Assembly (NCBI GenBank): GCA_944384265.1
Contig: CALWSR010000004.1
Coordinates: forward strand, 1 to 64,000
Direction of reading: 5' to 3'
Length of the DNA stretch: 64,000 nt
From: an uncultured Clostridia bacterium
Lineage (GTDB): Bacteria > Bacillota > Clostridia > Lachnospirales > Anaerotignaceae
Part shown: positions 1 to 64,000 of the stretch, piece by piece
How the letters are laid out: the number at the start of each line of letters is the position of its first letter
How positions within the stretch are numbered: position 1 is the stretch's first letter
Notes under the pieces: generated by a model
Told to the model about the DNA's origin: nothing
The model's input: the letters and a program-made list of their open reading frames with translations, nothing else
Database searches by the model: none
Translations under genes and position numbers: made by a program

Positions 1-114
1 CAGTTAAAAGAAGACTGGATGACAGATCAAATTAGTTTAAGTGAGTACATTGACCCGTTTACGGGTGAAAAAGTAAATAAAAATAGCCGCCAAGGGCGGC
101 AGTTGAGGAAGTAG
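1..114 (+). CDS. tnpA: IS200/IS605-type transposase TnpA, C-terminal end (5' part outside window)
   Basis: The first frame is open from base 1 to a TAG at 112-114 and encodes 37 residues. They contain EYIDPFTGEKV, which I recognise as the usual C-terminal tail of small Y1 (HUH) transposases of IS200-like elements. The start and catalytic part lie before the window. The element end follows directly (115-240). Identification rests on this tail and on several more decayed copies in the window that carry other parts of the same protein. Whether this copy is intact upstream cannot be seen. Confidence 0.75.
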   Translation, partial: QLKEDWMTDQISLSEYIDPFTGEKVNKNSRQGRQLRK

Positions 115-240
115 AGCGCTTGGCGGACTTTCAATGCGCTTACAAGCGCAGCTGGTAATAGCCCCTTCTAGGGGCAGAGCAAACCACCGGCTAAGCCGGT
201 GGTCCTGATTGCTAGAGAAAGCCTCTGATTCTACTAGAGG
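115..240 (+). mobile_element. IS200-type element right end with subterminal hairpin
   Basis: Downstream of the transposase stop there is a GC-richer stretch with several inverted repeats. The most distinct is ACCACCGGCTAAGCCGGTGGT at about 183-203, a near-perfect hairpin of the kind bound by TnpA at the ends of IS200-like elements. Recognisable derivatives occur at 12893-12916 and 57018-57037, each after transposase-like sequence, which supports its being the conserved element end. The exact cleavage site cannot be set by eye. Confidence 0.7.
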
Positions 241-332
241 GAAATAAAATACTTTAGTATATAAAACCTCCGGATTTCATAATAGAGCTTTGACAATGAC
301 ATTATATAAAAAGATGATGAGGAGGTTTTAAC

Positions 333-775
333 ATGAAAAATGAAATAAAAGCTACAAAACAGTTGAAATATAGATGTCAATATCATATTGTATTTGCACC
401 AAATATAAAAGAAATGGGATATACAAAAAATTAAGGGCAGATATAGGGCAAATCATAGTGAAATGATGTGAAGAAAAATAGACAGAAATCATAGAAGCAA
501 AGACTATATACATATGTTGGTTGCATACCATTGTATTTCAGTGCAGCACAGTTTACAGGATTTCCCAAAAGCAAAAGTGAGCTGAAAACATTTGATAGAG
601 ATACAAATGTAAAGTATCAATATGGGAGAAGAAATTTTTGAACAAGAGGATATTTTGTGGATATAGCAGAAAGAAATGAAAAGGTAATAAAAAAGATATA
701 AAAAATCAATTAGGAAAATTGGTATGACAGACCGGATATCATTGAAGAAATATAGCCACCTGTTTATGGCTGAGA
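333..775 (+). pseudogene. tnpA: Decayed IS200-type TnpA, near full length
   Basis: An ATG at 333 with a good Shine-Dalgarno (GAGGAGG) starts a reading frame resembling the IS200 TnpA N-terminus (QLKYRCQYHIVFAP). A stop follows after about 33 codons. The similarity continues in other frames: a KLRADIGQI-like stretch near 430, a DYIHMLV stretch near 505 where the HUH motif would be expected (first His read as Tyr), WTRGYFVDIAERNEK near 645, and a C-terminal MTDRISLKKY-like tail near 723. Multiple frameshifts and stops show the gene is dead. It lies directly after another element end, so two copies were once in tandem. Confidence 0.8.
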
Positions 776-902
776 AAAAAGATTAGCCAAAACAAAAACA
801 GCCACTTTCAATGAATGGCTGCAATCGTAATGGGATGACAAATCTTCAGCATTCTCTTGCAGGGAATCAACAGAGATATCCTTTCTAGAAGCTGTTTAGA
901 GA

Positions 903-1045
903 ATGGGGCAAAATGAAATTATGATGGCAGCTCGCTCAAAGAAGGCTTGTAAATAATAGAAAACCGATTGTTTTTGAGTGGAATTTACCAACTTTTATAC
1001 ACTATTATTTTAAAGAGGGATTTTACGGCAGCCCTTTGATGGAAT
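903..1045 (+). repeat. MITE-like element, copy A (degenerate)
   Basis: About 140 bp is homologous to elements at 10606-10696 (same orientation) and 20174-20325 (opposite orientation). Shared blocks are CAAAATGAAATTA near the left end, ATAGAAAACCG, then GAGTGGAATTT, TACACTATTATTT and a CAGCCC right end. The better-preserved copy at 20174 has terminal inverted repeats resembling those of IS6-family elements. No coding capacity is seen. This copy is inserted among IS200 relics and has lost parts of its termini. Confidence 0.6.
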
Positions 1046-1079
1046 AAACAATAAAATCCTTGGCTAAAAACATACTGTG

Positions 1080-1500
1080 CTATTATCATGTGGAGTCGGC
1101 CAAGACACAATAAGGCATAGAAGGCTTTTATATACAGCTGAGGAAGGGTTGTATTTCTATCTGGAATAGAAATCATGTATGGAAAGTTGAAATGATAAAA
1201 ATATTGAGAAAGTTATGTGAAAGAAGGGGCATTAAAATGCTTTCAGCAGTATGTTGTCCTACATATATACTGTGGTGATATCTTCTAAAATAAGCATATC
1301 AGAGTATTTGAAAGGCAAAAGCAGCGAGAGTATTTTTGTATTATGGGCAGTAAGCACTGGAGAAGAGTATACAAAAAGCCAATGAAAGGGATGAATACTT
1401 GCAGCAGGCAATAGATTGTTTTATGGATTTGTTCATAAGCTAAAATTACCCCTCTTAGGCAGATAGCTGCTTGGATGCAGTATAGCTTATGGAAAGTAGA
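1080..1500 (+). pseudogene. tnpA: Strongly decayed IS200-type TnpA relic
   Basis: Translation with frame changes gives pieces that match the middle of the same transposase: YGKLK near 1178, ILRKLCERRGIK near 1203, and ISISEYLKGKSS near 1291. The pieces are in the right order. Near 1445-1490 there is a degenerate version of the element right end. Stops and indels are frequent, so this is an old, dead copy. The upstream stretch (1085-1175) resembles 12425-12515, which precedes another relic. Confidence 0.6.
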
Positions 1501-1529
1501 AAATAAAAAACAGATATCATATAAGACAA

Positions 1530-1559
1530 AACAAAAACAGCCTCTAAATAGGGCTGTTT
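1530..1559 (-). terminator. Rho-independent terminator after the MBL-fold hydrolase
   Basis: On the minus strand AACAGCCC and GGCTGTT form a stem around a short A/T loop, followed by TTTTGTTTT. It lies just beyond the stop of the gene at 1571-2452. Confidence 0.75.
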
Positions 1560-1570
1560 GTAATAGATAT

Positions 1571-2452
1571 TTATTGTGATAAGCTTTGAAACAAAAAGCG
1601 ATTCTCTATTATTTTTGTTTCCAGCTTTTCTTCTTCTGCCAGATAGGATAAATAGGAACGGATGGTGCTGCCTACCAACACATACTGCTGTGCATCCATG
1701 GTCAGATGATAATGGTCAAATATTTTTTTTAATATTTCTTCTGATGTGGAAGGGGTTTTGCAGAACTGTAAAAGCAGCTCCAATATTTCCTGTATTTTAT
1801 TTTTGTTATATTCTGCAAGAGGAGCAATGCTTTGTGCAGGCTCGGCATGGGCAGGTATAAAAAGCTTTCCTTGTAATGTGCAAATAAAATCCAATGTTTG
1901 CAAATATTTTTTTACATCATAAACAAAAGAAATATGATATTTATTTAATATGGCTTCACTGGAAAGACAATCTGCAATAAAATAGACATTATCCGGTGTT
2001 TTAAAGCCAATCATATCCCAAAAATGGCCGGGAAGAGAAAACACCTCAAAGCCCTTTGGCAAATGTGCAGCTGCAATATCCTCTGCATTGCTTTGCTGTG
2101 CCATTAAAAATTTATTTTGCAGTGCTTTGAAAGGATAGCCTCCATAAAGAAAAGAGGGCTCTAATATGGTGTTTGTGATGACTGCATTTTCCATAGGAGT
2201 ACAATAGATAGGACAGTGAAAGCGTTTTTGCAGAAATTGATTGCCTCCAATGTGGTCTGCATTGGAATGGGTGTTTAAAATGGCTTTTAGCTGCCAATTT
2301 TTTTGTTCCAGTATTTTTTTGATTTTTCTGCCGGCCTCTTTATCATTTCCACTGTCAATAAGATAGATTCCGTCTGTATCTTCATAAATGCCTATTTTGG
2401 CAGGGCAGTCAATATAATAGGTATGCTCTGCAGCTTGTATTAGCTCATACAA
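1571..2452 (-). CDS. Metallo-beta-lactamase-fold hydrolase
   Basis: The 293-residue protein has the MBL fold layout: an N-terminal beta region, the metal motif THSNADHIGG (about residues 61-70), a later SLPGHFWDMIGF segment (GH as third metal site), FIADCLSS (the bridging Asp) and IPAHAEP (the last His). The usual HxHxDH is here HSNADH, so the second His is replaced by Asn. The C-terminal ~70 residues look like a helical wing. The substrate is unknown; general family members hydrolyse thioesters, lactones or similar. It has its own RBS (GGAGGGG) and is separated from fba by a terminator. Confidence 0.8.
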   Translation of the reverse strand: MYELIQAAEHTYYIDCPAKIGIYEDTDGIYLIDSGNDKEAGRKIKKILEQKNWQLKAILNTHSNADHIGGNQFLQKRFHCPIYCTPMENAVITNTILEPSFLYGGYPFKALQNKFLMAQQSNAEDIAAAHLPKGFEVFSLPGHFWDMIGFKTPDNVYFIADCLSSEAILNKYHISFVYDVKKYLQTLDFICTLQGKLFIPAHAEPAQSIAPLAEYNKNKIQEILELLLQFCKTPSTSEEILKKIFDHYHLTMDAQQYVLVGSTIRSYLSYLAEEEKLETKIIENRFLFQSLSQ

Positions 2453-2473
2453 AAATATCCCCTCCTTTTTTTA

Positions 2474-2512
2474 TAAAAAAGACCTATGTAAAATTTGTTC
2501 ATAGGTCTTTTG
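2474..2512 (-). terminator. Terminator between fba and the MBL-fold gene
   Basis: On the minus strand AAAAGACCTATG pairs with CATAGGTCTTTT, followed by a T-rich run. It lies 10 bp after the fba stop and just before the RBS of the next gene, so read-through may still feed the MBL-fold gene. Confidence 0.85.
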
Positions 2513-2522
2513 GAATCATATA

Positions 2523-3470
2523 TTATTTCATGGAATCGGTGGAACCGATAACCTCTTTAATTTTCATTTCAACCAATTCTTGAATGAGCTTTCTGGCATC
2601 GCCACAATAGCCTCTTGGGTCAAATGCTTCTGGCTTTTCAGCAAAGCTTTTTCTGATAGCTGCTGTCATAGCAAGTCTTAAATCTGTATCCATGTTGATT
2701 TTACAAACGGCCATAGAGGAAGCCTTGCGAAGCATTTCATTTGGAACGCCCTTTGCACCGGCAATTTTGCCGCCGTATTTGTTGCAGGTTTCAACAGAGG
2801 ATTGGTCAACAGCAGAAGCGCCGTGCAGTACAATAGGGAAGTTATGGAAACCGGCAGCCTCTAATTTTTCTGTAATGGTGGCAAGACGGTCAAAATCCAA
2901 TTTTGCTTCTCCGGCAAATTTGTAAGCACCATGGCTTGTACCAATGGCAATGGCAAGAGAATCCACACCGGTGCGTTTTACAAAATCCACAGCCTGGTCT
3001 GGGTCTGTGTAGGTTGCATGGGCAGCATCCACTTTCACATCATCCTCCACACCGGCCAGCTTGCCAAGCTCTGCCTCAACCACTACGCCATGAGCATGGG
3101 CATAGTCCACAACTTCTTTTGTTTTTGCCACGTTTTCTTCATAATCATAATGAGAACCGTCAAACATAACGGATGTGAAACCAACCTCAATACATTCTTT
3201 TACAGTTTCTAAATCAGGACCATGGTCTAAATGCAGTGCAATGTCAATACCTGTATCTTTGACTGCGGCATCCACCATAGCTTTTAAATAAACAGGACCG
3301 GCATATTTTAAAGCACTTTTTGAAACCTGTAAAATAACGGCAGAATTTTGTGCCTTTGCAGCATTGACAACACCCTGAATAATCTCCATGTTGTTGATAT
3401 TGAAGGCCCCAATTGCATAATGTCCTTCAAATGCTTTTTGAAACATTTCTTTTGTTGTTACTAAAGCCAT
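2523..3470 (-). CDS. fba: Class II fructose-1,6-bisphosphate aldolase
   Basis: This 315-residue zinc enzyme cleaves fructose 1,6-bisphosphate to dihydroxyacetone phosphate and glyceraldehyde 3-phosphate in glycolysis and catalyses the reverse reaction. The class II signatures are visible: AFNINNME near the N-terminus, HLDHGPDLE (residues 80-88, zinc-binding His and catalytic Asp), GTSHGAYK and VLHGAS (phosphate and zinc site), and NMDTDLR near the C-terminus. The length is normal for the family. The start ATG has a good RBS (AAAGAGAGG). A near-perfect promoter precedes it and a terminator follows, so it is probably a strongly expressed single gene. Confidence 0.96.
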   Translation of the reverse strand: MALVTTKEMFQKAFEGHYAIGAFNINNMEIIQGVVNAAKAQNSAVILQVSKSALKYAGPVYLKAMVDAAVKDTGIDIALHLDHGPDLETVKECIEVGFTSVMFDGSHYDYEENVAKTKEVVDYAHAHGVVVEAELGKLAGVEDDVKVDAAHATYTDPDQAVDFVKRTGVDSLAIAIGTSHGAYKFAGEAKLDFDRLATITEKLEAAGFHNFPIVLHGASAVDQSSVETCNKYGGKIAGAKGVPNEMLRKASSMAVCKINMDTDLRLAMTAAIRKSFAEKPEAFDPRGYCGDARKLIQELVEMKIKEVIGSTDSMK

Positions 3471-3548
3471 TTCAAAACACCTCTTTCTCTTTTTTAAAAG
3501 TTTTTTGCAAATGCGCCATCCTAAAAATTTAGGATATGTTCCTGTTAA

Positions 3549-3577
3549 ATTATAATACGGTATGATGCTTGTGACAA
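3549..3577 (-). promoter_or_regulatory. Sigma-A promoter of fba
   Basis: On the minus strand TTGTCA (3577-3572) and TATAAT (3554-3549) are separated by 17 bp, about 80 bp upstream of the fba start. Confidence 0.85.
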
Positions 3578-3644
3578 GGGTTTTTCATATTTTTACCGGA
3601 ATTTTATAGGGATGTAATATTTTTTGTGAAAAAAATCATTTTTT

Positions 3645-3675
3645 TTGTCAATTTTCCTATGCAATATGCTATACT
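3645..3675 (+). promoter_or_regulatory. Possible promoter of the LspA paralogue
   Basis: TTGTCA at 3645 and an extended -10 TGCTATACT (hexamer 3670-3675) are 19 bp apart, just before the RBS AAAGGAGGAG of the gene at 3695. The spacing is long but the extended -10 would compensate. Confidence 0.5.
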
Positions 3676-3694
3676 GTAAAAAAGGAGGAGAAAA

Positions 3695-4174
3695 ATGAAA
3701 CAGTTTGGTATCGCAGCACTGATTTTTACAGCAGATTTTTTTTCTAAAAAAGTGATTTCAAGCAGTGTGAAAGAGGGAGAAAAAAAAGAAATTGTAAAAA
3801 ATCGGTTTTATTTGTGGCACATAAAAAATAAAGGTGCGGCATATAATAGCTTTGAAGGGTATATGCCGGCAATAAAATGCATTTCTGTGGCAGGCATTAT
3901 ATTTTGTACCATACAGCTGCTGCAAAAAAAACAAAAAAGTATCACAGCAGATACACTGGCATATGGCTTTTTATTGGGCGGCGCATTGGGCAATTTTTGG
4001 GAAAGAATGAAATATGGCTTTGTCACAGACTTTTTTTATTTTCATCATCACAAATTAAAATGCTTTCAAAAATTGAGAGAAAAGAGTCTGCCTATTTTTA
4101 ATATTGCTGATATTTTTGTGGCATTGGGAGGCGGGCTTTTGATACTTTTTGCTCTTTTGCAAAAAGAAAATTAA
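3695..4174 (+). CDS. LspA-like membrane protein with altered catalytic site
   Basis: This 159-residue membrane protein resembles lipoprotein signal peptidase II, the enzyme that removes signal peptides from prolipoproteins. Family blocks are recognisable: HIKNKGAAYN (residues 42-51), GGALGNFWERMKYGFVTDFF (95-114) and PIFNIADIFVA (133-143). The first catalytic Asp (GNxxDR) is Glu103 here; the second (FNxAD) is present as Asp139. A canonical lspA with both Asp residues exists at 28476-28979. This is therefore a second, divergent copy that may be slow, specialised or non-peptidase. It stands alone before the 6S RNA. Confidence 0.75.
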   Translation: MKQFGIAALIFTADFFSKKVISSSVKEGEKKEIVKNRFYLWHIKNKGAAYNSFEGYMPAIKCISVAGIIFCTIQLLQKKQKSITADTLAYGFLLGGALGNFWERMKYGFVTDFFYFHHHKLKCFQKLREKSLPIFNIADIFVALGGGLLILFALLQKEN

Positions 4175-4194
4175 ATTTTTATGTAGCTTAGGTA

Positions 4195-4223
4195 TTGTCA
4201 TAATGACAAAAACATACTATAAT
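4195..4223 (+). promoter_or_regulatory. Promoter of 6S RNA
   Basis: TTGTCA (4195-4200) and TATAAT (4218-4223) are separated by exactly 17 bp, with transcription expected to begin near 4230, shortly before the 6S closing stem. Confidence 0.85.
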
Positions 4224-4229
4224 ATAAAA

Positions 4230-4440
4230 AACAAAACAAATTGTTTAAAATTCCTGAAATGTTCGACACTCCTGTCGTATTTGAACCTACATGACTTAAT
4301 CGGGATTCCTATATGCAAATGATATGTCAGGCCTCAACATAATTCCCTTTGGGCAGAGGAAGGCAGAGTCTTTGCTGCGGTTGCCCACCTGGCTTAGGCT
4401 AGGTGTCAAAAGACAGGGAACGGCATTTTGGGATTTTTAT
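4230..4440 (+). ncRNA. ssrS: 6S RNA
   Basis: The ends match the 6S RNA consensus: 5' CCTGAAATGTTCG near 4253 pairs with 3' CGGCATTTTGGGATTTTT near 4421-4438. The interior has the family's central-bubble architecture, with a ATTCCCTTTGGGC stretch near 4341 and GGTTGCCCACCTGG...AGGTGTCAAAAG near 4380-4412. 6S RNA mimics an open promoter, binds RNA polymerase holoenzyme and dampens sigma-A transcription in stationary phase. It has its own promoter and lies between a membrane protein gene and a terminator. Ends are approximate. Confidence 0.92.
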
Positions 4441-4489
4441 AAAAGTGACACGAAACAATATTGCTTGTAAAAAGAGCATGATATTTGTG

Positions 4490-4522
4490 AAAAAGGCAGC
4501 GGCTTTGGCCTCTGCCTTTTTT
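4490..4522 (+). terminator. Terminator downstream of 6S RNA
   Basis: AAAAAGGCAG and CTGCCTTTTTT form a stem, with a further GGC/GCC pairing inside, and end in a T run. It could end the 6S precursor about 50 nt beyond the mature 3' end. The remaining stretch to 4879 shows no gene I can support. Confidence 0.75.
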
Positions 4523-4879
4523 GATGTGCAAACAAAAGCTTTTATTTTGTCTGCCGCAAAATAGATTTTTGGCAGACTGTTGTTTTTCAAAAAGCTTGGG
4601 ATATGGAAAAATGCTTCTGCACTTTTTTAAAAATACCAACAAAAAGCTTTGTAGCGGAAAATAAATTTTGTTTGCGTATTGTATTTGACAAGGCATTGAT
4701 TTTTCAAGCTCTTTCACAGTGCTTGGTGGCATAAAAATGGCTTTGTTTACGGTATTTATATTTTTGTAAAAAAGTTTGAAGGGCTTGTCTTAAAAAAGAA
4801 GTGAATAACTTTCCTTTTTTTGGCATAGACTTGTAAAAAATGGTACAAGTATTTGCAAAAGAGGAAGGAGAAGAAATAC

Positions 4880-7312
4880 ATGAAAAAAACTACACTTGTA
4901 TTTTGCATTGCTATACTTTTGCTGGGAGGCTGCGAAAAAGAAAATGTGACAGCAAGAGAGCATTCTATGCAGTCTCCCAAAACAGGCACATTGCTTGAGG
5001 TGGAAACGGCGGCAGTGGGCAGATTTGGAGATGATATTCCTGCCACAAGAGGAGAAGTGGCAAAAATGATTGCACTGGCTTTTTATACACCGGAGGAAAT
5101 GGCAGAAATGGAAAATTACATTCGATTTACAGATGTAAGTGTAGAGGACTGGTACTACCCTTATATCAATGCAGCAGTGAAGGAGGGCTATCTTTCGGGA
5201 GAGGGAGAAGCCTTTTTGCCTGAGGAAAATGTGACATTGGAGCAAACACAAGCATTGATGGACCGTTTGAATCCAGACAATGAAACCAAAATTACCATCA
5301 ATGATGAAAATAAAAGCAAAGCAGTGGCTTACAGCCTGTGGCTGGAGCTTTTTAGAGAGGCAATGGAGGGAAGAAGAGCGGAAGAGAGCTTGTTTTCCTA
5401 CGGCATACAGCAAAGGGAACAGGTTTTGTTGGATACAGCAGATAATGGCACAATGCTTTTGATGGAAGATGGCATTTTTACAAGCACAGGAAGAAATTTG
5501 GAGCCTTTGGAAAGCAAAAAAATAAAAATATTAACAAAAGAAAGAGAAATTGTTGCCATAGAAGAAATTATGGAGGACATTCCTGTGATAGAAAATGCTT
5601 TTTTCCGCAAAAGAGAAAATGGTGTGGAAATGGATACAGGGGACGGCACAAAGGTTTATGCCTATGCTGACATAGAACAGCTGCCGAAAGAGGGTATTGC
5701 AGACATACAAATAGAAGGGGATGACATTGTTTCCATTACCATATTGGAAAATGGCGGAAGTGATATCATCAAAAAAGCGACTGACAACGGTATAGAGCTG
5801 GAAAACAAAGGTGCTTTGCAATGGGCAGAAAATGCAAAAATATATGAACAGCAGGGGGATACCATAGTAAGACGTCCTGTTTCCAGATTGATTAGCGGCA
5901 CTGATATTGCAGATTTTTATTATAAAGATGGAAAAGTAGCGGCGGCTGTCATAAGAAGAGAGGCTACACCAGAAAATATACGAGTGCTTTTAAGTGACAC
6001 AGGCTATCAAGGCTATGAGCATGAAACAGTGGTGCTGACTGCAGATAAGCCCTTTTCATTCAAAAGCGGAGATATGATAAAAACATATCAACCAGGAGAG
6101 GAGATAACCATAACAGTTGAAAATGATTTGGGATTGTTTGAAAAGGGCAGAGTGTCTGTTTCAACCCAAGAGGGGGGACAGTTTACCATCAAAACCATTT
6201 CCAGAAATGGAGCCGCTCCTCAATACAAAGGAACATTGGAGCTGGAAAAAACAGCAAACGGCTTTACCATTGTCAATGAAGTGCCATTTGAAACCTATTT
6301 AAAAGGAGTGGTCCCCTTTGAAATGCCTGTCAGCTTTGGCTTGGAGGCTTTGAAGGTGCAGGCTGTTTCCGCCAGAAGCTACGCTTACAATCAATTTTTT
6401 GAAAACCGTTTTTATGCTTATGGCGCCCATATTGATGACTCTGTAAATTGTCAGGTGTATAATGGCTCCAATACACAGGAAATATCGGATAGGGCAGTGG
6501 AAGAAACCCGGGGCATGGGTGTAACATATGGGGATAAAGTGGTCAATGCCAATTTTTATTCCACATCGGCTGGCGTGACGGCAAATTCCGGAGAGGTTTG
6601 GGCAGCAGACAATGGAAAAACATTTCCTTCCCAAAGCAAAAGCTATTTGGTAAGCAAGCCCCAGGGATTGAAAGAGGAAACGGGAGATTTGACAGAGGAA
6701 GAAAATGCAGAGGCATTTTTTAAAAATGGAGAAATAGAAAGCTATGACAGTCAGTCACCCTGGTTTCGTTGGAAAGCAACGCTTCCCAAGGAGGTCATAA
6801 ATGATTTGAGCAGACGAGTGAAAGAAATTTATGATTCAAACCATAATTTAGTGGAGGTGTTGCAGGAGGATGGCACATGGAAGAGTACACAGCCCTCTGA
6901 TTTGGGGGCCATACAAAGCATTACCATAGCAGAAAGAGGGCAAGGAGGCAATGCCATGTTTTTGACCATTACAGGAGAGCATGGCAGTGTGAAAATCAAA
7001 ACAGAATATGCCATTAGAACTGTGTTAAGGCCTGTAAAAGCAGGGCAAACAGATGTGGTGCTGCAATTAAAGGACGGCAGTGAAAAACAAAATTATGGCA
7101 TACTGCCCAGCGGCTTTATTGTGCTGGAGGAGCAAAAATCACCGGAGGGATTGCTGGAAGGTGTCACAATATATGGCGGAGGCAATGGACATGGGGCAGG
7201 CATGAGCCAGTATGGAGCAAAAGCAATGGCAGAACAGGGCTTTGATTATGCACAAATATTGGAGCATTATTTTGAAGGTGCAAAAGTACAAAAAATCATA
7301 GAAAATGGCTGA
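4880..7312 (+). CDS. SLH-SpoIID/LytB domain lipoprotein
   Basis: This 810-residue protein starts at the ATG at 4880 (RBS AAGGAG), which gives a clean lipoprotein signal peptide ending in LLLGGC (Cys18). Residues about 45-130 look like an S-layer-homology repeat pair. The C-terminal half (from about 445) is a SpoIID/LytB domain, with VPFEMPVSFGLEALKVQA holding the likely catalytic Glu near residue 481 and GNGHGAGMSQYGAKAM near 765. SpoIID is the lytic transglycosylase that thins septal peptidoglycan during engulfment. This larger SLH-bearing version may act in sporulation or in general wall turnover. It has its own terminator. Confidence 0.82.
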   Translation: MKKTTLVFCIAILLLGGCEKENVTAREHSMQSPKTGTLLEVETAAVGRFGDDIPATRGEVAKMIALAFYTPEEMAEMENYIRFTDVSVEDWYYPYINAAVKEGYLSGEGEAFLPEENVTLEQTQALMDRLNPDNETKITINDENKSKAVAYSLWLELFREAMEGRRAEESLFSYGIQQREQVLLDTADNGTMLLMEDGIFTSTGRNLEPLESKKIKILTKEREIVAIEEIMEDIPVIENAFFRKRENGVEMDTGDGTKVYAYADIEQLPKEGIADIQIEGDDIVSITILENGGSDIIKKATDNGIELENKGALQWAENAKIYEQQGDTIVRRPVSRLISGTDIADFYYKDGKVAAAVIRREATPENIRVLLSDTGYQGYEHETVVLTADKPFSFKSGDMIKTYQPGEEITITVENDLGLFEKGRVSVSTQEGGQFTIKTISRNGAAPQYKGTLELEKTANGFTIVNEVPFETYLKGVVPFEMPVSFGLEALKVQAVSARSYAYNQFFENRFYAYGAHIDDSVNCQVYNGSNTQEISDRAVEETRGMGVTYGDKVVNANFYSTSAGVTANSGEVWAADNGKTFPSQSKSYLVSKPQGLKEETGDLTEEENAEAFFKNGEIESYDSQSPWFRWKATLPKEVINDLSRRVKEIYDSNHNLVEVLQEDGTWKSTQPSDLGAIQSITIAERGQGGNAMFLTITGEHGSVKIKTEYAIRTVLRPVKAGQTDVVLQLKDGSEKQNYGILPSGFIVLEEQKSPEGLLEGVTIYGGGNGHGAGMSQYGAKAMAEQGFDYAQILEHYFEGAKVQKIIENG

Positions 7313-7347
7313 GGGCGTTTATGGTATTGCCCAACAGACAAAAGCAG

Positions 7348-7398
7348 AAACAGGGCGCTTTGGCAGTATCAATGCTTTGAAACGCCCTGTTTTTTTTG
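7348..7398 (+). terminator. Terminator after the SpoIID-type gene
   Basis: AACAGGGCG at 7349 pairs with CGCCCTGTT at 7383, followed by eight T residues. Confidence 0.85.
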
Positions 7399-7459
7399 TG
7401 GGAAATCAATTTTTACGGAATATGGCATTTGAAAAAGTAAAAATAGTATCAATATGAAT

Positions 7460-7690
7460 TTATGCTGAGGCTTTCCCCAGCGCAGACTGTGGAAAAACTA
7501 GATTTTATATTTTTTCAAGGGTGCAGAAGGGGTTGGAAAACGAAGTAAAATCCCCAGTGGGAATTTATTTCCGGCCGGAAAAAGCAGGAGCTTCCAGGCT
7601 TTTAGTCCATGGAGCTTCTGCTTTATACTTTTGTCTGCCTGTCAAAGGCTTGCATGAAATGAGCCTTTGACGACAGAACGCCAACTTTTT
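7460..7690 (+). other. Unexplained stem-rich intergenic segment
   Basis: Within a 1-kb gene-free gap this stretch is less A/T-rich than its surroundings and carries two strong hairpins. One has arms AAAGCAGGAGCTTCCA and TGGAGCTTCTGCTTT (about 7576-7624). The other has arms GTCAAAGGCT and AGCCTTTGAC (about 7637-7672). I cannot match it to tmRNA, RNase P, SRP RNA or a known riboswitch. It may be a structured RNA or old repeat DNA. The flanks to 8098 hold nothing I recognise. Confidence 0.35.
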
Positions 7691-8099
7691 TGACATGAGG
7701 GCCTTCTCAGCTTTTTTGTTTGTCAAAAATCATTGAAAGCATTGTAATGCTATGTACTTGTGATATAAAATACACTGCTTTTGGTTGGAAGGATGAAATA
7801 AAACAGAAAAATAAAATCTGTTTTTTCATGAAATAAAATTTTCCTTTCTGTCACAACAAATGTATGAAAGAACATTTGGCGAACAAACTAGGTTTTTATA
7901 CAAAATATTCTGGAACATATTTACTTTTATACAATCATATCGTTTTATGGTACTTCAAAGCATAGCTGTGGGCCGATATCTAGCTGTATTGTATAAAAAT
8001 TTAACTCATGCATTTGTATTGCCCTTCTGTGTACAATGCTTGCAAAAATGCGATTTTATAGATACAATAGAATGTATTCCAACAAATAGATTGTAAAAG

Positions 8100-8332
8100 T
8101 GGGATGTGTTACAGTAATATGAAAAATGATATGGCATAATGCTTCAAAACAGTACAAAGAAACTGGTGTTGCTGTCTTTGAAAGAAGGCGGCAAAGGAAA
8201 TGAGGGCTATTGCAAATGCTTCTAAATTGAGGGAGGCACTTTAAAAGACAGAGAAGAAATGCAAAGAACTGGTTTTGGCTGTAAAATCAATGCTGTATGG
8301 ATTTCTATTTCATATTGAAGTAACAGAATCTG
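8100..8332 (+). repeat. Leader-like interspersed repeat upstream of the ACT gene
   Basis: This is the clearest plus-strand copy of a family of ~200-250 bp repeats also seen at 27125-27372 (+), 55046-55270 (-) and 55271-55470 (-), with a 3' half at 50608-50690 (-). Shared parts are a 5' block GAAAAATGATATGG (8121-8134) and a 3' block from GTAAAATCAATGCTGTAT (8281) to TAACAGAATC (8330). The middle varies. The 3' block can fold as GATTTCT/AGAATC. It ends 22 bp before the ACT start, so it would form that operon's 5' leader. Confidence 0.55.
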
Positions 8333-8354
8333 AAAGTGACAAAGGAGGATATAA

Positions 8355-8624
8355 ATGAAAGGCATTATTACAGTATTAGGAAAAGACCATGTAGGTATTA
8401 TTGGCAATATTTGTATCTATTTGGCACAAAGCGATGTGAATATACTTGATATTTCTCAAACCATTGTAGGAGGCTATCTCAATATGATGATGATTGTAGA
8501 TTTGTCCACCACCCAAAAGAGCTTTACTGTTTTGACAGATGAATTGGAAGAGGTGGGAAAAAAATCCGGCGTTGTCATCAAAATACAGCATGAAGATATT
8601 TTTCATTCTATGCATAGAATTTAA
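8355..8624 (+). CDS. ACT domain protein (UPF0237 type)
   Basis: The 89-residue protein is a single ACT domain: GIITVLGKDHVGIIGNICIYLAQSDVNI is the typical beta-alpha-beta start, followed by MMMIVDL and an EDIFHSMHRI tail usual for this small family. ACT domains bind small ligands, often amino acids, at dimer interfaces. The gene is followed after 12 bp by the PFL (UPF0210) gene, a conserved pairing in Firmicutes, which suggests it senses or regulates for that partner. The RBS is AAAGGAGG. Confidence 0.88.
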   Translation: MKGIITVLGKDHVGIIGNICIYLAQSDVNILDISQTIVGGYLNMMMIVDLSTTQKSFTVLTDELEEVGKKSGVVIKIQHEDIFHSMHRI

Positions 8625-8636
8625 GGAGGATTTTTT

Positions 8637-9995
8637 GTGATTACAAGAAGTGAAGTTCACGAAACCAATAAAATGATAGAGGACTCCAATTTGGATGTGC
8701 GTACTATCACAATGGGCATCAACTTAATGGACTGTGCCCATGAGGATATTGATAAATTTAATGAAAAAGTGTACCAAAAAATTACAAATTGCGCCAAAGA
8801 TTTGGTAAAAGTAGGGGATGAGCTGGCAAGGCAGTTTGGTGTTCCTGTGGTACACAAAAGAATTTCTGTAACACCCATTGCCATTGCGGCGGCAGGCTGC
8901 AAAGCCGATTCTTATGTAAGTATAGCCCATACACTGGATAAAGCCGCAAAAGCTGTGGGTGTCAACTTTATAGGTGGTTTTTCTGCTTTGGTACAAAAAG
9001 GCTGTACCAAGTCTGATGAGATTTTAATCCGTTCCATACCTCAGGCATTGCAGGAAACAGATGTTGTTTGCGCTTCTGTCAACATTGGCACATCTCGCAA
9101 TGGACTAAACATGGATGCGGTGAAAAAAATGGGAGAGGTGATAAAACAAACTGCCCAGCTGACAAAGGAGCAGGATTGCTTAGGCTGTGCAAAGCTGGTT
9201 GTATTTTGCAATGCTGTGGAGGACAATCCTTTTATGGCAGGTGCTTTTCACGGAGTGGGAGAAAAGGATTGTGTCATCAATGTAGGTGTCAGTGGTCCCG
9301 GTGTGGTAAAAAAAGCACTGGAGGAAGTACATAATGCTGATTTTGAAACACTTTGTGAAACAATAAAAAGAACGGCATTTAAAATCACAAGAGTAGGACA
9401 GCTCATTGCCCAAGAAGCGGCAAAACGCTTAAATGTGCCTTTTGGCATCATTGATTTATCCCTGGCGCCTACGCCATTGATTGGGGACAGCATTGCAGAA
9501 ATTTTTCAGGAAATGGGTCTGGAGGAGGCCGGCGCCCCAGGTACCACAGCGGCACTTGCCATACTCAATGATAATGTAAAAAAAGGCGGTGTGATGGCAT
9601 CTTCTTATGTGGGAGGGCTAAGCGGTGCATTTATTCCTGTCAGCGAAGACCATGGCATGATTGTAGCGGCAGAAAAGGGGGCTTTGACATTGGAAAAATT
9701 GGAGGCAATGACCTGTGTCTGCTCCGTAGGGCTGGATATGATTGCAGTACCTGGAGATACCTCTGCTGCAACCATTTCTGGTATCATTGCAGATGAAGCA
9801 GCCATTGGCATGATTAACAACAAAACAACGGCAGTTCGTTTGATTCCCGTAATAGGAAAAAAAGTGGGAGAAACAGTGGAGTTTGGAGGCTTGCTGGGAT
9901 ATGCCCCCATTATGCCTGTCAATACCTATCACTGTGAAAGATTTATAAACAGAGGAGGCAGAATTCCGGCACCAATTCATAGCTTTAAAAATTGA
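8637..9995 (+). CDS. PFL family protein (UPF0210/DUF711)
   Basis: The 452-residue protein matches the UPF0210 family throughout, for example [15 protein letters not shown] near the N-terminus, [14 protein letters not shown], the central GAFHGVGE and [15 protein letters not shown] stretches, and [20 protein letters not shown] at the C-terminus. The fold is distantly related to pyruvate formate-lyase/ribonucleotide reductase barrels, but no reaction is established. It starts with GTG at 8637 behind the RBS AAGGAGG. Co-transcription with the ACT gene is likely, and a terminator follows at 10115. Confidence 0.88.
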
Positions 9996-10114
9996 TGGAA
10001 AAGGTGATAGGTTTATGAGCAATGTATGATATAAAAGTGTTTTATGACACCAATCAAAATGGCAGCAGGCTTTAAAAAACAATGTGTTATAAAAATAGTG
10101 AAATTTTTCCCATC

Positions 10115-10159
10115 AAAAGCCATGATACTGAAAAAAGCATGGCAAGCATTGGCTTTTTT
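10115..10159 (+). terminator. Probable terminator of the ACT-PFL operon
   Basis: AAAAGCCA at 10115 pairs with TGGCTTTTTT at 10150, with a further CATG/CATGG pairing in the loop. It lies about 120 bp after the PFL stop. Confidence 0.6.
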
Positions 10160-10229
10160 GTGTGTGAACTGTTCAAAACAGCCCTTTGGCGGACAGATTT
10201 GATGATACAAAACCATAGAAACAGATATG

Positions 10230-10617
10230 AAAAAAATACTATGAAAGGGCAGATGTCATTGTCAAGGGGGATAAAGTCTGCCCTGAAAAAGTGTGGCTGA
10301 TTTGTATAGATGCAGAGAAAGGATGGAAAACAGAAAGCTCTAAATCATATTATGTGTATATGGCAGGAGCAAAAAATAGAGAAATTGAAGGGAGTATCCT
10401 GGAAATTCGCTATATTATTTCTGAAGATGACACAATGGCAATCAGCAAAATATACCAAAAAAGTTGGCAGTATGCCTATAAAGGTATCATACCCCAATCC
10501 TATCTTGATGCTATTTCCGAGGGGAAATGGGCATCCATAATAGACAGCCCCGGCTGGAATACCCTAGTTGTCCTGGAAAATGAAAAAATCATAGGTACCA
10601 GCAGCTTTTGCAAATAA
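10230..10617 (+). pseudogene. Truncated GNAT acetyltransferase with upstream unknown fragment
   Basis: From about 10401 the frame reads EIRYIISEDDTMAISKIYQKSW and continues to LVVLENEKIIGTSSFCK, then stops. This is the N-terminal half of a GNAT (N-acetyltransferase) domain; the acetyl-CoA-binding half is missing. The break coincides with a MITE-like element at 10606. Upstream in the same frame there is about 55 codons (…DVIVKGDKVCPEKVWLICIDAE…) that I do not recognise and that has no good start codon. The whole looks like a chimera of remnants rather than a working gene. Confidence 0.65.
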
Positions 10618-10696
10618 TAGAAAACCGGATGTTTTCTGAGCGGAATTTGCTCAAAAAGCAACCGGTTTTTGTACACTATGATTTGCAACAGCCCCT
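10606..10696 (+). repeat. MITE-like element, copy B (partial)
   Basis: It carries the family core, an imperfect palindrome AAAACCGG...CCGGTTTT (10621-10669), followed by TGTACACTATG and the terminal repeat ATTTGCAACAGCCCC. The left part and a short segment before the right end are missing compared with the copy at 20174-20325. It ends the reading frame of a GNAT gene, so insertion probably broke that gene. Confidence 0.65.
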
Positions 10697-10822
10697 GAAG
10701 CTGTTTTTTGACTGCATTTGATGATAGAAGGAATATACTATCTACAAAAATAGATGATATTTTGAAATAAAAAATGATAAAAGCACTTATTTTATGAATA
10801 AAATTTTAAAATGACATTGTAT

Positions 10823-11836
10823 TTAATAAGTAAAACGATTGATATCTTCCATTGTAATACCTGGGTGCAGTGCAATGTTGATGGCATTTGCAATAATATT
10901 TGCAAGACGGTCCACCACAGCATCCACCTCTTTGGGGGTAACAAACATATTACCCACATATGGATTTAATATTTCTACAATCAGTCTGTATTTTTCTTCT
11001 GTATCCATAGATTGGAGCATTTCATAAAATGCGGAGCCTTCTTTTGTTTGGGCAATCATTTCTTCCAGCATTCTGTCCATGGTGTCGTTGATGAGTGTGG
11101 CGGCATCCACTACGGTAGGTACGCCCAATGCCAGTACAGGCACACCAAGACTGTTTTTATCCAATGTCATACGCTTGTTGCCAACACCGGCACCGGGCGC
11201 TACGCCGGTATCTGACATTTGTATAGTAGCATTGATTCTGCTGAATTTACGTGCGGCTAAAGCATCTATGGCAATGACCAAATCAGGCTGAAGCCTTTCT
11301 ACAACACCTTTTATGATTTCCCCTGTTTCAATGCCTGTAATGCCCATGACGCCGGGACTGATGGCGGCAACGCTTCTGACAGATTTTTCAATTTCCTCAG
11401 GTAAAACACCATCTAAATGCCTTGTGACAAGTATTTTTTCTATCACCTTGGGACCCAATGCATCGGGAGTGATATTCCAGTTTCCCAAGCCCACCACCAA
11501 TATGGTGGATTTTTCATTTAGATTTGTCAGCCCTGCAATATGCTCCGCTACGATTTGCATCATTTGCTCATGGCTGGATATGTCATTTTCTTTCAGCAAC
11601 TCCGATTCTATTGTAATATAGTTGCCTACGGGCTTTCCCATGGTTTCGCTGCCTGTTTCATTTAGTATTTTTACATGGGTAATTTGACAAATATCTGTTT
11701 GATTTGTTTGCAGTATAACACCCTCTAATTCCTCAGAGCTTTTTTTTTCCTGCTGTGCCAGCTCTCTGGCTTCAATGGCTAGGTCTGTTCTGGGACTGAA
11801 ATTCCAAGGGATTTCTCTTTGTTTCTTTTTTTGCAT
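10823..11836 (-). CDS. gpr: Germination protease GPR
   Basis: GPR degrades small acid-soluble spore proteins (SASPs) when spores germinate. It is made as a zymogen in the forespore and activated by removing an N-terminal propeptide. The 337-residue sequence shows SPRTDLAIEARELA (residues 14-27, propeptide and cleavage region) and the central family blocks VVGLGNWNITPDALGPKV, SPGVMGITGIETGEII, VIAIDALAARK, and DTGVAPGAGVGNKR. It is divergent from rpsT, the usual Firmicutes arrangement. The RBS is GGAGG. A forespore sigma-factor promoter is expected, but I could not pick a convincing one. Confidence 0.95.
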   Translation of the reverse strand: MQKKKQREIPWNFSPRTDLAIEARELAQQEKKSSEELEGVILQTNQTDICQITHVKILNETGSETMGKPVGNYITIESELLKENDISSHEQMMQIVAEHIAGLTNLNEKSTILVVGLGNWNITPDALGPKVIEKILVTRHLDGVLPEEIEKSVRSVAAISPGVMGITGIETGEIIKGVVERLQPDLVIAIDALAARKFSRINATIQMSDTGVAPGAGVGNKRMTLDKNSLGVPVLALGVPTVVDAATLINDTMDRMLEEMIAQTKEGSAFYEMLQSMDTEEKYRLIVEILNPYVGNMFVTPKEVDAVVDRLANIIANAINIALHPGITMEDINRFTY

Positions 11837-11900
11837 AATATGCCTCCTGCTGTGATTTTTGTTTTGCCATTATTTTTGCCTTGATTTTTAAATATATACA

Positions 11901-11929
11901 TTGACTTATGGTCGGCTTTGGGTTAAAAT
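11901..11929 (+). promoter_or_regulatory. Promoter of rpsT
   Basis: TTGACT (11901-11906) and TAAAAT (11924-11929) are 17 bp apart. The leader to the start codon would be about 130 nt, room for autoregulation by S20. Confidence 0.65.
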
Positions 11930-12069
11930 ATATGGTGTTGAATTAATCACAGACGTGTCGGAGCAGAAAAAACTGCTTTTGTGATTGATAGAAGTAGAAA
12001 AAGCGATATTCCCCAAAATATCCAAATCGTAAAATAAAAAGTATAAAACAAAAATAGGAGGAACATAAA

Positions 12070-12330
12070 TTGGCAAATATTAAATCTGCAAAAAAAAGAA
12101 TTAAAGTCATTACAAAAAAGACATTGAGAAATAGAATGATTAAATCTCAAACCAAAACAGCAATTAAAAAAGTATTGGTGGCTGTCAATGCAGGCAACAA
12201 GGAAGAAGCTGCCGCAACATTAAAGGGAGCTGTATCTGCCATTGACAGAGCATATGCAAAAGGAATTTATCACAAAAATGCAGCAGCCAGAAAAAAATCC
12301 AGCTTAACAAGAATGGTAAACGGATTATAA
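12070..12330 (+). CDS. rpsT: 30S ribosomal protein S20
   Basis: The 86-residue basic protein begins [13 protein letters not shown] and ends with an AAARKKSSL-type helix, the standard S20 pattern. S20 binds 16S rRNA early in 30S assembly. The start is TTG at 12070, 8 bases after a strong AGGAGGA; no ATG fits the conserved N-terminus. TTG starts are known for rpsT in other bacteria and link to autoregulation. A strong terminator follows at once, so it is a single-gene unit. Confidence 0.96.
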
Positions 12331-12342
12331 AAAAAAAGACAC

Positions 12343-12378
12343 AAAAAAAAGACATTGCAAATGCAATGTCTTTTTTTT
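12343..12378 (+). terminator. Terminator of rpsT
   Basis: AAAGACATTGC and GCAATGTCTTT form a perfect 11-bp stem with a three-base loop, followed by a long T run. Confidence 0.92.
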
Positions 12379-12404
12379 GTTGGTAAATATAATAAAAGCA
12401 CTCA

Positions 12405-12925
12405 GGCAATAGATTTGTGTTAAAGTTTGCCAAGATGCAATAAAGCATAGGAGACTTTTATAGAAATCCTGTTCCCCATACAGCTTGGGAATACAACCTA
12501 GAATACAAATCATATATGGAAGGGGGAAAGCAGAAATAACAGTATATTTGAAAAAGGTATTTCATTATTTTGATGGCTATATAAGCTTAAAATAGAAATA
12601 TGGTAAAGTAAGCAGTGGCAGAGATACTCCACAATTTGCTGTTGTCTGTCATTTAATATATTACTGCCACAAATAAGCAAATCATTATTTTTAGCAGAGA
12701 TTTTGATATGGCTGGGAAAAATGCAGCCAACACAAAAAAATATGTGAAAGCAGATTAATTGGTTTTGGCCAATACATAGGCCTGTTTGCAGGGGAGAATG
12801 TAAAAGAGAGCAGATAAAACAACTGCCAAAAACCACAGTGAAAAAAGGAATACATTGAGTGAACTTGCAATGGCCCGTTTTAGGGACAGAACAAACCACC
12901 GACTTAGCCGGTGGTTATGATTGTG
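12405..12925 (+). mobile_element. Decayed IS200-type element with right-end hairpin
   Basis: No full gene remains. Pieces in order are an IIYGR-like stretch near 12508 (start of the transposase body), DMAGKNAANTKKYVKAD near 12706 (the transposase helix after the catalytic Tyr region), and a right-end hairpin ACCACCGACTTAGCCGGTGGT near 12895. The first 100 bases resemble 1085-1175. The stretch 12926-13140 after it holds nothing I can support. Confidence 0.6.
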
Positions 12926-13140
12926 GTCAATGGTATAAAATACTCACTGCCAATGGAAAGCAATTCCATATGTTTTTATATTGTTTTTTATAGTATATGC
13001 TTTTTATTATTTTTTGTGCATAAAATTTATGGTTTTATAATCAATATGGCCGACAAAGCCATTTTTTATTTAAAAAATGCTATGGCTGACATTTCAAATA
13101 GGGACAAAAGCAGTGATTTTAGGTTGCATGGATGGTGAAA

Positions 13141-13440
13141 TCAAATATCAATTTGCTTTTGCAATGTAAAAATATTTCTGACACCGCCATCAGAGCGTTT
13201 TTCCTGCTGCAGTGAAATATAGCCGCATTTCACAAGCAAATGAAAATGGGTGCGGTATACCTCCTCAGACATATTCAAATCTGCCAGAATTTTATCCTGA
13301 GATGGAAAAAGAGAGGCTTTTCCGTCAGAAAAGCTGCAAAAATAGGCATAAATTGCCTTGGAAAGGGCGGAGAGGCGTCTATCCTCCATAATTAAGCGGG
13401 GAATATAGCCATAGCCGCTTTCATAAATGTTGTGACGCAT
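13141..13440 (-). CDS. Small winged-helix DNA-binding protein (HTH_36-like)
   Basis: The 99-residue protein reads GYGYIPRLIMEDRRLSALSKAIYAYFCSF, then FPSQDKILADLNMSEEVYRTHFHLLVKCGYI. This matches small helix-turn-helix proteins related to the N-terminal domain of phage and plasmid replication initiators. The second stretch (about residues 60-85) is the helix-turn-helix. The target is unknown. It sits immediately downstream of ybaK on the same strand (about 17 bp gap, RBS AAGGAG), so both are likely co-transcribed. Confidence 0.75.
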   Translation of the reverse strand: MRHNIYESGYGYIPRLIMEDRRLSALSKAIYAYFCSFSDGKASLFPSQDKILADLNMSEEVYRTHFHLLVKCGYISLQQEKRSDGGVRNIFTLQKQIDI

Positions 13441-13456
13441 TGCAAAAACTCCTTTA

Positions 13457-13933
13457 TTATGATTTCTTTATAATATCTCCCTGCTTTGCTTGCAGAAATG
13501 ATATGAGTGTTTTGGGGCAGAGCAATATTTGCTGTCCTCTGATGCCGGCACTGACGGCAATTTTGTCAAAAAGAAGTGCTGTTTGGTCGATATAGGTGGT
13601 GTACTTCTTTTTCATCCCTATGGGAGAACAGCCGCCTCTGATGTATCCGGTCAGTGCAAGCAATTCCTTTACATGGGTCATTTCCACTTTTTTGTTTGCA
13701 GAAATGGAGGCGGCTTTTTTTAAATCCAATTCAGAGGCAACAGGAATACAAAAAACCAGTATTCCTGTTTTATCTCCTCTTGTAACCAATGTTTTAAAAA
13801 CCTGCTGGGGAGGCAGACCGATGGCATGGGCTGCATCCATTCCGGAAAGATTGTTTTCGTCATAGTCATATTCTGCTGTTTCATAATCAATTTTTTTTTG
13901 CTCCAATAAACGCATGGCATTTGTTTTTGTCAT
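13457..13933 (-). CDS. ybaK: Cys-tRNA(Pro)/Cys-tRNA(Cys) deacylase YbaK
   Basis: YbaK hydrolyses Cys-tRNA(Pro) formed by mistake by prolyl-tRNA synthetase. The protein (158 residues from the ATG at 13933) shows the family blocks TKTNAMRLLEQKKIDY, AHAIGLPPQQVFKTLV, VFCIPVASELDLKKAA and GYIRGGCSPIGMKKKY, the last carrying the conserved active-site loop. I prefer 13933 over a TTG nine bases upstream because AAGGAAG is then properly spaced. It is followed by the small HTH gene. Confidence 0.92.
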   Translation of the reverse strand: MTKTNAMRLLEQKKIDYETAEYDYDENNLSGMDAAHAIGLPPQQVFKTLVTRGDKTGILVFCIPVASELDLKKAASISANKKVEMTHVKELLALTGYIRGGCSPIGMKKKYTTYIDQTALLFDKIAVSAGIRGQQILLCPKTLISFLQAKQGDIIKKS

Positions 13934-13948
13934 AGTATTCAACTTCCT

Positions 13949-15244
13949 TTATTCATCTAATACAATAAATGTGGGGGCATTTTGATTGTCCAGCTCCATG
14001 GCAGAAACTGCATCCTCGGCAGATTTTACTTTCCAGACATCCCAGCCTGTTTCTATTTTTTTGCCCAAATAGCGTTCTCCACCATAAAGAACCATATAAC
14101 AGTAATTTGTGGTGCCGCATTTATATTGTACCTGGCTTTGCTGCTCTATAAGCTCATATGTAATCATATGCTTTAAAACATCGGAAAAATCTGCCTTCAT
14201 ATCATTTTTATAAAAATAGACATTGTAGGGGGGCAATAAAGATAAATTAAAATCAGGCAAAACACTGTTTACAGCATAATGCAGATTGGATTTTTTATCC
14301 AAATCATCTATGGCTACCTCCCAAAAGCCATCCTCATTGATTAAAACATATTGTTTGACATTATTGGGCGTGCTTTGAGAAGAAAATGTAACAACAGCAT
14401 ATTTTTCATCTGCTCGTATATCTCTGACATAATATTGGTCATAATTTCCTTCATAAACACGAATAAAATTTAATATTCTCTCATATTCCTCCATTTGAGG
14501 AGATAATTTTGCAATTCTGCCATGGTATGTATCATATTTGTTTAAAAGGCCATTATATTGCTCTTGAGAAATGCTTGTTATTTTTCCTTTTGTAGAGCAG
14601 AGCAGGATTTTGCTGCCGGAGGGCTGCTTTGCTGCTGTAAAAATATCCACATTTTGTATGGCAGAGGGCAGCTCTGTTTGTGTATACTCTGCAACATCAC
14701 TGCTTTTTAGCAAAAGAATGTCACAGTCAAAATCAGAAAGAGAAGCCTGCAAATAGCCGCTTTCAGACAACAAATCGGTTGTCACATAGCAAGCAGTGCT
14801 ATTGACATAAAGCTGTCCTTTTTTACTCAATATCGTTTGCTGCACTGCCTTGTCCATATAAAAAGAGGAGGCGGCTTTTGCCACAGAGTGCAGATTTGTC
14901 CAATATTGACTGTTGGATTCTCCCCAGCTTAAAAAAGAAGGGGGCTTTGCAGTTTTTTCTGAAGAAACAACAGTCGGTGTTTCTGTTTGGGGCTTAGGCT
15001 CAGATGTATTGCTTGTTGGAGCTTCTTGCTTTTGAGGCACATTTTGTTCAGGAGGTGTTTGTGGTGTATATTGCTGTATTTGGGGCTTTGTACCCTCTGC
15101 AATAATCACTTGATTTTGTGAAGCTTCTGTATCCTCCGTTGCTGTATTGGAATATTCCTGTTGGGTGCAGCCTGAAGCAGAAAAAAGGCATATCATAAAA
15201 GCAGAAAAAAAATGGAATGCTTTTTTGAATGCTTTATTCTTCAA
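13949..15244 (-). CDS. Lipoprotein of unknown function
   Basis: The 431-residue protein has a signal peptide with lipobox SASGC (Cys at about residue 26), then a Gln/Pro/Thr-rich linker to about residue 100, as in surface lipoproteins that span the cell wall. The rest is a soluble domain I do not recognise. It starts at TTG (15244) with a well-placed AAGGAGG and overlaps the end of the preceding gene by 11 bases, so the two are translationally coupled. The preceding gene encodes a small cytoplasmic protein. Confidence 0.7.
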   Translation of the reverse strand: MKNKAFKKAFHFFSAFMICLFSASGCTQQEYSNTATEDTEASQNQVIIAEGTKPQIQQYTPQTPPEQNVPQKQEAPTSNTSEPKPQTETPTVVSSEKTAKPPSFLSWGESNSQYWTNLHSVAKAASSFYMDKAVQQTILSKKGQLYVNSTACYVTTDLLSESGYLQASLSDFDCDILLLKSSDVAEYTQTELPSAIQNVDIFTAAKQPSGSKILLCSTKGKITSISQEQYNGLLNKYDTYHGRIAKLSPQMEEYERILNFIRVYEGNYDQYYVRDIRADEKYAVVTFSSQSTPNNVKQYVLINEDGFWEVAIDDLDKKSNLHYAVNSVLPDFNLSLLPPYNVYFYKNDMKADFSDVLKHMITYELIEQQSQVQYKCGTTNYCYMVLYGGERYLGKKIETGWDVWKVKSAEDAVSAMELDNQNAPTFIVLDE

Positions 15245-15653
15245 TGTAATCCTCCTTTTTATCTGCTATGGCTTCATATACACAAAGCAGTTCTTTTTGA
15301 TGTGCCTGTAAAACAGACTGAAGCCTTTGCTCCATTTTCTGCTGATTTTCTGTAAAAGGAAAAGATACCATCCAAACAGGATTATATTCATCCAATACTT
15401 CCTCTATGGTGTCTACAAAGGGCCTGAGTGCCTCTGTATCATAATAGTCCAATATAGCGTTATATTCCCAGTCGTCCACATCTCTTTCACAGGTCAGCTT
15501 TAAAAAAACAGTGATATCCTGCCAAGAGAGCTGCTCTGCATATATATTGAATACCATATTTTGTTGTTCGCCTAAGTGATAGCAGCCTAATTCTTTTTCC
15601 AAAAAGCCTGTTTTTTTGTCTTTGAGCATCATCACAATCACAGTTTCTTCCAT
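15234..15653 (-). CDS. Small conserved clostridial protein of unknown function
   Basis: The acidic protein of 139 residues begins MEETVIVMMLKDKKTGFLEKELG. This and RDVDDWEYNAILDYYD are patterns I associate with a small family from Lachnospiraceae-like genomes (possibly DUF6762; not verified). No signal peptide or membrane segment is present. The start at 15653 is chosen for its AAAGGAGG at ideal spacing; an upstream extension is less likely. It forms a two-gene unit with the downstream lipoprotein. Confidence 0.65.
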   Translation of the reverse strand: MEETVIVMMLKDKKTGFLEKELGCYHLGEQQNMVFNIYAEQLSWQDITVFLKLTCERDVDDWEYNAILDYYDTEALRPFVDTIEEVLDEYNPVWMVSFPFTENQQKMEQRLQSVLQAHQKELLCVYEAIADKKEDYIEE

Positions 15654-16575
15654 AAAGAGCCTCCTTTGCCAAAACAAAGCTATTTTTTGTTGCGTTATCA
15701 CATCATATTTTTTTCATTATAATACGGAATGACAAGAAATGCAATAAAAGCCATAATGGGTTAAGAAATTTGAAAGACAGAGCAAAAAATGCTTTTTTTA
15801 TAAATTTTTTACAAAGCAGTAAAATCATTTTTCTATGTAAAGTGAGAAGAAGCCCTGTCCTTTGTTGACATGGAGCTTTGTATGGCTGCTGATGAGGCCT
15901 GTAATGGGGTGAAAATATGGATTAGAGCAGAATATTTTCATTGTTTGGTGAAAAAAGCAGTATATTTTTGTTTGGCGGGTATGGTTTTTTTTCATTTGTG
16001 ATTTGAAAAATACATGGCTTTTTTGTCAGTACAATGGCTGCTTTTTCTGTTATAAGTGTGATATTTGTTGTACACAGACATTTTTTCTTGACTTTTTATC
16101 CATTCTATTGTGTAATAAATATCAATGAAATACAAATGGGGTTTGGAGAAAATCACAATGATGTAAAAAAATATAAATCCATATTTTGATGTACACAGAG
16201 ATTATTTTCATTACTGCTGTATCCTGCCTATATTTTATGCTGCACATCATTGAAAGCAATATTTCTTTCGGTATTTGTCATAGCTTTCGTCAAAACAGTA
16301 ATTGCAGTATACAATACAGAAGAAGGGGAGAAAAGGAGTTTTTTTAATCCAAGGCGGTATGATATGCGAGCATAAAAAAGGCGGTGGCAGTGCTATATTT
16401 TTTGCTGACTCCACTACAATGCAACGCTTCATAATGCTGATGAAATCAAAGCCGCAATAGAAAAGTCATAAGTGCAGCAGCCAGTTGCCATTTCATTTTT
16501 TTAGGAGATGGATATTTGAATTTGTTTGGGTATATCATAAAAAGGCAGCTTTAAAAAAGAAGGGGGCATTTCAAA
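15654..16575. other. Gene-free stretch, nothing recognised
   Basis: About 920 bp of A/T-rich DNA. No reading frame on either strand looks coding, and I see no RNA gene. Short similar phrases (TGTACACAGA near 16073 and 16192) may be old repeats. Confidence 0.6.
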
Positions 16576-17301
16576 ATGTTTCGTACAATAAAATGGTATG
16601 TAAAATTTGTTTTTGGTTTGATTTACAAATCAATAGACGCCAAAAGGGCTGACAAAATTTTAAAAAAAGAAGGAGAGCAGGCCTACGACAAATTTGTTTA
16701 TGACATTGTTTCCAAATGGGCCATGGCACGCATAAAAGACAGCGGTGCAGAAATCATAGTGCATGGAAAAGAAAATATTCCAAAAGATGATACAGTGCTT
16801 TTTGTGAGCAATCATCAAAGTGATTTTGACATTGCCATATTTTTGGCAATGCTGCCGGAAAAAAGAGAAGGCTTTGTGGCAAAGGTAGAGCTGGAAAAAA
16901 TTCCTTTTTTGAGCGGCTGGATGAAAAGGATACACTGCATTTTTTTGGACAGAAAGGATATGAAGCAGTCTGCAAAAACCATTTTGGAAGGCATTAAGCT
17001 TTTGAAAAAGGGATATTCCATGGTGGTTTTTCCGGAGGGAACAAGAAGCAAGGGAGAAAAAATGGGCAGCTTTAAGGGAGGCAGCTTTAAGCTGGCAACA
17101 AAATCAAAGGTGCCTATTGTGCCTGTGACAATAGATGGCTCCTATAAAATTATGGAGGCAAACAAATATCACATTCGTCCTGCCAAGGTACACGTTTATG
17201 TGCATAAGCCCATTAAAACCGCTTTTATTACAAAAGAAGAAGAGGGACAGCTCCCTGAGCTGGTGGAAAAAATCATTGGAGAGGGAATGAAAAGGGCATA
17301 A
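16576..17301 (+). CDS. plsC: 1-acyl-sn-glycerol-3-phosphate acyltransferase
   Basis: This enzyme adds the second acyl chain in phosphatidic acid synthesis at the membrane. The 241-residue protein has the two hallmark motifs: NHQSDFD (residues 79-85, HX4D catalytic dyad) and FPEGTRS (152-158, glycerol-phosphate binding). An N-terminal hydrophobic stretch (about 8-18) may anchor it. It has its own RBS (AGAAGGGGG) and stands alone between a gene-free gap and a downstream terminator. Substrate preference within the PlsC superfamily cannot be told from the sequence. Confidence 0.9.
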   Translation: MFRTIKWYVKFVFGLIYKSIDAKRADKILKKEGEQAYDKFVYDIVSKWAMARIKDSGAEIIVHGKENIPKDDTVLFVSNHQSDFDIAIFLAMLPEKREGFVAKVELEKIPFLSGWMKRIHCIFLDRKDMKQSAKTILEGIKLLKKGYSMVVFPEGTRSKGEKMGSFKGGSFKLATKSKVPIVPVTIDGSYKIMEANKYHIRPAKVHVYVHKPIKTAFITKEEEGQLPELVEKIIGEGMKRA

Positions 17302-17456
17302 AAATTAAAAAAAATCCCACATAAAAATCAAATTTTACAGCAGACAAATAAACACAGCATTTTTTGGAAAAAGAAATGGTAAAAGAAGCCGGCAGCCGTG
17401 TTTTAAAAGGCACAGGCAAAAAGTGCAAAGTGCATTTATACAAGCTTTTGAAGATG

Positions 17457-17494
17457 AAACAGGGGGCTTAAATCCATTGCTGCCCCCTGTTTTG
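17457..17494 (+). terminator. Terminator downstream of plsC
   Basis: AACAGGGGGC pairs with GCCCCCTGTT around a loop, followed by TTG. It is 155 bp past the plsC stop. Confidence 0.65.
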
Positions 17495-17594
17495 TATCAA
17501 AAGCGGATGTCATATTAAAAAGGCGTTGCTTTTTTATGTCTTGAAATGGTTTTAAAATCATTTGTTTTGTCCCTTTGTACAAAAGCATTTTTTA

Positions 17595-18551
17595 TTATAG
17601 CTGGGCTTTTTCATTTGTAAAAATAGGATTGACATGAATCATAATATGTTTGATATTTGAAAAGTTTTTTTCTACCCCATCATGAACACTTTCTGCAATG
17701 TCGTGAGCCTCCTTTAACAGCTTGTTACCGTCTATGGCAATTTCGGCGTCAATGTATATTTTATTGCCAAACATTCTGGTTTTCAGCATATCCAAATGCA
17801 TGACACCCTCCTGGGCCATGATGTAATCAGAGATTTTGTTTTCATATTCCTCATTGCAGGAGGTATCCAACATTTTAACAAGGGCGTCCTTTAAAATGTC
17901 ATAGGCCACTTTAAAAATACATAAACAAATGATAACGCTTGCAGCAGGGTCTAATATGGGAAAGCCCAGCATAGCACCTGCAATGCCTATCATAGAGCCA
18001 ATGGAAGAAAGGGCATCAGAACGATGGTGCCATGCATCTGCCATAAAGGCATCAGAATTTAATATTTTGGCATAATGACGAGTGTACCAAAACATGGCCT
18101 CTTTTGTCAAAATGGAAACCACAGCGGCTGCAAGTGCAATTTTACCGGGTATGGCAATGTGATGATAATTGCCGGCCAATATTTTTTCCATGCCCACAAA
18201 GCCAATGCTGACACTGGTAAAGAGCAAAATTATGCCCAATATCAAAGAGGCCACACATTCCATTCTTTCATGGCCATAGGGATGGGATTTATCTGCCTGA
18301 CGGCAGGAAAACTTTACGCCAATCAATGCAATGGCTGTTGCAAAAATATCCGACATAGAGTGTATGGCATCAGAAACCATTGCTCCTGAGCAGCCTATGA
18401 TACCGGCAAAAAGCTTAAATATGGTTAAAACAATATTGCCTCCAATGCCTATGATAGAAATGCGGTGTATGATTTGTTTTTGTTGAGAATGTACATGGTT
18501 TTGGCATTGTTTTTCTGCAGTAAAGGATTTCATTAAATTTTTGCTGTTCAT
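17595..18551 (-). CDS. Cation diffusion facilitator (CDF) metal exporter, probably Ni/Co (or Fe)
   Basis: CDF proteins export divalent metals in exchange for protons. The 318-residue protein shows the transmembrane metal sites SDAIHSMSDIFAT (residues 60-72, HxxxD) and ADAWHHRSDALSS in the fifth helix (HxxxD), the SHPYGHERME loop, and a C-terminal cytoplasmic ferredoxin-like domain ending in MIHVNP. The N-terminus has a few His residues. Its leader contains a NiCo-type riboswitch with terminator, so Ni2+/Co2+ (or Fe2+, reported for some members of that class) are the likely substrates rather than zinc. Confidence 0.9.
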   Translation of the reverse strand: MNSKNLMKSFTAEKQCQNHVHSQQKQIIHRISIIGIGGNIVLTIFKLFAGIIGCSGAMVSDAIHSMSDIFATAIALIGVKFSCRQADKSHPYGHERMECVASLILGIILLFTSVSIGFVGMEKILAGNYHHIAIPGKIALAAAVVSILTKEAMFWYTRHYAKILNSDAFMADAWHHRSDALSSIGSMIGIAGAMLGFPILDPAASVIICLCIFKVAYDILKDALVKMLDTSCNEEYENKISDYIMAQEGVMHLDMLKTRMFGNKIYIDAEIAIDGNKLLKEAHDIAESVHDGVEKNFSNIKHIMIHVNPIFTNEKAQL

Positions 18552-18605
18552 AAATATAACCTCCCGTTTTATAATAGCCCTGCCATTTTATAGGAAATAA
18601 AAAAA

Positions 18606-18703
18606 CACACCTATGGAACATACTACTGTCCCACAGATGTGCATTCATCTGCTGCCGAAAAACGGCCCGGCCCCATAAATCAAATAATTTATGGCCTGTT
18701 CAG
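18606..18703 (-). promoter_or_regulatory. NiCo (czcD-type) riboswitch with terminator
   Basis: Read on the minus strand from 18703, the leader has ACAGG (18699-18695) followed by stems CCATAAAT/ATTTATGG, GCCG/CGGC and CAGATG/CATCTG and then GGGACAG (18632-18626). The conserved ACAGG and GGGACAG flanking a four-way junction are the signature of the NiCo class. The 3' strand CACATCTGTGGGA can instead pair with TTCCATAGGTGTG, followed by seven T residues. That terminator uses the aptamer's conserved bases, so metal binding should allow read-through into the CDF gene. Confidence 0.85.
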
Positions 18704-18744
18704 TTTGTACTGTAAAATGCAGTGCAAAAATTCTACTATAATAT

Positions 18745-18773
18745 AGTATATGATAAAATCCAAAATTTGTCAA
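18745..18773 (-). promoter_or_regulatory. Promoter of the riboswitch-CDF transcript
   Basis: On the minus strand TTGACA (18773-18768) and TATACT (18750-18745) are exactly 17 bp apart, placing the transcription start just before the aptamer. Confidence 0.85.
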
Positions 18774-18955
18774 CCAAAATAAAATTTGTATAGAAAATGA
18801 TTTTTTGAAAAAGAAAGGCAGGGGATACCAAAATGGCAGCAAAATATATTTTACGGTCCCATATCTATTTTTGTTAAAAATAGTATTTAGATTTAGCATA
18901 TTTTGGACGATAATAAATATAGAAAGCAATGGTGTAAAGAGGAGAACAATGATTT

Positions 18956-20035
18956 ATGAAAAAATTTTTGCCAAAAATAGCCCTATTTTGTTTTGCAATG
19001 CTGCTGCTGACTGGCTGTCAGCAAAATACAGCACAGCAGCAATCATCTCAGGAAAAAACAGAAGCCTATAAGCTTTCGGCATTTTCCATGCCTCTTCAAA
19101 CAGAGTATATATATGACTATTTAGGAATGAGCTTTTCTTTGGGGCAGGAGGTCAATGAGGAGCTGGAAGAGGGCAGCTTAATGATGTATTTGGATGCAGG
19201 ATATGACCAAAGTACACAGGAACTGCTGTATGCCAGACAGATGATATTATTTGTGCCAAAGGAGGACAGGGCAAAAACATGGCATACCACAGAAGAAGTG
19301 AAGCAGTGGAGAGAAAATGCACAATGCTTTGGCTCCATAGGCATTTATAAAAGAAGTGTTTTGGAGGCAGAGGATATCTCTGCATTGACCCATTGCACCG
19401 AAAACAAAAATATAGGAGAAACCCCTGACGGTACATGGCAATATTATATTAGCAGCAATGATATTGCACAGGTACAGCAGGCAGTAGAAAGATTTCGCAA
19501 AACACTTGTGACAATATATGACATGACGCCCTTTGAGCAGGGAGTCAATATTTTTGCACAGGCCAGAAAAACAGAAGAAAATATAGGTGATATACAAACC
19601 ACAGACATTTATGGCAATGCTGTCACAAAGGATATTTTTGCAAATTATGATATAACCCTGGTCAATTTGTTTACAACAGATTGTTCTCCCTGCATAGAGC
19701 AGATTCCTCAGCTGGAGGCATTGAAAAATGAAATGGAGTCTATACAAATCATAGGCATTGTATATGATGCCATGGGAAAAGATGGTGCAAACCAGGAGGT
19801 TATAGAAAAAGCAAAACAATTACACCAGCAGTTAGGTGTCACATATGATTTTATCATCCCCGACCAGATTTTGATGGAGGGAAGGCTAAAGGGAGTTACT
19901 GCATTTCCTGAAACATTTTTGGTAGACAGCCAAGGCAATATTGTGGAAGGATATTATTTAGGAGCAAGGCCAAAAGAGGACTGGATAGAAATATTGCAGC
20001 AAAATTTATACAAAGGAGCAGATGAAAATGAGTGA
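18956..20035 (+). CDS. TlpA/ResA-like thiol-disulfide lipoprotein
   Basis: The 359-residue protein has a lipoprotein signal (LLLTGC, Cys about 21). Residues about 40-190 form a domain I cannot name. The C-terminal ~150 residues are a thioredoxin fold of the TlpA/ResA/AhpC-TSA type, with VNLFTTDCSPCIEQIPQLE holding the CxxC (CSPC) and a later VTAFPETFLVD with the cis-Pro loop. It is probably an extracytoplasmic membrane-anchored redox protein. The last codons overlap the next small gene, so the two form an operon. Confidence 0.82.
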   Translation: MKKFLPKIALFCFAMLLLTGCQQNTAQQQSSQEKTEAYKLSAFSMPLQTEYIYDYLGMSFSLGQEVNEELEEGSLMMYLDAGYDQSTQELLYARQMILFVPKEDRAKTWHTTEEVKQWRENAQCFGSIGIYKRSVLEAEDISALTHCTENKNIGETPDGTWQYYISSNDIAQVQQAVERFRKTLVTIYDMTPFEQGVNIFAQARKTEENIGDIQTTDIYGNAVTKDIFANYDITLVNLFTTDCSPCIEQIPQLEALKNEMESIQIIGIVYDAMGKDGANQEVIEKAKQLHQQLGVTYDFIIPDQILMEGRLKGVTAFPETFLVDSQGNIVEGYYLGARPKEDWIEILQQNLYKGADENE

Positions 20036-20156
20036 AAAACAAAAATTTTTAACAAAAAGTACAATAGGCATGATTTTAATTGCCATCGGTTTTGCATTAT
20101 TTGTATACAGCATTTTGCGGGGAGAAGTATCTTTGCTGTTTGAACAGATTTTTTAA
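20028..20156 (+). CDS. Small single-span membrane protein, possibly truncated
   Basis: A 42-residue frame starts at ATG 20028, overlapping the TlpA-like gene by eight bases, with the RBS AAAGGAG inside that gene. It has one hydrophobic helix (GMILIAIGFALFVYSIL) followed by RGEVSLLFEQIF. In related clusters I recall a small protein of the CD1871A type with the same RGEV turn followed by a CxxC tail. Here the tail is absent and a MITE starts 18 bases later, so the gene may have lost its end. Moderate confidence that it is translated. Confidence 0.55.
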   Translation: MSEKQKFLTKSTIGMILIAIGFALFVYSILRGEVSLLFEQIF

Positions 20157-20173
20157 AGCAAGTCATAAAAAGA

Positions 20174-20325
20174 GAGGGGCAGTTGCAAAATAGCCCACTG
20201 AAATAATGGTGTACAAAAACCGGTTGCTTTTGAGCAAATTCCACTCAGAAAACAGCCGGTTTTTTATGATTTTCAAAAATTCTTTGTGCAAGCTGCTACT
20301 GTAATTTCATTTTGCAACCGCTCCT
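20174..20325 (-). repeat. MITE-like element, copy C (best preserved)
   Basis: About 150 bp bounded by imperfect terminal inverted repeats: AGGGGCAGTTGCAAAATA at the left and, reverse-complemented, GGAGCGGTTGCAAAATGA at the right. Such ends resemble IS6-family terminal repeats (GGxxCTGTTGCAAA). The centre is an imperfect palindrome with AACCGG arms. There is no coding capacity. Two further copies lie at 903-1045 and 10606-10696 in inverse orientation. It sits between a truncated-looking small gene and the 3' end of spoIVA. Confidence 0.7.
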
Positions 20326-20367
20326 TTTTTGTATCAGTAAAATTATAGATTAGATACAATGTTATTT

Positions 20368-21846
20368 TTATAGTATGATACAGATAAGTCCTCCACTTCC
20401 TTCGTTTACAATTTTTTGCAGTGTTTCCTGCAGCTTCATTTGCGCCTCCTCCGGCATTCTGTATATTTTATTTTGCATACCATCGCTTACCATGGAGTGC
20501 AGAGTTCTGCCAAATATGTTTAAATCCCATATTTTTTGAGGGTTCACGTCATAATCCTGTATGAGGCTGTCTATAAATTCTTTGGACTGTTCTTCATTTC
20601 CAATAATAGGAGAGACCTCTGTTTCGATATCTGCTTTAATCATATGAATGGATTCGCCCTTTGCCTTCAATTTAATGCCAAAGCGGGAGCCTTGTTTGAA
20701 TACCTCCGGCTGCTCCAGCTTGATTTCTTCAAACACAGGAGATACCACACCATATCCCTTTCTTTTTACATCATCTAATGCGCATGAAATTTTGTCATAT
20801 TTCTTTTTCACATCAGAAAGCATTTTGATTGTGGAAATAAGCTGAGAATCGTTTTCAATGGGCATATCAATGGTTTCGCTTAATATTTTGAAAAATAGAT
20901 TTTCGTTTACAGAAAGAGCAATGTCAATGGCGCCTTCTCCCAGCATAATGCCGTCTGTATATGCTTTTTTTATGTAGTCGTTTTGTTCCAGCCCATTTAG
21001 ATTTTCTTTTACATCTGTGAGCTTTTCCACAGAATGCATAAAATCCTTTAAATTGTTTATGATGCTTTGTTTTAGCCAGTGGCTTTCATCCAATGTTTCA
21101 ATCCATGTGGGAAAGTGGAATCGAATTTCCCGCATAGGAAATTCATAAAGCACTTTTTCTAATATAGATTTAATATCCTCGCTTTTTAGCTGTGCGCAGT
21201 TGACAGCCATGACAGCAACACCATATTTTTCTGACAATGCCTGCTGCAATGCAGCTGTTTCATCACTGTAAGGTCTGGCAGTGTTTAATAACACCACAAA
21301 GGGCTTTCCGATTTGTTTCAGCTCATCAATGACACGTTCTTCGGCCTGCTCATAGCTTTGACGAGGCAAATCCGTTACAGAGCCGTCTGTGGTGATGACA
21401 ATGCCAATTGTGGAATGGTCTGTGATGACTTTTTTTGTGCCAAGCTCTGCTGCCTCCAAAAAGGGCATGGCTTCTTTGGACCAGGGTGTATTTACCATAC
21501 GAGGCTGCTCCTCCTCCATATGCCCCTCTGCACCAGGTACAATGTAGCCAACACAGTCAATCATACGCACTTTTAAATGCACATCATCCCCCACTGTGAT
21601 GGCCACCGCTTCATTTGGCACAAATTTTGGCTCCGTTGTCATAATATTTTTGCCGGAAGCCGACTGAGGCAGTTCATCCTGCGCCCGTTCTCTGGCATAA
21701 GTGTTTTCGATATTGGGCAGCACAAGCAAATCCATAAAACGCTTAATAAACGTGGATTTTCCTGTGCGGACAGGACCCACAATACCTAAATAAACACAGC
21801 CGTCTGTGCGTTGGGCAATATCTTTATAGATATCATATTGTTCCAT
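20368..21846 (-). CDS. spoIVA: Stage IV sporulation protein A (spore coat morphogenetic ATPase)
   Basis: SpoIVA is the ATPase that polymerises on the outer forespore membrane and forms the base layer of the spore coat. The 492-residue length equals the usual size. The Walker A motif is GPVRTGKST (residues about 24-32), the Walker B region lies around VRMIDCVGY, and the extreme C-terminus ends GGLICIIL, the hydrophobic tail needed for localisation by SpoVM. The ATG at 21846 with AAAGGAGG is chosen; an extension upstream lacks the family's sequence. A sigma-E-like promoter precedes it. Confidence 0.97.
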   Translation of the reverse strand: MEQYDIYKDIAQRTDGCVYLGIVGPVRTGKSTFIKRFMDLLVLPNIENTYARERAQDELPQSASGKNIMTTEPKFVPNEAVAITVGDDVHLKVRMIDCVGYIVPGAEGHMEEEQPRMVNTPWSKEAMPFLEAAELGTKKVITDHSTIGIVITTDGSVTDLPRQSYEQAEERVIDELKQIGKPFVVLLNTARPYSDETAALQQALSEKYGVAVMAVNCAQLKSEDIKSILEKVLYEFPMREIRFHFPTWIETLDESHWLKQSIINNLKDFMHSVEKLTDVKENLNGLEQNDYIKKAYTDGIMLGEGAIDIALSVNENLFFKILSETIDMPIENDSQLISTIKMLSDVKKKYDKISCALDDVKRKGYGVVSPVFEEIKLEQPEVFKQGSRFGIKLKAKGESIHMIKADIETEVSPIIGNEEQSKEFIDSLIQDYDVNPQKIWDLNIFGRTLHSMVSDGMQNKIYRMPEEAQMKLQETLQKIVNEGSGGLICIIL

Positions 21847-21887
21847 AACAAAACCTCCTTTTATTTTTAAATGTATCCATACAATGC

Positions 21888-21916
21888 AGTATATGAAAAA
21901 ATGAGCCATGATATGC
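21888..21916 (-). promoter_or_regulatory. Probable sigma-E promoter of spoIVA
   Basis: On the minus strand GCATAT (21916-21911) and CATATACT (21895-21888) are about 15 bp apart, close to the sigma-E consensus (ATA at -35, CATACAxT at -10). In Bacillus spoIVA is known to be sigma-E dependent. Confidence 0.5.
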
Positions 21917-22167
21917 TTTTGTTTTATGTACAAAAAAAATAAATTGTAGAAAAAAGAGGATTTTTCTTTTAAAAACACAAAATATGTGGTATAAAGGTAA
22001 TAATTGTATCAATTTGTCATGAACCTTATGAAAAAGAAATGAAGTAAAATATTTGAAAAATATTTATTGTGTGGTATGATTTTTTAACAATTTATACAGT
22101 ATATGAAAAAATTAAAATGTTTTTGTAAAGATTTATTAAAAATTTGTCATAATTCTGTAATTTTGGG

Positions 22168-22196
22168 TTTACCTATACAAAAAAATATATTATAAT
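22168..22196 (+). promoter_or_regulatory. Promoter of the HlyD-to-divIVA cluster
   Basis: TTTACC (22168-22173) and TATAAT (22191-22196) are 17 bp apart, about 40 bp before the first gene. Confidence 0.65.
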
Positions 22197-22235
22197 AAGG
22201 AAATGCCAAAATACGCAATGTAAAGGAGGGTATTT

Positions 22236-23867
22236 ATGGCAGGAAGCACTTCTTCCAAAAAAAGAAGACAACCAAAGAAAAAAGTAGGAAACCAAAATCA
22301 TAAAAAAGCTTCTGTGCAGCAAAACAGAAAAAAAGCACCTCCTCGGCCTGCAAAAAATGGTCAGGCACCGGTGCCAAGCAAAAAAAGAAAAAATGTGCCA
22401 AGCAGAAAGCTGCCTGCACCCAAGGGCAGCTACAAGGCACTGACCATTATTGTATTTTTACTTTTTACAATGTATCTTTGCGGTTACATATGGGTGTTTT
22501 TAAACAAACCCTCTGTGCCTATGGAGGTCGTAAGCTATGGCAGCATAGAAAGCCCTTCTTCATTGGAGGGGTTGATTGTGAGAGAGGAATATACTGTAAT
22601 AAGCGACAGAGCAGGTATGCCTACCTATGCTTATTCAGAGCTGGAAAAGGTTCCTAAAAATGAAATCATATGTACCATAAGAGATGAAGAAACCTCTCAA
22701 ATTATAGAAGAAAAAATAAATAGTATTGACAAGGACATTTTAAAAAATCTGCAAAAACGCAGCGACCTTTCTATTTTTCAGGAGGATGTTTCCAGAATCG
22801 AAAGCAATATAGACCAGCTGATGGGGGCTTATAACGGAAAATTTATAGAAGAGGATATTATGGACATTGCTTCTTTAAAAAATCAGATTTCTTCTGAAAT
22901 GAATCAAAGAACAGAAATTTGGCTGACAGAAAATGTGGAGAGTGTTGAGCAGCTTTCTCAGGAAAAAAGCCAGTATGAGCAGCAGCTGGCAAAAAGTGTT
23001 TCCAGCATAAGGGCTGAAGAAGGCGGTATACTTTCCTTTCAGATAGACGGGCAGGAAAATGTTTTGACCCCTGAAAATCTGGACGCCATAGAACAAAAAC
23101 AGGTTTCAACACAAATTACACCAAAATATCTTTCCAAAACGGGAGCTGTGAAAGAAAATGAAGTGCTTTTTAAAATTGTAACAAGCAATAATTGGTATAT
23201 CGTTTCTTATTTGCCGCCGGAAGTGGTGAGCGGCTGGAATGAAAATGATACCAAATATTTATATACAACAGTAGATGATGAAGAAAAAAGAATTCCTGTA
23301 ACGGTGCAGACCCTTTCTGTCAATGAAAAGGAAGCCAGAGTGGTTTTTTTGGTCACTCAGGATATATTAAGCTTCATTGGACAGCGCAACATTTCTTTTC
23401 GTGTACAAAGTACTTCTTTGGAGGGCATCAAAATACCCAACAATGCTATTGTAGAAAAAACAGTTTTGAAAATTCCCATAGACTGTGTTGTAGAAAGCAT
23501 GGGGCAAGAGGGTGTTTTGAAAATGACAAACGGAAGAGGAGAGTTTATTGCACTGGAATTTACAAGATATAGCAGGTCAGAGGGATTTGCTTATGTTGTG
23601 CAGGATTTTAGCAGTTTAAAGGTGGGCGATGTGATAGCGGAAGGCACCGGTGAAAATGCCGGCACCTATACCATAAGCGAGGTAGAAACCATGCAGGGCG
23701 TTTTTGTGGGAAACAGCTCCATAGCAAAGTTTACTGCCATTACCATCATTGGACAAAATGAAGAATATACCATTGTCAGCCCGGGCAGCAGCTCTTATGA
23801 ATTGCAGGCCTATGACACAATCGTTTCCGATGCAAAAAATATTGGTGAAAACCAAACATTGTATTAA
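22236..23867 (+). CDS. HlyD-family periplasmic-adaptor-like membrane protein
   Basis: The 543-residue protein has a very basic N-terminus of about 65 residues rich in Lys, Arg and Gln, then one membrane helix (TIIVFLLFTMYLCGYIWVFL). After it come a beta-barrel/lipoyl region (SSLEGLIVREEYTV...), a coiled-coil hairpin (about 165-260) and a second barrel part. This is the layout of HlyD/RND adaptor proteins. In clostridial genomes such a protein commonly opens the yggS-sepF cluster, so it probably acts in envelope or division functions rather than export. No transporter partner is nearby. Confidence 0.72.
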   Translation: MAGSTSSKKRRQPKKKVGNQNHKKASVQQNRKKAPPRPAKNGQAPVPSKKRKNVPSRKLPAPKGSYKALTIIVFLLFTMYLCGYIWVFLNKPSVPMEVVSYGSIESPSSLEGLIVREEYTVISDRAGMPTYAYSELEKVPKNEIICTIRDEETSQIIEEKINSIDKDILKNLQKRSDLSIFQEDVSRIESNIDQLMGAYNGKFIEEDIMDIASLKNQISSEMNQRTEIWLTENVESVEQLSQEKSQYEQQLAKSVSSIRAEEGGILSFQIDGQENVLTPENLDAIEQKQVSTQITPKYLSKTGAVKENEVLFKIVTSNNWYIVSYLPPEVVSGWNENDTKYLYTTVDDEEKRIPVTVQTLSVNEKEARVVFLVTQDILSFIGQRNISFRVQSTSLEGIKIPNNAIVEKTVLKIPIDCVVESMGQEGVLKMTNGRGEFIALEFTRYSRSEGFAYVVQDFSSLKVGDVIAEGTGENAGTYTISEVETMQGVFVGNSSIAKFTAITIIGQNEEYTIVSPGSSSYELQAYDTIVSDAKNIGENQTLY

Positions 23868-23906
23868 CATACAATCAAAAAGTGTTTTGAAGAAGGGATG
23901 GGGAAA

Positions 23907-24608
23907 ATGGGAGAAATTCAGCAAAACATAGACCAAATTCAAGAAAGAATAGCGGCTGCGGCACAAAAAAGCGGCAGAAAAAAAGAGGACATTCTTTTGC
24001 TGGCTGTCAGTAAAACCATTGATGCAGCACGCATAAAAGAAGCAGTGCAGTATGGTTTAAAGGAGCTGGGGGAAAATAAGGTACAGGAGATTTTGCAAAA
24101 ATACGAACCATTGGGAAAGGATGTGAAATGGCATTTTATTGGACATTTGCAAACAAATAAGGTAAAATATATTATTGATAAAGTGACGCTGATTCATTCG
24201 GTAGAAAGCTTGAAGCTGGCAGAAGAAATCAATAAAAGAGCCAAACAGATAAATAAGGTGATGGATATTTTGATAGAGGTGAATATGGAAGGGGAGCAAA
24301 GCAAATTTGGCGTCCCGCCAAAGGAGGCCCTTTCGTTGATACAAAAGATTGCCCCTTTAGACAGCGTTCGTATCAGAGGACTGATGACAGTAGCGCCTTT
24401 TGTTGAAAATTCGGAGGAAAACAGAGAATGTTTCAGAAGAATGAGGCAATTATTGGTTGACATTAACCAAGAAAAAATTGATAATGTATGTATGGATATT
24501 TTATCAATGGGTATGTCTAATGATTTTGAAGTGGCCATTGAAGAGGGCGCAACCATTGTAAGAGTGGGAACAAGTATTTTTGGCAAAAGAATTTATCCAC
24601 AAAAATAA
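23907..24608 (+). CDS. yggS: YggS-family PLP homeostasis protein
   Basis: This PLP-binding protein (COG0325) has no firmly known catalytic reaction; it keeps pyridoxal phosphate and amino acid pools balanced. The 233-residue single-domain barrel shows LLAVSKTIDAARI (the Lys that binds PLP), LGENKVQEIL, WHFIGHLQTNKVKYI, MGMSNDFEVAIEEGATIVRVGTSIFG. I choose ATG 23907 over 23898 because AAGAAGGG is then 9 bases away. It lies between the HlyD-like gene and sepF, the usual division-cluster position. Confidence 0.94.
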   Translation: MGEIQQNIDQIQERIAAAAQKSGRKKEDILLLAVSKTIDAARIKEAVQYGLKELGENKVQEILQKYEPLGKDVKWHFIGHLQTNKVKYIIDKVTLIHSVESLKLAEEINKRAKQINKVMDILIEVNMEGEQSKFGVPPKEALSLIQKIAPLDSVRIRGLMTVAPFVENSEENRECFRRMRQLLVDINQEKIDNVCMDILSMGMSNDFEVAIEEGATIVRVGTSIFGKRIYPQK

Positions 24609-24657
24609 AAAAAAGGATAGATATGGTGTCAAATAAGATATAGGAGGATTTTGTAAC

Positions 24658-25209
24658 GTGGCAAAGGTATTTGATAAGTTAAGAGATTTGATGTTTGGTG
24701 AATATGATGATGGGTATGACGAATATGACGAATATGATGGATATGACGACGATGAATATGAAAAAGAGGAAGTCCCTGTCCGTGAAACACGCCGCACAAC
24801 AACACATTTAAGAGATGTAAGCCGTGACAGAGAGCCGGAATATAGCTCACCCAGCAGCAGACGCTCTACTACAAGCAACAGAACAAATCCCAATGTGTAC
24901 AGCATTAATACAAATGTACAAATGCAAGTGGTTGTGATACAGCCGGAATGTTATGAGGATGCACAACAGATTTGTGACCAGGTGAAAACAAAAAAACCGG
25001 TGGTTGTCAATTTGGAAAGGGTGGAATACCCCATTGCACAAAGAATTATGGACTTTTTGAGCGGTACCTGCTATTCTTTGGAGGGCAGTATACAAAGAGT
25101 GGCAAACAACATTTTTATCATTGCTCCTGAAAATGTAGAAATTTCCGGCGAATTCAAAGAGGAACTGAAAAGCAGAAGCGTTGTGTTCCCTTGGGCCAGC
25201 AATAAATAA
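24658..25209 (+). CDS. sepF: Cell division protein SepF
   Basis: SepF binds the FtsZ C-terminus and membrane and helps shape the division septum. The 183-residue protein starts with an amphipathic helix (VFDKLRDLMFG), followed by a very acidic linker with repeated DEYD units, and a C-terminal SepF domain with VVVNLERVEYPIAQRIMDFLSG. The start is GTG 24658 after TAGGAGG. The linker is encoded by a run of near-identical GAATATGAC-type triplet blocks that may vary in number between strains. Confidence 0.95.
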   Translation: MAKVFDKLRDLMFGEYDDGYDEYDEYDGYDDDEYEKEEVPVRETRRTTTHLRDVSRDREPEYSSPSSRRSTTSNRTNPNVYSINTNVQMQVVVIQPECYEDAQQICDQVKTKKPVVVNLERVEYPIAQRIMDFLSGTCYSLEGSIQRVANNIFIIAPENVEISGEFKEELKSRSVVFPWASNK

Positions 25210-25236
25210 TAAAGGAAGGGAAGAAAAACAGATTAT

Positions 25237-25512
25237 ATGAGGATAATATTGATACAAGCAGTTGATATGTTTTTTGGATTGCTGGATTTTTTAATATTTG
25301 TCCGTGTGATACTTTCATGGATACCCATTGGGCGAGGCAATCCCATTATACAGCTTTTGTATACGCTGACAGAGCCTATTTTGGCTCCTATAAGGTCTTT
25401 GCTGAACAAATCTCCCCTGGGAGGTATGATGCTTGATTTTTCTGCTGTTTTTGCATTGATATTGTTATATTTTATCAGAGTATTGCTTTTAAATTTTTTA
25501 ATTGCTTACTAA
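25237..25512 (+). CDS. yggT: YggT-family membrane protein (YlmG)
   Basis: The 91-residue protein has two hydrophobic helices separated by the conserved loop SWIPIGRGNPIIQLLYTLTEPILAPIR. It belongs to the YggT/YlmG family, which is linked to division and, in plastids, to thylakoid and nucleoid organisation. It is located between sepF and ylmH as in most Firmicutes. The RBS is AAGGAAGG. Confidence 0.93.
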   Translation: MRIILIQAVDMFFGLLDFLIFVRVILSWIPIGRGNPIIQLLYTLTEPILAPIRSLLNKSPLGGMMLDFSAVFALILLYFIRVLLLNFLIAY

Positions 25513-25527
25513 ATCAGGATAAAAGCA

Positions 25528-26316
25528 GTGCAAAAGCAACAGTGGCTAAAACAAATGCCCCCGCAAGAGAGGCTTTTGTTTGCAAAGGTATTAGATGCGG
25601 CAAAAAGCAGCCAAAAAAATCATAAAAAAACAGCAACAGATTTTATAGACAAAGGAAAAAACGGCATTTTTTTAGAAAAAGCAAAATATATAAGGGATTT
25701 AAATGTAATGGCCTTTGGAGGAAATGCAGACTGTGAAAGACGTATGCTGGCGTTTGCGCCGGACTATATGGATTTGACAGAAAAGGATTTTCCCATCAAG
25801 GCAATACATATTACAAAAAACAAAAAGTTTGGACAAGCAGATTTAACCCACAGGGATTATTTAGGCTCTATACTGGCTTTAGGCATAGACAGAAGCAAAG
25901 TGGGAGACATATTGCTTTTGGAGGAGGAAGCCATATGCTACATTCATGAAGAACTGGCAGATTATGTTTGCATGGCATTGCAAAAGGTTTCCCGCACAAA
26001 TGTGAAAGCCTCTGTCAGCGATGTTTTTTCAGTGGCATTGCCCCAAAAGCAATGGCAGCAGCGTACCATAACAGTTGCTTCACTGCGTTTGGATGCAGTG
26101 GCGGCAGCAGCATTTCATTTGGCAAGGACAAAGATGCAGACGCTCATTGCGGCAGAAAGGGTGCAGGTGAATTGGAGTACTGTGACAAATGCGGCCTTTT
26201 TGTTAAAACAGGAGGATATGATATCCATAAGGGGCTTTGGACGTGTGAAGCTGTTTGAAATAGGCGGTGTGACAAAAAAAGACAGAATTTGTGTGATAGT
26301 GGGGCAGGAGAAATAA
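25528..26316 (+). CDS. ylmH: YlmH, S4-domain RNA-binding protein
   Basis: The 262-residue protein has the N-terminal YlmH domain and a C-terminal S4 RNA-binding domain (ITVASLRLDAVAAAAFHLART... to VQVNWSTVTNAAFLLKQEDMISIRGFGR). Work in Bacillus ties YlmH to ribosome-associated quality control, where it can support RqcH tailing; an rqcH gene is present at 57411. The start is GTG at 25528. It overlaps nothing but is tightly spaced after yggT. Confidence 0.92.
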   Translation: MQKQQWLKQMPPQERLLFAKVLDAAKSSQKNHKKTATDFIDKGKNGIFLEKAKYIRDLNVMAFGGNADCERRMLAFAPDYMDLTEKDFPIKAIHITKNKKFGQADLTHRDYLGSILALGIDRSKVGDILLLEEEAICYIHEELADYVCMALQKVSRTNVKASVSDVFSVALPQKQWQQRTITVASLRLDAVAAAAFHLARTKMQTLIAAERVQVNWSTVTNAAFLLKQEDMISIRGFGRVKLFEIGGVTKKDRICVIVGQEK

Positions 26317-26348
26317 CTGCCTTTGTTGGAGTAAGGGGGATTTATTTC

Positions 26349-26927
26349 GTGATTAGACCATCTGATATTGAAGATAAGGAGTTTAAAAAGGTTGCAGTAG
26401 GGTATTCTCCGGAGGAGGTTGACCGCTTTTTAGATGAAATCTATGTGGATTATGAACAGCTGTTTCGTGAAAACAGAGAATTGAAAATGAAGCTCAACAA
26501 TTTGGCAAACAGTGGTGCTGCACAAATGACGGCTCCTGTGCCAAAGGTGCCTCAGCAAACAGCTCCGCAAATGCCGGCACCCCAAATGTCACCCCAGCAG
26601 ACAAGCCAGTCTATTGAAAAGGCATTGGCAAAAACATTGACATTGGCAGAAAGAGTGGCAGAGGAAACAAAAGAAAATGCCAGAGCAACGGCTGCCCAAA
26701 TTACAGAAAGTGCTGTTGCCAAAGCAGAGGAAATCATTGGCAGTGCCAGAACACGGGCTTTTGAGCTGGAACAGGATATCCACAGGCTGGAAAGCAGATA
26801 TGAGCTGATGAAAACACGGGTAAAATTATTATTGTATGCAGAAATTGAATTGCTGGATAAAAATGAAATTATTTCTGAAAAGGAAAATGGATATGAAGCA
26901 GAAGAATTTCAAAACCCACAGCAGTAA
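26349..26927 (+). CDS. divIVA: DivIVA-domain cell division/polarity protein
   Basis: DivIVA binds curved membrane at poles and septa as a coiled coil. The 192-residue protein begins with IRPSDIEDKEFKKVAVGYSPEEVDRFLDEI, the conserved N-terminal membrane-binding domain. A Pro/Gln/Met-rich linker follows (about 52-88), then a long coiled coil and an acidic tail. The GTG at 26349 is chosen since GGGGGAT is well placed and the family start fits; a longer form from 26289 would overlap ylmH. A strong hairpin ends the cluster. Confidence 0.93.
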   Translation: MIRPSDIEDKEFKKVAVGYSPEEVDRFLDEIYVDYEQLFRENRELKMKLNNLANSGAAQMTAPVPKVPQQTAPQMPAPQMSPQQTSQSIEKALAKTLTLAERVAEETKENARATAAQITESAVAKAEEIIGSARTRAFELEQDIHRLESRYELMKTRVKLLLYAEIELLDKNEIISEKENGYEAEEFQNPQQ

Positions 26928-26932
26928 AAAAC

Positions 26933-26977
26933 AAAGCTGCGGTGAATACTGTAATAGCAGTATTTACGGCAGCTTTT
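26933..26977 (+). terminator. Terminator of the sepF-divIVA cluster
   Basis: AAAGCTGC with AATACTGC pairs with GCAGTATT and GGCAGCTTTT, forming a long stem with one bulge, followed by a short T run. Confidence 0.8.
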
Positions 26978-27124
26978 CCAGATTATAAATAAAAACAATA
27001 TTTTTGTGCAATTTGTATGAAAAAGAATTGCAATATCAAAGCAATTTAAAAATGCATTTATAATGTACTTGCTGTTTAGGAAAAACGTTTTTATAGAAAA
27101 GCAGCAAAATCAAAATGATATATG

Positions 27125-27372
27125 TGTCAATTTTGTATAAAAAATGATATGGTATTGCAAACATGAATGTTAAAATATGGAAAAGGGATTGGCTGAAAGA
27201 AAAAAATGGCGTATGCTGCCAATGCCTTAAAGGCATCCACGGTGGCATGAAAAGAGCAGGCACATACAAAAATCCCATTGCTTTGGCTTTTAAAAAATAC
27301 AAAGCATCGGTTTTTATTGCAAAATTAATGTTTTATCGCTTTTCGTTTCCAGTAAAGCAACAAAATCAAAAT
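27125..27372 (+). repeat. Leader-like interspersed repeat upstream of aroB
   Basis: A more diverged copy of the family at 8100 and 55046-55470. It has AAAAAATGATATGGTATTG (27138-27156) as 5' block and AAAATTAATGTTTTATCGC near 27321 through AAGCAACAAAATC (27367) as 3' block; GCTTT/AAAGC form the hairpin. The middle differs from the other copies and can itself pair (GCCTTAAAGGC near 27221). It ends about 20 bp before the aroB start. Confidence 0.45.
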
Positions 27373-27390
27373 GATGAAAAGGAGAAGCCC

Positions 27391-28476
27391 ATGGAAAAAA
27401 TATTTGTAAAAACACCTATGAAAACATATCCCATTGTATTTGAAGAGGATTTTTTGGCGTTGGCAGATATGGTTATACAGCAAAATCTTTCCGGAAGAAA
27501 AATGTGTATCCTAGCCGATAAAAATACAGCCGAGCTATATGGTCAGTCCGTGCTGAGCCAGCTGGAAAAAGTGGCGTCTGCTGTTTATTTTTATGATTTT
27601 CCGGCAGGAGAAATGTTTAAAAATTTAGAAAGCATATATCATTTTTATAGATTTTTTCAAGAAAATCATTTTGATAGAAAAACGGTTATTTTTGCACTGG
27701 GGGGAGGCGTTTGCGGAGATATGGCAGGCTTTGCGGCGGCCACTTATTTAAGAGGCATCCCCTTTGTACAAATCCCCACCACACTGCTTTCTCAGGTAGA
27801 CAGCAGTGTGGGAGGCAAAACAGGGGTGGATTTTAATGGAACAAAAAATAGCATTGGTGCTTTTTATCAGCCGGAGTTTGTATACATCAATACCAAAACA
27901 TTGGAAACACTCCCTGAAAGAGAATTTGCAGCAGGTATGGCAGAGGTGATAAAATACGGTTGTATTCTTTCAAATGCATTTTTTACATTTTTGAAGGAGA
28001 AAAAAGAGGATATTAAAAATATGAATCACAGTGTGCTTTGTGAAATGATTCGGCAATGCTGCTTGTTTAAAGCAGATGTGGTTTCAAAGGATGAAAAAGA
28101 AAGCGGACTCAGAGAGATATTAAACTTTGGGCATACCATTGGCCATGGCATTGAAACAAAAATGGATTTTCAGCTGCTGCATGGAGAATGTGTGGCATTG
28201 GGTATGCTGGCCGTGTTGGAGCTGGGCAGAAACCGAAAGGATGTAACAAAGCAGCAGCTGGAAGAGGTAAAAAATTTGCTGCAATATTTCAAGCTGCCTC
28301 TTTTTGTAAAATATAACTCTGTAAAAGCAATTTATGAACAGCTGTTTTTGGACAAAAAAGTAAAAGAAAATAAAATAGGCTTTGTATTGCCAAAGGGGAT
28401 TGGTGAGGTTTATACAACAAGTAATGTGCAAAAGCAGGAAATACTCAATGCAATAGAATTTGTGGTGAAAGCATAA
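27391..28476 (+). CDS. aroB: 3-dehydroquinate synthase
   Basis: AroB converts DAHP to 3-dehydroquinate, the second step of the shikimate pathway, using NAD and a divalent metal. The 361-residue protein has FALGGGVCGDMAGFAAATYLRG (NAD site, at about residues 101-122), IPTTLLSQVDSSVGGKTGVD, and the metal ligands in AEVIKYGC, NFGHTIGHGIE and LLHGECVALGM. I chose ATG 27391 (RBS AAAGGAG). The stop overlaps the next start by one base, so aroB heads the lspA-rluD unit. Confidence 0.95.
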   Translation: MEKIFVKTPMKTYPIVFEEDFLALADMVIQQNLSGRKMCILADKNTAELYGQSVLSQLEKVASAVYFYDFPAGEMFKNLESIYHFYRFFQENHFDRKTVIFALGGGVCGDMAGFAAATYLRGIPFVQIPTTLLSQVDSSVGGKTGVDFNGTKNSIGAFYQPEFVYINTKTLETLPEREFAAGMAEVIKYGCILSNAFFTFLKEKKEDIKNMNHSVLCEMIRQCCLFKADVVSKDEKESGLREILNFGHTIGHGIETKMDFQLLHGECVALGMLAVLELGRNRKDVTKQQLEEVKNLLQYFKLPLFVKYNSVKAIYEQLFLDKKVKENKIGFVLPKGIGEVYTTSNVQKQEILNAIEFVVKA

Positions 28477-28979
28477 TGGAAAATAAAAAATGGAATCAAA
28501 TATATATTATCTCTTTTATAACAGCAATGCTTCTTATTGTACTGGACCAATGGACAAAATGGCAGGCACTGACAAAATTGAAGCCGGTAAAAACCATGGT
28601 GGTGATAGAAGGCTTTTTGGATTTTACGTTTGTAGAAAACAGAGGAGCAGCTTTTGGCATTCTCTCAGGACAAAGGTGGTTTTTTATACTGCTTACAGTG
28701 ATAGTGGTGTGCGGCATTTTTTATGGTTTTTTTCAATTTCCCAAAACAAAGCCATATTTGTTTTTGAGAGCAGGGTTTCTTTTGGTGCTTTCCGGTGCAG
28801 TGGGAAACGGAATAGACAGAGCATTGAGAGGATATGTGGTGGATTTTTTGGAAGTGACATTTATCAAATGGCCTGTTTTTAATTTAGCTGATATTTATGT
28901 GGTGGCAGGGGCTTTTATCATATTATTTTTAAGTCTTTTTGTCATCAAAGAAGAAGAGAAAAACAATCATAAGGAGTAG
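28476..28979 (+). CDS. lspA: Lipoprotein signal peptidase (signal peptidase II)
   Basis: LspA cleaves the signal peptide of diacylglyceryl-modified prolipoproteins before the +1 Cys. The 167-residue protein has four membrane helices and the family blocks IVLDQWTKW, FVENRGAAFGIL, SGAVGNGIDRALRGYVVDFL (catalytic Asp114) and FNLADIYVVAG (catalytic Asp139). Both catalytic residues are intact, unlike in the paralogue at 3695. The ATG overlaps the aroB stop. Confidence 0.96.
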   Translation: MENKKWNQIYIISFITAMLLIVLDQWTKWQALTKLKPVKTMVVIEGFLDFTFVENRGAAFGILSGQRWFFILLTVIVVCGIFYGFFQFPKTKPYLFLRAGFLLVLSGAVGNGIDRALRGYVVDFLEVTFIKWPVFNLADIYVVAGAFIILFLSLFVIKEEEKNNHKE

Positions 28980-28981
28980 GC

Positions 28982-29905
28982 ATGGAAGTTTTAACATGGG
29001 TGATAGAACAAGAGGATATAGGAAAAAGAATCGACATTTTTGTGGCAGAAGAAACGGAAGAGGGTATTTCAAGAAGCAGAGTGCAAAAAATGGCAGAGCA
29101 AGGGTATTTGAAGGTCCATGAAAGGGCTGTAAAATCCAATTATAAGCTGCGCAAAGGAGATATGGTATCATTTTGCATACCCCAGGCAACCCCTGTGGAA
29201 ATTGTGCCGGAAAATATGGATTTAGACATTGTATATGAGGATGAGGATGTCATTGTTGTCAACAAGCCTCAGGGAATGGTGGTGCATCCTGCACCGGGGC
29301 ATATGACAGGTACATTGGTCAATGGTCTTTTATACCACTGCAAAGGAAATCTTTCCGGCATCAATGGAGTGCAAAGGCCTGGCATTGTTCACAGAATTGA
29401 TAAGGATACATCAGGCATATTGATGGCTGCCAAAAACGACAAGGCCCATCAGTCTTTGGCAATGCAGCTGGCAGAGCATAGTATTGAAAGAAAATATCAT
29501 GCTGTTGTATTTCATAGGCTCAAGCAAGAAAGGGGAACCATCAGCGAACCCATTGGCAGAAATCCCAAAGACAGAAAAAAAATGGCTGTGACACAAAAAA
29601 ACAGCCGTCATGCCATCACCCATTACACTGTTTTGGAAGCACTGGGAAATTATACCTATATACAGGCTCAGCTGGAAACAGGAAGAACCCATCAGATTAG
29701 AGTGCATATGAGCTTTATAGGCCATCCCTTGCTGGGAGATATGGTATATGGCCCAAAAAAACAGCCTTTTTCATTGTCCGGTCAGGTGCTTCATGCAAAG
29801 GTGCTGGGATTTGTACATCCTGCCACAAAAAAATATATGGAATTTGAAGTGCCTTTGCCCCAATATTTTATAAAATTGCTTGAAAAATTGAGAATGGGTA
29901 TGTAA
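28982..29905 (+). CDS. rluD: RluA/RluD-family pseudouridine synthase
   Basis: The 307-residue enzyme modifies uridines in 23S rRNA helix regions (RluD-type; B. subtilis YlyB is the syntenic homologue). It has an N-terminal S4 domain (SRSRVQKMAEQGYLKV...), then the catalytic domain with the motif HRIDKDTSGILM (catalytic Asp) and ETGRTHQIRVHMSFIGHPLLGD. Three bases separate it from lspA; the order lspA-rluD-pyr genes is conserved in Firmicutes. The exact target uridine cannot be told. Confidence 0.9.
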   Translation: MEVLTWVIEQEDIGKRIDIFVAEETEEGISRSRVQKMAEQGYLKVHERAVKSNYKLRKGDMVSFCIPQATPVEIVPENMDLDIVYEDEDVIVVNKPQGMVVHPAPGHMTGTLVNGLLYHCKGNLSGINGVQRPGIVHRIDKDTSGILMAAKNDKAHQSLAMQLAEHSIERKYHAVVFHRLKQERGTISEPIGRNPKDRKKMAVTQKNSRHAITHYTVLEALGNYTYIQAQLETGRTHQIRVHMSFIGHPLLGDMVYGPKKQPFSLSGQVLHAKVLGFVHPATKKYMEFEVPLPQYFIKLLEKLRMGM

Positions 29906-29947
29906 AAGCCGATGCAGACTGCATTTTGGGCAGATAGGAGGGAATAT

Positions 29948-30874
29948 ATGGTTTTTCGGAAAAAAGATTTTTTTGGTATGAGAGATTTGATGGCAGAAGA
30001 AATCCGCTATATATTAAGCACAGCAGAAACCATGAAATATATATTAAATCAAAAAAATAAAAAATCCCCTCATTTGCAGGGAAAGTCTGTGATAATACTA
30101 TTTTATGAGCCAAGTGCCAGAACAAAGCTTTCCTATGAGCTGGCGGCACAGCATTTGAGTGCCAATGTGGTGGATATGACTGTTACGGCAGACGCCTACC
30201 AGGAAAAATTGCAGGACATGGGTCAGCTTGTGGACCAAACAGGAGCAGATTTTATTATACTCAGACATCCCATGGCAGGGGCGGTCAGAATATTGGCAGA
30301 AAATGTAAATGCATCGGTCATCAATGCGGGAGATGGCTTTAATGAAAACCCCGGCCAATCCTTGTTGGATTTGATGACCATTAAAGAGCAAAAGGGAAGC
30401 TTTGAAGGGCTGAGAGTGGCCATTATAGGAGATTTGATACACAGCCGTGTTTGCAAAAGCAATATATGGGCATTGACAAAGCTGGGAGCAGAGGTATGTG
30501 TATCCGGTCCTCCCACACTGCTGCCGCCAAACATTGAAAAATTTGGCGTAGATGTTTATTATGACGCCAGAAAAGCAGTGCAGGGAGCAGACGTTATATT
30601 GACCAGCAGAATGAAGGCAGAAACACAAAACAAAAATCTTGTGCCTTCTTTGACGGAATATAAGCATTTTTTCAGAGTAGATGAAAATTTGCTGCGCCAT
30701 GCAAAGGAGGACACCATTGTCATGCATCCCGGCCCCATACAAAGAGGGATAGAAATTTCTTCTGATGTGATAGATGGAAAGCAGTGTATCATAAATGACC
30801 AAATTGCAAACAGTGTGGCAGTGCGTATGGCAATGCTTTATATTTTGTCACAGATAGGAGGCGGTCTGAAATGA
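29948..30874 (+). CDS. pyrB: Aspartate carbamoyltransferase homologue with altered active site
   Basis: The 308-residue protein is syntenic with pyrB and keeps the fold blocks NAGDG, GQSLLDLMTI, GDLIHSRV and MHPGPIQRGIEI. Key ATCase residues differ. The carbamoyl-phosphate motif STRTR reads SARTK (56-60). The loop with essential Lys84 (xKGE) reads TADAYQEK, with Tyr84 where Lys is expected. The RHPxEG Gln site reads RHPMAG, and the RxQxER motif reads RMKAET (221-226). ATG 29948 (AGGAGGG) is chosen. It overlaps pyrC by four bases. It may be a pseudoenzyme or act on another substrate. Confidence 0.8.
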   Translation: MVFRKKDFFGMRDLMAEEIRYILSTAETMKYILNQKNKKSPHLQGKSVIILFYEPSARTKLSYELAAQHLSANVVDMTVTADAYQEKLQDMGQLVDQTGADFIILRHPMAGAVRILAENVNASVINAGDGFNENPGQSLLDLMTIKEQKGSFEGLRVAIIGDLIHSRVCKSNIWALTKLGAEVCVSGPPTLLPPNIEKFGVDVYYDARKAVQGADVILTSRMKAETQNKNLVPSLTEYKHFFRVDENLLRHAKEDTIVMHPGPIQRGIEISSDVIDGKQCIINDQIANSVAVRMAMLYILSQIGGGLK

Positions 30875-32142
30875 AAAGCATTATCAAAAACGGAAAAGTG
30901 ATTGCAAAGGATTTTTCTGCTGAAAAATATTTGGATATTTATATCAAAAATGGTGTGATTTGTAAAATTGGAGAAAATCTGGAGGAGGAAGGGGCAGAAA
31001 TATTCAATGCAGAAGGAAAATACATATTGCCGGGATTTATTGATATGCACTGCAATATCTGCGACCCAGGCTATGAATATATAGAAGACATTGAAACAGC
31101 TTCCTGCAGTGCTGCAAAGGGAGGCTTTACAAGCATCACCTGTGAGCCAAATACAAACCCTGCCATTGACAATAAAACCGTTGTGGAATACATTGTTTCC
31201 AAAAGCAAAGAATATTCTCTTGTGCATATTTATCCCTATGGCAGTATGTCCGTAGGGTGCTTGGGAGAGCATATGGCAGAAATTGGAGAAATGCATCAGG
31301 CAGGCATTGTAGGAATTGCAGACGGTGGCTTTTCTGTGAAAAATGCCTCTTTTTTGGCAAATGTATTTCGTTATTCCAAAATGTTTGATATGCCTGTTAT
31401 CACCCATTGTGAGGACAAAAGCCTGGCCGGCAAGGGCGTTATGAACGAAGGCTATGTTGCCGCCGGTTTAGGCTTGTCCGGCATTCCAAAGGAGGCGGAG
31501 GAGGTGATTGTGGCAAGAAACATTATACTGGCAGAAGGCATAGGGGCAAAGCTGCACATTGCCACTGTCACCACAAAGGGCTCTGTACAGTTGATTCGGG
31601 AAGCCAAAAAAAGAGGAACACAGATTACCTGTGAAACCAGCCCTCATTATTTTATGCTCACAGAGCAGGCGGTGGGAGATTACAACACATTGGCAAAGGT
31701 CAAGCCCCCTTTGCGTACCCAGGAGGATGTGGAGGCAGTGCTGGAGGGGATTATGGATGGCACCATTGATGTGATTACATCAGGACACAGACCCACAAAG
31801 CTGACAGATAAAAATAAAGAGTTTGATAATGCAGACTATGGTATTTCTGCCTTTGAGACAGCATTTCCATTAAGCTTTACAAAGCTGGTGCAGGAGGAAA
31901 ATGTGACACTGCAAAAATTGACAGAGCTTTTTTCTTCTAAGCCTGCGCAAATATTGGGCTTGCATAAAAAAGGGCAGATTGCCGAAGGTATGGATGGGGA
32001 TTTGGTCATTGTGGATTTGCAGGAGGAATATCAAATCAATCCCCAGGCATTTGTATCAAAGGCAAAATTTTCTCCCTTTGCAGGAAAAAAAGTGAAGGGA
32101 AAAATCATTGGTACCATTGTAGGCGGCAGAATATTGATATGA
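30871..32142 (+). CDS. pyrC: Dihydroorotase-like amidohydrolase lacking metal ligands
   Basis: The 423-residue protein aligns along its length with type I dihydroorotase (PyrC), which closes carbamoyl-aspartate to dihydroorotate with two zinc ions. Yet most ligands are lost. The HxH motif is HCN (60-62). The DDG bridge region is ADGG (150-153). HVST is TVTT (232-235). The catalytic Asp in TDHAPH is replaced (SGHRPT, Gly305). Only the HCED His179 remains. The frame is undamaged, so a non-catalytic role, for example as structural partner of the PyrB homologue, is likely. Inactive PyrC partners of ATCase are known in other bacteria. Confidence 0.82.
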   Translation: MKSIIKNGKVIAKDFSAEKYLDIYIKNGVICKIGENLEEEGAEIFNAEGKYILPGFIDMHCNICDPGYEYIEDIETASCSAAKGGFTSITCEPNTNPAIDNKTVVEYIVSKSKEYSLVHIYPYGSMSVGCLGEHMAEIGEMHQAGIVGIADGGFSVKNASFLANVFRYSKMFDMPVITHCEDKSLAGKGVMNEGYVAAGLGLSGIPKEAEEVIVARNIILAEGIGAKLHIATVTTKGSVQLIREAKKRGTQITCETSPHYFMLTEQAVGDYNTLAKVKPPLRTQEDVEAVLEGIMDGTIDVITSGHRPTKLTDKNKEFDNADYGISAFETAFPLSFTKLVQEENVTLQKLTELFSSKPAQILGLHKKGQIAEGMDGDLVIVDLQEEYQINPQAFVSKAKFSPFAGKKVKGKIIGTIVGGRILI

Positions 32143-32167
32143 CACATAGTGTCAAAGAGGTGTAAAA

Positions 32168-35100
32168 ATGTATTTAAAACAGTTGAACATACATGGCTTT
32201 AAGTCCTTTTCTGACAAAGTAAAATTGGAGTTTAACAAAGGGATTACGGCGGTGGTGGGACCCAATGGCAGCGGAAAAAGCAATGTCTCTGATGCTGTCA
32301 GATGGGTGCTGGGTGAGCAAAAGGCAAAAACCCTTCGGGGAGATAAAATGGAGGACATTATATTTGCCGGTACAGAAACAAGAAAGCCATTGGGCTTTGC
32401 CGAGGTTTCCATCACCATAGACAATGCAGACCAAAAAATGCCCATTGCTTATACAGAGGTAACTGTGACACGCCGTGTATATCGTTCGGGAGAAAGCGAA
32501 TATCAAATCAACAATACAAACTGCCGTTTAAAGGATATTCATGAGCTGTTTATGGATACAGGTGTAGGCAGAGAGGGGTATTCTATCATAGGGCAGGGAC
32601 GCATTGATGAACTACTAAATGCCAGAGCCGATGAAAGAAGACGTATATTTGAAGAGGCGGCAGGGATTGTCAAATATAAAGTGCGTAAAAATGAAGCCAT
32701 ATTAAAATTGGAAAAGGAACAGCAAAATTTGATTCGTGTGGAGGATATTATAGCAGAGCTGGAAGGACAGCTAGGCTCGTTGGAAAAGCAGTCTCACAAA
32801 GCAAAAGTCTATTTGGCTTTGAAAGAAAAAATAAAATATGCCTCCCTTTCTATATTTTGCACCGATATCGACGATATGGAAAAGGAATATCAGCAGCAGC
32901 AAAAAAATAAAGATATTGCAGTGGAAAACAAAAAAGACATATCTTATCAAAACCGTGTAAAAGACAAACAAAAAGAGCAAATACAAAAACAGGCTGATGC
33001 TTTGAAAGAGCAGCTGCAACAGCAGCAGCAAAAAATTTTGTCATTGCGTTCTTGTCAGGAAAAAACAGAAAGCGACATTCGTTTGGGCAAAGAACAGATA
33101 CAGCATTTGCTGCAAAACATAGAACGTCTGCAAAAAGAAAAAAACACAAAAGAAAATAAAAAAGAAGAAAACAAAAAAGAAATACAGATGTATCAAACCA
33201 AAATCACTGCCATGGATGTGACCACAAAAGCAACAAAAGAGCGTTTGCAGCAGCAGGAGACCCTTTTTGAGCAGCTGAGCAAAAATCTTTATGAAAATGA
33301 AAAAAGCATGGAAGAATATAAAGGGGAAATGGTGGAGCAAATACGCATCAGTACCCAAACCAAAGCAGACATGACACAAAGGCAGTCCATGCTGGAGCAG
33401 TTTGGCCAAAGACAGCAGCAGGTTTTGTCAGAAAGGGATTATTTGCAGGACCAGCTGCATGGACAAAAAATACATATGCAGGTCATTGAAAAGCAACAAA
33501 AAGCGTGGCAAAAACAACAGCAGGAAATAGAACAGGAATTGAAGGAGCTGGAGCAAAGCAGAAAAAAATTGCTTTTGGAAAAGGAAGCTGCTGCAAGAGA
33601 GCAAAAAAATACAGAACAGCAGCTTTCCCAAAAACGCTCCCGATTGGCTGTACTTTCTGATATGGAAAAAGAGCATGAAGGCTTTTTTAAAAGTGTCAAA
33701 AGCATACTCTCCCTTCCATCCTCCAAGGATGAAAAATGGCAGGGAATCTGCGGCGCTGTGGGAGAATTGCTCCATGTTCCCCAGCAGTATGAAGCCGCCA
33801 TTGAAACAGCATTGGGAAACACATTGCAAAACATTGTGACAAAAACAGAGGAGGATGCAAAAGAAGCCATACAGTATTTGAAAAGCAATCATTTGGGCAG
33901 GGCCACTTTTTTACCCATTACTGCTGTCAAAGGCAAAAAAATGGCAAAGGAAGCCATATTGCAGGAGCAGGGGGTGATAGGCATTGCCAGTGATTTGGTA
34001 GAATATGACCATGTTTATGAAAATATTATCCATTCTCTTTTGGGCAGAACCATTGTGATGGAGCATTTGGAATTTGCAGTGGCTGCGGCCAAAAAATATG
34101 CTCATAAATATCGCATTGTCACATTGGAAGGAGATTTGCTCAGCCCCGGCGGTGCTATGACAGGAGGAAGCAGTGCCAAAAAGGCAAGCAGTATATTTGG
34201 CAGAAGCAGAGAAATCAGAAATCTGGCTCAAAGCATTCAAAGTGAGCAGACTCTTTTGCAAAGCTGCCAAAAAAAGCTGGAAACATTAGAGGAGGCACTG
34301 GAGCAGACAAATCAAATGACAATGAAAAAGCACATACAAAATCAACAGATACAGCTGTCCTTGGAAAAAAATCAGGAGGATAAACAAACCACAAAGAACT
34401 CTATTGCAGAAAAAACACAAAAGCAAAAGCTGTATGAACTGGAGGAAAAACAGCTTTTGGAGCAGTGTCAAGAGGCAGAAAGGGAATGGAAGCAATTTCA
34501 AAGGGTGCTTAAAGAAGCAGAGCAAAAAATGGCTGAAATCAATCAAAAGCTTTCCTCCTTTCAGGACAGCATGACAGAAGAAAAAAAGCAAAGAGATACC
34601 CTTTTAAATGCCATTACAGAGCTGAAGGTCAGTATTTCCTCAGAGGAGCAGAATAAAATATCTGTACAGCAGAGCATACATCGCTTAGAGGCGGAAATCA
34701 AACAGTTAAAAACAGAACAAAAACACATTGATGAAGAAAAGGAAGCTTTTTTGGCAGAAAAAACAAAAAAAGAAAAGGAAATGGTTTTGTGGAAAGAAAA
34801 CATTGTATCCTACCAAAAACAGCAACAGCAGCAGCAGTCCTCTTTTGAGGAGCTGACAGCAAAAAGAGAAGAAAAAAAGGCAGAAATGGCACTTTTGGAG
34901 CAACAGCAAAAACAAACCATGGAGGTCATTGCCCGCTTGGATAATGAGATATTCCGCATTGAAACAAAAATGGAAAAAATTGCCGAACAAAAGCAAAGGC
35001 TTTTTGATGAGATTTGGGAAGAATATGAAATGACCTATCAAATGGCAAAGGAGCAAAACAAAATACAGCCCCAAGCTGCTTACAGCAAATTGAAAACAGA

Positions 35101-35740
35101 CATCAAAGAGTGGAAAAATGAAATAAAAGAGCTGGGAGCAGTACACGTAGGCGCCATTGAAGCTTATGAGGAGGTCAAACAAAGATATGGCTTTTTGACA
35201 GAACAAAGAAGTGATATATTGCAGGCAGAGGAAAAATTACAGATTTTGATTGGAGAGCTTTCTCAAATGATGGAGGAAAGATTTCGAGAGCAGTTTCAAG
35301 TGATTTCAAATAATTTTGGAGAGGTGTTTAGAGAAATGTTTGGAGGAGGAAAAGCCTATTTGAAATTAAATGATGAAACAAATGTGTTGGAATCCTCCAT
35401 TGAAATCATTGCGCAGCCTCCGGGAAAAAGCCTGCAAAATATGCTGCTTTTGTCAGGAGGAGAAAGAGCATTGACAGCCATTGCCATATTGTTTTCCATA
35501 TTAAAAATGAAGCCCTCTCCCTTTTGTATATTGGATGAAATTGAAGCGGCATTGGACGATGCCAATGTAAAGCGTTTTGCAGATTATTTAAAAAAATTTT
35601 CTGAGGACACACAATTTATTGTCATTACCCACAGAAAGGGTACTATGGAGGCGGCAGATGTGATGTATGGAGTAACCATGCAGGAAAAAGGCATTTCAAA
35701 GCTGATTTCTGTCAATTTTGAAGAAAAAGTTTATGCATAA
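32168..35740 (+). CDS. smc: Chromosome partition protein SMC
   Basis: SMC forms, with ScpAB, the condensin that compacts and separates chromosomes. The 1190-residue length is typical. Visible are the Walker A GPNGSGKSNVSDA (residues about 32-44), a QGRIDE Q-loop region, two long Gln/Lys/Glu-rich coiled coils, the hinge (about 510-680, with GGAMTGGS), the signature LLSGGERALTAIA, and the Walker B FCILDEIEAALDD. It starts at ATG 32168 after AGAGGTG and is followed immediately by ftsY, a common pairing. Confidence 0.97.
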   Translation: MYLKQLNIHGFKSFSDKVKLEFNKGITAVVGPNGSGKSNVSDAVRWVLGEQKAKTLRGDKMEDIIFAGTETRKPLGFAEVSITIDNADQKMPIAYTEVTVTRRVYRSGESEYQINNTNCRLKDIHELFMDTGVGREGYSIIGQGRIDELLNARADERRRIFEEAAGIVKYKVRKNEAILKLEKEQQNLIRVEDIIAELEGQLGSLEKQSHKAKVYLALKEKIKYASLSIFCTDIDDMEKEYQQQQKNKDIAVENKKDISYQNRVKDKQKEQIQKQADALKEQLQQQQQKILSLRSCQEKTESDIRLGKEQIQHLLQNIERLQKEKNTKENKKEENKKEIQMYQTKITAMDVTTKATKERLQQQETLFEQLSKNLYENEKSMEEYKGEMVEQIRISTQTKADMTQRQSMLEQFGQRQQQVLSERDYLQDQLHGQKIHMQVIEKQQKAWQKQQQEIEQELKELEQSRKKLLLEKEAAAREQKNTEQQLSQKRSRLAVLSDMEKEHEGFFKSVKSILSLPSSKDEKWQGICGAVGELLHVPQQYEAAIETALGNTLQNIVTKTEEDAKEAIQYLKSNHLGRATFLPITAVKGKKMAKEAILQEQGVIGIASDLVEYDHVYENIIHSLLGRTIVMEHLEFAVAAAKKYAHKYRIVTLEGDLLSPGGAMTGGSSAKKASSIFGRSREIRNLAQSIQSEQTLLQSCQKKLETLEEALEQTNQMTMKKHIQNQQIQLSLEKNQEDKQTTKNSIAEKTQKQKLYELEEKQLLEQCQEAEREWKQFQRVLKEAEQKMAEINQKLSSFQDSMTEEKKQRDTLLNAITELKVSISSEEQNKISVQQSIHRLEAEIKQLKTEQKHIDEEKEAFLAEKTKKEKEMVLWKENIVSYQKQQQQQQSSFEELTAKREEKKAEMALLEQQQKQTMEVIARLDNEIFRIETKMEKIAEQKQRLFDEIWEEYEMTYQMAKEQNKIQPQAAYSKLKTDIKEWKNEIKELGAVHVGAIEAYEEVKQRYGFLTEQRSDILQAEEKLQILIGELSQMMEERFREQFQVISNNFGEVFREMFGGGKAYLKLNDETNVLESSIEIIAQPPGKSLQNMLLLSGGERALTAIAILFSILKMKPSPFCILDEIEAALDDANVKRFADYLKKFSEDTQFIVITHRKGTMEAADVMYGVTMQEKGISKLISVNFEEKVYA

Positions 35741-35755
35741 AAAGAGGTGGTTAAA

Positions 35756-37153
35756 TTGGCATTTTTTGATTTTTTGAAAGGAAAAAAGAAAGAAGAAGCA
35801 AACCAAACAGAAATAAAATCAGAAAATGGTACCATAGAATTAGAGGGCATTGAAGTGGAGCTGCCCAAAACAGAAGAAAATGAGATGAAGCTGGAGCTTT
35901 CTAAAAAGGATAAGCCGGAGGCAGTCAATGCTGCAGTACATAAAGCCATGACATCGGAGGATGTGGAGCTTTATACTGCAACAGGAGGAAAATTGTACGA
36001 AGAAAAAACAGACATAAATCCAAGCCATTCCCAAAAAGAGCCATTCCCACAAATAGATGTACCCCAGCAAAGTGACATAAAACCCAAAACAGCTTCAGAG
36101 CAAGCACCACAGCCAGAAAACTGTGAAAACAATGAGCAAAGGGATTTGCAAAATGAAAGCTTACCATGTCAGCAAAATATGGATGTGGAATGTGACCAGC
36201 CGTCTGAGGATTTACAAACAGAGCAGGAGCCTAAAAAAAAGGGATTTTTTGCAAAGCTCATTGCCGGATTGGACAAAACCAGAAAAAATATATTGGGTGG
36301 CGTGGATACTGTACTGGGGGCTTTTACAAAAATAGATGAAGATTTATTTGAAGAGCTGGAAGAGGTTTTGATTATGGCCGATTTGGGCGTAGAAACCACT
36401 ATGAATATCATTGACAATTTGCGCAAAAGAGTGAAAAAAGAGCATATCACAGACCCACAAGCCATAAGAGGAATGCTGATAGAAGAAATTACAGCCATAT
36501 TGGAGGAAGGGGCAGAGGAGGAGGAAAAACAACCTTCTGGCCCCACTGTGATGCTTGTCATTGGTGTCAATGGTGTGGGAAAAACAACCACCATTGGAAA
36601 GCTTTCCTGTCATTTTAAAGAGCAGGGAAAAACTGTGCTGTTGGGTGCGGCAGATACATTTCGTGCCGCAGCCATTGAACAATTAGAGATTTGGGGACAA
36701 AGGGCAGGCATTGATGTGGTAAAGCATCAGCAAAATTCTGACCCGGCGGCTGTGGTGTTTGATGCTGTCAATGCGGCAAAAAGCAGAAAAATAGATTTGT
36801 TGATATGTGATACAGCAGGAAGGCTCCATAACAAAAAAAATCTTATGGAGGAATTGAAAAAAATAGCCAAGGTCATTGACAGAGAGTATCCTCAGGCCCA
36901 CAAAGAGGTTTATTTGGTGCTGGATGCCACAACAGGGCAAAATGCCATGCAGCAGGCAAAGCTTTTTAAAGAAGCAGCAGACATTACAGGCATTATACTC
37001 ACAAAATTAGACGGTACGGCAAAGGGCGGCATTGTCATTGCAATACAGTCGGAGTTGAAAGTGCCTGTGCGCTATATTGGTGTGGGAGAAGGTATATACG
37101 ATTTACAAAAATTTGATGCAAAAGCATTTGCAAAAGCACTGTTTGGAGAATAA
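35756..37153 (+). CDS. ftsY: Signal recognition particle receptor FtsY
   Basis: FtsY docks SRP-ribosome complexes at the membrane. The 465-residue protein has a long acidic N-terminal A domain (to about residue 155), then the N domain (about 160-255) and the GTPase G domain with GVNGVGKTTTIGKL, DTFRAAAIEQL, CDTAGRLHNK and TKLDGTAKGGI. I prefer TTG 35756 (AGAGGTGG at good distance) over GTG 35747, whose codon lies inside that ribosome-binding sequence. It follows smc by 15 bp and ends at a terminator. Confidence 0.95.
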   Translation: MAFFDFLKGKKKEEANQTEIKSENGTIELEGIEVELPKTEENEMKLELSKKDKPEAVNAAVHKAMTSEDVELYTATGGKLYEEKTDINPSHSQKEPFPQIDVPQQSDIKPKTASEQAPQPENCENNEQRDLQNESLPCQQNMDVECDQPSEDLQTEQEPKKKGFFAKLIAGLDKTRKNILGGVDTVLGAFTKIDEDLFEELEEVLIMADLGVETTMNIIDNLRKRVKKEHITDPQAIRGMLIEEITAILEEGAEEEEKQPSGPTVMLVIGVNGVGKTTTIGKLSCHFKEQGKTVLLGAADTFRAAAIEQLEIWGQRAGIDVVKHQQNSDPAAVVFDAVNAAKSRKIDLLICDTAGRLHNKKNLMEELKKIAKVIDREYPQAHKEVYLVLDATTGQNAMQQAKLFKEAADITGIILTKLDGTAKGGIVIAIQSELKVPVRYIGVGEGIYDLQKFDAKAFAKALFGE

Positions 37154-37159
37154 AAAAAC

Positions 37160-37193
37160 AAAAAGGATACCCCTTGTGGGAGTATCCTTTTTT
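37160..37193 (+). terminator. Terminator after ftsY
   Basis: AAAAAGGATACCCC and GGGAGTATCCTTTTTT pair, followed by T residues. Confidence 0.9.
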
Positions 37194-37280
37194 GTGCCCC
37201 AAAGAAACAAAGGCTTCCTATTGAAATGACAAATGTAATTTGATATACTATTTATGTAGTTGTAGCAAGGAGAGAGTTTT

Positions 37281-37910
37281 ATGACAACGTCTGAAAACCA
37301 ACAAAATACAGAGTATGCTTTTTTGGAAAAATGGAACCGGGGCGGATTTTTATCTCCTTTGTTATGGGGCTTGGTATGAAATATGGACATATGAAATAGC
37401 AGCAGGGGTGTTTTGTGCCTTTGTTTCCATACTGTTTTTGTCAGAAGCGTTTGCCGGCATTGGTTATGCTGGAGCCATATTGGCATTGCGGATTTATTTT
37501 GGAAAAAAAGGAACCATGTTGGCTTGGGAAAGAAAAAAATGGACAAGCAGAGAAAATTTTCTTTCCCGTCAAGAGATGTGGAAGCTTGTGGGAATATGTT
37601 TATTGGTGTTATCTTTGTTTTTACACAGCATTTTGATATACAACGCCATAGCAGAAAAAAGCAGGACGAAGGGTTACTGGAAGAAGCCATGACATCATGG
37701 GAATTTGAACATACTATTACAGGAGAATATGAAATCATATCCCCTTTTTACAGAACAGAAGTGTATAGGATTCCTGAAACAAAGATTTTGGGCGGATTTT
37801 TTTTGGTAGAGCAAAATGGTATGACATATACAGTGTGGATTAAGATAGGCAAAGACGTCAAAAAGACAATTACCATTGATAAAATGGAGGGGAATTATGA
37901 AGACGTTTAA
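37281..37910 (+). pseudogene. Frameshifted membrane protein with repeat module (copy 1)
   Basis: An ATG at 37281 (RBS AAGGAGAGA) opens FLEKWNRGGFLSPLLWGLV, then stops. Homology continues one frame over (YEIWTYEIAAGVFCAF...LFLHSILIYNAIAEK, two or three membrane helices), and then returns to the first frame for EEAMTSWEFEHTITGEYEI and GGFFLVEQNG. Two compensating shifts are needed to join the parts. The N-terminal part looks like a DUF2628-type membrane domain. The C-terminal module recurs in the next two genes. Either a pseudogene or sequencing errors in homopolymers. Confidence 0.6.
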
Positions 37911-38325
37911 GATATGGCTGTTTGCAGCAACTATTTTTTTGGTGATATGTTTGTTTTTACACAGTATACTGCTATGTGTTTCTATAGTAGAAAAAATACA
38001 AGATAGACGGCTGACAAGAGGTCCTGTTGAAATATCATGGGAATTTGAACACGTTTTTACAGAGGAAGATGAAAAACAATGGATGGAAGAAGCCATGGCG
38101 TCGTGGGAATTTGAACATACTATTACAGGAGAATATGAAATCATATCCCCTTTTTACAGAATGGAAACATATATAAGACAGATGACGCCTGAATTAAGGA
38201 TATGGGGCGGTTTTTTTCTGGTAGAATACAATGGTTTTATGTATTCTGTGCATATTCGGCTGGACAAAGACGGCGGCAAAGAAATAGAGATTGTAAACGA
38301 GGGGGAATACTATGGGAACACTTGA
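37897..38325 (+). CDS. Membrane-anchored protein with repeat module (copy 2)
   Basis: The 142-residue protein has one N-terminal membrane helix (IWLFAATIFLVICLFLHSILL) and a soluble module: EEAMASWEFEHTITGEYEI, SPFYRMETYIRQMTPEL, WGGFFLVEYNGFMYSVHIRL. I do not recognise the module. About 60 bp coding for it are nearly identical to copy 1, so duplication is recent. The ATG at 37897 has GGAGGGG upstream and overlaps the end of copy 1. This is the only copy that looks complete. Confidence 0.6.
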   Translation: MKTFKIWLFAATIFLVICLFLHSILLCVSIVEKIQDRRLTRGPVEISWEFEHVFTEEDEKQWMEEAMASWEFEHTITGEYEIISPFYRMETYIRQMTPELRIWGGFFLVEYNGFMYSVHIRLDKDGGKEIEIVNEGEYYGNT

Positions 38326-38647
38326 TATGTACAGAATTGCGGAAATTATTCTTTTTTGTGTGATACTTCTCATTACAAGAGGGATTAACATATATTTACA
38401 AAACAAAAACAACGACAGTGAGCCAAAACAGACTGCTGCAGAAGAAAATAATGAGAGTAAGCAAAAATATGTTTTTACAGAAGAAGACGACAGGAAGTTG
38501 ATGGAGGAAGGCATAGCGTCATCAGAATTTAAACGTGCTTTTATGTGGGATTATAATATTGTATCTCCTTTTTACAGAATGGAGATGTATATCAGAAAAA
38601 TGACACCTGAATTACAGCTTTGGGGCGGTGCTTTTATGGTAGAATAA
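38312..38647 (+). pseudogene. Membrane-anchored protein with repeat module (copy 3, C-terminally broken)
   Basis: The frame of 111 codons starts at ATG 38312 (GAGGGGG upstream), overlapping copy 2. It has one membrane helix (IILFCVILLITRGINIYL), a Gln/Glu/Asn-rich linker, and the module up to WGGAFMVE, where a TAA occurs. The same frame after two stops reads VYIVGVEIAEHGERKIK, matching the missing end of copy 2, so the gene was truncated by nonsense mutations. The shortened product could still be made. Confidence 0.55.
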
Positions 38648-39138
38648 AAGGAGTAGGTATACATAGTGGGTGTTGAGATAGCCGAACATGGTGAGAGAAA
38701 AATCAAAATGAAACCGAACGATTCAGAAATAAAAAATGGCAGAAAAAGCTTGACAATCCAAAACAATGTGATATGATACTTGTGATGAAAAAAGAATATG
38801 GTTTTGTTACATCGGAGGGTGTTTCATACGCTGGATAAGATGGTTGAATATACGACTGTTTTTCCGGCGTTTTTTTCATTAAAAAATACAATTTGATATG
38901 GAGGTGACTGTCAATGCTTTTGTAAAAAAAAAGAAGAATACAATCAATCTGTTGCAGGAAGCAATATTCAGGTATTGTTTATAGAAAAAAATGTTTTGCG
39001 GCCGCAGCAATGAAAAAGGAAACAGCAATATGCAAAGCAAATGGCAGCAAAGACAATTTAAAAAATGGGTTTTGATTCATAAAGCAATAGGCTGATATGA
39101 TAAGCAATAAAAACAACATGAGAAAGAGAGGAAAAAAT
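38648..39138. other. Gap holding the tail of the broken repeat-module gene
   Basis: The first ~100 bp are the decayed 3' end of copy 3. The rest up to the MATE gene shows no gene or clear RNA; a weak stem near 38830-38875 ends in a T run. Confidence 0.5.
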
Positions 39139-40482
39139 ATGAATGAAATGGATTTGACACAGGGAAAAATTGGAAAAGCATTGCTGCAGTTTTCCATTCC
39201 CTTTTTGCTGGCAAGTCTGTTGCAGGCTTTTTATGGTGCAGTGGATTTATTTGTGGTGGGGCAGTTTTCCAGCTCCTCGGGCGTATCTGCTGTGGCAACA
39301 GGAAGTCAAGTGATGCAGACATTGACAGGTGTGATACTGGGCATTTCCACAGGAAGCACCATACTGATAGGACAATATTTGGGAGCAAAAAAGCAAGCTC
39401 AGATTGCACAAACCATTGGTACAGCCATTTGTATTTTTACAATATTTGCATTTTGTTTTACTGTGATTATGACATTATTGACGCCTACATTGGCAAATGT
39501 GATGCATACGCCTGCGGAGGCCATGGAGGAAACAAAGCAATATATTTTTATTTGCTCTTTGGGCATTCCATTTATAATAGGATATAATGCAGTCAGTGGT
39601 GTTTTTAGAGGCTTGGGGGATTCCAAAACGCCTTTGGTGTTGGTAACCATTGCCTGTGCCATCAATGTAATGGGAGATTTGATATTGGTGGCAGTGTTTC
39701 ATATGGGAGCGGCAGGGGCGGCTGTGGCCACATCTGTTTCTCAGGGGGTCAGCTTTTTGCTGGCTGTCATCTATTTGAAAAAAAGAGGGTTTTCATTTCC
39801 CTTTAGCAGAAAAAATATAAAATTGGATACCAAAAAAGCAAAACAGATTTTTACATTGGGACTGCCCATTGCATTACAGGATGGCTTGGTCAATATTTCC
39901 TTTTTGATGATTACAGCCATCATCAATACAATGGGGCTGACGGCCTCTGCTTCTGTTGGCGTTGTGGAAAAAATCATTGTTTTTGCCATGCTGCCCTCAC
40001 AGGCATTTGCCTCTGCCGTGGCAGTGATGACAGCCCAAAACATGGGGGCAAACAAGCCCCAAAGAGCCAAAAAGGGATTATATACAGCCATTTCTATGGC
40101 ATTGGTATTTGGTGTTTCCTTCTTTTTGTATGCGCAGATAGATTCCAGCCAATTTGTGTCACTGTTTACAAAAGACAGTGCCGTTATGGAAATGAGTCAG
40201 CTTTATTTAAAATCATACAGCTGGGACTGCATACTGATTTGTTTTTTGTTTTCGCTCAATTCTTTTTTCAGCGGCTGCGGACGGTCCTTGTTTGCTATGA
40301 TACATAGCTTGATTGCCACATTTTTGGTGCGCATTCCCGGTTCTTATTTTTTAAGCAGAATGGAAGAGGCCACATTGTATGAAATTGGATTTGCTGCACC
40401 CATGGCCACCATACTTTCCCTTATCATTTGTTTTGTTTATTTCAAAAAAGGAGTATGGCAAAAAATGACTGTTTCCTCCTAA
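39139..40482 (+). CDS. MATE-family multidrug/toxin efflux transporter
   Basis: The 447-residue protein has twelve hydrophobic segments and typical MATE blocks: LLQFSIPFLLASLLQAFYGAVD, FVVGQFSSSSGVSAVATGSQ, and the mirrored half from LGLPIALQDGLVNISFLMI. MATE pumps use Na+ or H+ gradients to expel drugs or metabolites. The ATG 39139 is chosen (GAGAGGA). No regulator adjoins it; the downstream ylxM has its own promoter. Confidence 0.88.
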   Translation: MNEMDLTQGKIGKALLQFSIPFLLASLLQAFYGAVDLFVVGQFSSSSGVSAVATGSQVMQTLTGVILGISTGSTILIGQYLGAKKQAQIAQTIGTAICIFTIFAFCFTVIMTLLTPTLANVMHTPAEAMEETKQYIFICSLGIPFIIGYNAVSGVFRGLGDSKTPLVLVTIACAINVMGDLILVAVFHMGAAGAAVATSVSQGVSFLLAVIYLKKRGFSFPFSRKNIKLDTKKAKQIFTLGLPIALQDGLVNISFLMITAIINTMGLTASASVGVVEKIIVFAMLPSQAFASAVAVMTAQNMGANKPQRAKKGLYTAISMALVFGVSFFLYAQIDSSQFVSLFTKDSAVMEMSQLYLKSYSWDCILICFLFSLNSFFSGCGRSLFAMIHSLIATFLVRIPGSYFLSRMEEATLYEIGFAAPMATILSLIICFVYFKKGVWQKMTVSS

Positions 40483-40510
40483 AAAAAATTGCTGTGTAAA
40501 GCAAAAATAC

Positions 40511-40539
40511 TTGACAAAGCTTTTGAAATATTGTAGACT
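40511..40539 (+). promoter_or_regulatory. Promoter of the ylxM-ffh-rpsP unit
   Basis: TTGACA (40511-40516) and TAGACT (40534-40539) are 17 bp apart. The phrase GTAAAGCAAAAATACTT occurs on both sides (near 40497 and 40548), a 17-bp direct repeat that could be an operator. Confidence 0.75.
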
Positions 40540-40589
40540 ACTTCAGGTAAAGCAAAAATACTTTACAGCCTGATATGGGAGCGAGCAAT

Positions 40590-40943
40590 ATGGATGAATT
40601 ATTACAGTCAGCATTGCTTTATGATTTTTATGGAGAGCTGCTGACCCAAAAGCAAAAGCAGGTGTATGAGCTATATCATCAAAACGACTGGTCACTTTCG
40701 GAGATTGCACAGGAGCTTTCCATCAGTCGACAGGCTGTTCGTGACCAGCTGAAAAGAACAGAAAAAATATTGCAGGAATATGAAAAAAAACTGCAGTTGG
40801 TTTCCATGTTCTTAGAGCAAAAAAAAGCGCTTTGGCATATCACAAGCATCATTGCGGAAATAAAAAGAGAAGAAAATCTTTCTTTTTCATCTCAAAAAAA
40901 GATTGAAACCATTGAAAAAATTGCCGATGAAATCATAGGCTGA
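40590..40943 (+). CDS. ylxM: YlxM, SRP-associated DNA-binding-like protein
   Basis: The 117-residue protein has a sigma-70 region 4-like helix-turn-helix (LLTQKQKQVYELYHQNDWSLSEIAQELSISRQAVRDQLKR, quoted in part: SLSEIAQELSISRQAV) and a helical tail. YlxM proteins are encoded next to ffh and can stimulate SRP function in streptococci. I choose ATG 40590 (GGGAG upstream) over 40575. It precedes ffh by 16 bp. Confidence 0.9.
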   Translation: MDELLQSALLYDFYGELLTQKQKQVYELYHQNDWSLSEIAQELSISRQAVRDQLKRTEKILQEYEKKLQLVSMFLEQKKALWHITSIIAEIKREENLSFSSQKKIETIEKIADEIIG

Positions 40944-40959
40944 ATAAAGGAGAAAGCAT

Positions 40960-42303
40960 ATGGCATTTGAAAGCCTTTCCAATAAATTGCAGGAAGTATT
41001 TAAACAGCTCAGAAGCAAAGGAAAGCTCACAGAGGATGATGTGAAGGCTGCCATGAGAGAGGTTAAAATTGCATTGCTGGAAGCAGATGTCAATTTTAAA
41101 ATTGTAAAGCAGTTTATCAAAAAAGTGACACAAAGAGCTGTGGGTACAGAAGTGCTGGAGGGATTGAACCCCGGCCAGCAGGTGATTAAAATTGTAAATG
41201 AGGAACTCATTGATTTGATGGGAAGCACCCAAAGCAAGCTGACATTTGCAAACAGGCCTCCCACAATATACATGATGGTGGGGTTGCAGGGCGCCGGCAA
41301 AACAACAAGCAGCGGAAAGCTGGCAGGTCTTTTGCGAAAGCAAGGAAAAAATCCTCTTTTGGTGGCCTGTGATATATATCGTCCTGCGGCAATCAAACAG
41401 CTTCAGGTGGTTGGCAAAACATACAATATCCCTGTGTTTGAAATGGGTGATACAGTCAGCCCCGTTGCAATTTCTCAAAAGGCATTGGAGTATGCCGCAG
41501 AGCAAAAGCATGATGTCATACTCATTGACACAGCAGGCCGTCTGCATATCAATGAAGAATTGATGCAAGAGCTGAAAAACATCAAAACGGCAGTCCGTCC
41601 CCAAGAAATACTCCTTGTGGTGGATGCTATGACAGGACAGGATGCTGTGACAGTGGCAGAAAGCTTTGACAGCCAGCTGGGCATTGACGGCATTATACTG
41701 ACAAAATTAGATGGCGATGCCAGAGGCGGCGCCGCACTTTCTGTAAGAAGTGTGACAAATAAGCCTATCAAATACATTGGCATGGGAGAAAAAATGGAGG
41801 ATTTGGAGCCGTTTTATCCCGACCGCATGGCCTCCCGTATACTTGGCATGGGAGATGTGCTTTCATTGATTGAAAAAGCACAGCAGAATTTTGACGAGAA
41901 ACAAGCCATGGAGCTGCAAAAGAAAATGCGTGAAAATGATTTTACATTGGACGATTTTTTGGAGCAGATGCAGCAAGTAAAAAAAATGGGACCCATCAAG
42001 GATTTGCTAGGCATGATTCCCGGCATGAGCCAAATCAATATGGAGGCCCTCAACCAAGTTGACCCGGCAAAGGAAATGAGCCGTACAGAGGCCATTATAC
42101 AATCCATGACAAAAGAGGAAAGAGCAAATCCGGCCATATTAAACGGCCCAAGAAAAAAACGCATTGCCAACGGCTGCGGCAGAAGCATTGCCGATGTCAA
42201 TCGTTTGCTCAAGCAGTTTGAAGAGCTGAAAAAAATGATGAAGCAAATGAATGATATACAAAAGGGCAGAAAAGGGAAATTCAAAATTCCTTTTTTTAGA
42301 TAA
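40960..42303 (+). CDS. ffh: Signal recognition particle protein Ffh
   Basis: Ffh binds SRP RNA and signal sequences on the ribosome and delivers them to FtsY. The 447-residue protein has the N domain, the G domain with GLQGAGKTTSSGKLA, DIYRPAAIKQL, IDTAGRLHIN and TKLDGDARGGAAL, and the Met-rich M domain with GMIPGM, and the RNA-binding region RKKRIANGCGRSIADVN. The length is normal. The ATG has AAAGGAGA upstream. Confidence 0.97.
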   Translation: MAFESLSNKLQEVFKQLRSKGKLTEDDVKAAMREVKIALLEADVNFKIVKQFIKKVTQRAVGTEVLEGLNPGQQVIKIVNEELIDLMGSTQSKLTFANRPPTIYMMVGLQGAGKTTSSGKLAGLLRKQGKNPLLVACDIYRPAAIKQLQVVGKTYNIPVFEMGDTVSPVAISQKALEYAAEQKHDVILIDTAGRLHINEELMQELKNIKTAVRPQEILLVVDAMTGQDAVTVAESFDSQLGIDGIILTKLDGDARGGAALSVRSVTNKPIKYIGMGEKMEDLEPFYPDRMASRILGMGDVLSLIEKAQQNFDEKQAMELQKKMRENDFTLDDFLEQMQQVKKMGPIKDLLGMIPGMSQINMEALNQVDPAKEMSRTEAIIQSMTKEERANPAILNGPRKKRIANGCGRSIADVNRLLKQFEELKKMMKQMNDIQKGRKGKFKIPFFR

Positions 42304-42336
42304 ATTTGCCAGTAAGAAACATAGGAGGTGAAAAAA

Positions 42337-42585
42337 ATGGCAGTAAGAATTAGATTGAAAAGATTAGGTGCAAAAAAGGCTCCATTTTATAGAATTGTTG
42401 TTGCAGATTCCAGAACATCAAGAAATGGTAAGTCTATCGCAGAAATTGGTTATTTTGACCCTACAAAAGAACCAAATGTGTTGAAAGTAGATGCTGAGGA
42501 AGCAAAAAAATGGTTGTCTACGGGGGCACAGCCTTCTGATACAGCAAAAGCACTGTTGAAAAAAGCTGGTGTAATCGGTGAATGA
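42337..42585 (+). CDS. rpsP: 30S ribosomal protein S16
   Basis: The 82-residue protein begins [26 protein letters not shown], the standard S16 start, and contains [13 protein letters not shown]. The ATG at 42337 lies behind a perfect AGGAGGTG; an in-frame GTG nearer that sequence is part of the RBS. S16 is an early 30S assembly protein. Its position between ffh and khpA is conserved. Confidence 0.96.
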
Positions 42586-42608
42586 TTCCGAAACAGGGGG
42601 TTTTTTTG

Positions 42609-42839
42609 ATGAAAGACTTATTGGAAGTCATTGCAAAAAATCTTGTGGATTACCCTGAAAAGGTTACAGTCAAAGAGGTACAGGGGGAATATTCCATGAT
42701 ACTGGAGCTGCACGTGGCTCCGGAGGATATGGGAAAAGTGATTGGAAAGCAGGGCAGAATTGCAAAAGCCATTCGTACTGTTGTAAAAGCAGCTGCTATC
42801 CATGAAGACAAGAGAGTTGTAATTGAAATTGTGCAGTAA
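42609..42839 (+). CDS. khpA: KH-domain RNA-binding protein KhpA
   Basis: The 76-residue protein is a single KH domain with the GKVIGKQGRIAKAIRTVV loop (GxxG motif, RNA contact). KhpA, with KhpB, binds many RNAs and affects cell elongation and division in Gram-positive bacteria. ATG 42609 is preceded by GGGGG. A terminator follows, separating it from rimM. Confidence 0.94.
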   Translation: MKDLLEVIAKNLVDYPEKVTVKEVQGEYSMILELHVAPEDMGKVIGKQGRIAKAIRTVVKAAAIHEDKRVVIEIVQ

Positions 42840-42847
42840 TCAAATAG

Positions 42848-42877
42848 GCACAGGGAATTTCCCTGTGCTCATTTTTA
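42848..42877 (+). terminator. Terminator after khpA
   Basis: GCACAGGGAA and TTCCCTGTGC form a perfect stem, followed by TCATTTTT. Confidence 0.88.
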
Positions 42878-43362
42878 TATCAAGTAATCATATTTTTATG
42901 GCAAGGGTGTTTTGGTTTATATAGTATCATCCTTGTATAATTTTTGAAATACAATAGAAAACAGCAAAAAAATATGGAATTTTGTGTTATACTTTATTCA
43001 GAATCAAAACGATTTTTAAAAAAAAGAAATACCATTTTTGATACAATGCCATGAAAAAATATGGTATCATTTCCTATGGATGTAAAAAAATGGAAAATAT
43101 AACGGATGTTTGATATATAGCTTGGCTGTACACAAATGGGGGCAGCCCAAGCTGGTATGGCAATAAAGAGCAAAAAGAGGAACAAAAAAAGGATGAAGAT
43201 ATGGTATCCACAAATGAAAAAAGGCTGTGGTATGCAGCCAATGCTTTGTGACCATTATCCATATTTTATCATAAAAAATATAAAAATCATTATGTATAAG
43301 CAATGATTTTATAAATGATAATAAAAAGTAATTGCAGCAAATAAGAATAAAAGAGGTGTAGT
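42878..43362. other. Gap between khpA and rimM
   Basis: This 485-bp stretch separates genes that are usually contiguous. It has phrases resembling the leader-repeat family only weakly (GAAAAAATATGGTATCAT near 43051) and a strong AAAATCATT/AATGATTTT hairpin near 43283-43312 before rimM. I see no gene. Confidence 0.45.
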
Positions 43363-43872
43363 ATGCAGCATTGTTTTGAAATTGGAAAAATAGCAGGTAC
43401 CCATGGCATTAAAGGAACATTGAGGGTATTTCCCACAACAGACGACCCTTCCCGTTTTGAACTGCTCCATGAAATTATCATAGAAAACAGAGGAAAACAG
43501 CAAACCTTTCATATAGAAAAAATTGCATATCATAAAAAATTTGTGCTGGTAACGGTAAAGGAACTAAAAGACATCAATGAAGCAGAGCTTTATAAGGGGG
43601 CGTCCATTTGGATTCCTGAAGAACAGGGACTTCCTTTGGAAGAAAATGAATATTATATGCGGGATTTATACGGCTTGCAGGTGGTGACAGAACAGGGCGA
43701 GGTGCTGGGAGAGCTGGCAGACATTTTTCGGACAGGAGCCAATGATGTTTATGCTGTCAGAAAACAAGGAGAAAAGGATTTGCTGATTCCTGCCATCAAG
43801 CAGTGTATTTTATCAGTAGACATTGCAAATGGTAAAATGGTTGTAAAATTATTGAAAGGATTGAAAGAATGA
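43363..43872 (+). CDS. rimM: Ribosome maturation factor RimM
   Basis: RimM assists maturation of the 30S head, binding S19. The 169-residue protein has the N-terminal barrel (FEIGKIAGTHGIKGTLRVFP) and the C-terminal PRC barrel (EYYMRDLYGLQVVTEQGEVLG to LLIPAIKQCILSVDI). The ATG has AAGAGGTG upstream and the stop overlaps trmD by four bases. Confidence 0.95.
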   Translation: MQHCFEIGKIAGTHGIKGTLRVFPTTDDPSRFELLHEIIIENRGKQQTFHIEKIAYHKKFVLVTVKELKDINEAELYKGASIWIPEEQGLPLEENEYYMRDLYGLQVVTEQGEVLGELADIFRTGANDVYAVRKQGEKDLLIPAIKQCILSVDIANGKMVVKLLKGLKE

Positions 43873-44543
43873 AACAGTACACTGTTTTGACATTATTTCC
43901 TGAAATGGTGTTGCAGGCTTTTTCTCACAGCATTTTGTGCAGAGCCCAAAAACAAGGATATATTGCCATAAATGCTGTCAATATAAGAGATTTTTCTAAA
44001 AATAAACAAAAGCACGTGGATGATTATCCCTATGGAGGAGGGCCGGGAATGGTGATGCAGGCCCAGCCCATATATGACGCTTATCAAAGCATACCCTGTG
44101 AAAAAAGAGGGCGTATGATATATTTATCTCCTCAGGGAAAAAGATTTACACAAGACATTGCAAAACAGCTCTCTCAAGAAGAAAATATTGTGTTTCTTTG
44201 CGGACACTATGAAGGTGTGGATGAAAGAGTATTGGAAGAGCTGAATGCAGAGGAGCTTTCTTTGGGAGATTTTGTTTTGACCGGTGGAGAAATTGCCGCC
44301 ATTGCCATCATTGATGCTGTTGCCAGACTTGTGCCGGGGGTGCTGGCAAAGGAAGCCTCCTTTGAGGAGGAAAGCTTTTGGGAAGGACTTTTAGAATATC
44401 CCCAGTATACAAGGCCTCCTGTGTTTATGGGAAGAAGTGTGCCTGAGGTATTGCTTTCAGGGCATCATGGAAACATTGCAAAATGGAGAAGGCAGCAGTC
44501 TGTTTTGAGAACAAAACAAAAAAGGCCTGATTTGCTTCAGTGA
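43869..44543 (+). CDS. trmD: tRNA (guanine-37-N1)-methyltransferase
   Basis: TrmD methylates G37 of tRNAs and prevents frameshifts. The 224-residue protein has the trefoil-knot SAM site (IVFLCGHYEGVDERVLE, SLGDFVLTGGEIAAI), the early DDYPYGGGPGMV and the C-terminal PVFMGRSVPEVLLSGHHGNI. It is a little short at the C-terminus compared with many homologues. The expected downstream rplS is absent. Confidence 0.96.
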   Translation: MKQYTVLTLFPEMVLQAFSHSILCRAQKQGYIAINAVNIRDFSKNKQKHVDDYPYGGGPGMVMQAQPIYDAYQSIPCEKRGRMIYLSPQGKRFTQDIAKQLSQEENIVFLCGHYEGVDERVLEELNAEELSLGDFVLTGGEIAAIAIIDAVARLVPGVLAKEASFEEESFWEGLLEYPQYTRPPVFMGRSVPEVLLSGHHGNIAKWRRQQSVLRTKQKRPDLLQ

Positions 44544-45846
44544 TAAAAAAACACGGCGTAAATGGCTTTGATATGAAAAGGGAGAAAGGAAAGACTGATT
44601 TTAAAAAAATGGGTATGCATGGAAAAAACTGCAAATTGTGCTGCCCAGTCAACAAAGCATGATTTTAAAAAAAGATTGTGTCTGTTCTATTTTTTAATAA
44701 AAAAGTGAAAAAACAAAATTTGCATGGCATCACAAAGAAAGTCATTTCTTCTATTTCTATCAATTTGTTGCAAAAGAATGCTTTTTTCAAAAAAGCTATG
44801 TACAGCTGATAGGAAAACAATGTCATCATAAACGGAAATTGATATTTGTCAACAGAAAAGGAGTATTTTGGCTTTGTCAATGTCTGCAAAAACAAGGAGA
44901 AAAAAGGTGCTTATGACAGGCATAAAAATCCATATGATTTTAAAAAAGAAAAAGCTTTTTGGCAGTGATAAATATATTGTGGTAGTATTGATTTGATGTT
45001 AAAATTTTCAAATAATGTCTTTGACCCCAAATTGTTTTGCAATAGGATTGGAATGCTTTGACGAAGCAATTTGATTTAGCATAAAGCTCTATGGATATAT
45101 TGTATGAAAAACGGATGTATCATAGCAAAGAAATTTTTTACTGTATTTTTATGAAAAGGGTATGCTCCATTTTGCTGCGAAAAGCAGTATGAAATAGAAA
45201 GGATTATAAAAATTTGAGTCTATTTTTTCATTTGCCGTGAAGCTTTAAAAAACGGAATAGGACAACGGTATATTTTCCGGTATGACAACAATGCTTGTAA
45301 ATGCTTTGTTTCAAAAAAGAAAATGCCAAAATTGTATTGGCATAAAAAAGGAATGATGGTTCCAAAGGATTTTTATAAAACGAAAAATAGGGTATTTCAA
45401 TTTGATATGTCTGCTTTATTTCAAAAAATATAAAAGAGCAGTGACTAGGGGCATTGTAAAACGCTGCATACAGAGCCAAAAAAGGTATGGAAAAAATAAA
45501 ATATCTTTGGCAGTACAAAAGGAATATACAAATTGATATCTAAAAACAGTATATTTGCATAGTATAATATAGGCAGCTCATTTTTCAAACAGCAGTCATG
45601 TTTTCATTCCTTTTATGTCTTATATGTTTGTCAAAACAACAAAGGTGCTTTTTAACAGAGATTTGTATCAATTTTTATATATGCTGGAAAAGTGAAAATA
45701 GGAAAAGAAAATTTGCTGCCATTTTTCAAAAACAAATGCAATACATTACAAAAATGGCAGAATATGTATTGAGGCAACAAAAAACATTGTATCTATTAAA
45801 AAATACTTTCACTGAAAACACACACCATAAAAAGAGGGGAAAACAT
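44544..45846. other. 1.3-kb gap after trmD without recognisable gene
   Basis: The ribosomal protein L19 gene normally found here is missing. Reading frames on both strands are short, A/T-biased and without family resemblance. I see no RNA gene; the DNA looks like decayed coding or spacer sequence. Confidence 0.55.
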
Positions 45847-46335
45847 ATGGAAAAAGATTTGAAACTATACCGCAAAAGATTGATTCCTATGGAAAAGGTT
45901 TTATTAAAGGACGATGAAATACTGCTTTGCAATGAGGAAATGATTGTTACCAAATGGAATGTACTGAAACCAAGAGAGGATTTTCAAAGGGGAATTTCCT
46001 GCTATTTTTTAAAAGAGGGCTACAAGATAAGCCGTTTTTTTGACAAAGAGGATAAAATGGTTTATGACTATTGTGATATCATAGAAACAGAATTTATAGA
46101 ACAAAACAATACATATATTTTTACAGATTTGCTGGCAGATGTTTTAATTTATGAAAACGGCTTTGTAAAAGTAGTGGATTTGGCAGAAATTGCCCAGGCA
46201 TTGGAACAGGGACTGCTTTCTTTGGATTTGGCAAAAAAAGCCCTTTACAGACTGGATAGCTTGCTTGCCATGATTTATGCCGGTAATTTGAAACAAAAAG
46301 TAGAGCCATATTTTGAAATGGGGCTGACCAAATGA
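45847..46335 (+). CDS. DUF402-domain protein
   Basis: The 162-residue protein resembles DUF402 (FomD-like) proteins, seen in VTKWNVLKPREDFQRGISCYFL, FFDKEDKMVYDYCDIIETEF and TDLLADVLIYENGFVKVVDLAE. Some members are phosphatases acting on nucleoside phosphates. ATG 45847 (AGAGGGG) is chosen; the upstream open frame lacks similarity. The stop overlaps radC by four bases. Confidence 0.8.
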   Translation: MEKDLKLYRKRLIPMEKVLLKDDEILLCNEEMIVTKWNVLKPREDFQRGISCYFLKEGYKISRFFDKEDKMVYDYCDIIETEFIEQNNTYIFTDLLADVLIYENGFVKVVDLAEIAQALEQGLLSLDLAKKALYRLDSLLAMIYAGNLKQKVEPYFEMGLTK

Positions 46336-47057
46336 GTACATCCAATAAAAAGGGGAAAACAAACCCTCATGCAGGCCATAGAGAAAGAGTGAGAAGACGC
46401 TTTTTGGAAGAAGGCTCTGACGGCTTTGAAAAGCATGAGCTGCTGGAGCTGCTTTTGTTTGGAGCCATTCCCATGCAGGATACAAATCCCATTGCCCATA
46501 GATTGCTGGATATGTTTGATGGCTCTTTTACCATATTATTCAACAGCGACCCCAGAGAAATTGTAGAAAAATGCAATGTTTCTATGAATACAGCTGTGTT
46601 TTTAAAGGCATTGGGGGCAGTCAGCCAAAGATGCCAAGAAGAAAAGCTGGAAGGCAGAGTGCTTATGAATTCTCCCGAAACCAGCGGTAGATATGCTGTG
46701 AATCTTCTTTTATATGAAAATGTAGAGAACTTTTACATATTTTGTTTGGATTCAGGAAATCATTTAATACGACCTGTAAAAATTTCAAAGGGCTCTCAAA
46801 GAAAAGCACAGGTAGAGGTAGGAGATGTGGTGAGAGAAGCAGTGCTTTGCAAGGCTTCCTCCGTCATATTGGTACATAACCACCCAGGCGGCGGTTTAAG
46901 GCCTTCTGCCTCAGATATAGAGCTGACAAGCAAGCTTTTGGAGGCACTGGAGATTGTGCATATATTTGTGGCAGACCATATCATCACAGCCAATCATCAA
47001 TATTTCAGCTTTGTACAGCATGGATTTTTAAAAAATGGTGTATTGGAAAAGGAGTAA
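46332..47057 (+). CDS. radC: RadC-family JAMM protein
   Basis: The 241-residue protein has an N-terminal helix-hairpin-helix-like part (HELLELLLFGAIPM) and the C-terminal RadC/JAMM domain with ILVHNHPGGGLRPSASDIELT (metal motif HxHx7D) and VADHIITA. Despite the name, a direct DNA-repair role is doubtful; no enzymatic activity is firmly established. It is coupled to the DUF402 gene and followed by pspC. Confidence 0.93.
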   Translation: MSTSNKKGKTNPHAGHRERVRRRFLEEGSDGFEKHELLELLLFGAIPMQDTNPIAHRLLDMFDGSFTILFNSDPREIVEKCNVSMNTAVFLKALGAVSQRCQEEKLEGRVLMNSPETSGRYAVNLLLYENVENFYIFCLDSGNHLIRPVKISKGSQRKAQVEVGDVVREAVLCKASSVILVHNHPGGGLRPSASDIELTSKLLEALEIVHIFVADHIITANHQYFSFVQHGFLKNGVLEKE

Positions 47058-47076
47058 AATAAGGAGGTTTTTTTAT

Positions 47077-47298
47077 ATGAAAAGAAAATTGTACCGTTCT
47101 AAAACAGAGGTGAAATTAGCCGGTGTTTGCGGAGGCCTGGCAGAATATTTTGACATTGATGTTACAATCATAAGATTGTTGTGGATTGTAGGCTCTTTTA
47201 TGACAGCCATTGTTTCGGGCGTGGTGCTATATATCATTTGTGCCTGTATCATTCCCATAGATGACGGCTGTATTGACGTGGAATATAAAGAAAAATGA
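47077..47298 (+). CDS. pspC: PspC-domain membrane protein
   Basis: The 73-residue protein has the PspC signature KLAGVCGGLAEYFDIDVTIIRLLW and a C-terminal membrane helix. PspC-like proteins take part in envelope stress responses. ATG 47077 is 10 bases after AAGGAGG; an upstream in-frame start would overlap radC. Tandem terminators follow. Confidence 0.9.
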   Translation: MKRKLYRSKTEVKLAGVCGGLAEYFDIDVTIIRLLWIVGSFMTAIVSGVVLYIICACIIPIDDGCIDVEYKEK

Positions 47299-47339
47299 TA
47301 TATCTGGCAAATCAATATACAACATATTTTTATTTTCAT

Positions 47340-47411
47340 AAAAGAGCTGTATGAATACAGCTCTTTTTCATATGGTATCGGTGCAGACAATGCTTTGCAC
47401 CGATTTTTTTT
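47340..47411 (+). terminator. Two tandem terminators after pspC
   Basis: First AAAGAGCTGTAT/ATACAGCTCTTT (47340-47368) with T run, then CGGTGCA/TGCACCG (47379-47402) followed by seven or more T. The following ~380 bp to spoIVB show no gene. Confidence 0.88.
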
Positions 47412-47793
47412 ATGATTATAGAAATGAGATTTTTACAAAAAATGGTAAAAAAATATATTATGCCGCCATTTTTTTGCGGCAAAAATTTCTTTGCTTTTGA
47501 AAAAAGGATTCTTTTGTATTTGATAAGTATTGGCTGTATAAGATATTTTTGATTCGGTTAATTTAATCTATGTAATATTCTTTTTGATAGCCATAAACAG
47601 TGAAGGATAGGCACAAAAATGGTTTTGGCTGCTAATATAAACATAGAAACAGCAGCAATGTGAAAAAACAATGCTATTTTTTTGCTGTATCATTGGTTAT
47701 GAAAATCTGCAAAACAAAAAAAATAAAAAAGATTAATGGTAGTATGGCAGATTTAGAAATTTTTATACATTTTTACAGTCAGGAGTGAACAAA

Positions 47794-49083
47794 ATGTTGA
47801 AAAAACAAAAAAAGAATACTTGGCATAAGCTGCTGCCACTCACCTGTCTGTTGGTATTAGCTGTGGCATGGTGCAGCCTGGCATATTCCCTTCCTGATGA
47901 AATTCATATTCTGGAGGGAAAAGAAACATCATTTCAATGGAATTTGCCATTGCAGGCAGAAATAACAGAAGAAAACATAGGGGTTTTAAATGTAAACCAT
48001 GAGCCCGTTTCAGAAAACATCCATTTTGATTTGGCAAAACCATTTACAGTCCAATCTCAAAAACAGGGGACAGCAAAGGTGGCTGTATCATTATTGGGTG
48101 TGCTGCCTGTGAAAACCGTAGAGGCAACTGTACTGCCTCAAACAGAGGTGATTGCAGGCGGCATGACAGTTGGCGTTTCTATGGACACCAGAGGGATTAT
48201 GGTGTTGGGAACAGGCTATGTCAATGGAGAGGAAAACAAAATTTATGAGCCGGCAAAGGGTATTCTCCAATCGGGAGATATGATATTGGAGGCAGGCGGC
48301 AAAAGCCTAAAAAATAAAGAGGACTTGATGAAGGCTGTGGAAGAAAACGGTGCAAAGCCCATGTCATTTTTGGTGGACAGAAAGGGTACACAGCAAACAG
48401 TGGAAATTACACCGGTGTTCAGCCAAGAGGACAATAGCTGCAAAATCGGTGTTTGGGTAAGGGATTCCACACAGGGTATTGGCACCATCACATTTTTCAA
48501 TCCCAAAACAAATGGCTTTGGTGCATTGGGCCACGGTGTATACGATGTAGATACACAGGAATTGATGCAAATTAAAAATGGACAGATTACACAATCCTCC
48601 ATCATTGATGTAAAAAAAGGCGAAAAGGGAAACCCCGGTGCATTGACAGGAAATGTGGGAAGGGATTTGGTTTTGGGAAGCATTGCCGCCAATACGGAGC
48701 TGGGGATTTATGGAAAAGTGGAACAGGGAAAAGAAAGCTATTTTACAGGAAAAAAAGTACCTATTGCATTGCAGCAGGATATACAGGAGGGAAAAGCTAC
48801 CATACTTTCCAACATTGAAGGAGAAGAGGTAAAGGAGTATGATGTGGAAATAGAAAGTGTCAACCGTTACAGTAAAAATGAAAGCAAAGGAATGGTCATT
48901 CGTGTGACAGATGAACAGCTGCTTTCTAAAACAGGAGGCATTGTGCAGGGGATGTCCGGCTCTCCTATACTGCAAAACGGCAAGCTGGTGGGAGCTGTCA
49001 CCCATGTGTTTGTACAGGACCCTACAAAGGGATATGGCATTTTTATAGAAAATATGCTAAAGCAAGAGCAGCAAAGTGCATAG
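47794..49083 (+). CDS. spoIVB: SpoIVB serine peptidase
   Basis: SpoIVB is secreted from the forespore and cleaves SpoIVFA, triggering pro-sigma-K processing. The 429-residue protein has an N-terminal membrane anchor (LLPLTCLLVLAVAWCSLAY), a PDZ domain (about residues 120-200), and the peptidase domain with FGALGHGVYD (catalytic His) and VQGMSGSPILQNGKLVGAVTHV (catalytic Ser). ATG 47794 sits 8 bases after AGGAG. In Bacillus spo0A follows directly; here about 6.7 kb intervene. Confidence 0.96.
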   Translation: MLKKQKKNTWHKLLPLTCLLVLAVAWCSLAYSLPDEIHILEGKETSFQWNLPLQAEITEENIGVLNVNHEPVSENIHFDLAKPFTVQSQKQGTAKVAVSLLGVLPVKTVEATVLPQTEVIAGGMTVGVSMDTRGIMVLGTGYVNGEENKIYEPAKGILQSGDMILEAGGKSLKNKEDLMKAVEENGAKPMSFLVDRKGTQQTVEITPVFSQEDNSCKIGVWVRDSTQGIGTITFFNPKTNGFGALGHGVYDVDTQELMQIKNGQITQSSIIDVKKGEKGNPGALTGNVGRDLVLGSIAANTELGIYGKVEQGKESYFTGKKVPIALQQDIQEGKATILSNIEGEEVKEYDVEIESVNRYSKNESKGMVIRVTDEQLLSKTGGIVQGMSGSPILQNGKLVGAVTHVFVQDPTKGYGIFIENMLKQEQQSA

Positions 49084-49086
49084 CCA

Positions 49087-49114
49087 AAAAGGATTGGAGC
49101 TTTCCAATCCTTTT
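49087..49114 (+). terminator. Terminator after spoIVB (possibly bidirectional)
   Basis: AAAAGGATTGG and CCAATCCTTTT pair almost perfectly; both strands end in T-rich sequence, so it may also stop the convergent MATE transcript. Confidence 0.85.
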
Positions 49115-49254
49115 AAAATAAAGCTGAAATTTTTATCCATATCAAAAATCATTTGAAGGCTGCAAAAAAGCTATGTCTATTGGTAAAAGTATAAAAACTG
49201 TGGGTTCTGTTTGATTGAAGCAGTCTCATTCCTTTTCATAGAACCAAAATACAG

Positions 49255-50601
49255 TTATTGCAATAACACTTCTTTTTTTCTGACACTTCTGTAAATAAAA
49301 TAGGATACGGCTGCTGCAGCTGCTTCTGCAATGGGAAAGGATATCCAAACGCCCTCTAAGCCTAAAAAGGGAGAGAGCAAAAATGCCAAAGGCAGTGTAA
49401 TCACAAGCTGACGCAGTAAAAATATAATAAGACTATAAAAGCCTTTTCCCATGGATTGAAAAAGTGTGGCAAGCTGAAAGCCTGCTGTTGCCGGCAAAAA
49501 TCCTATGCTGATGATGCGTAAGGCAGGTACGCCAATGGAAAGCATGGAGGCTTCTGCTTCAAAAAACAATAACAGAGGCTTTGCACAGCTCCAAAACAAC
49601 ACGGTGCCAAATGTCATGATACCAAATGTAATCAAAAGAGCATATTTGAGTACGGTTTTTAATCGAACACTGTTTTTGGCACCATAATTATATCCCATAA
49701 TGGGCATGGTGCCTTGTATGAGTCCACTGACAGGCATATATACGAATGTTTGCAGCTTATAGTAAATGCCAAATACAGATACGGCAATGTTAGAAAATGC
49801 GGCCAGTATGGTATTTAATCCCATAACCAGTATAGAGCCTAAAGCATTCATAAAAAAGGAAGGCAGCCCTACCATATAAATTTGTTTTATGATAGAGAGG
49901 TCCAATTTAAAATTTTTAAAAATCAATTTTACATCATGTGTTTTTATCATCATAATCAAAAGAGACAATGCCATGGCAGAAATTTGCCCTGTGATGGTGG
50001 CTATGGCAGCACCTCTGATGCCCATTTTCGGCATACCAAAAAGACCAAATATCAATATAGGGTCCAATAATATGTTGATAATGGCTCCCACTGTTTGCAG
50101 CAGCATGGGAAATATCATTTTTCCCGTTGCCTGCAATATTTTTTCAATGGCAATGTGTACCAATGTGCCAAATGAAAAAAACACAATGATATCAGTATAT
50201 TGACAGCCTAGCTGTATCACCTCTCTTTCCTTTGTAAAAAGGGCAAAAAAAGGTTCAATGGCCCATAGACCAATGCATACAAAAATGATATAACAAAAAA
50301 AGGCCAGTACAACAGCATGGCTTGCGGCTGAATTGGCTTTATGAAATTGTTTTTCTCCCAGCATACGGGAAATGTAGGAATTGGCACCTATACCGGTGCC
50401 AAGGGCGGCGGCTAATATGAAATTTTGCAGTGGAAAAGCCAATGAAACGGCTGTCAATGCCTCTACACTGATTTGTGCCACAAAATAGCTGTCTACAATG
50501 TTATACAAGGATTGTATCAGCATAGACAGCATGGGAGGAAAGGACATAGACAGCAAAAGAGAAAGAATGGGCTTTTCTCCCATTTTGTTTGTTTGTGTCA
50601 T
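49255..50601 (-). CDS. MATE-family efflux transporter (second copy)
   Basis: The 448-residue protein has twelve hydrophobic segments and MATE blocks: SLLLSMSFPPMLSMLIQSLYNIVDS, LAAALGTGIGANSYISRMLG and LPAFLLSPFLGLEGVW-like C-terminal half. It is only distantly similar to the pump at 39139 and belongs to a different MATE subgroup. ATG 50601 (AAAGGAG) is chosen. Its leader contains the 3' half of the leader-repeat family. Confidence 0.88.
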   Translation of the reverse strand: MTQTNKMGEKPILSLLLSMSFPPMLSMLIQSLYNIVDSYFVAQISVEALTAVSLAFPLQNFILAAALGTGIGANSYISRMLGEKQFHKANSAASHAVVLAFFCYIIFVCIGLWAIEPFFALFTKEREVIQLGCQYTDIIVFFSFGTLVHIAIEKILQATGKMIFPMLLQTVGAIINILLDPILIFGLFGMPKMGIRGAAIATITGQISAMALSLLIMMIKTHDVKLIFKNFKLDLSIIKQIYMVGLPSFFMNALGSILVMGLNTILAAFSNIAVSVFGIYYKLQTFVYMPVSGLIQGTMPIMGYNYGAKNSVRLKTVLKYALLITFGIMTFGTVLFWSCAKPLLLFFEAEASMLSIGVPALRIISIGFLPATAGFQLATLFQSMGKGFYSLIIFLLRQLVITLPLAFLLSPFLGLEGVWISFPIAEAAAAAVSYFIYRSVRKKEVLLQ

Positions 50602-50607
50602 GATAAC

Positions 50608-50690
50608 GCTCCTTTCTGGTTGCAAGCTTTTGTTGCTTTCATATGAAATAGAAAGCCATAAAATATGGGCTTTTAGACAATCACCAATTT
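50608..50690 (-). repeat. 3' part of leader-like repeat upstream of the MATE gene
   Basis: Read on the minus strand it contains GGCTTTCTATTTCATATGAA, nearly identical to the copy at 55056-55095. GCTTTC and GAAAGC form the hairpin. It ends about 20 bp before the MATE start. Confidence 0.5.
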
Positions 50691-50803
50691 GCTGAAATTT
50701 CCTGCTGGTATATGTTGCTGCAAAATGGCTTCTGTGCTTTTAGAAAGAAAAAGCATTTGTTCTGTTTTTGATGTGGGTGTTTGCCGTGTTTCAGCTTATA
50801 AAA

Positions 50804-51060
50804 CTGTTTTGAAAATAATGGTGTCATACAGATATTTTGGATATTAAAAATGCAAAATATTTTATACTTCCAAAAAGAATATACATTGCTTTATGCTATG
50901 ACAACAACCTGAAAAAAACAACACCGAAACAGTCTTTTTACATACAAATAATCAATTTATGCTTTGAAAATGGTGCCATACAGACATTTTAAGCTGAAAA
51001 ACAAAAAAGATTTTATGATTCCAAAAAAATATACACTACTTTATGCCATAACAGCAAGAC
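50804..51060. repeat. Imperfect direct duplication in the MATE-kinase gap
   Basis: The stretches 50804-50908 and 50962-51060 share phrases in the same order, such as TTTGAAAAT, GGTGTCATACAGA/GGTGCCATACAGA, ATATACA and CTTTATGC. The period is about 155 bp. The function is unknown; no gene overlaps. Confidence 0.5.
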
Positions 51061-51099
51061 CCAAATATATGTGCAAAAAAATGATAGACACCCATTCTG

Positions 51100-52326
51100 T
51101 CAAAAGGGTTGATTTGTTTTAGAAATATCTTTTTTGCAAAAAGAAATCAAAAAAGTACTTCCTTCATCCACTTGACTTTCTACGGCAATGGTTCCATTAT
51201 ATTGCATTATGATTTCTTTTGCAATAGAAAGTCCTAAGCCACAACCGCCTATTTTGCGGCAGCGGGAGGAGTCTACACGATAAAAAGGCTCAAATATCAA
51301 TGGCTGCTGCTCCAAAGCAATGCCTATGCCGGTATCGGCAATGGAAACGGTGATGTCATATTCTGTTTCACAACAATTTATGACAATACTGCCCTGCTGT
51401 TTATTATATTTTATGGCATTTTCTATGATATTGAAAAAAGCTCTGTAAAGTATGTCATACTGGGCAAACAAGCTGCACTGTCCGGAAAGCGTAAATGTAA
51501 TTTCCTTTTCTGACAGTCTGCATTGCAATGTTTTTCTAATTTCTTCCATCAAATCGCCTAATGAAATTTCTTGCAGCATTTGATTGCCCTTTGTATGCAT
51601 ATGCAAAAGCTGGTTGGTCAATTCTATCAAACGGTTGGTATTGCGCAGTATCACATCCATTGTTTGGTGATAATCCTCTAAAGAGGGGGCGTCATATAAC
51701 TGAAGTACTTCAATATCTGTTTGAATACAAGCAAGAGGCGTTTTCAGCTCATGGGCAGCAGCGGCAGTAAAACGCTTTTGTGTTTCAAAGGCTTTGTCAA
51801 TGCGTTGCATAAGCTGATTGAATGCTTTTGTCAGCTGTCTGGTTTCTAAATCGGACATAACAGATTGGTCTATTGTTTGAGATAGATGGTTGATGTTTGT
51901 ATATTCTATTGTCTTTGTCAATATAGCCAATGATTTTAAGGCCCTTCCTGTAATGAGCCAAGCCAAAAAAGCACCCACCAGTATAATCACTGCCATGATG
52001 ATAATGCTGTGGGTTTGAAAGGTTTGTTTTTGCACGGTGATGGAAATGGTATGGATTGGGTCTTGGGAGGAAACAGAGCCGTTTTCAGAATCCATGGCAA
52101 CAGAAACTGCCGCCTCTTTGGAAGAAGAGGAGGAAGAAGCCACTGTGACAGAGCTGTTTTTGTCAAAAGCAATGGTTTGTATGGGAATAGTGGGAAGAAA
52201 TATTTTATTGGCATTAAATATGGAAACAGCAGTTAAAAAAATGGCAATGAGTGTGACCAATGCTGTAATGAGCAATGTTAATTTGCACCGCAAAGAAATG
52301 CTGCCAAAAAATGATTTTGATTTCAA
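51100..52326 (-). CDS. Sensor histidine kinase (EnvZ/OmpR type)
   Basis: The 408-residue kinase has two membrane helices (about 15-37 and 106-126) around an extracytoplasmic loop of about 70 residues that is rich in Ser and Val. A HAMP domain, the dimerisation helix AAAHELKTPLACIQTDIEVL (phospho-His) and the ATPase domain with NIIENAIKYN, IADTGIGI and GGCGLGLSIAKEI follow. The TTG start at 52326 is chosen because AAGGGAGG lies 8 bases before it, at the end of the regulator gene. The loop is too small to name a ligand. Confidence 0.92.
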   Translation of the reverse strand: MKSKSFFGSISLRCKLTLLITALVTLIAIFLTAVSIFNANKIFLPTIPIQTIAFDKNSSVTVASSSSSSKEAAVSVAMDSENGSVSSQDPIHTISITVQKQTFQTHSIIIMAVIILVGAFLAWLITGRALKSLAILTKTIEYTNINHLSQTIDQSVMSDLETRQLTKAFNQLMQRIDKAFETQKRFTAAAAHELKTPLACIQTDIEVLQLYDAPSLEDYHQTMDVILRNTNRLIELTNQLLHMHTKGNQMLQEISLGDLMEEIRKTLQCRLSEKEITFTLSGQCSLFAQYDILYRAFFNIIENAIKYNKQQGSIVINCCETEYDITVSIADTGIGIALEQQPLIFEPFYRVDSSRCRKIGGCGLGLSIAKEIIMQYNGTIAVESQVDEGSTFLISFCKKDISKTNQPF

Positions 52327-52330
52327 TGGT

Positions 52331-52996
52331 TTATGCCTCCCTTTCTGTGATGCGATACCCAATCCCTTTTCTGTTTTCAATATATTGGGCACCGATTTTT
52401 TTGCGCAAAGAGGAAATATGCACCTTTATGGCATTGGAAAACAAATCCGCTTCGCTGTCATAAATATGCTCTATCAGCGTTTCTGCACTAATGGTTTGAT
52501 TTGGATGCATAATAAGATATTCCAATATGGCATATTCTGTCTTTGTCAGCTTAATGGGCTTTTTATTTTCAAATACAGTTTTTGTTTGGGTATCTACTGT
52601 CATGTTCCCGCAATGGAATATGGCATTTTGTTTGATAAACTGCCAGCGAAGCAGGTTTCTGATTCTGGCCTCCAGCTCTGCAAAATGAAAGGGCTTTGTT
52701 AAATAGTCGTTCGCTCCTTCGTCCAATCCATTGATACGGTCCTGCACAGTGCTTTTTGCAGAAAGAATCAGTATTTTTTGCTCCAGATTCTGCTCTCTGA
52801 TTTTTTGTAAAAGAGAAATGCCATCCAGTTTGGGCAAATTGATGTCCAATAATATTAAATCATATTCATTGATTTGTATTTGTTCATAGGCTGTGATGCC
52901 ATCTTGTGCCGTATCCACAGCATACCCTTTTTTTGTCAATCCTTTTGCCAAGGAACGGCAAAGGTCGCTTTCATCTTCTACAATCAAAAGCTTCAT
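52331..52996 (-). CDS. OmpR-family response regulator
   Basis: The 221-residue regulator has a receiver domain (VEDESD, LILLDINLPKLDG with phospho-Asp51, SAKS, LTKPF) and a winged-helix DNA-binding domain (LTKTEYAILEYLIMHPNQTIS, HISSLRKKI, TERE end). ATG 52996 with AAGGAG is chosen. It precedes its kinase by a few bases. A likely operator of 11-bp-phased direct repeats lies upstream of the secreted protein at 53223. Confidence 0.94.
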   Translation of the reverse strand: MKLLIVEDESDLCRSLAKGLTKKGYAVDTAQDGITAYEQIQINEYDLILLDINLPKLDGISLLQKIREQNLEQKILILSAKSTVQDRINGLDEGANDYLTKPFHFAELEARIRNLLRWQFIKQNAIFHCGNMTVDTQTKTVFENKKPIKLTKTEYAILEYLIMHPNQTISAETLIEHIYDSEADLFSNAIKVHISSLRKKIGAQYIENRKGIGYRITEREA

Positions 52997-53021
52997 AAAA
53001 AACACTCCTTATAAAAGTAAT

Positions 53022-53084
53022 AGGGGGAAAAATCCCCCTCTAAGCTTATCAAAAAAGGCAGCGGCCAAAGCTGGTGCCTTTTTT
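53022..53084 (-). terminator. Two hairpins between secreted protein and response regulator
   Basis: AAAAAAGGCA/TGCCTTTTTT (53051-53083) is a good terminator on the minus strand. A second stem GGGGG/CCCCC (53022-53039) lies between it and the regulator's RBS. They would reduce read-through from the secreted-protein gene into the regulator. Confidence 0.75.
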
Positions 53085-53222
53085 GAAGTATACTTTGGCT
53101 TTGTAAAAAGTATCAAAAACATGGAAGCTTCCTTTTTTTTCAGGGAAAAACCATGGTTCTATTGTCAAAAAAGGCTCATTGACAATAGGGTATGGAAAAA
53201 TTCCTCTGCTGCAAGCCCATTG

Positions 53223-53651
53223 TTATTTTTTTTCCAAAGAAATGTTTTGCGGTGTTTCCAGTGCTGTCATATCCAATGCGTCGTCGGATACTGTTTGTAT
53301 GTTGCCGTTTTCATCTGTATAGGCAATGGTTACAATGCCGTTGCCGTCTTGGGAGGCATCCTCTGTTTTTATGTTAAGAGAACCGGTCAGCTTTTCAGCA
53401 CCCTTTGTCAGTGTGACAGGAAATGTTTGTGTTTTTCCGTTTTCATCTGTATAAGTAACAGAAAGTGTGCCTGCATTGCCCTTTTGTATTTCTGAAAGAG
53501 CCTGCTGTGGAAAAACAATTTGTGTATTGTCATCTAAAGCAATGGCCTGCAAAGAATCCTGTTGTTGTACAGCGGCCTGGCCTGCAAAAGCCGGTACGGC
53601 TGCTGCTGTCAGCATAGTGCAAAATGTTGCGGCTGTTAAAAATTTTTTCAT
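53223..53651 (-). CDS. Small secreted protein with YTDENG repeats
   Basis: The 142-residue protein has a classical signal peptide (MKKFLTAATFCTMLTAAAVPAFA). The mature part contains two similar beta-type units: GTLSVTYTDENGKTQTF and GIVTIAYTDENGNIQTV. No known domain is recognised. It resembles small secreted partners found beside two-component systems in clostridia. A putative regulator operator and promoter lie upstream, so it is likely a direct target of the adjacent two-component system. Confidence 0.75.
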   Translation of the reverse strand: MKKFLTAATFCTMLTAAAVPAFAGQAAVQQQDSLQAIALDDNTQIVFPQQALSEIQKGNAGTLSVTYTDENGKTQTFPVTLTKGAEKLTGSLNIKTEDASQDGNGIVTIAYTDENGNIQTVSDDALDMTALETPQNISLEKK

Positions 53652-53711
53652 AATAATTTCCTCCTTAAAAATAATATTGTATTGGTAATTGATATATCAT
53701 ATTACGGTTAC

Positions 53712-53744
53712 AGTATAATAAAAGGAGGGTTAAGAGAAGGTAAA
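53712..53744 (-). promoter_or_regulatory. Promoter with probable response-regulator operator
   Basis: On the minus strand TTTACC and TTAACC start 11 bp apart (53744 and 53733), followed by TATACT (53717-53712) as -10. No good -35 is present; the repeats sit where it would be. This is the usual layout of an activator site for OmpR-family regulators. Confidence 0.6.
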
Positions 53745-53755
53745 GAAATAGGGCA

Positions 53756-55033
53756 TCAATATAATTTTTTTCCAATATGCTCTACTTCATACATTACTTT
53801 TTCAATATCTATGGTAGTAAATGTACCGTTTTGATAAAGAATTTTGCCATTTACCATTGTCATTTTAATGTCAGAGGGCAGTGCTGCATAAATCAAAGCA
53901 GAGAGCATATCTGTTTTTGGCAAAAGATTACATGAGTGATAATCTACTGCCACAATATCTGCTTGATTTCCCACTGCCAGTGTACCTGTGTTGGTACGGC
54001 CTTGAGAGATGGCGCCGTTTTTTGCAGCCATTTGCAGCACTTGTTTTGCAGAAAAAATAGAGGGGTCCTGATGCAGTCCCTTTTGCAGCATGGCAGAAAG
54101 CTTCATGTCCTCTAAAAAATTTAAATTATCATTGCTGGCCGCACCGTCTGTACCAATGGAAAGGGTTGCACCCTGCTGTGCCAATGCCCACATATCTGCC
54201 AAACCACTGCCTAATTTTAAATTGCTGATGGGGCAGTGGGAAACAAATACATTTTTTTTTGCCAAAATCTCTCTGTCCTGCTGTGTCAGCCAAACACAAT
54301 GGGCAGCTGTTGTAGGATTGTCAAAAAGGCCTAAATCATTAAAATAAGCTGTGGGCGTTTTGCCGTGGCGGGCAATGCATTCCTGTGTTTCTTTGTTTGT
54401 TTCAGAAAGATGGATGTGTACATTTGCGCCGATTTCTTTGGCGTATTCTCCCACAGCCCTTGCGATTTTGGCATTGGAGGTATATTCTGCATGAAGCCCC
54501 ACATCCACCTTCAGCTGTCCTGCATTGGCATTGTGATACTGTTGAAACAGGTCTTTTGTTTCCTGCACCATAGGTGCTTTTTCAAAAGAGCTGTCATCCA
54601 GGCAGAGAATGCCCATGGAAAGATTGGCATTGATGCCTGTTTCTAAAACAGCCTTGGCACGGGCTTCTCCAAAAAAGTACATATCTGTAAAAGAAGTAAC
54701 GCCGCTGCGAAGCATTTCTGCAATGCCTAAAAGTGTTCCAAAATAAGCCCAATGTTTGTTCAGCTTATTTTCTATGGGAAATATGGCCTCATGGAGCCAA
54801 CGTGCAAGAGGCAGGTCTGCGCCTATACTGCGCAGCAATGTCATAGGCACATGGCTGTGGGTGTTGACAAAGCCCGGCAGCAGTAATTGATTTGTACCAT
54901 CATAAACAGTGTCTGAAGCTGCTTGGGGCTTTTCTGTGCCAATGTATGTGATTTTGTCATCGGTTATTTGTAAATATGCGTCTTTTTGTATTTCACCGTC
55001 AGCAAGCAAAATGTTGCAATGAGAAAAAAGCAT
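53756..55033 (-). CDS. mtaD: 5-methylthioadenosine/S-adenosylhomocysteine deaminase
   Basis: This amidohydrolase deaminates MTA or SAH to the inosine derivatives, part of the recycling of SAM products. The 425-residue protein has the metal motifs PGFVNTHSHVPMTLLR (HxH), VGLHAEYTS, VHIHLSETNKE, and SIGTDGAASNDNLNFLEDM (catalytic Asp). The ATG 55033 is preceded by AAAGGAGG. Leader repeats lie upstream. Exact substrate (MTA, SAH or adenosine) cannot be told. Confidence 0.9.
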   Translation of the reverse strand: MLFSHCNILLADGEIQKDAYLQITDDKITYIGTEKPQAASDTVYDGTNQLLLPGFVNTHSHVPMTLLRSIGADLPLARWLHEAIFPIENKLNKHWAYFGTLLGIAEMLRSGVTSFTDMYFFGEARAKAVLETGINANLSMGILCLDDSSFEKAPMVQETKDLFQQYHNANAGQLKVDVGLHAEYTSNAKIARAVGEYAKEIGANVHIHLSETNKETQECIARHGKTPTAYFNDLGLFDNPTTAAHCVWLTQQDREILAKKNVFVSHCPISNLKLGSGLADMWALAQQGATLSIGTDGAASNDNLNFLEDMKLSAMLQKGLHQDPSIFSAKQVLQMAAKNGAISQGRTNTGTLAVGNQADIVAVDYHSCNLLPKTDMLSALIYAALPSDIKMTMVNGKILYQNGTFTTIDIEKVMYEVEHIGKKLY

Positions 55034-55045
55034 AAAAAACCTCCT

Positions 55046-55270
55046 TTTTTAAAAAAAGCTTCTGTTACTTTCATATGAAATAGAAAGCTATGAAACATTG
55101 ACTTTACGGCTAAAAACGACTCCTTACATTTTTTTGACCCAAAGCAAGGGAGTTTGCAGCAGCTCCAAGCTCTTTGGTTACTTTTTTTCATAAAGCAATG
55201 TCAATCTCATTGTTCTATTTTTTAAATTCATATCATACCATATCATTTTTCATATTAACGCAACACATCC
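55046..55270 (-). repeat. Leader-like interspersed repeat upstream of mtaD (proximal copy)
   Basis: On the minus strand it begins with GGATGTGTTGCGTTAATATG, then AAAAATGATATGG. It ends in AGCTTTCTATTTCATATGAA and AGAAGCTTTTTT. AGCTTTCT can pair with AGAAGCT to give a terminator-like stem; alternatively CTTTC pairs with the nearer GAAAG. It ends about 20 bp before mtaD. Confidence 0.6.
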
Positions 55271-55470
55271 TAAAAAAGCTTCTGCTGTATTTATAAAAAC
55301 AGAAAGCTATGAAGCATTGATTTCACAGCCAAAGCCAGTACTTTACATTTCTCCTTTTCCATAAGGAGATTTTCAATGCTCCCCAATTTTTTGGTAAAAA
55401 GCACACCAATGCCATTGTTTTATTTTGAAACCTCCTATGCAATATCATATCATTTTTTATGCTGTATCAC
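55271..55470 (-). repeat. Leader-like interspersed repeat, distal tandem copy
   Basis: On the minus strand it carries AAAAAATGATATGAT as 5' block. Its 3' block is GAAATGTAAAGTACTGG, CTTTGGCTGTGAAATCAATG, then AGCTTTCTG...CAGAAGCTTTTTT. It directly precedes the copy at 55046-55270, so the unit is tandemly duplicated. The 3' block is closest to that of 8100-8332. The rest of the gap to spo0A (55471-55818) has no clear gene. Confidence 0.6.
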
Positions 55471-55818
55471 TAAAAAAAGTGATATGATGGTTGTTTTATA
55501 CTACTATTATAAAAAAGCTGGAGAGAAAGTCAAGAAAGAGAAGCAGAAGCTTGTGTTTTATTTTCGACTCGTGAAAACAATTCAAATAATGCACGATATG
55601 CGTTTTTTAGAGTAAAAATACCCCATATTTGTCATTTGAGAAAAGAAGTCTTCTTTTGGTGCAGAAGCATGGCAAAAGAAAAGAATCTGTCGTATAATGT
55701 CAACACACAACAAAATAAGTAGATGAAATATAATAAAAAGCATATTTTGCCGAAATATTTATTTTGTTGTTGTATTTTTGTTCATAAAATTTAATCAAAC
55801 AAGGGAGGAATATGTAGT

Positions 55819-56631
55819 ATGCAAGGGGCGTGCAAAAGAAGGGTTCTTTTAGCGGATAGGGACGTGACCTATATGCATAAGATGAAAAAGTGTTTGGAGA
55901 AAAACAAAAGCATTGAAGTCATTGCTATGGAAAAGGATGGAGAATCTGTTTTGTATAAAGCAGAGCAGGAAAAGCCGGATATTATACTTATGGATGTTCT
56001 TTTGGCAGAAAAGGACGGAATCTGGGTATTACAGGCTATGAGAGAAAAAAAGCTGGATATAGCCTGTATTATCATATCCGCAATCGGCAAGGACACCATT
56101 GTCAGGGAAACAATGGAATTAGGCGCTATGTATTATATGGCAAAGCCGGTGCAATGCAGCATATTATTAGAAAGGGTTGCGCAAATTTTACATGAGGAGG
56201 AGAAATATAAGCAGGAGATGCAAATGCATCTGCAAATGCAGACAAATCTGTCCTCTCAAAGAGATACAAAGGAAGAAATGAAAAGTGATATTTCAAGACT
56301 GTTAAACAAAATGGGGATTGTTGCCAGTATTAAGGGATATCATTTTATCAGAATGGGTATTATGATGGCGGTGGAAAATGAAGATATTGTGCTTTGCATG
56401 ACCAAGGGGCTTTATCCGGATATTGCAAGGGAATATGATACAACTGCCGCAAAGGTGGAGCGTGCCATACGCCATGCCATAGAAAGCTCGTGGAAAAGAA
56501 AGGGAAAAGAAATATTTTCAGAATTTGCAGAATACTGCCCCTTAGAAAAACCTACAAACGGACAGTTTATTGCTGCATTGTCTGAGCATTTTCGTATGTT
56601 GTATAAAAAAGAAGAAAAGAAACTGGCATAA
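55819..56631 (+). CDS. spo0A: Sporulation master regulator Spo0A
   Basis: Spo0A is the response regulator that commits cells to sporulation. The 270-residue protein has a receiver (phospho-Asp59 in ILMDVLLAEKDG, Lys109 in MAKPV) and the Spo0A effector domain with KGLYPDIAREYDTTAAKVER and AIRHAIESSW, which carries the DNA-recognition helix. The acidic pocket usually ADDN reads ADRD (residues 12-15), and the Pro after the phospho-Asp loop is missing, so phosphorylation may be tuned differently. The start ATG has GGGAGGAA upstream; a terminator follows. Confidence 0.95.
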   Translation: MQGACKRRVLLADRDVTYMHKMKKCLEKNKSIEVIAMEKDGESVLYKAEQEKPDIILMDVLLAEKDGIWVLQAMREKKLDIACIIISAIGKDTIVRETMELGAMYYMAKPVQCSILLERVAQILHEEEKYKQEMQMHLQMQTNLSSQRDTKEEMKSDISRLLNKMGIVASIKGYHFIRMGIMMAVENEDIVLCMTKGLYPDIAREYDTTAAKVERAIRHAIESSWKRKGKEIFSEFAEYCPLEKPTNGQFIAALSEHFRMLYKKEEKKLA

Positions 56632-56644
56632 TGAACAATACAAT

Positions 56645-56684
56645 AAAAAAGCCGATATCTGCATAAAGGATATTGGCTTTTTTA
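56645..56684 (+). terminator. Terminator after spo0A
   Basis: AAAAAAGCCGATATC and GATATTGGCTTTTTT form a long stem followed by ATT. Confidence 0.9.
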
Positions 56685-56724
56685 TTGGTGCAGCCAACCA
56701 AAATCCTCGGTTGTGCCATTGAAG

Positions 56725-57045
56725 TCTGCTCAGCTGTAATAAAGCATAAAAAAATTTATGTGAGTGGTTTTGCACATACAATTTGGAAATGAAAATATCC
56801 TATTATATTTGTGCCAAAATAGAAAAGACAAGTACCATATGGAAAAATGACTGGAAAATGGTATGAAAGGGAATAAGCAGAGTATTGACCCATATGCTGA
56901 TTCCTATACTGCCCAAATACAGTGTATCAGAAATTATTGTATATTTGAAAGAAAAAAATTCTCTGATAAGCCTTTGGCGGACATTTGCTTACTGGTGCAG
57001 CCGGTAAATAAAGCAAATCATCGGCTAAGCCGGCGGCACGGCTTG
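56725..57045 (+). mobile_element. Decayed IS200-type element with right-end hairpin
   Basis: Pieces of TnpA appear in order: IFVPK-stop-KRQVPYGKM near 56808, HMLIPILPKYSVSEIIVYLKE near 56893, then a right end with CATCGGCTAAGCCGGCGG near 57019. The first ~40 bases resemble the flanks of the relics at 1085 and 12425. Several stops and a large deletion mark it as dead. From 57046 to 57410 I see nothing further that I can support. Confidence 0.65.
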
Positions 57046-57410
57046 AAAAGACAGATACAAAATATAAAAGAGGATAGATACCATAAAGGGTAAGCAATAT
57101 AAAAGCGGCAGCACAGGCGGTATAAAACAAATATGGCATTTCCCCCAGGCTGAAAGAAGCAAAGGACAGGCATATCATTTCTTTTTTATGGCCAGTGGTG
57201 CAAAATGTATGCCATTTTCTATTTTACCAACATATAAAATGACAAAAAGGGATATACGATTGCAGTTTTTTTATGCTGTCAGCCAAATGCAGTTGATTTA
57301 TGAAAAGCTTTGCAGCACAGCAAATGGCCTAAAATGTATAGCAAAAGCAGTTTTGATACCCCTTTTTGTCAGAAGGATGAAAAACAAATGCCATATTTGT
57401 GAGAAGGAAA

Positions 57411-59177
57411 TTACAATGTTTTTATATTTTGGACAATGTCTTCGCTGGGTGTAACATAAATGGTTTTGTTTGTTTCATAAATGACCATGCCCGGTTTTGC
57501 GCCGTTGGGTTTTTTGACATATTTTCGCAATGTATAGTCCACAGGGACCTGAGAGCTTTCTTTTGCTTTGCTGAAATAAGCGGCAATGTGGGCAGCCTCC
57601 AGCAATGTGGTGTCAGGCACAGCCGCCCCATTTGTTTGTATAATCACATGGGAGCCGGGGATTTCCTTTGTGTGCAGCCAAATATCATTGCTTTGGGCAA
57701 AACGAAGCGTAAGGGCATCATTTTGCAGATTGCTTTTTCCCACATAAATGGAAAAACCGTCAGAGGAAATATAATGCATGGGCTTGGACTTTTTTTGTTT
57801 TTGGGGCTTATTTTTTTTGGTTGTTTTTTTCTTCATATAGCCTTGCTGTACCAATTCTGCTCTGATTTCATCCAAATCCGTTTCTTCCTTGGCTGTTTGC
57901 AGAGCATTTAAAATGCTTTCTAAATAGGCAAGCTCTTCATCATTTTGTTTTTTTTGTATGCTGAGAGCAGAAAGGGTTCTTTTTGCCTTGTTATATTTGT
58001 GAAAATATGCTTGGGCATTTTCTGGTGGTGTTTTGGTAGGGTCAATGGCAATTTCTATTTCCTTCATTTGCGGGTCATAAAAATTGACGGTACGAAATGT
58101 GGAAATGCCCTTTGTAATACTATGGATATTGGCTGTAAGCAACTCTCCTTTCACCTTCCAGACATCCTTTTTGGCCACATCCTGCTCTGTTTTTTTCTGT
58201 ATTTCCTTTTTTTTGACACAGCGTTCTATGTTGGAGAGCAAAATCCTTCTCATATCATGGGCCTTTTGTTTGATATGATAGGCATTATCCTTTTGTGCAT
58301 AAAAGGCTTCCAGCAATGTGGAAATGCTTTCATATTGCTTTTTTTTGCAGCAGCCAAATTGCTCCATTTCCAATACGCCAAAATCCAGTATTTTATTGGT
58401 GTCGGCATCATAATAAATGGCATAAAAAAAGCTTTGAGATTTGATTTGTTCTATCACAGAAGAAAACACAGAAAAAAGTGCTTCCTTTTGCTCTTCTCTC
58501 AGCTCCTCCCAAAATGAGGAAGGCTCTGTATAGGCACGAAAACAGATTTCGCTGGCAAAAATGGGACTGATGCCGGTATAGCTTTGATACAGTGCCTGCT
58601 GTATTTTTACACCGGATTGCTTTTGCAGCAATGAAAAAAGCTGCTGTTTTGTCACAAAAATAGGATTTTGTTTTTGTTGAGAGGGCGGAAACGAATATTG
58701 CTTTGCCGGCAGCACCTCTCTGACAGAGCTTTTATCATGGGAAACTCTTTTGATGGCGTCTAATATTTTATTGTTTTCATCTACAATGATAAAATTACTG
58801 TGTTTTCCCATTATTTCCAATATCATTTTTTTAATGGTTTTCTCTCCAAGCTCATTGGCAGATTCCACCTCTATGATAATCATACGTTCAAAATCAGGCT
58901 GATAAATGTTTGTGATTTTTCCGCCGGCAATATATTTTCTCATCACCATGCAAAACATAGGAGGCTGCATAGGATTTTCCTTTTGTATTTGGGTGATATG
59001 CATACGAGGATGGCTGGAATTTGCAGAAACAAGCACCTTGTAGTTTTCCCCCCCATTTCTGAGGGTAAAAATAATTTCATCAGCCAAAGGCTGATAGATT
59101 TTGTCGATTCTGCCGCCTGTCAGCTTTTGATTTAACTCAGATACAATGCCGGCAACAGCAACGCCGTCAAGAGCCAT
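57411..59177 (-). CDS. rqcH: RqcH/Rqc2-type NFACT protein
   Basis: RqcH binds obstructed 50S subunits and recruits tRNA(Ala) to add C-terminal alanine tails for degradation of stalled proteins. The 588-residue protein begins MALDGVAVAGIVSELNQKL, with LTGGRIDKIYQP and HPRMHIT of the NFACT-N domain, a coiled-coil middle, and the C-terminal NFACT-R domain (YISSDGFSIYVGKSNLQND, DIWLHTKEIPGSHVII). ATG 59177 (AAGGGAG) is chosen. It also appears in databases as fibronectin-binding protein. YlmH at 25528 may be its partner. Confidence 0.94.
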   Translation of the reverse strand: MALDGVAVAGIVSELNQKLTGGRIDKIYQPLADEIIFTLRNGGENYKVLVSANSSHPRMHITQIQKENPMQPPMFCMVMRKYIAGGKITNIYQPDFERMIIIEVESANELGEKTIKKMILEIMGKHSNFIIVDENNKILDAIKRVSHDKSSVREVLPAKQYSFPPSQQKQNPIFVTKQQLFSLLQKQSGVKIQQALYQSYTGISPIFASEICFRAYTEPSSFWEELREEQKEALFSVFSSVIEQIKSQSFFYAIYYDADTNKILDFGVLEMEQFGCCKKKQYESISTLLEAFYAQKDNAYHIKQKAHDMRRILLSNIERCVKKKEIQKKTEQDVAKKDVWKVKGELLTANIHSITKGISTFRTVNFYDPQMKEIEIAIDPTKTPPENAQAYFHKYNKAKRTLSALSIQKKQNDEELAYLESILNALQTAKEETDLDEIRAELVQQGYMKKKTTKKNKPQKQKKSKPMHYISSDGFSIYVGKSNLQNDALTLRFAQSNDIWLHTKEIPGSHVIIQTNGAAVPDTTLLEAAHIAAYFSKAKESSQVPVDYTLRKYVKKPNGAKPGMVIYETNKTIYVTPSEDIVQNIKTL

Positions 59178-59271
59178 AGTATCTCTCCCTTCTGAAAAAA
59201 GTGTATGAAAATATTTATATAAAACAGTATAGCACAAATAACAAAAAAATTGTAATATATTATGATTTGAC

Positions 59272-59301
59272 TTGATAAAAGAGGCAATCCTATTATATAA
59301 T
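59272..59301 (+). promoter_or_regulatory. Probable promoter of the yicC-remA-gmk-rpoZ unit
   Basis: TTGATA (59272-59277) and TATAAT (59296-59301) are 18 bp apart. An overlapping TTGACT (59267) gives an alternative -35. Confidence 0.55.
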
Positions 59302-59402
59302 AGGAAGGATTCTAAAAAACGCAAACCAGAAAGGGGCAGTCAGGGGAATGCAGAAATCACTTTGTTTTGCCCTTGATTTTGTGAAAAGAGGTAGATGTTA
59401 TT

Positions 59403-60281
59403 ATGATACGAAGCATGACGGGATATGGCAGAGGGGAAAATATGGAAAATGACCGTCGTTTTGTAGTAGAAATAAAATCTGTAAATCACAGATATAATGA
59501 TATATCCATTAAGCTGCCCCGATTTATGAATGCCATGGAGGACGCCATCCGTAAACGGATTATGGAAGAAATTGCAAGAGGCAAAACAGATGTTTACATT
59601 ACATTTGAAACATTTTCGGCAGATGATATGCTTGTAAAGGTCAATCAGGCACTGGCAGGAGCTTATGTGGAAAAAATAAATGAATTGAAAATGCAATATG
59701 GCCTCTGTTCGGAGGACACACTGGGGCTTGTGGCAAAATTTGCAGATGTGATTACCGTAGAGCGCATTCAGGAAGAGGAGGAAGTGCTTTGGAAAACACT
59801 TTTGCCTGCATTGGACGGTGCCATTGAAAAATTTGTGCAAATGCGAAAAAGAGAAGGCAATGCCCTTGCAGAGGATATACTGAAAAAAAGAAGCCATATA
59901 CAAGAGCTGACAGGTCTGATAAAGGGACGTTCTCCCTTTGTGACAGAGCAATATCAGCAAAAGCTGCAAAGCAGATTAAAGGAGCTTTTGCAGACAGTGG
60001 AAATAGACCCCCAGCGCATTGCACAGGAGGTGGCCGTATTTGCAGACCGCAGCTGTATTGATGAAGAGCTGATTCGTTTGGAAAGCCATATACAACAGCT
60101 TAAGGAGATATTGCACCAAGGAGGACAAGTAGGCAGAAAGCTGGATTTTTTGGTGCAGGAGATGAACCGAGAGGCAAATACCATTGCCTCAAAGGCAAAT
60201 GATATGGAAATCACCCGCTGTACAATCGAATTAAAAAGTGAAATTGAAAAAATCAGGGAACAGGTGCAAAATATAGAATAA
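59403..60281 (+). CDS. yicC: YicC-family endoribonuclease
   Basis: The 292-residue protein begins [12 protein letters not shown] and ends with [27 protein letters not shown], both conserved family signatures. YicC/YloC proteins are endoribonucleases linked to RNA decay and stationary-phase fitness. The position upstream of remA-gmk-rpoZ is standard in Firmicutes. Eleven bases separate it from remA. Confidence 0.93.
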
Positions 60282-60291
60282 GAGGGGTACA

Positions 60292-60582
60292 ATGGAAGGA
60301 ATACAGTTTTTAAACATAGGATATGGAAATATGGTTTCTGCACAGCGTATCATTGCAATGCTAAGCCCGGAATCTGCACCCATTAAAAGAATTGTGCAGG
60401 AGGCAAAGGAAAAAGGCGTGCTGATTGACGCCACCTATGGCAGAAAAACAAGAAGCGTGATTATGATGGATACAGGGCAGATTGTACTTTCTCCCAATGT
60501 GCCTGTTACCATAGGAGGAAGACTGGATACTGTAAAACAGACAGAAAAAACGCTTGCAGAGGGAAAGGGGCAGCAACCATGA
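60292..60582 (+). CDS. remA: RemA/DUF370 regulatory protein
   Basis: The 96-residue protein has the RemA core [30 protein letters not shown] and [19 protein letters not shown]. In Bacillus RemA is a DNA-binding activator of matrix and osmoprotection genes; in other genomes it is mainly a conserved neighbour of gmk. The stop overlaps gmk by four bases. Confidence 0.94.
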
Positions 60583-61196
60583 AAAAAGAAGGTATGCTTG
60601 TTATCATTTCCGGTCCTTCCGGTGCGGGCAAGGGAACGGTTGTTGCAGAATTGGTCAAAACAGAAGCATTTGCCCTTTCTGTTTCTGCCACAACACGCAA
60701 GCCAAGACCGGGGGAGATGGAGGGTATACACTACTATTTTTATGACAGAGAAGCATTTGAAGCCATGCAGAAAAAAAATCAGCTTTTGGAATGGGCGGAG
60801 TTTTGCGGCAATTATTACGGCACACCCAGAAAATATGTAGAAAATCAAATGGCTGAGGGAAAAAATGTCATATTGGAAATTGAGGTGCAGGGTGCTTTGC
60901 AAATCAAAGAGCTGTATCCGGAATGTGTTTTAGTATTTTTGATACCGCCAAATTTGGAGGAGCTGGGCAGAAGGCTGACAGAAAGAGGCACAGAAGACAA
61001 ACAGACCATCAACCGCCGTATCCACAGGGCATTGGAGGAAATGGAATTTGTGTCACGATATGATTATGTTGTTATCAATGAAACGGTGCAAAAGGCAACA
61101 AAAGACATTTGTGCCATTGTCCAGGCAGAGAGTATGAAAAGCAGCAGAAACCCCAAAATAAAAGAACAGTTTAAAGGAGAGATTGAATTATGTTAA
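60579..61196 (+). CDS. gmk: Guanylate kinase
   Basis: Gmk phosphorylates GMP to GDP. The 205-residue protein has the P-loop [14 protein letters not shown], the GMP site [19 protein letters not shown], and [10 protein letters not shown]. The start overlaps remA and the end overlaps rpoZ by seven bases, so all three are translationally coupled. Confidence 0.97.
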
Positions 61197-61480
61197 GACC
61201 GTCTTATTCCGATTTATTAGAGGTGTTAAACAAGGATGCAGACCCTGAAAATATGATTGGAAGCCGTTATACCATTGTCATTGCGGCGGCAAAAAGAGCC
61301 AGACAGCTGGTGGACCATGCAGAGCCTATGACAATTCATACAAAGGTGGACCGCCCTGTATCCATTGCTGTCCATGAGCTAAAGGAAGGAAAAATTAAAA
61401 TCATACAAAATGAACCGACAGAAAAGACAGAAGAAATCATAGAAGAGGACGCTGTTTTGCAAGATGGCTCAGAGTCATAA
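61190..61480 (+). CDS. rpoZ: RNA polymerase omega subunit
   Basis: The 96-residue protein begins [14 protein letters not shown], with GSRYTIVIAAAKRARQLVD as the conserved omega core and an acidic C-terminal tail. Omega aids assembly of RNA polymerase and can contribute to ppGpp response. It ends just before a terminator. Confidence 0.93.
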   Translation: MLRPSYSDLLEVLNKDADPENMIGSRYTIVIAAAKRARQLVDHAEPMTIHTKVDRPVSIAVHELKEGKIKIIQNEPTEKTEEIIEEDAVLQDGSES

Positions 61481-61481
61481 A

Positions 61482-61517
61482 AAAAGGGGAAACTATGGCA
61501 ATTAGTTTCCCTTTCTT
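61482..61517 (+). terminator. Terminator between rpoZ and priA
   Basis: AAAGGGGAAACT and AGTTTCCCTTT pair, followed by CTTTC. Some read-through into priA is likely, as the T run is broken. Confidence 0.7.
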
Positions 61518-61563
61518 TCACAAAGGGTTAAATGGACATTTTTTAGAAGGGAGGTTCTCTTTG

Positions 61564-64000
61564 GTGTATGCAAAAGTGATATTAAGCTTAAAAAATAAAG
61601 AGGTTGATAAAATGTTTGATTATGCTGTGCCAGAGCAAATGGAGCCTCTTTCTGTGGGTGTTCGTGTGATTGTACCCTTTGGAAAGGGAAACAAGCCAAC
61701 AGAAGGCTATGTTGTGGAAAAAATGGAAAAAACAGACATTCCCTTTGAAAAAATAAAATCCATATTAAATGTACTAGATGAAGGAAGTCCTATTTTTACA
61801 AAACAAATGCTTTTGCTGGCAAAGTGGATGCAAAAAAAATATATCTGCACACTCAGCCAATGTCTGCAAACCATGATGCCGGCCGGTATTAAAACAAAAA
61901 TACAATGGCAGATTTATTTAAAAAAAGAAGCGGAGGAAGGGGTTTTCCTTTCTTCTGTTGAAAAAAATCTTATTTCCTTTTTAAAACAAAGCCAAAAGCC
62001 TGTTTGGATTGCTGAGGCAGAGGAGGCACTGGGAGAAACGGTGCAAAGTGCCATACAATCCCTAAAGGAAAAAGACATCATAGGCCTTTTTCAAAAGGTA
62101 CAGCAAAAAAAATATGAAAAACAAGTCACCTATTTTGCATTGTCAGAGGATGATACCATTATCGCTCAGGCATGGGAAAAAGTAAAAAACAATCAACAGC
62201 TTTTGGGGCAAAAAAAATTGATGCAGTATTTGGCAGACGGAAAGCAAGCAACGGCACAGCAGATAAAGCAAGTGCTGCATTTGACAGATTCTCCCATCAA
62301 AACACTTTTGAAAAAGGGTGTTTTAAAGCAGATGAAAAAAGTGGAAAAAAGACAAATACTGCAAACAGATGTATTGAGAACAAATGCCTTTACCCCCACC
62401 ATACCCCAGCAAAGGGTGCTTTCTGCACTGGAGAGGATATTGGAGCAAAAACAAAAAAAGCCCATACTTTTGCATGGCATTACAGGCAGCGGCAAAACAG
62501 AAATTTATATGCAGATGATTGAAAAGGTTTTGCAAAAGGGCCAGCAGGCCATTGTGCTTGTGCCTGAAATTTCATTGACACCTCAAATTGTAGAAAGGTT
62601 TTTATCTCGTTTTGGCAATCGGGTTTCTGTCACTCATAGCAGGCTCAATTATGGGGAACGATATGACCAATGGAAAAAAGCAAGGGACAATGACATTTCT
62701 ATCATCATCGGCCCTCGTTCTGCACTGTTTATGCCTTTTCAAAATTTAGGCATGATTATCATAGATGAAGAGCATGAAAGCAGCTATCGCTCTGATATCA
62801 CACCAAAATATGACGCCAAGGAGGTGGCAGAGCAAATTAGCCGTATCACAGGCTGTATGCTGCTTTTGGGCAGTGCCACACCGGATTTGTCCAGCTATCA
62901 CAAGGCCAAAACGGGAGAATATACTCTTTTGGAGCTGAAACAAAGAACAAAGGGAAGCCATCTGCCCTGCGTTACCATTACAGATATGCGAAAGGAGCTG
63001 GAAGAGGGCAATCGCTCTGTGTTTGGTACAGAGCTGTTGCAGGCTATCAAAGAAAATATAGAAAAGAAAAGACAAACCATGCTTTTTTTAAACCGAAGAG
63101 GATATGCAACATTTGTATCATGCAGAAAATGCGGCCATGTGATGAAGTGCGATGCTTGCGATATCACATACACCTATCATGCCTCGGAGGAGGAGCTTGT
63201 ATGCCATTACTGCGGCAAAAGAATTGCAAACCCTACTGTTTGTCCTGTATGCGGTTCAAAATACATCAAATATTTTGGCGCAGGCACACAAAAAATAGAA
63301 AAAGAAACCAAAAGGCTTTTTCCCCAGGCCACTGTGCTGCGTATGGATTCGGATACTACCATGACAAAAAACAGCCATCAAAAAATATTGGAGCAGTTTG
63401 GACAGGGCAAAGCAGATATACTCATTGGCACACAAATGATTGCAAAGGGACATGACTTTGCCAATGTGACATTGGTAGGGATATTGGCGGCGGATTTGTC
63501 ACTGCATATGAGCAGCTACAGAGCCAGTGAAATCAGTTTTCAGCTGATTACACAGGCGGCAGGCAGAGCCGGAAGAGATGAGCTGCCGGGACAGGTTTTT
63601 ATACAAACCTACGACCCGGAGCATTACAGCATTGTTTTGGCGGCGAAGCAGGATTATGAAGCATTTTATAAACAAGAGATACAAATGAGAAAAATGATGG
63701 CTTATCCTCCCTTTTCCCACATTTTTGCAGTTTTGCTTTCTGCAAAGGAGGAAAAAGAGGTGATAGAAAGCGCTAGGTATTTGGCGGATATTATGCTATA
63801 TTATAATCGAAAGAAAAAATTGCAGATATTAGGGCCTACTCCTGCTGTGCTTTCAAAATTCCGGCAGGAATATCGCTGGAGAATACTCATAAAATGTGAG
63901 GAGGAGGAGGTACTGAGGCAATTTGTGGTATTTTGCTGTGAAAAGTGGAAAAAAGCAAAAAAATGGAATGTGGCATTGCATTTGACAATGAATCCCATTG
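61564..64000 (+). CDS. priA: Primosomal protein N' (replication restart helicase PriA), 3' end outside window
   Basis: PriA reloads the replisome at collapsed forks. The frame is open to the window end (about 812 codons). Visible are the 3'-DNA-binding domain (MFDYAVP, VGVRVIVPFGKG), the Walker A LLHGITGSGKTEIY, the DEEH box IIIDEEHESSY, the zinc-binding Cys cluster (CRKCGHVMKCDACD ... CHYCGKR ... CPVCGSK), and the helicase motifs GTQMIAKGHDF and QAAGRAGR. GTG 61564 gives the conserved MYAKV start; TTG 61561 is an alternative with the same RBS (AGGGAGG). Confidence 0.95.
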   Translation, partial: MYAKVILSLKNKEVDKMFDYAVPEQMEPLSVGVRVIVPFGKGNKPTEGYVVEKMEKTDIPFEKIKSILNVLDEGSPIFTKQMLLLAKWMQKKYICTLSQCLQTMMPAGIKTKIQWQIYLKKEAEEGVFLSSVEKNLISFLKQSQKPVWIAEAEEALGETVQSAIQSLKEKDIIGLFQKVQQKKYEKQVTYFALSEDDTIIAQAWEKVKNNQQLLGQKKLMQYLADGKQATAQQIKQVLHLTDSPIKTLLKKGVLKQMKKVEKRQILQTDVLRTNAFTPTIPQQRVLSALERILEQKQKKPILLHGITGSGKTEIYMQMIEKVLQKGQQAIVLVPEISLTPQIVERFLSRFGNRVSVTHSRLNYGERYDQWKKARDNDISIIIGPRSALFMPFQNLGMIIIDEEHESSYRSDITPKYDAKEVAEQISRITGCMLLLGSATPDLSSYHKAKTGEYTLLELKQRTKGSHLPCVTITDMRKELEEGNRSVFGTELLQAIKENIEKKRQTMLFLNRRGYATFVSCRKCGHVMKCDACDITYTYHASEEELVCHYCGKRIANPTVCPVCGSKYIKYFGAGTQKIEKETKRLFPQATVLRMDSDTTMTKNSHQKILEQFGQGKADILIGTQMIAKGHDFANVTLVGILAADLSLHMSSYRASEISFQLITQAAGRAGRDELPGQVFIQTYDPEHYSIVLAAKQDYEAFYKQEIQMRKMMAYPPFSHIFAVLLSAKEEKEVIESARYLADIMLYYNRKKKLQILGPTPAVLSKFRQEYRWRILIKCEEEEVLRQFVVFCCEKWKKAKKWNVALHLTMNPI

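Follow-up and report, generated by a model that had tools for sequence, protein, structure and literature searches.

The genes pyrB′ and pyrC′, which encode homologues of ATCase (PyrB) and DHOase (PyrC), constitute what is strongly supported as an ancient, conserved double pseudoenzyme of single origin that is kept by selection. They lie in the window, i.e. the whole stretch of 64,000 nucleotides analysed here, from an uncultured bacterium of the Anaerotignaceae (Table 1). A retained pseudoenzyme pair had been proposed in a sequence-only reading of this DNA, and the proposal is now well supported by complete pyr copies elsewhere in the genome, by purifying selection and by the intact scaffold of the proteins. 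Many gut and sediment Clostridia hold such a second, dead pair, which probably has a regulatory or binding role. ATCase is a textbook allosteric enzyme, and a dead pair as constrained as the living ones points to a value of the scaffold beyond catalysis.

In the window sequence both frames are open and intact. Their undamaged state, their four-base overlap through a shared ATGA and their position behind lspA-rluD, all noted in the earlier reading, are borne out, and the same gene order is found in relatives. The gene overlap and the co-retention of the pair are consistent with a hetero-oligomer of class A, a dodecamer in which two trimers of ATCase combine with three dimers of DHOase.

Table 1. 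Features of the pyrB′–pyrC′ locus (window coordinates)
Feature	Position	Strand	Evidence or remark
RBS GGAGGG of pyrB′	29938..29943	+	sequence GGAGGGAATATATGG; homologues begin at the same residue
pyrB′, ATCase-fold pseudoenzyme, 308 aa	29948..30874	+	family score over cut-off, catalytic residues missing
SARTK, residues 56-60 (E. coli S52-T55 region)	30113..30127	+	S52, R54, T55 kept; T53 replaced by Ala
Shortened 80s loop AYQEKLQD, residues 83-90	30194..30217	+	S80, K84 lost
NENPGQ, residues 132-137	30341..30358	+	catalytic H134 replaced by Asn (57/58 in clade)
RMKAET, residues 221-226 (RxQxER in ATCase)	30608..30625	+	Q231, R234 lost; R229 kept
ATGA stop/start overlap of pyrB′ and pyrC′, 4 bases	30871..30874	+	sequence
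pyrC′, DHOase-fold pseudoenzyme, 423 aa	30871..32142	+	family score; 4/6 metal ligands lost; predicted fold
HCNICDPG, residues 60-67 (HxHLREPG in DHOase)	31048..31071	+	second His, Arg lost
SGHRPT, residues 304-309 (TDHAPH in DHOase)	31780..31797	+	metal-ligand/catalytic Asp lost
lspA + rluD, conserved upstream neighbours	28476..29905	+	mark the ancestral pyr locus

Scaffold and active sites of PyrB′ and PyrC′

PyrB′ exceeds the curated NCBIfam cut-offs of NF002032 (323.1 versus 263) and TIGR00670 (259.3 versus 236.95), and PyrC′ exceeds that of TIGR00857 (379.7 bits versus 279.05), so that pipelines relying on these models would annotate active enzymes. The two proteins are thus liable to wrong ATCase and DHOase calls, both in annotation and in metabolic models. 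The solved structures closest by sequence are ATCases for PyrB′ (B. subtilis, Aquifex) and DHOases for PyrC′ (B. anthracis, Aquifex). Predicted as single chains (monomers), PyrB′ has an ATCase-like fold (pLDDT 89) that matches 3r7l and 3d6n_B, and PyrC′ a fold (pLDDT 94) with a TM of 0.96 to the B. anthracis DHOase 4yiw. Alignment of the two proteins, already described as devoid of functional active sites, and these predicted folds reveal an intact scaffold and no obvious substitute for the lost residues.

In PyrB′ (E. coli numbering), alignment confirms SARTK for the STRT(R/K) of active ATCase, which had been read as a change from STRTR, and also Tyr at the position of K84, the 80s loop being shortened with the loss of both S80 and K84. 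The replacement of RxQxER by RMKAET holds for Q231 and R234, which are lost, but R229 and E233 remain. The most telling change, absent from the earlier reading, is NENPGQ for xEHPTQ. Among 58 distinct PyrB′ sequences, H134 is missing from every one (Asn in 57, Asp in 1), while R54 (57/58), R105 (57/58), Q137 (55/58) and R167 (58/58) are conserved at 95-100%, S52 is found in 48, and R229 or a Lys in 56. T53, T55, K84, S80, Q231 and R234 either vary or have disappeared, with S80 missing in 54/58 and the K84 position occupied by R, E, K, S, G or N depending on the lineage. Most of the clade has SxR(A/S), the window having SARTK. PyrB′ thus departs from the motifs that mark an ATCase, namely SxRT, HPxQ, S80/K84 of the neighbouring subunit and RxQxER, and the breaking of SxRT and HPxQ across the clade argues against ordinary carbamoyl transfer. 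The roles of the E. coli ATCase residues are also given in published transcarbamylase tables.

The losses in PyrB′ are enriched at ligand and catalytic columns (7/13 versus 9/59 other conserved columns, Fisher p 0.006), and overall variability equals that of active PyrB (column entropy of 1.21 versus 1.28). Asn134 is fixed and not drifting, and a few further residues are specific to the clade. The pair offers a natural split in which binding residues are kept and catalytic ones are lost.

PyrC′ was aligned with B. anthracis PyrC, in which we take H59, H61, D151, H178, H231 and D304 to be the six metal ligands of DHOase, as established in the literature. The claim that most of them are lost is upheld, since four of the six are gone in the window protein (N62, G152, T232 and G305) and two are kept (H60 and H179). 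For the HxH motif, said to have become HCN, it is the second His that is lost (N62); the first is still present (H60). The carboxylate-binding Arg (R63) has become Cys. In 61 distinct PyrC′ sequences, D151 never occurs (0/61) and D304 occurs in 16/61, H59 in 42/61, H178 in 40/61 and H231 in 37/61; the value of 0/61 for H61 holds by construction, the set having been picked by H61 loss. The metal site has been lost in varied ways, without uniform replacement. An intermediate state of loss is seen in the early-branching G041 (L031/L060), where the PyrC′ beside PyrB′ retains H61 within HCHLCEPG, with Cys at Arg63, and shows SDGD and TSH instead of DDG and TDH. The conserved Cys of the HC motif was considered as a new metal-binding or catalytic residue and rejected, HCHLRDPG being present already in active relatives.

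The residues missing from the two proteins are practically invariant in active ATCase and DHOase. The same losses recur among the distinct sequences of PyrB′ (58) and of PyrC′ (61), and so are not due to chance. Residual ATCase or DHOase activity, in which shifted residues would replace the lost ones, is very improbable. It could appeal to the early branches, which retain an RxQxER-like 240s loop and Arg or Lys at position 84, and to DHOase Asp304 where it persists (16/61), but it conflicts with the absence of D151 from all PyrC′ (0/61) and of H134 from all PyrB′ (0/58), with the missing S80 (54/58), and with the canonical ATCase that is almost always encoded elsewhere in the genome.

Active copies, distribution and descent of the pair

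Three carbamoyltransferases are encoded in the window genome: an ArgF-like protein on contig C40, PyrB′ itself and a PyrB on contig C10. The catalytically complete pyrB and pyrC anticipated elsewhere in the genome are those of C10, in a complete pyrB-pyrC-pyrF-pyrK-pyrD-pyrE operon. The motifs of its PyrB (STRTK, VKKGE, EHPTQ and RIQFER) and of its PyrC (HVHLREPG, SEDG, HCED, HMST and TDH) are intact. Given this full, normal operon, PyrB′-PyrC′ is an extra pair, and the idea that it provides the cell's only ATCase and DHOase was discarded.

A separate canonical ATCase is likewise found in 25/27 deep-lineage genomes with the pair; active PyrB proteins are 41-51% or about 32% identical to PyrB′, depending on their type. 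Two genomes with the pair, G159 and G067, yielded no canonical ATCase. In G159, another pyrC and pyrD are present, so that the missing pyrB may be an assembly gap. The reduced 1.5-Mb genome of G067, a probable auxotroph, yielded neither another ATCase nor pyrD, nor any convincing pyrE, yet it keeps the pair, which is therefore not invariably tied to de novo synthesis. The pyrC′ of G067 contains a short group II intron (L218, 5272-5958) and, this being the nature of the interruption, is not necessarily a broken gene. Among good genomes, pyrD is present in 63/64 that carry the pair and in 44/53 that lack it, an association whose Fisher p of 0.005 was computed on 61/62 instead of 63/64 and which is confounded by phylogeny.

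The distribution of PyrB′ was followed with a DNA pattern for N-A-G-D-G-x-[NH]-E-N-P, which active PyrB (E-H-P) is unable to match. The signature occurs in 81/295 sampled genomes of the order (partly MAGs), in 29/129 genera and 9 families, always as one copy; the reversed pattern, used as a control, gave no match. Named carriers include the cultured Clostridium sp. MD294/ASF356, Anaerotignum, a Tyzzerella sp., Defluviitaleaceae and Vallitalea. The pair is missing from several families of the order. PyrC′ adjoins PyrB′ wherever the contig extends far enough. The frames are intact in nearly all carrier genomes, and the agreement of independent genomes eliminates a sequencing or frameshift artefact as the source of the changes. 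Split genes at locus L073 look like errors, because neighbouring genes there are also split.

When 96 PyrB proteins were placed in a tree, the 38 pseudo sequences among them all grouped into a single clade (SH-aLRT 100) that requires 1 change versus 30 after shuffling and is placed next to active PyrB of clostridia. The hosts' own active PyrB proteins fall at two other places, one of the PyrBC type, which includes that of C10, and a second, distant type.

Selection was estimated within the genus by the Nei-Gojobori method. Between the window genome and its nearest relative, dN/dS is 0.008 for pyrB′ and 0.030 for pyrC′, while the active pair gives 0.024 and 0.053. For two further members of the genus, compared with each other, the values are 0.014 and 0.029 versus 0.048 and 0.078. 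Neighbouring genes give 0.04-0.18, so the pair (0.008-0.05) is at or below the active copies and most neighbours. In wider comparisons dS exceeds about 1.5, i.e. near saturation, and the ratios are rough. The comparison across relatives thus indicates strong purifying selection on the pair, and such low ratios are a strong argument against a decaying relic. Decay without function would accommodate the disappearance of catalytic residues from both proteins and the varied loss of the PyrC′ site; it is scarcely credible in view of these ratios, of frames intact nearly everywhere and of one copy per carrier in 9 families.

The gene order around the pair bears on its origin. Active clostridial relatives such as Caldicoprobacter carry a PyrR leader RNA and the order lspA-rluD-[about 195-aa gene]-pyrB-pyrC-pyrF-...-pyrK-pyrD. 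Deep pseudo lineages have lspA-rluD-pyrR-uraA-pyrB′-pyrC′, in which the PyrR and uracil-permease families were identified, and PyrR RNA sites lie near or upstream of the pyrR start in 4/6 tested loci, all below the Rfam gathering score. In the window lineage, pyrR and uraA are gone from the locus and smc-ftsY come next; no PyrR leader RNA reaches the Rfam gathering score before the window pair. The simplest history, as suggested by tree and synteny, would be one of staying in place with a single loss: the ancestral clostridial pyrB-pyrC of an lspA-rluD-pyrR-uraA-pyrB-pyrC locus would have been left where it was, its catalysis would have ceased once, and the old pair would have been retained while other ATCase and DHOase genes took over catalysis.

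Possible function and related systems

Between a non-catalytic binding role and a new carbamoyl or amidohydrolase reaction, the data point to the former. A non-catalytic regulatory double pseudoenzyme that binds UMP or carbamoyl phosphate is given an even chance of being the correct description. In this mechanism, PyrB′ would still form the ATCase trimer and PyrC′ the DHOase dimer, and both would assemble like the ATCase-DHOase complex of Aquifex. The anion pocket kept in PyrB′ (R54, R105, Q137, R167 and in most sequences R/K229, position 134 being Asn) would bind a phosphate-bearing ligand of the pyrimidine pathway, UMP or carbamoyl phosphate, without turnover, and its occupancy would alter some target, providing the regulatory output.

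A precedent for such binding exists in plant ATCase, where UMP in the active site touches the equivalents of R54, T55, R105, H134, R167 and R229, makes no contact to the side chains of S80, K84 and Q231, and is also in van der Waals contact with the neighbouring CP-loop (PMC7878868). This pattern is close to that of PyrB′, in which the arginines are kept and S80, K84 and Q231, which serve catalysis and aspartate, are dropped; the resemblance favours a non-catalytic complex binding UMP or carbamoyl phosphate. Counting against it, T55 and H134 are also contacts of UMP and carbamoyl phosphate and are changed in PyrB′, and the plant study notes that sharing these UMP-contacting elements does not make other ATCases bind UMP (PMC7878868). 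More tentatively, the whole two-enzyme complex may have become a new sensor of the pyrimidine pathway, i.e. a ligand-binding regulator that controls how pyrimidines are taken up or made or, in the window lineage, a process tied to the division genes next to it (smc-ftsY).

Accessory subunits are a rather unlikely alternative, in which PyrB′ and/or PyrC′ would co-assemble with active ATCase or DHOase and stabilize or regulate them, like Pseudomonas pDHO. Inactive PyrC partners required for ATCase activity are known (PMC7053772) and the pair occurs mostly in prototrophs, but the active ATCases belong to two unrelated lineages across hosts in which the pair is unchanged, making a dedicated partnership with one particular ATCase unlikely, and in G067 no other ATCase was found. 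Less likely still is a repurposed enzyme with a different reaction, in which another substrate would be bound by Asn134 together with the 80s and 240s loops in their remodelled form. The fixed Asn134 and the few other clade-specific residues speak for it, and ATCase paralogues have changed substrate before, as in ureidoglycine transcarbamylase (PMC4016543). Against it, every transcarbamylase in the published tables (PMC4016543), pseudo-ATCase groups 1-3 and ureidoglycine transcarbamylase among them, has SxRT and HPxQ, both broken in the PyrB′ clade, the 80s-loop residues differ between lineages, unlike a new catalytic site, the PyrC′ metal site is gone with no uniform replacement, and the adjoining genes are not catabolic. 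The regulatory pseudoenzyme and its rivals can be told apart by experiment, as the cultured Clostridium sp. MD294/ASF356 carries the pair.

Known systems resemble the pair in part. The class A1 ATCase-DHOase of Aquifex aeolicus (PDB 3d6n/4bjh) shares the PyrB and PyrC folds (TM of 0.87-0.92 between the PyrB′ model and 3d6n_B, and of 0.95 between the PyrC′ model and 3d6n_A), but both of its active sites are intact whereas both are lost here, where assembly of the pair is putative. Vertebrate CRMP/DPYSL proteins, which the PyrC′ model matches at a TM of about 0.84, are non-catalytic dihydropyrimidinase relatives and thus amidohydrolase-fold pseudoenzymes under selection; they are eukaryotic and have no ATCase-like partner. 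The Pseudomonas class A2 (PyrB-PyrC′) also pairs PyrB with a DHOase-like chain without metal site, but its ATCase chain is catalytically active and supplies the ATCase of the cell (PMC7053772). In the present pair PyrB′ has lost its active site as well and the cell relies on another ATCase, so that the competent ATCase chain of class A2 is lacking. Pseudo-ATCase groups 1-3 and ureidoglycine transcarbamylase are, similarly, ATCase-annotated paralogues beside genuine PyrB; they differ in keeping STRT and HPTQ, with RxQ replaced by a second-substrate motif of AIA/GX[SC]/VXP type, in their purine or hydantoin contexts and in comprising at least one active enzyme (Barba et al. 2013, PMC4016543). 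PyrB′ falls outside these groups, with NPxQ, SxR(A/S/T), RMK in the window and a PyrC′ partner. No description of a paired pseudo-ATCase and pseudo-DHOase was found in the open-licence literature.

Other features of the window include a 6S RNA gene (4248-4438, + strand, 66.1 bits) and a NiCo (nickel/cobalt) riboswitch (18624-18713, - strand, 83.5 bits). At 37574-38649, a gene for a small, apparently membrane-anchored protein is repeated in tandem, in two to three diverged copies that are 70-91% identical and spaced about 410 bases apart.
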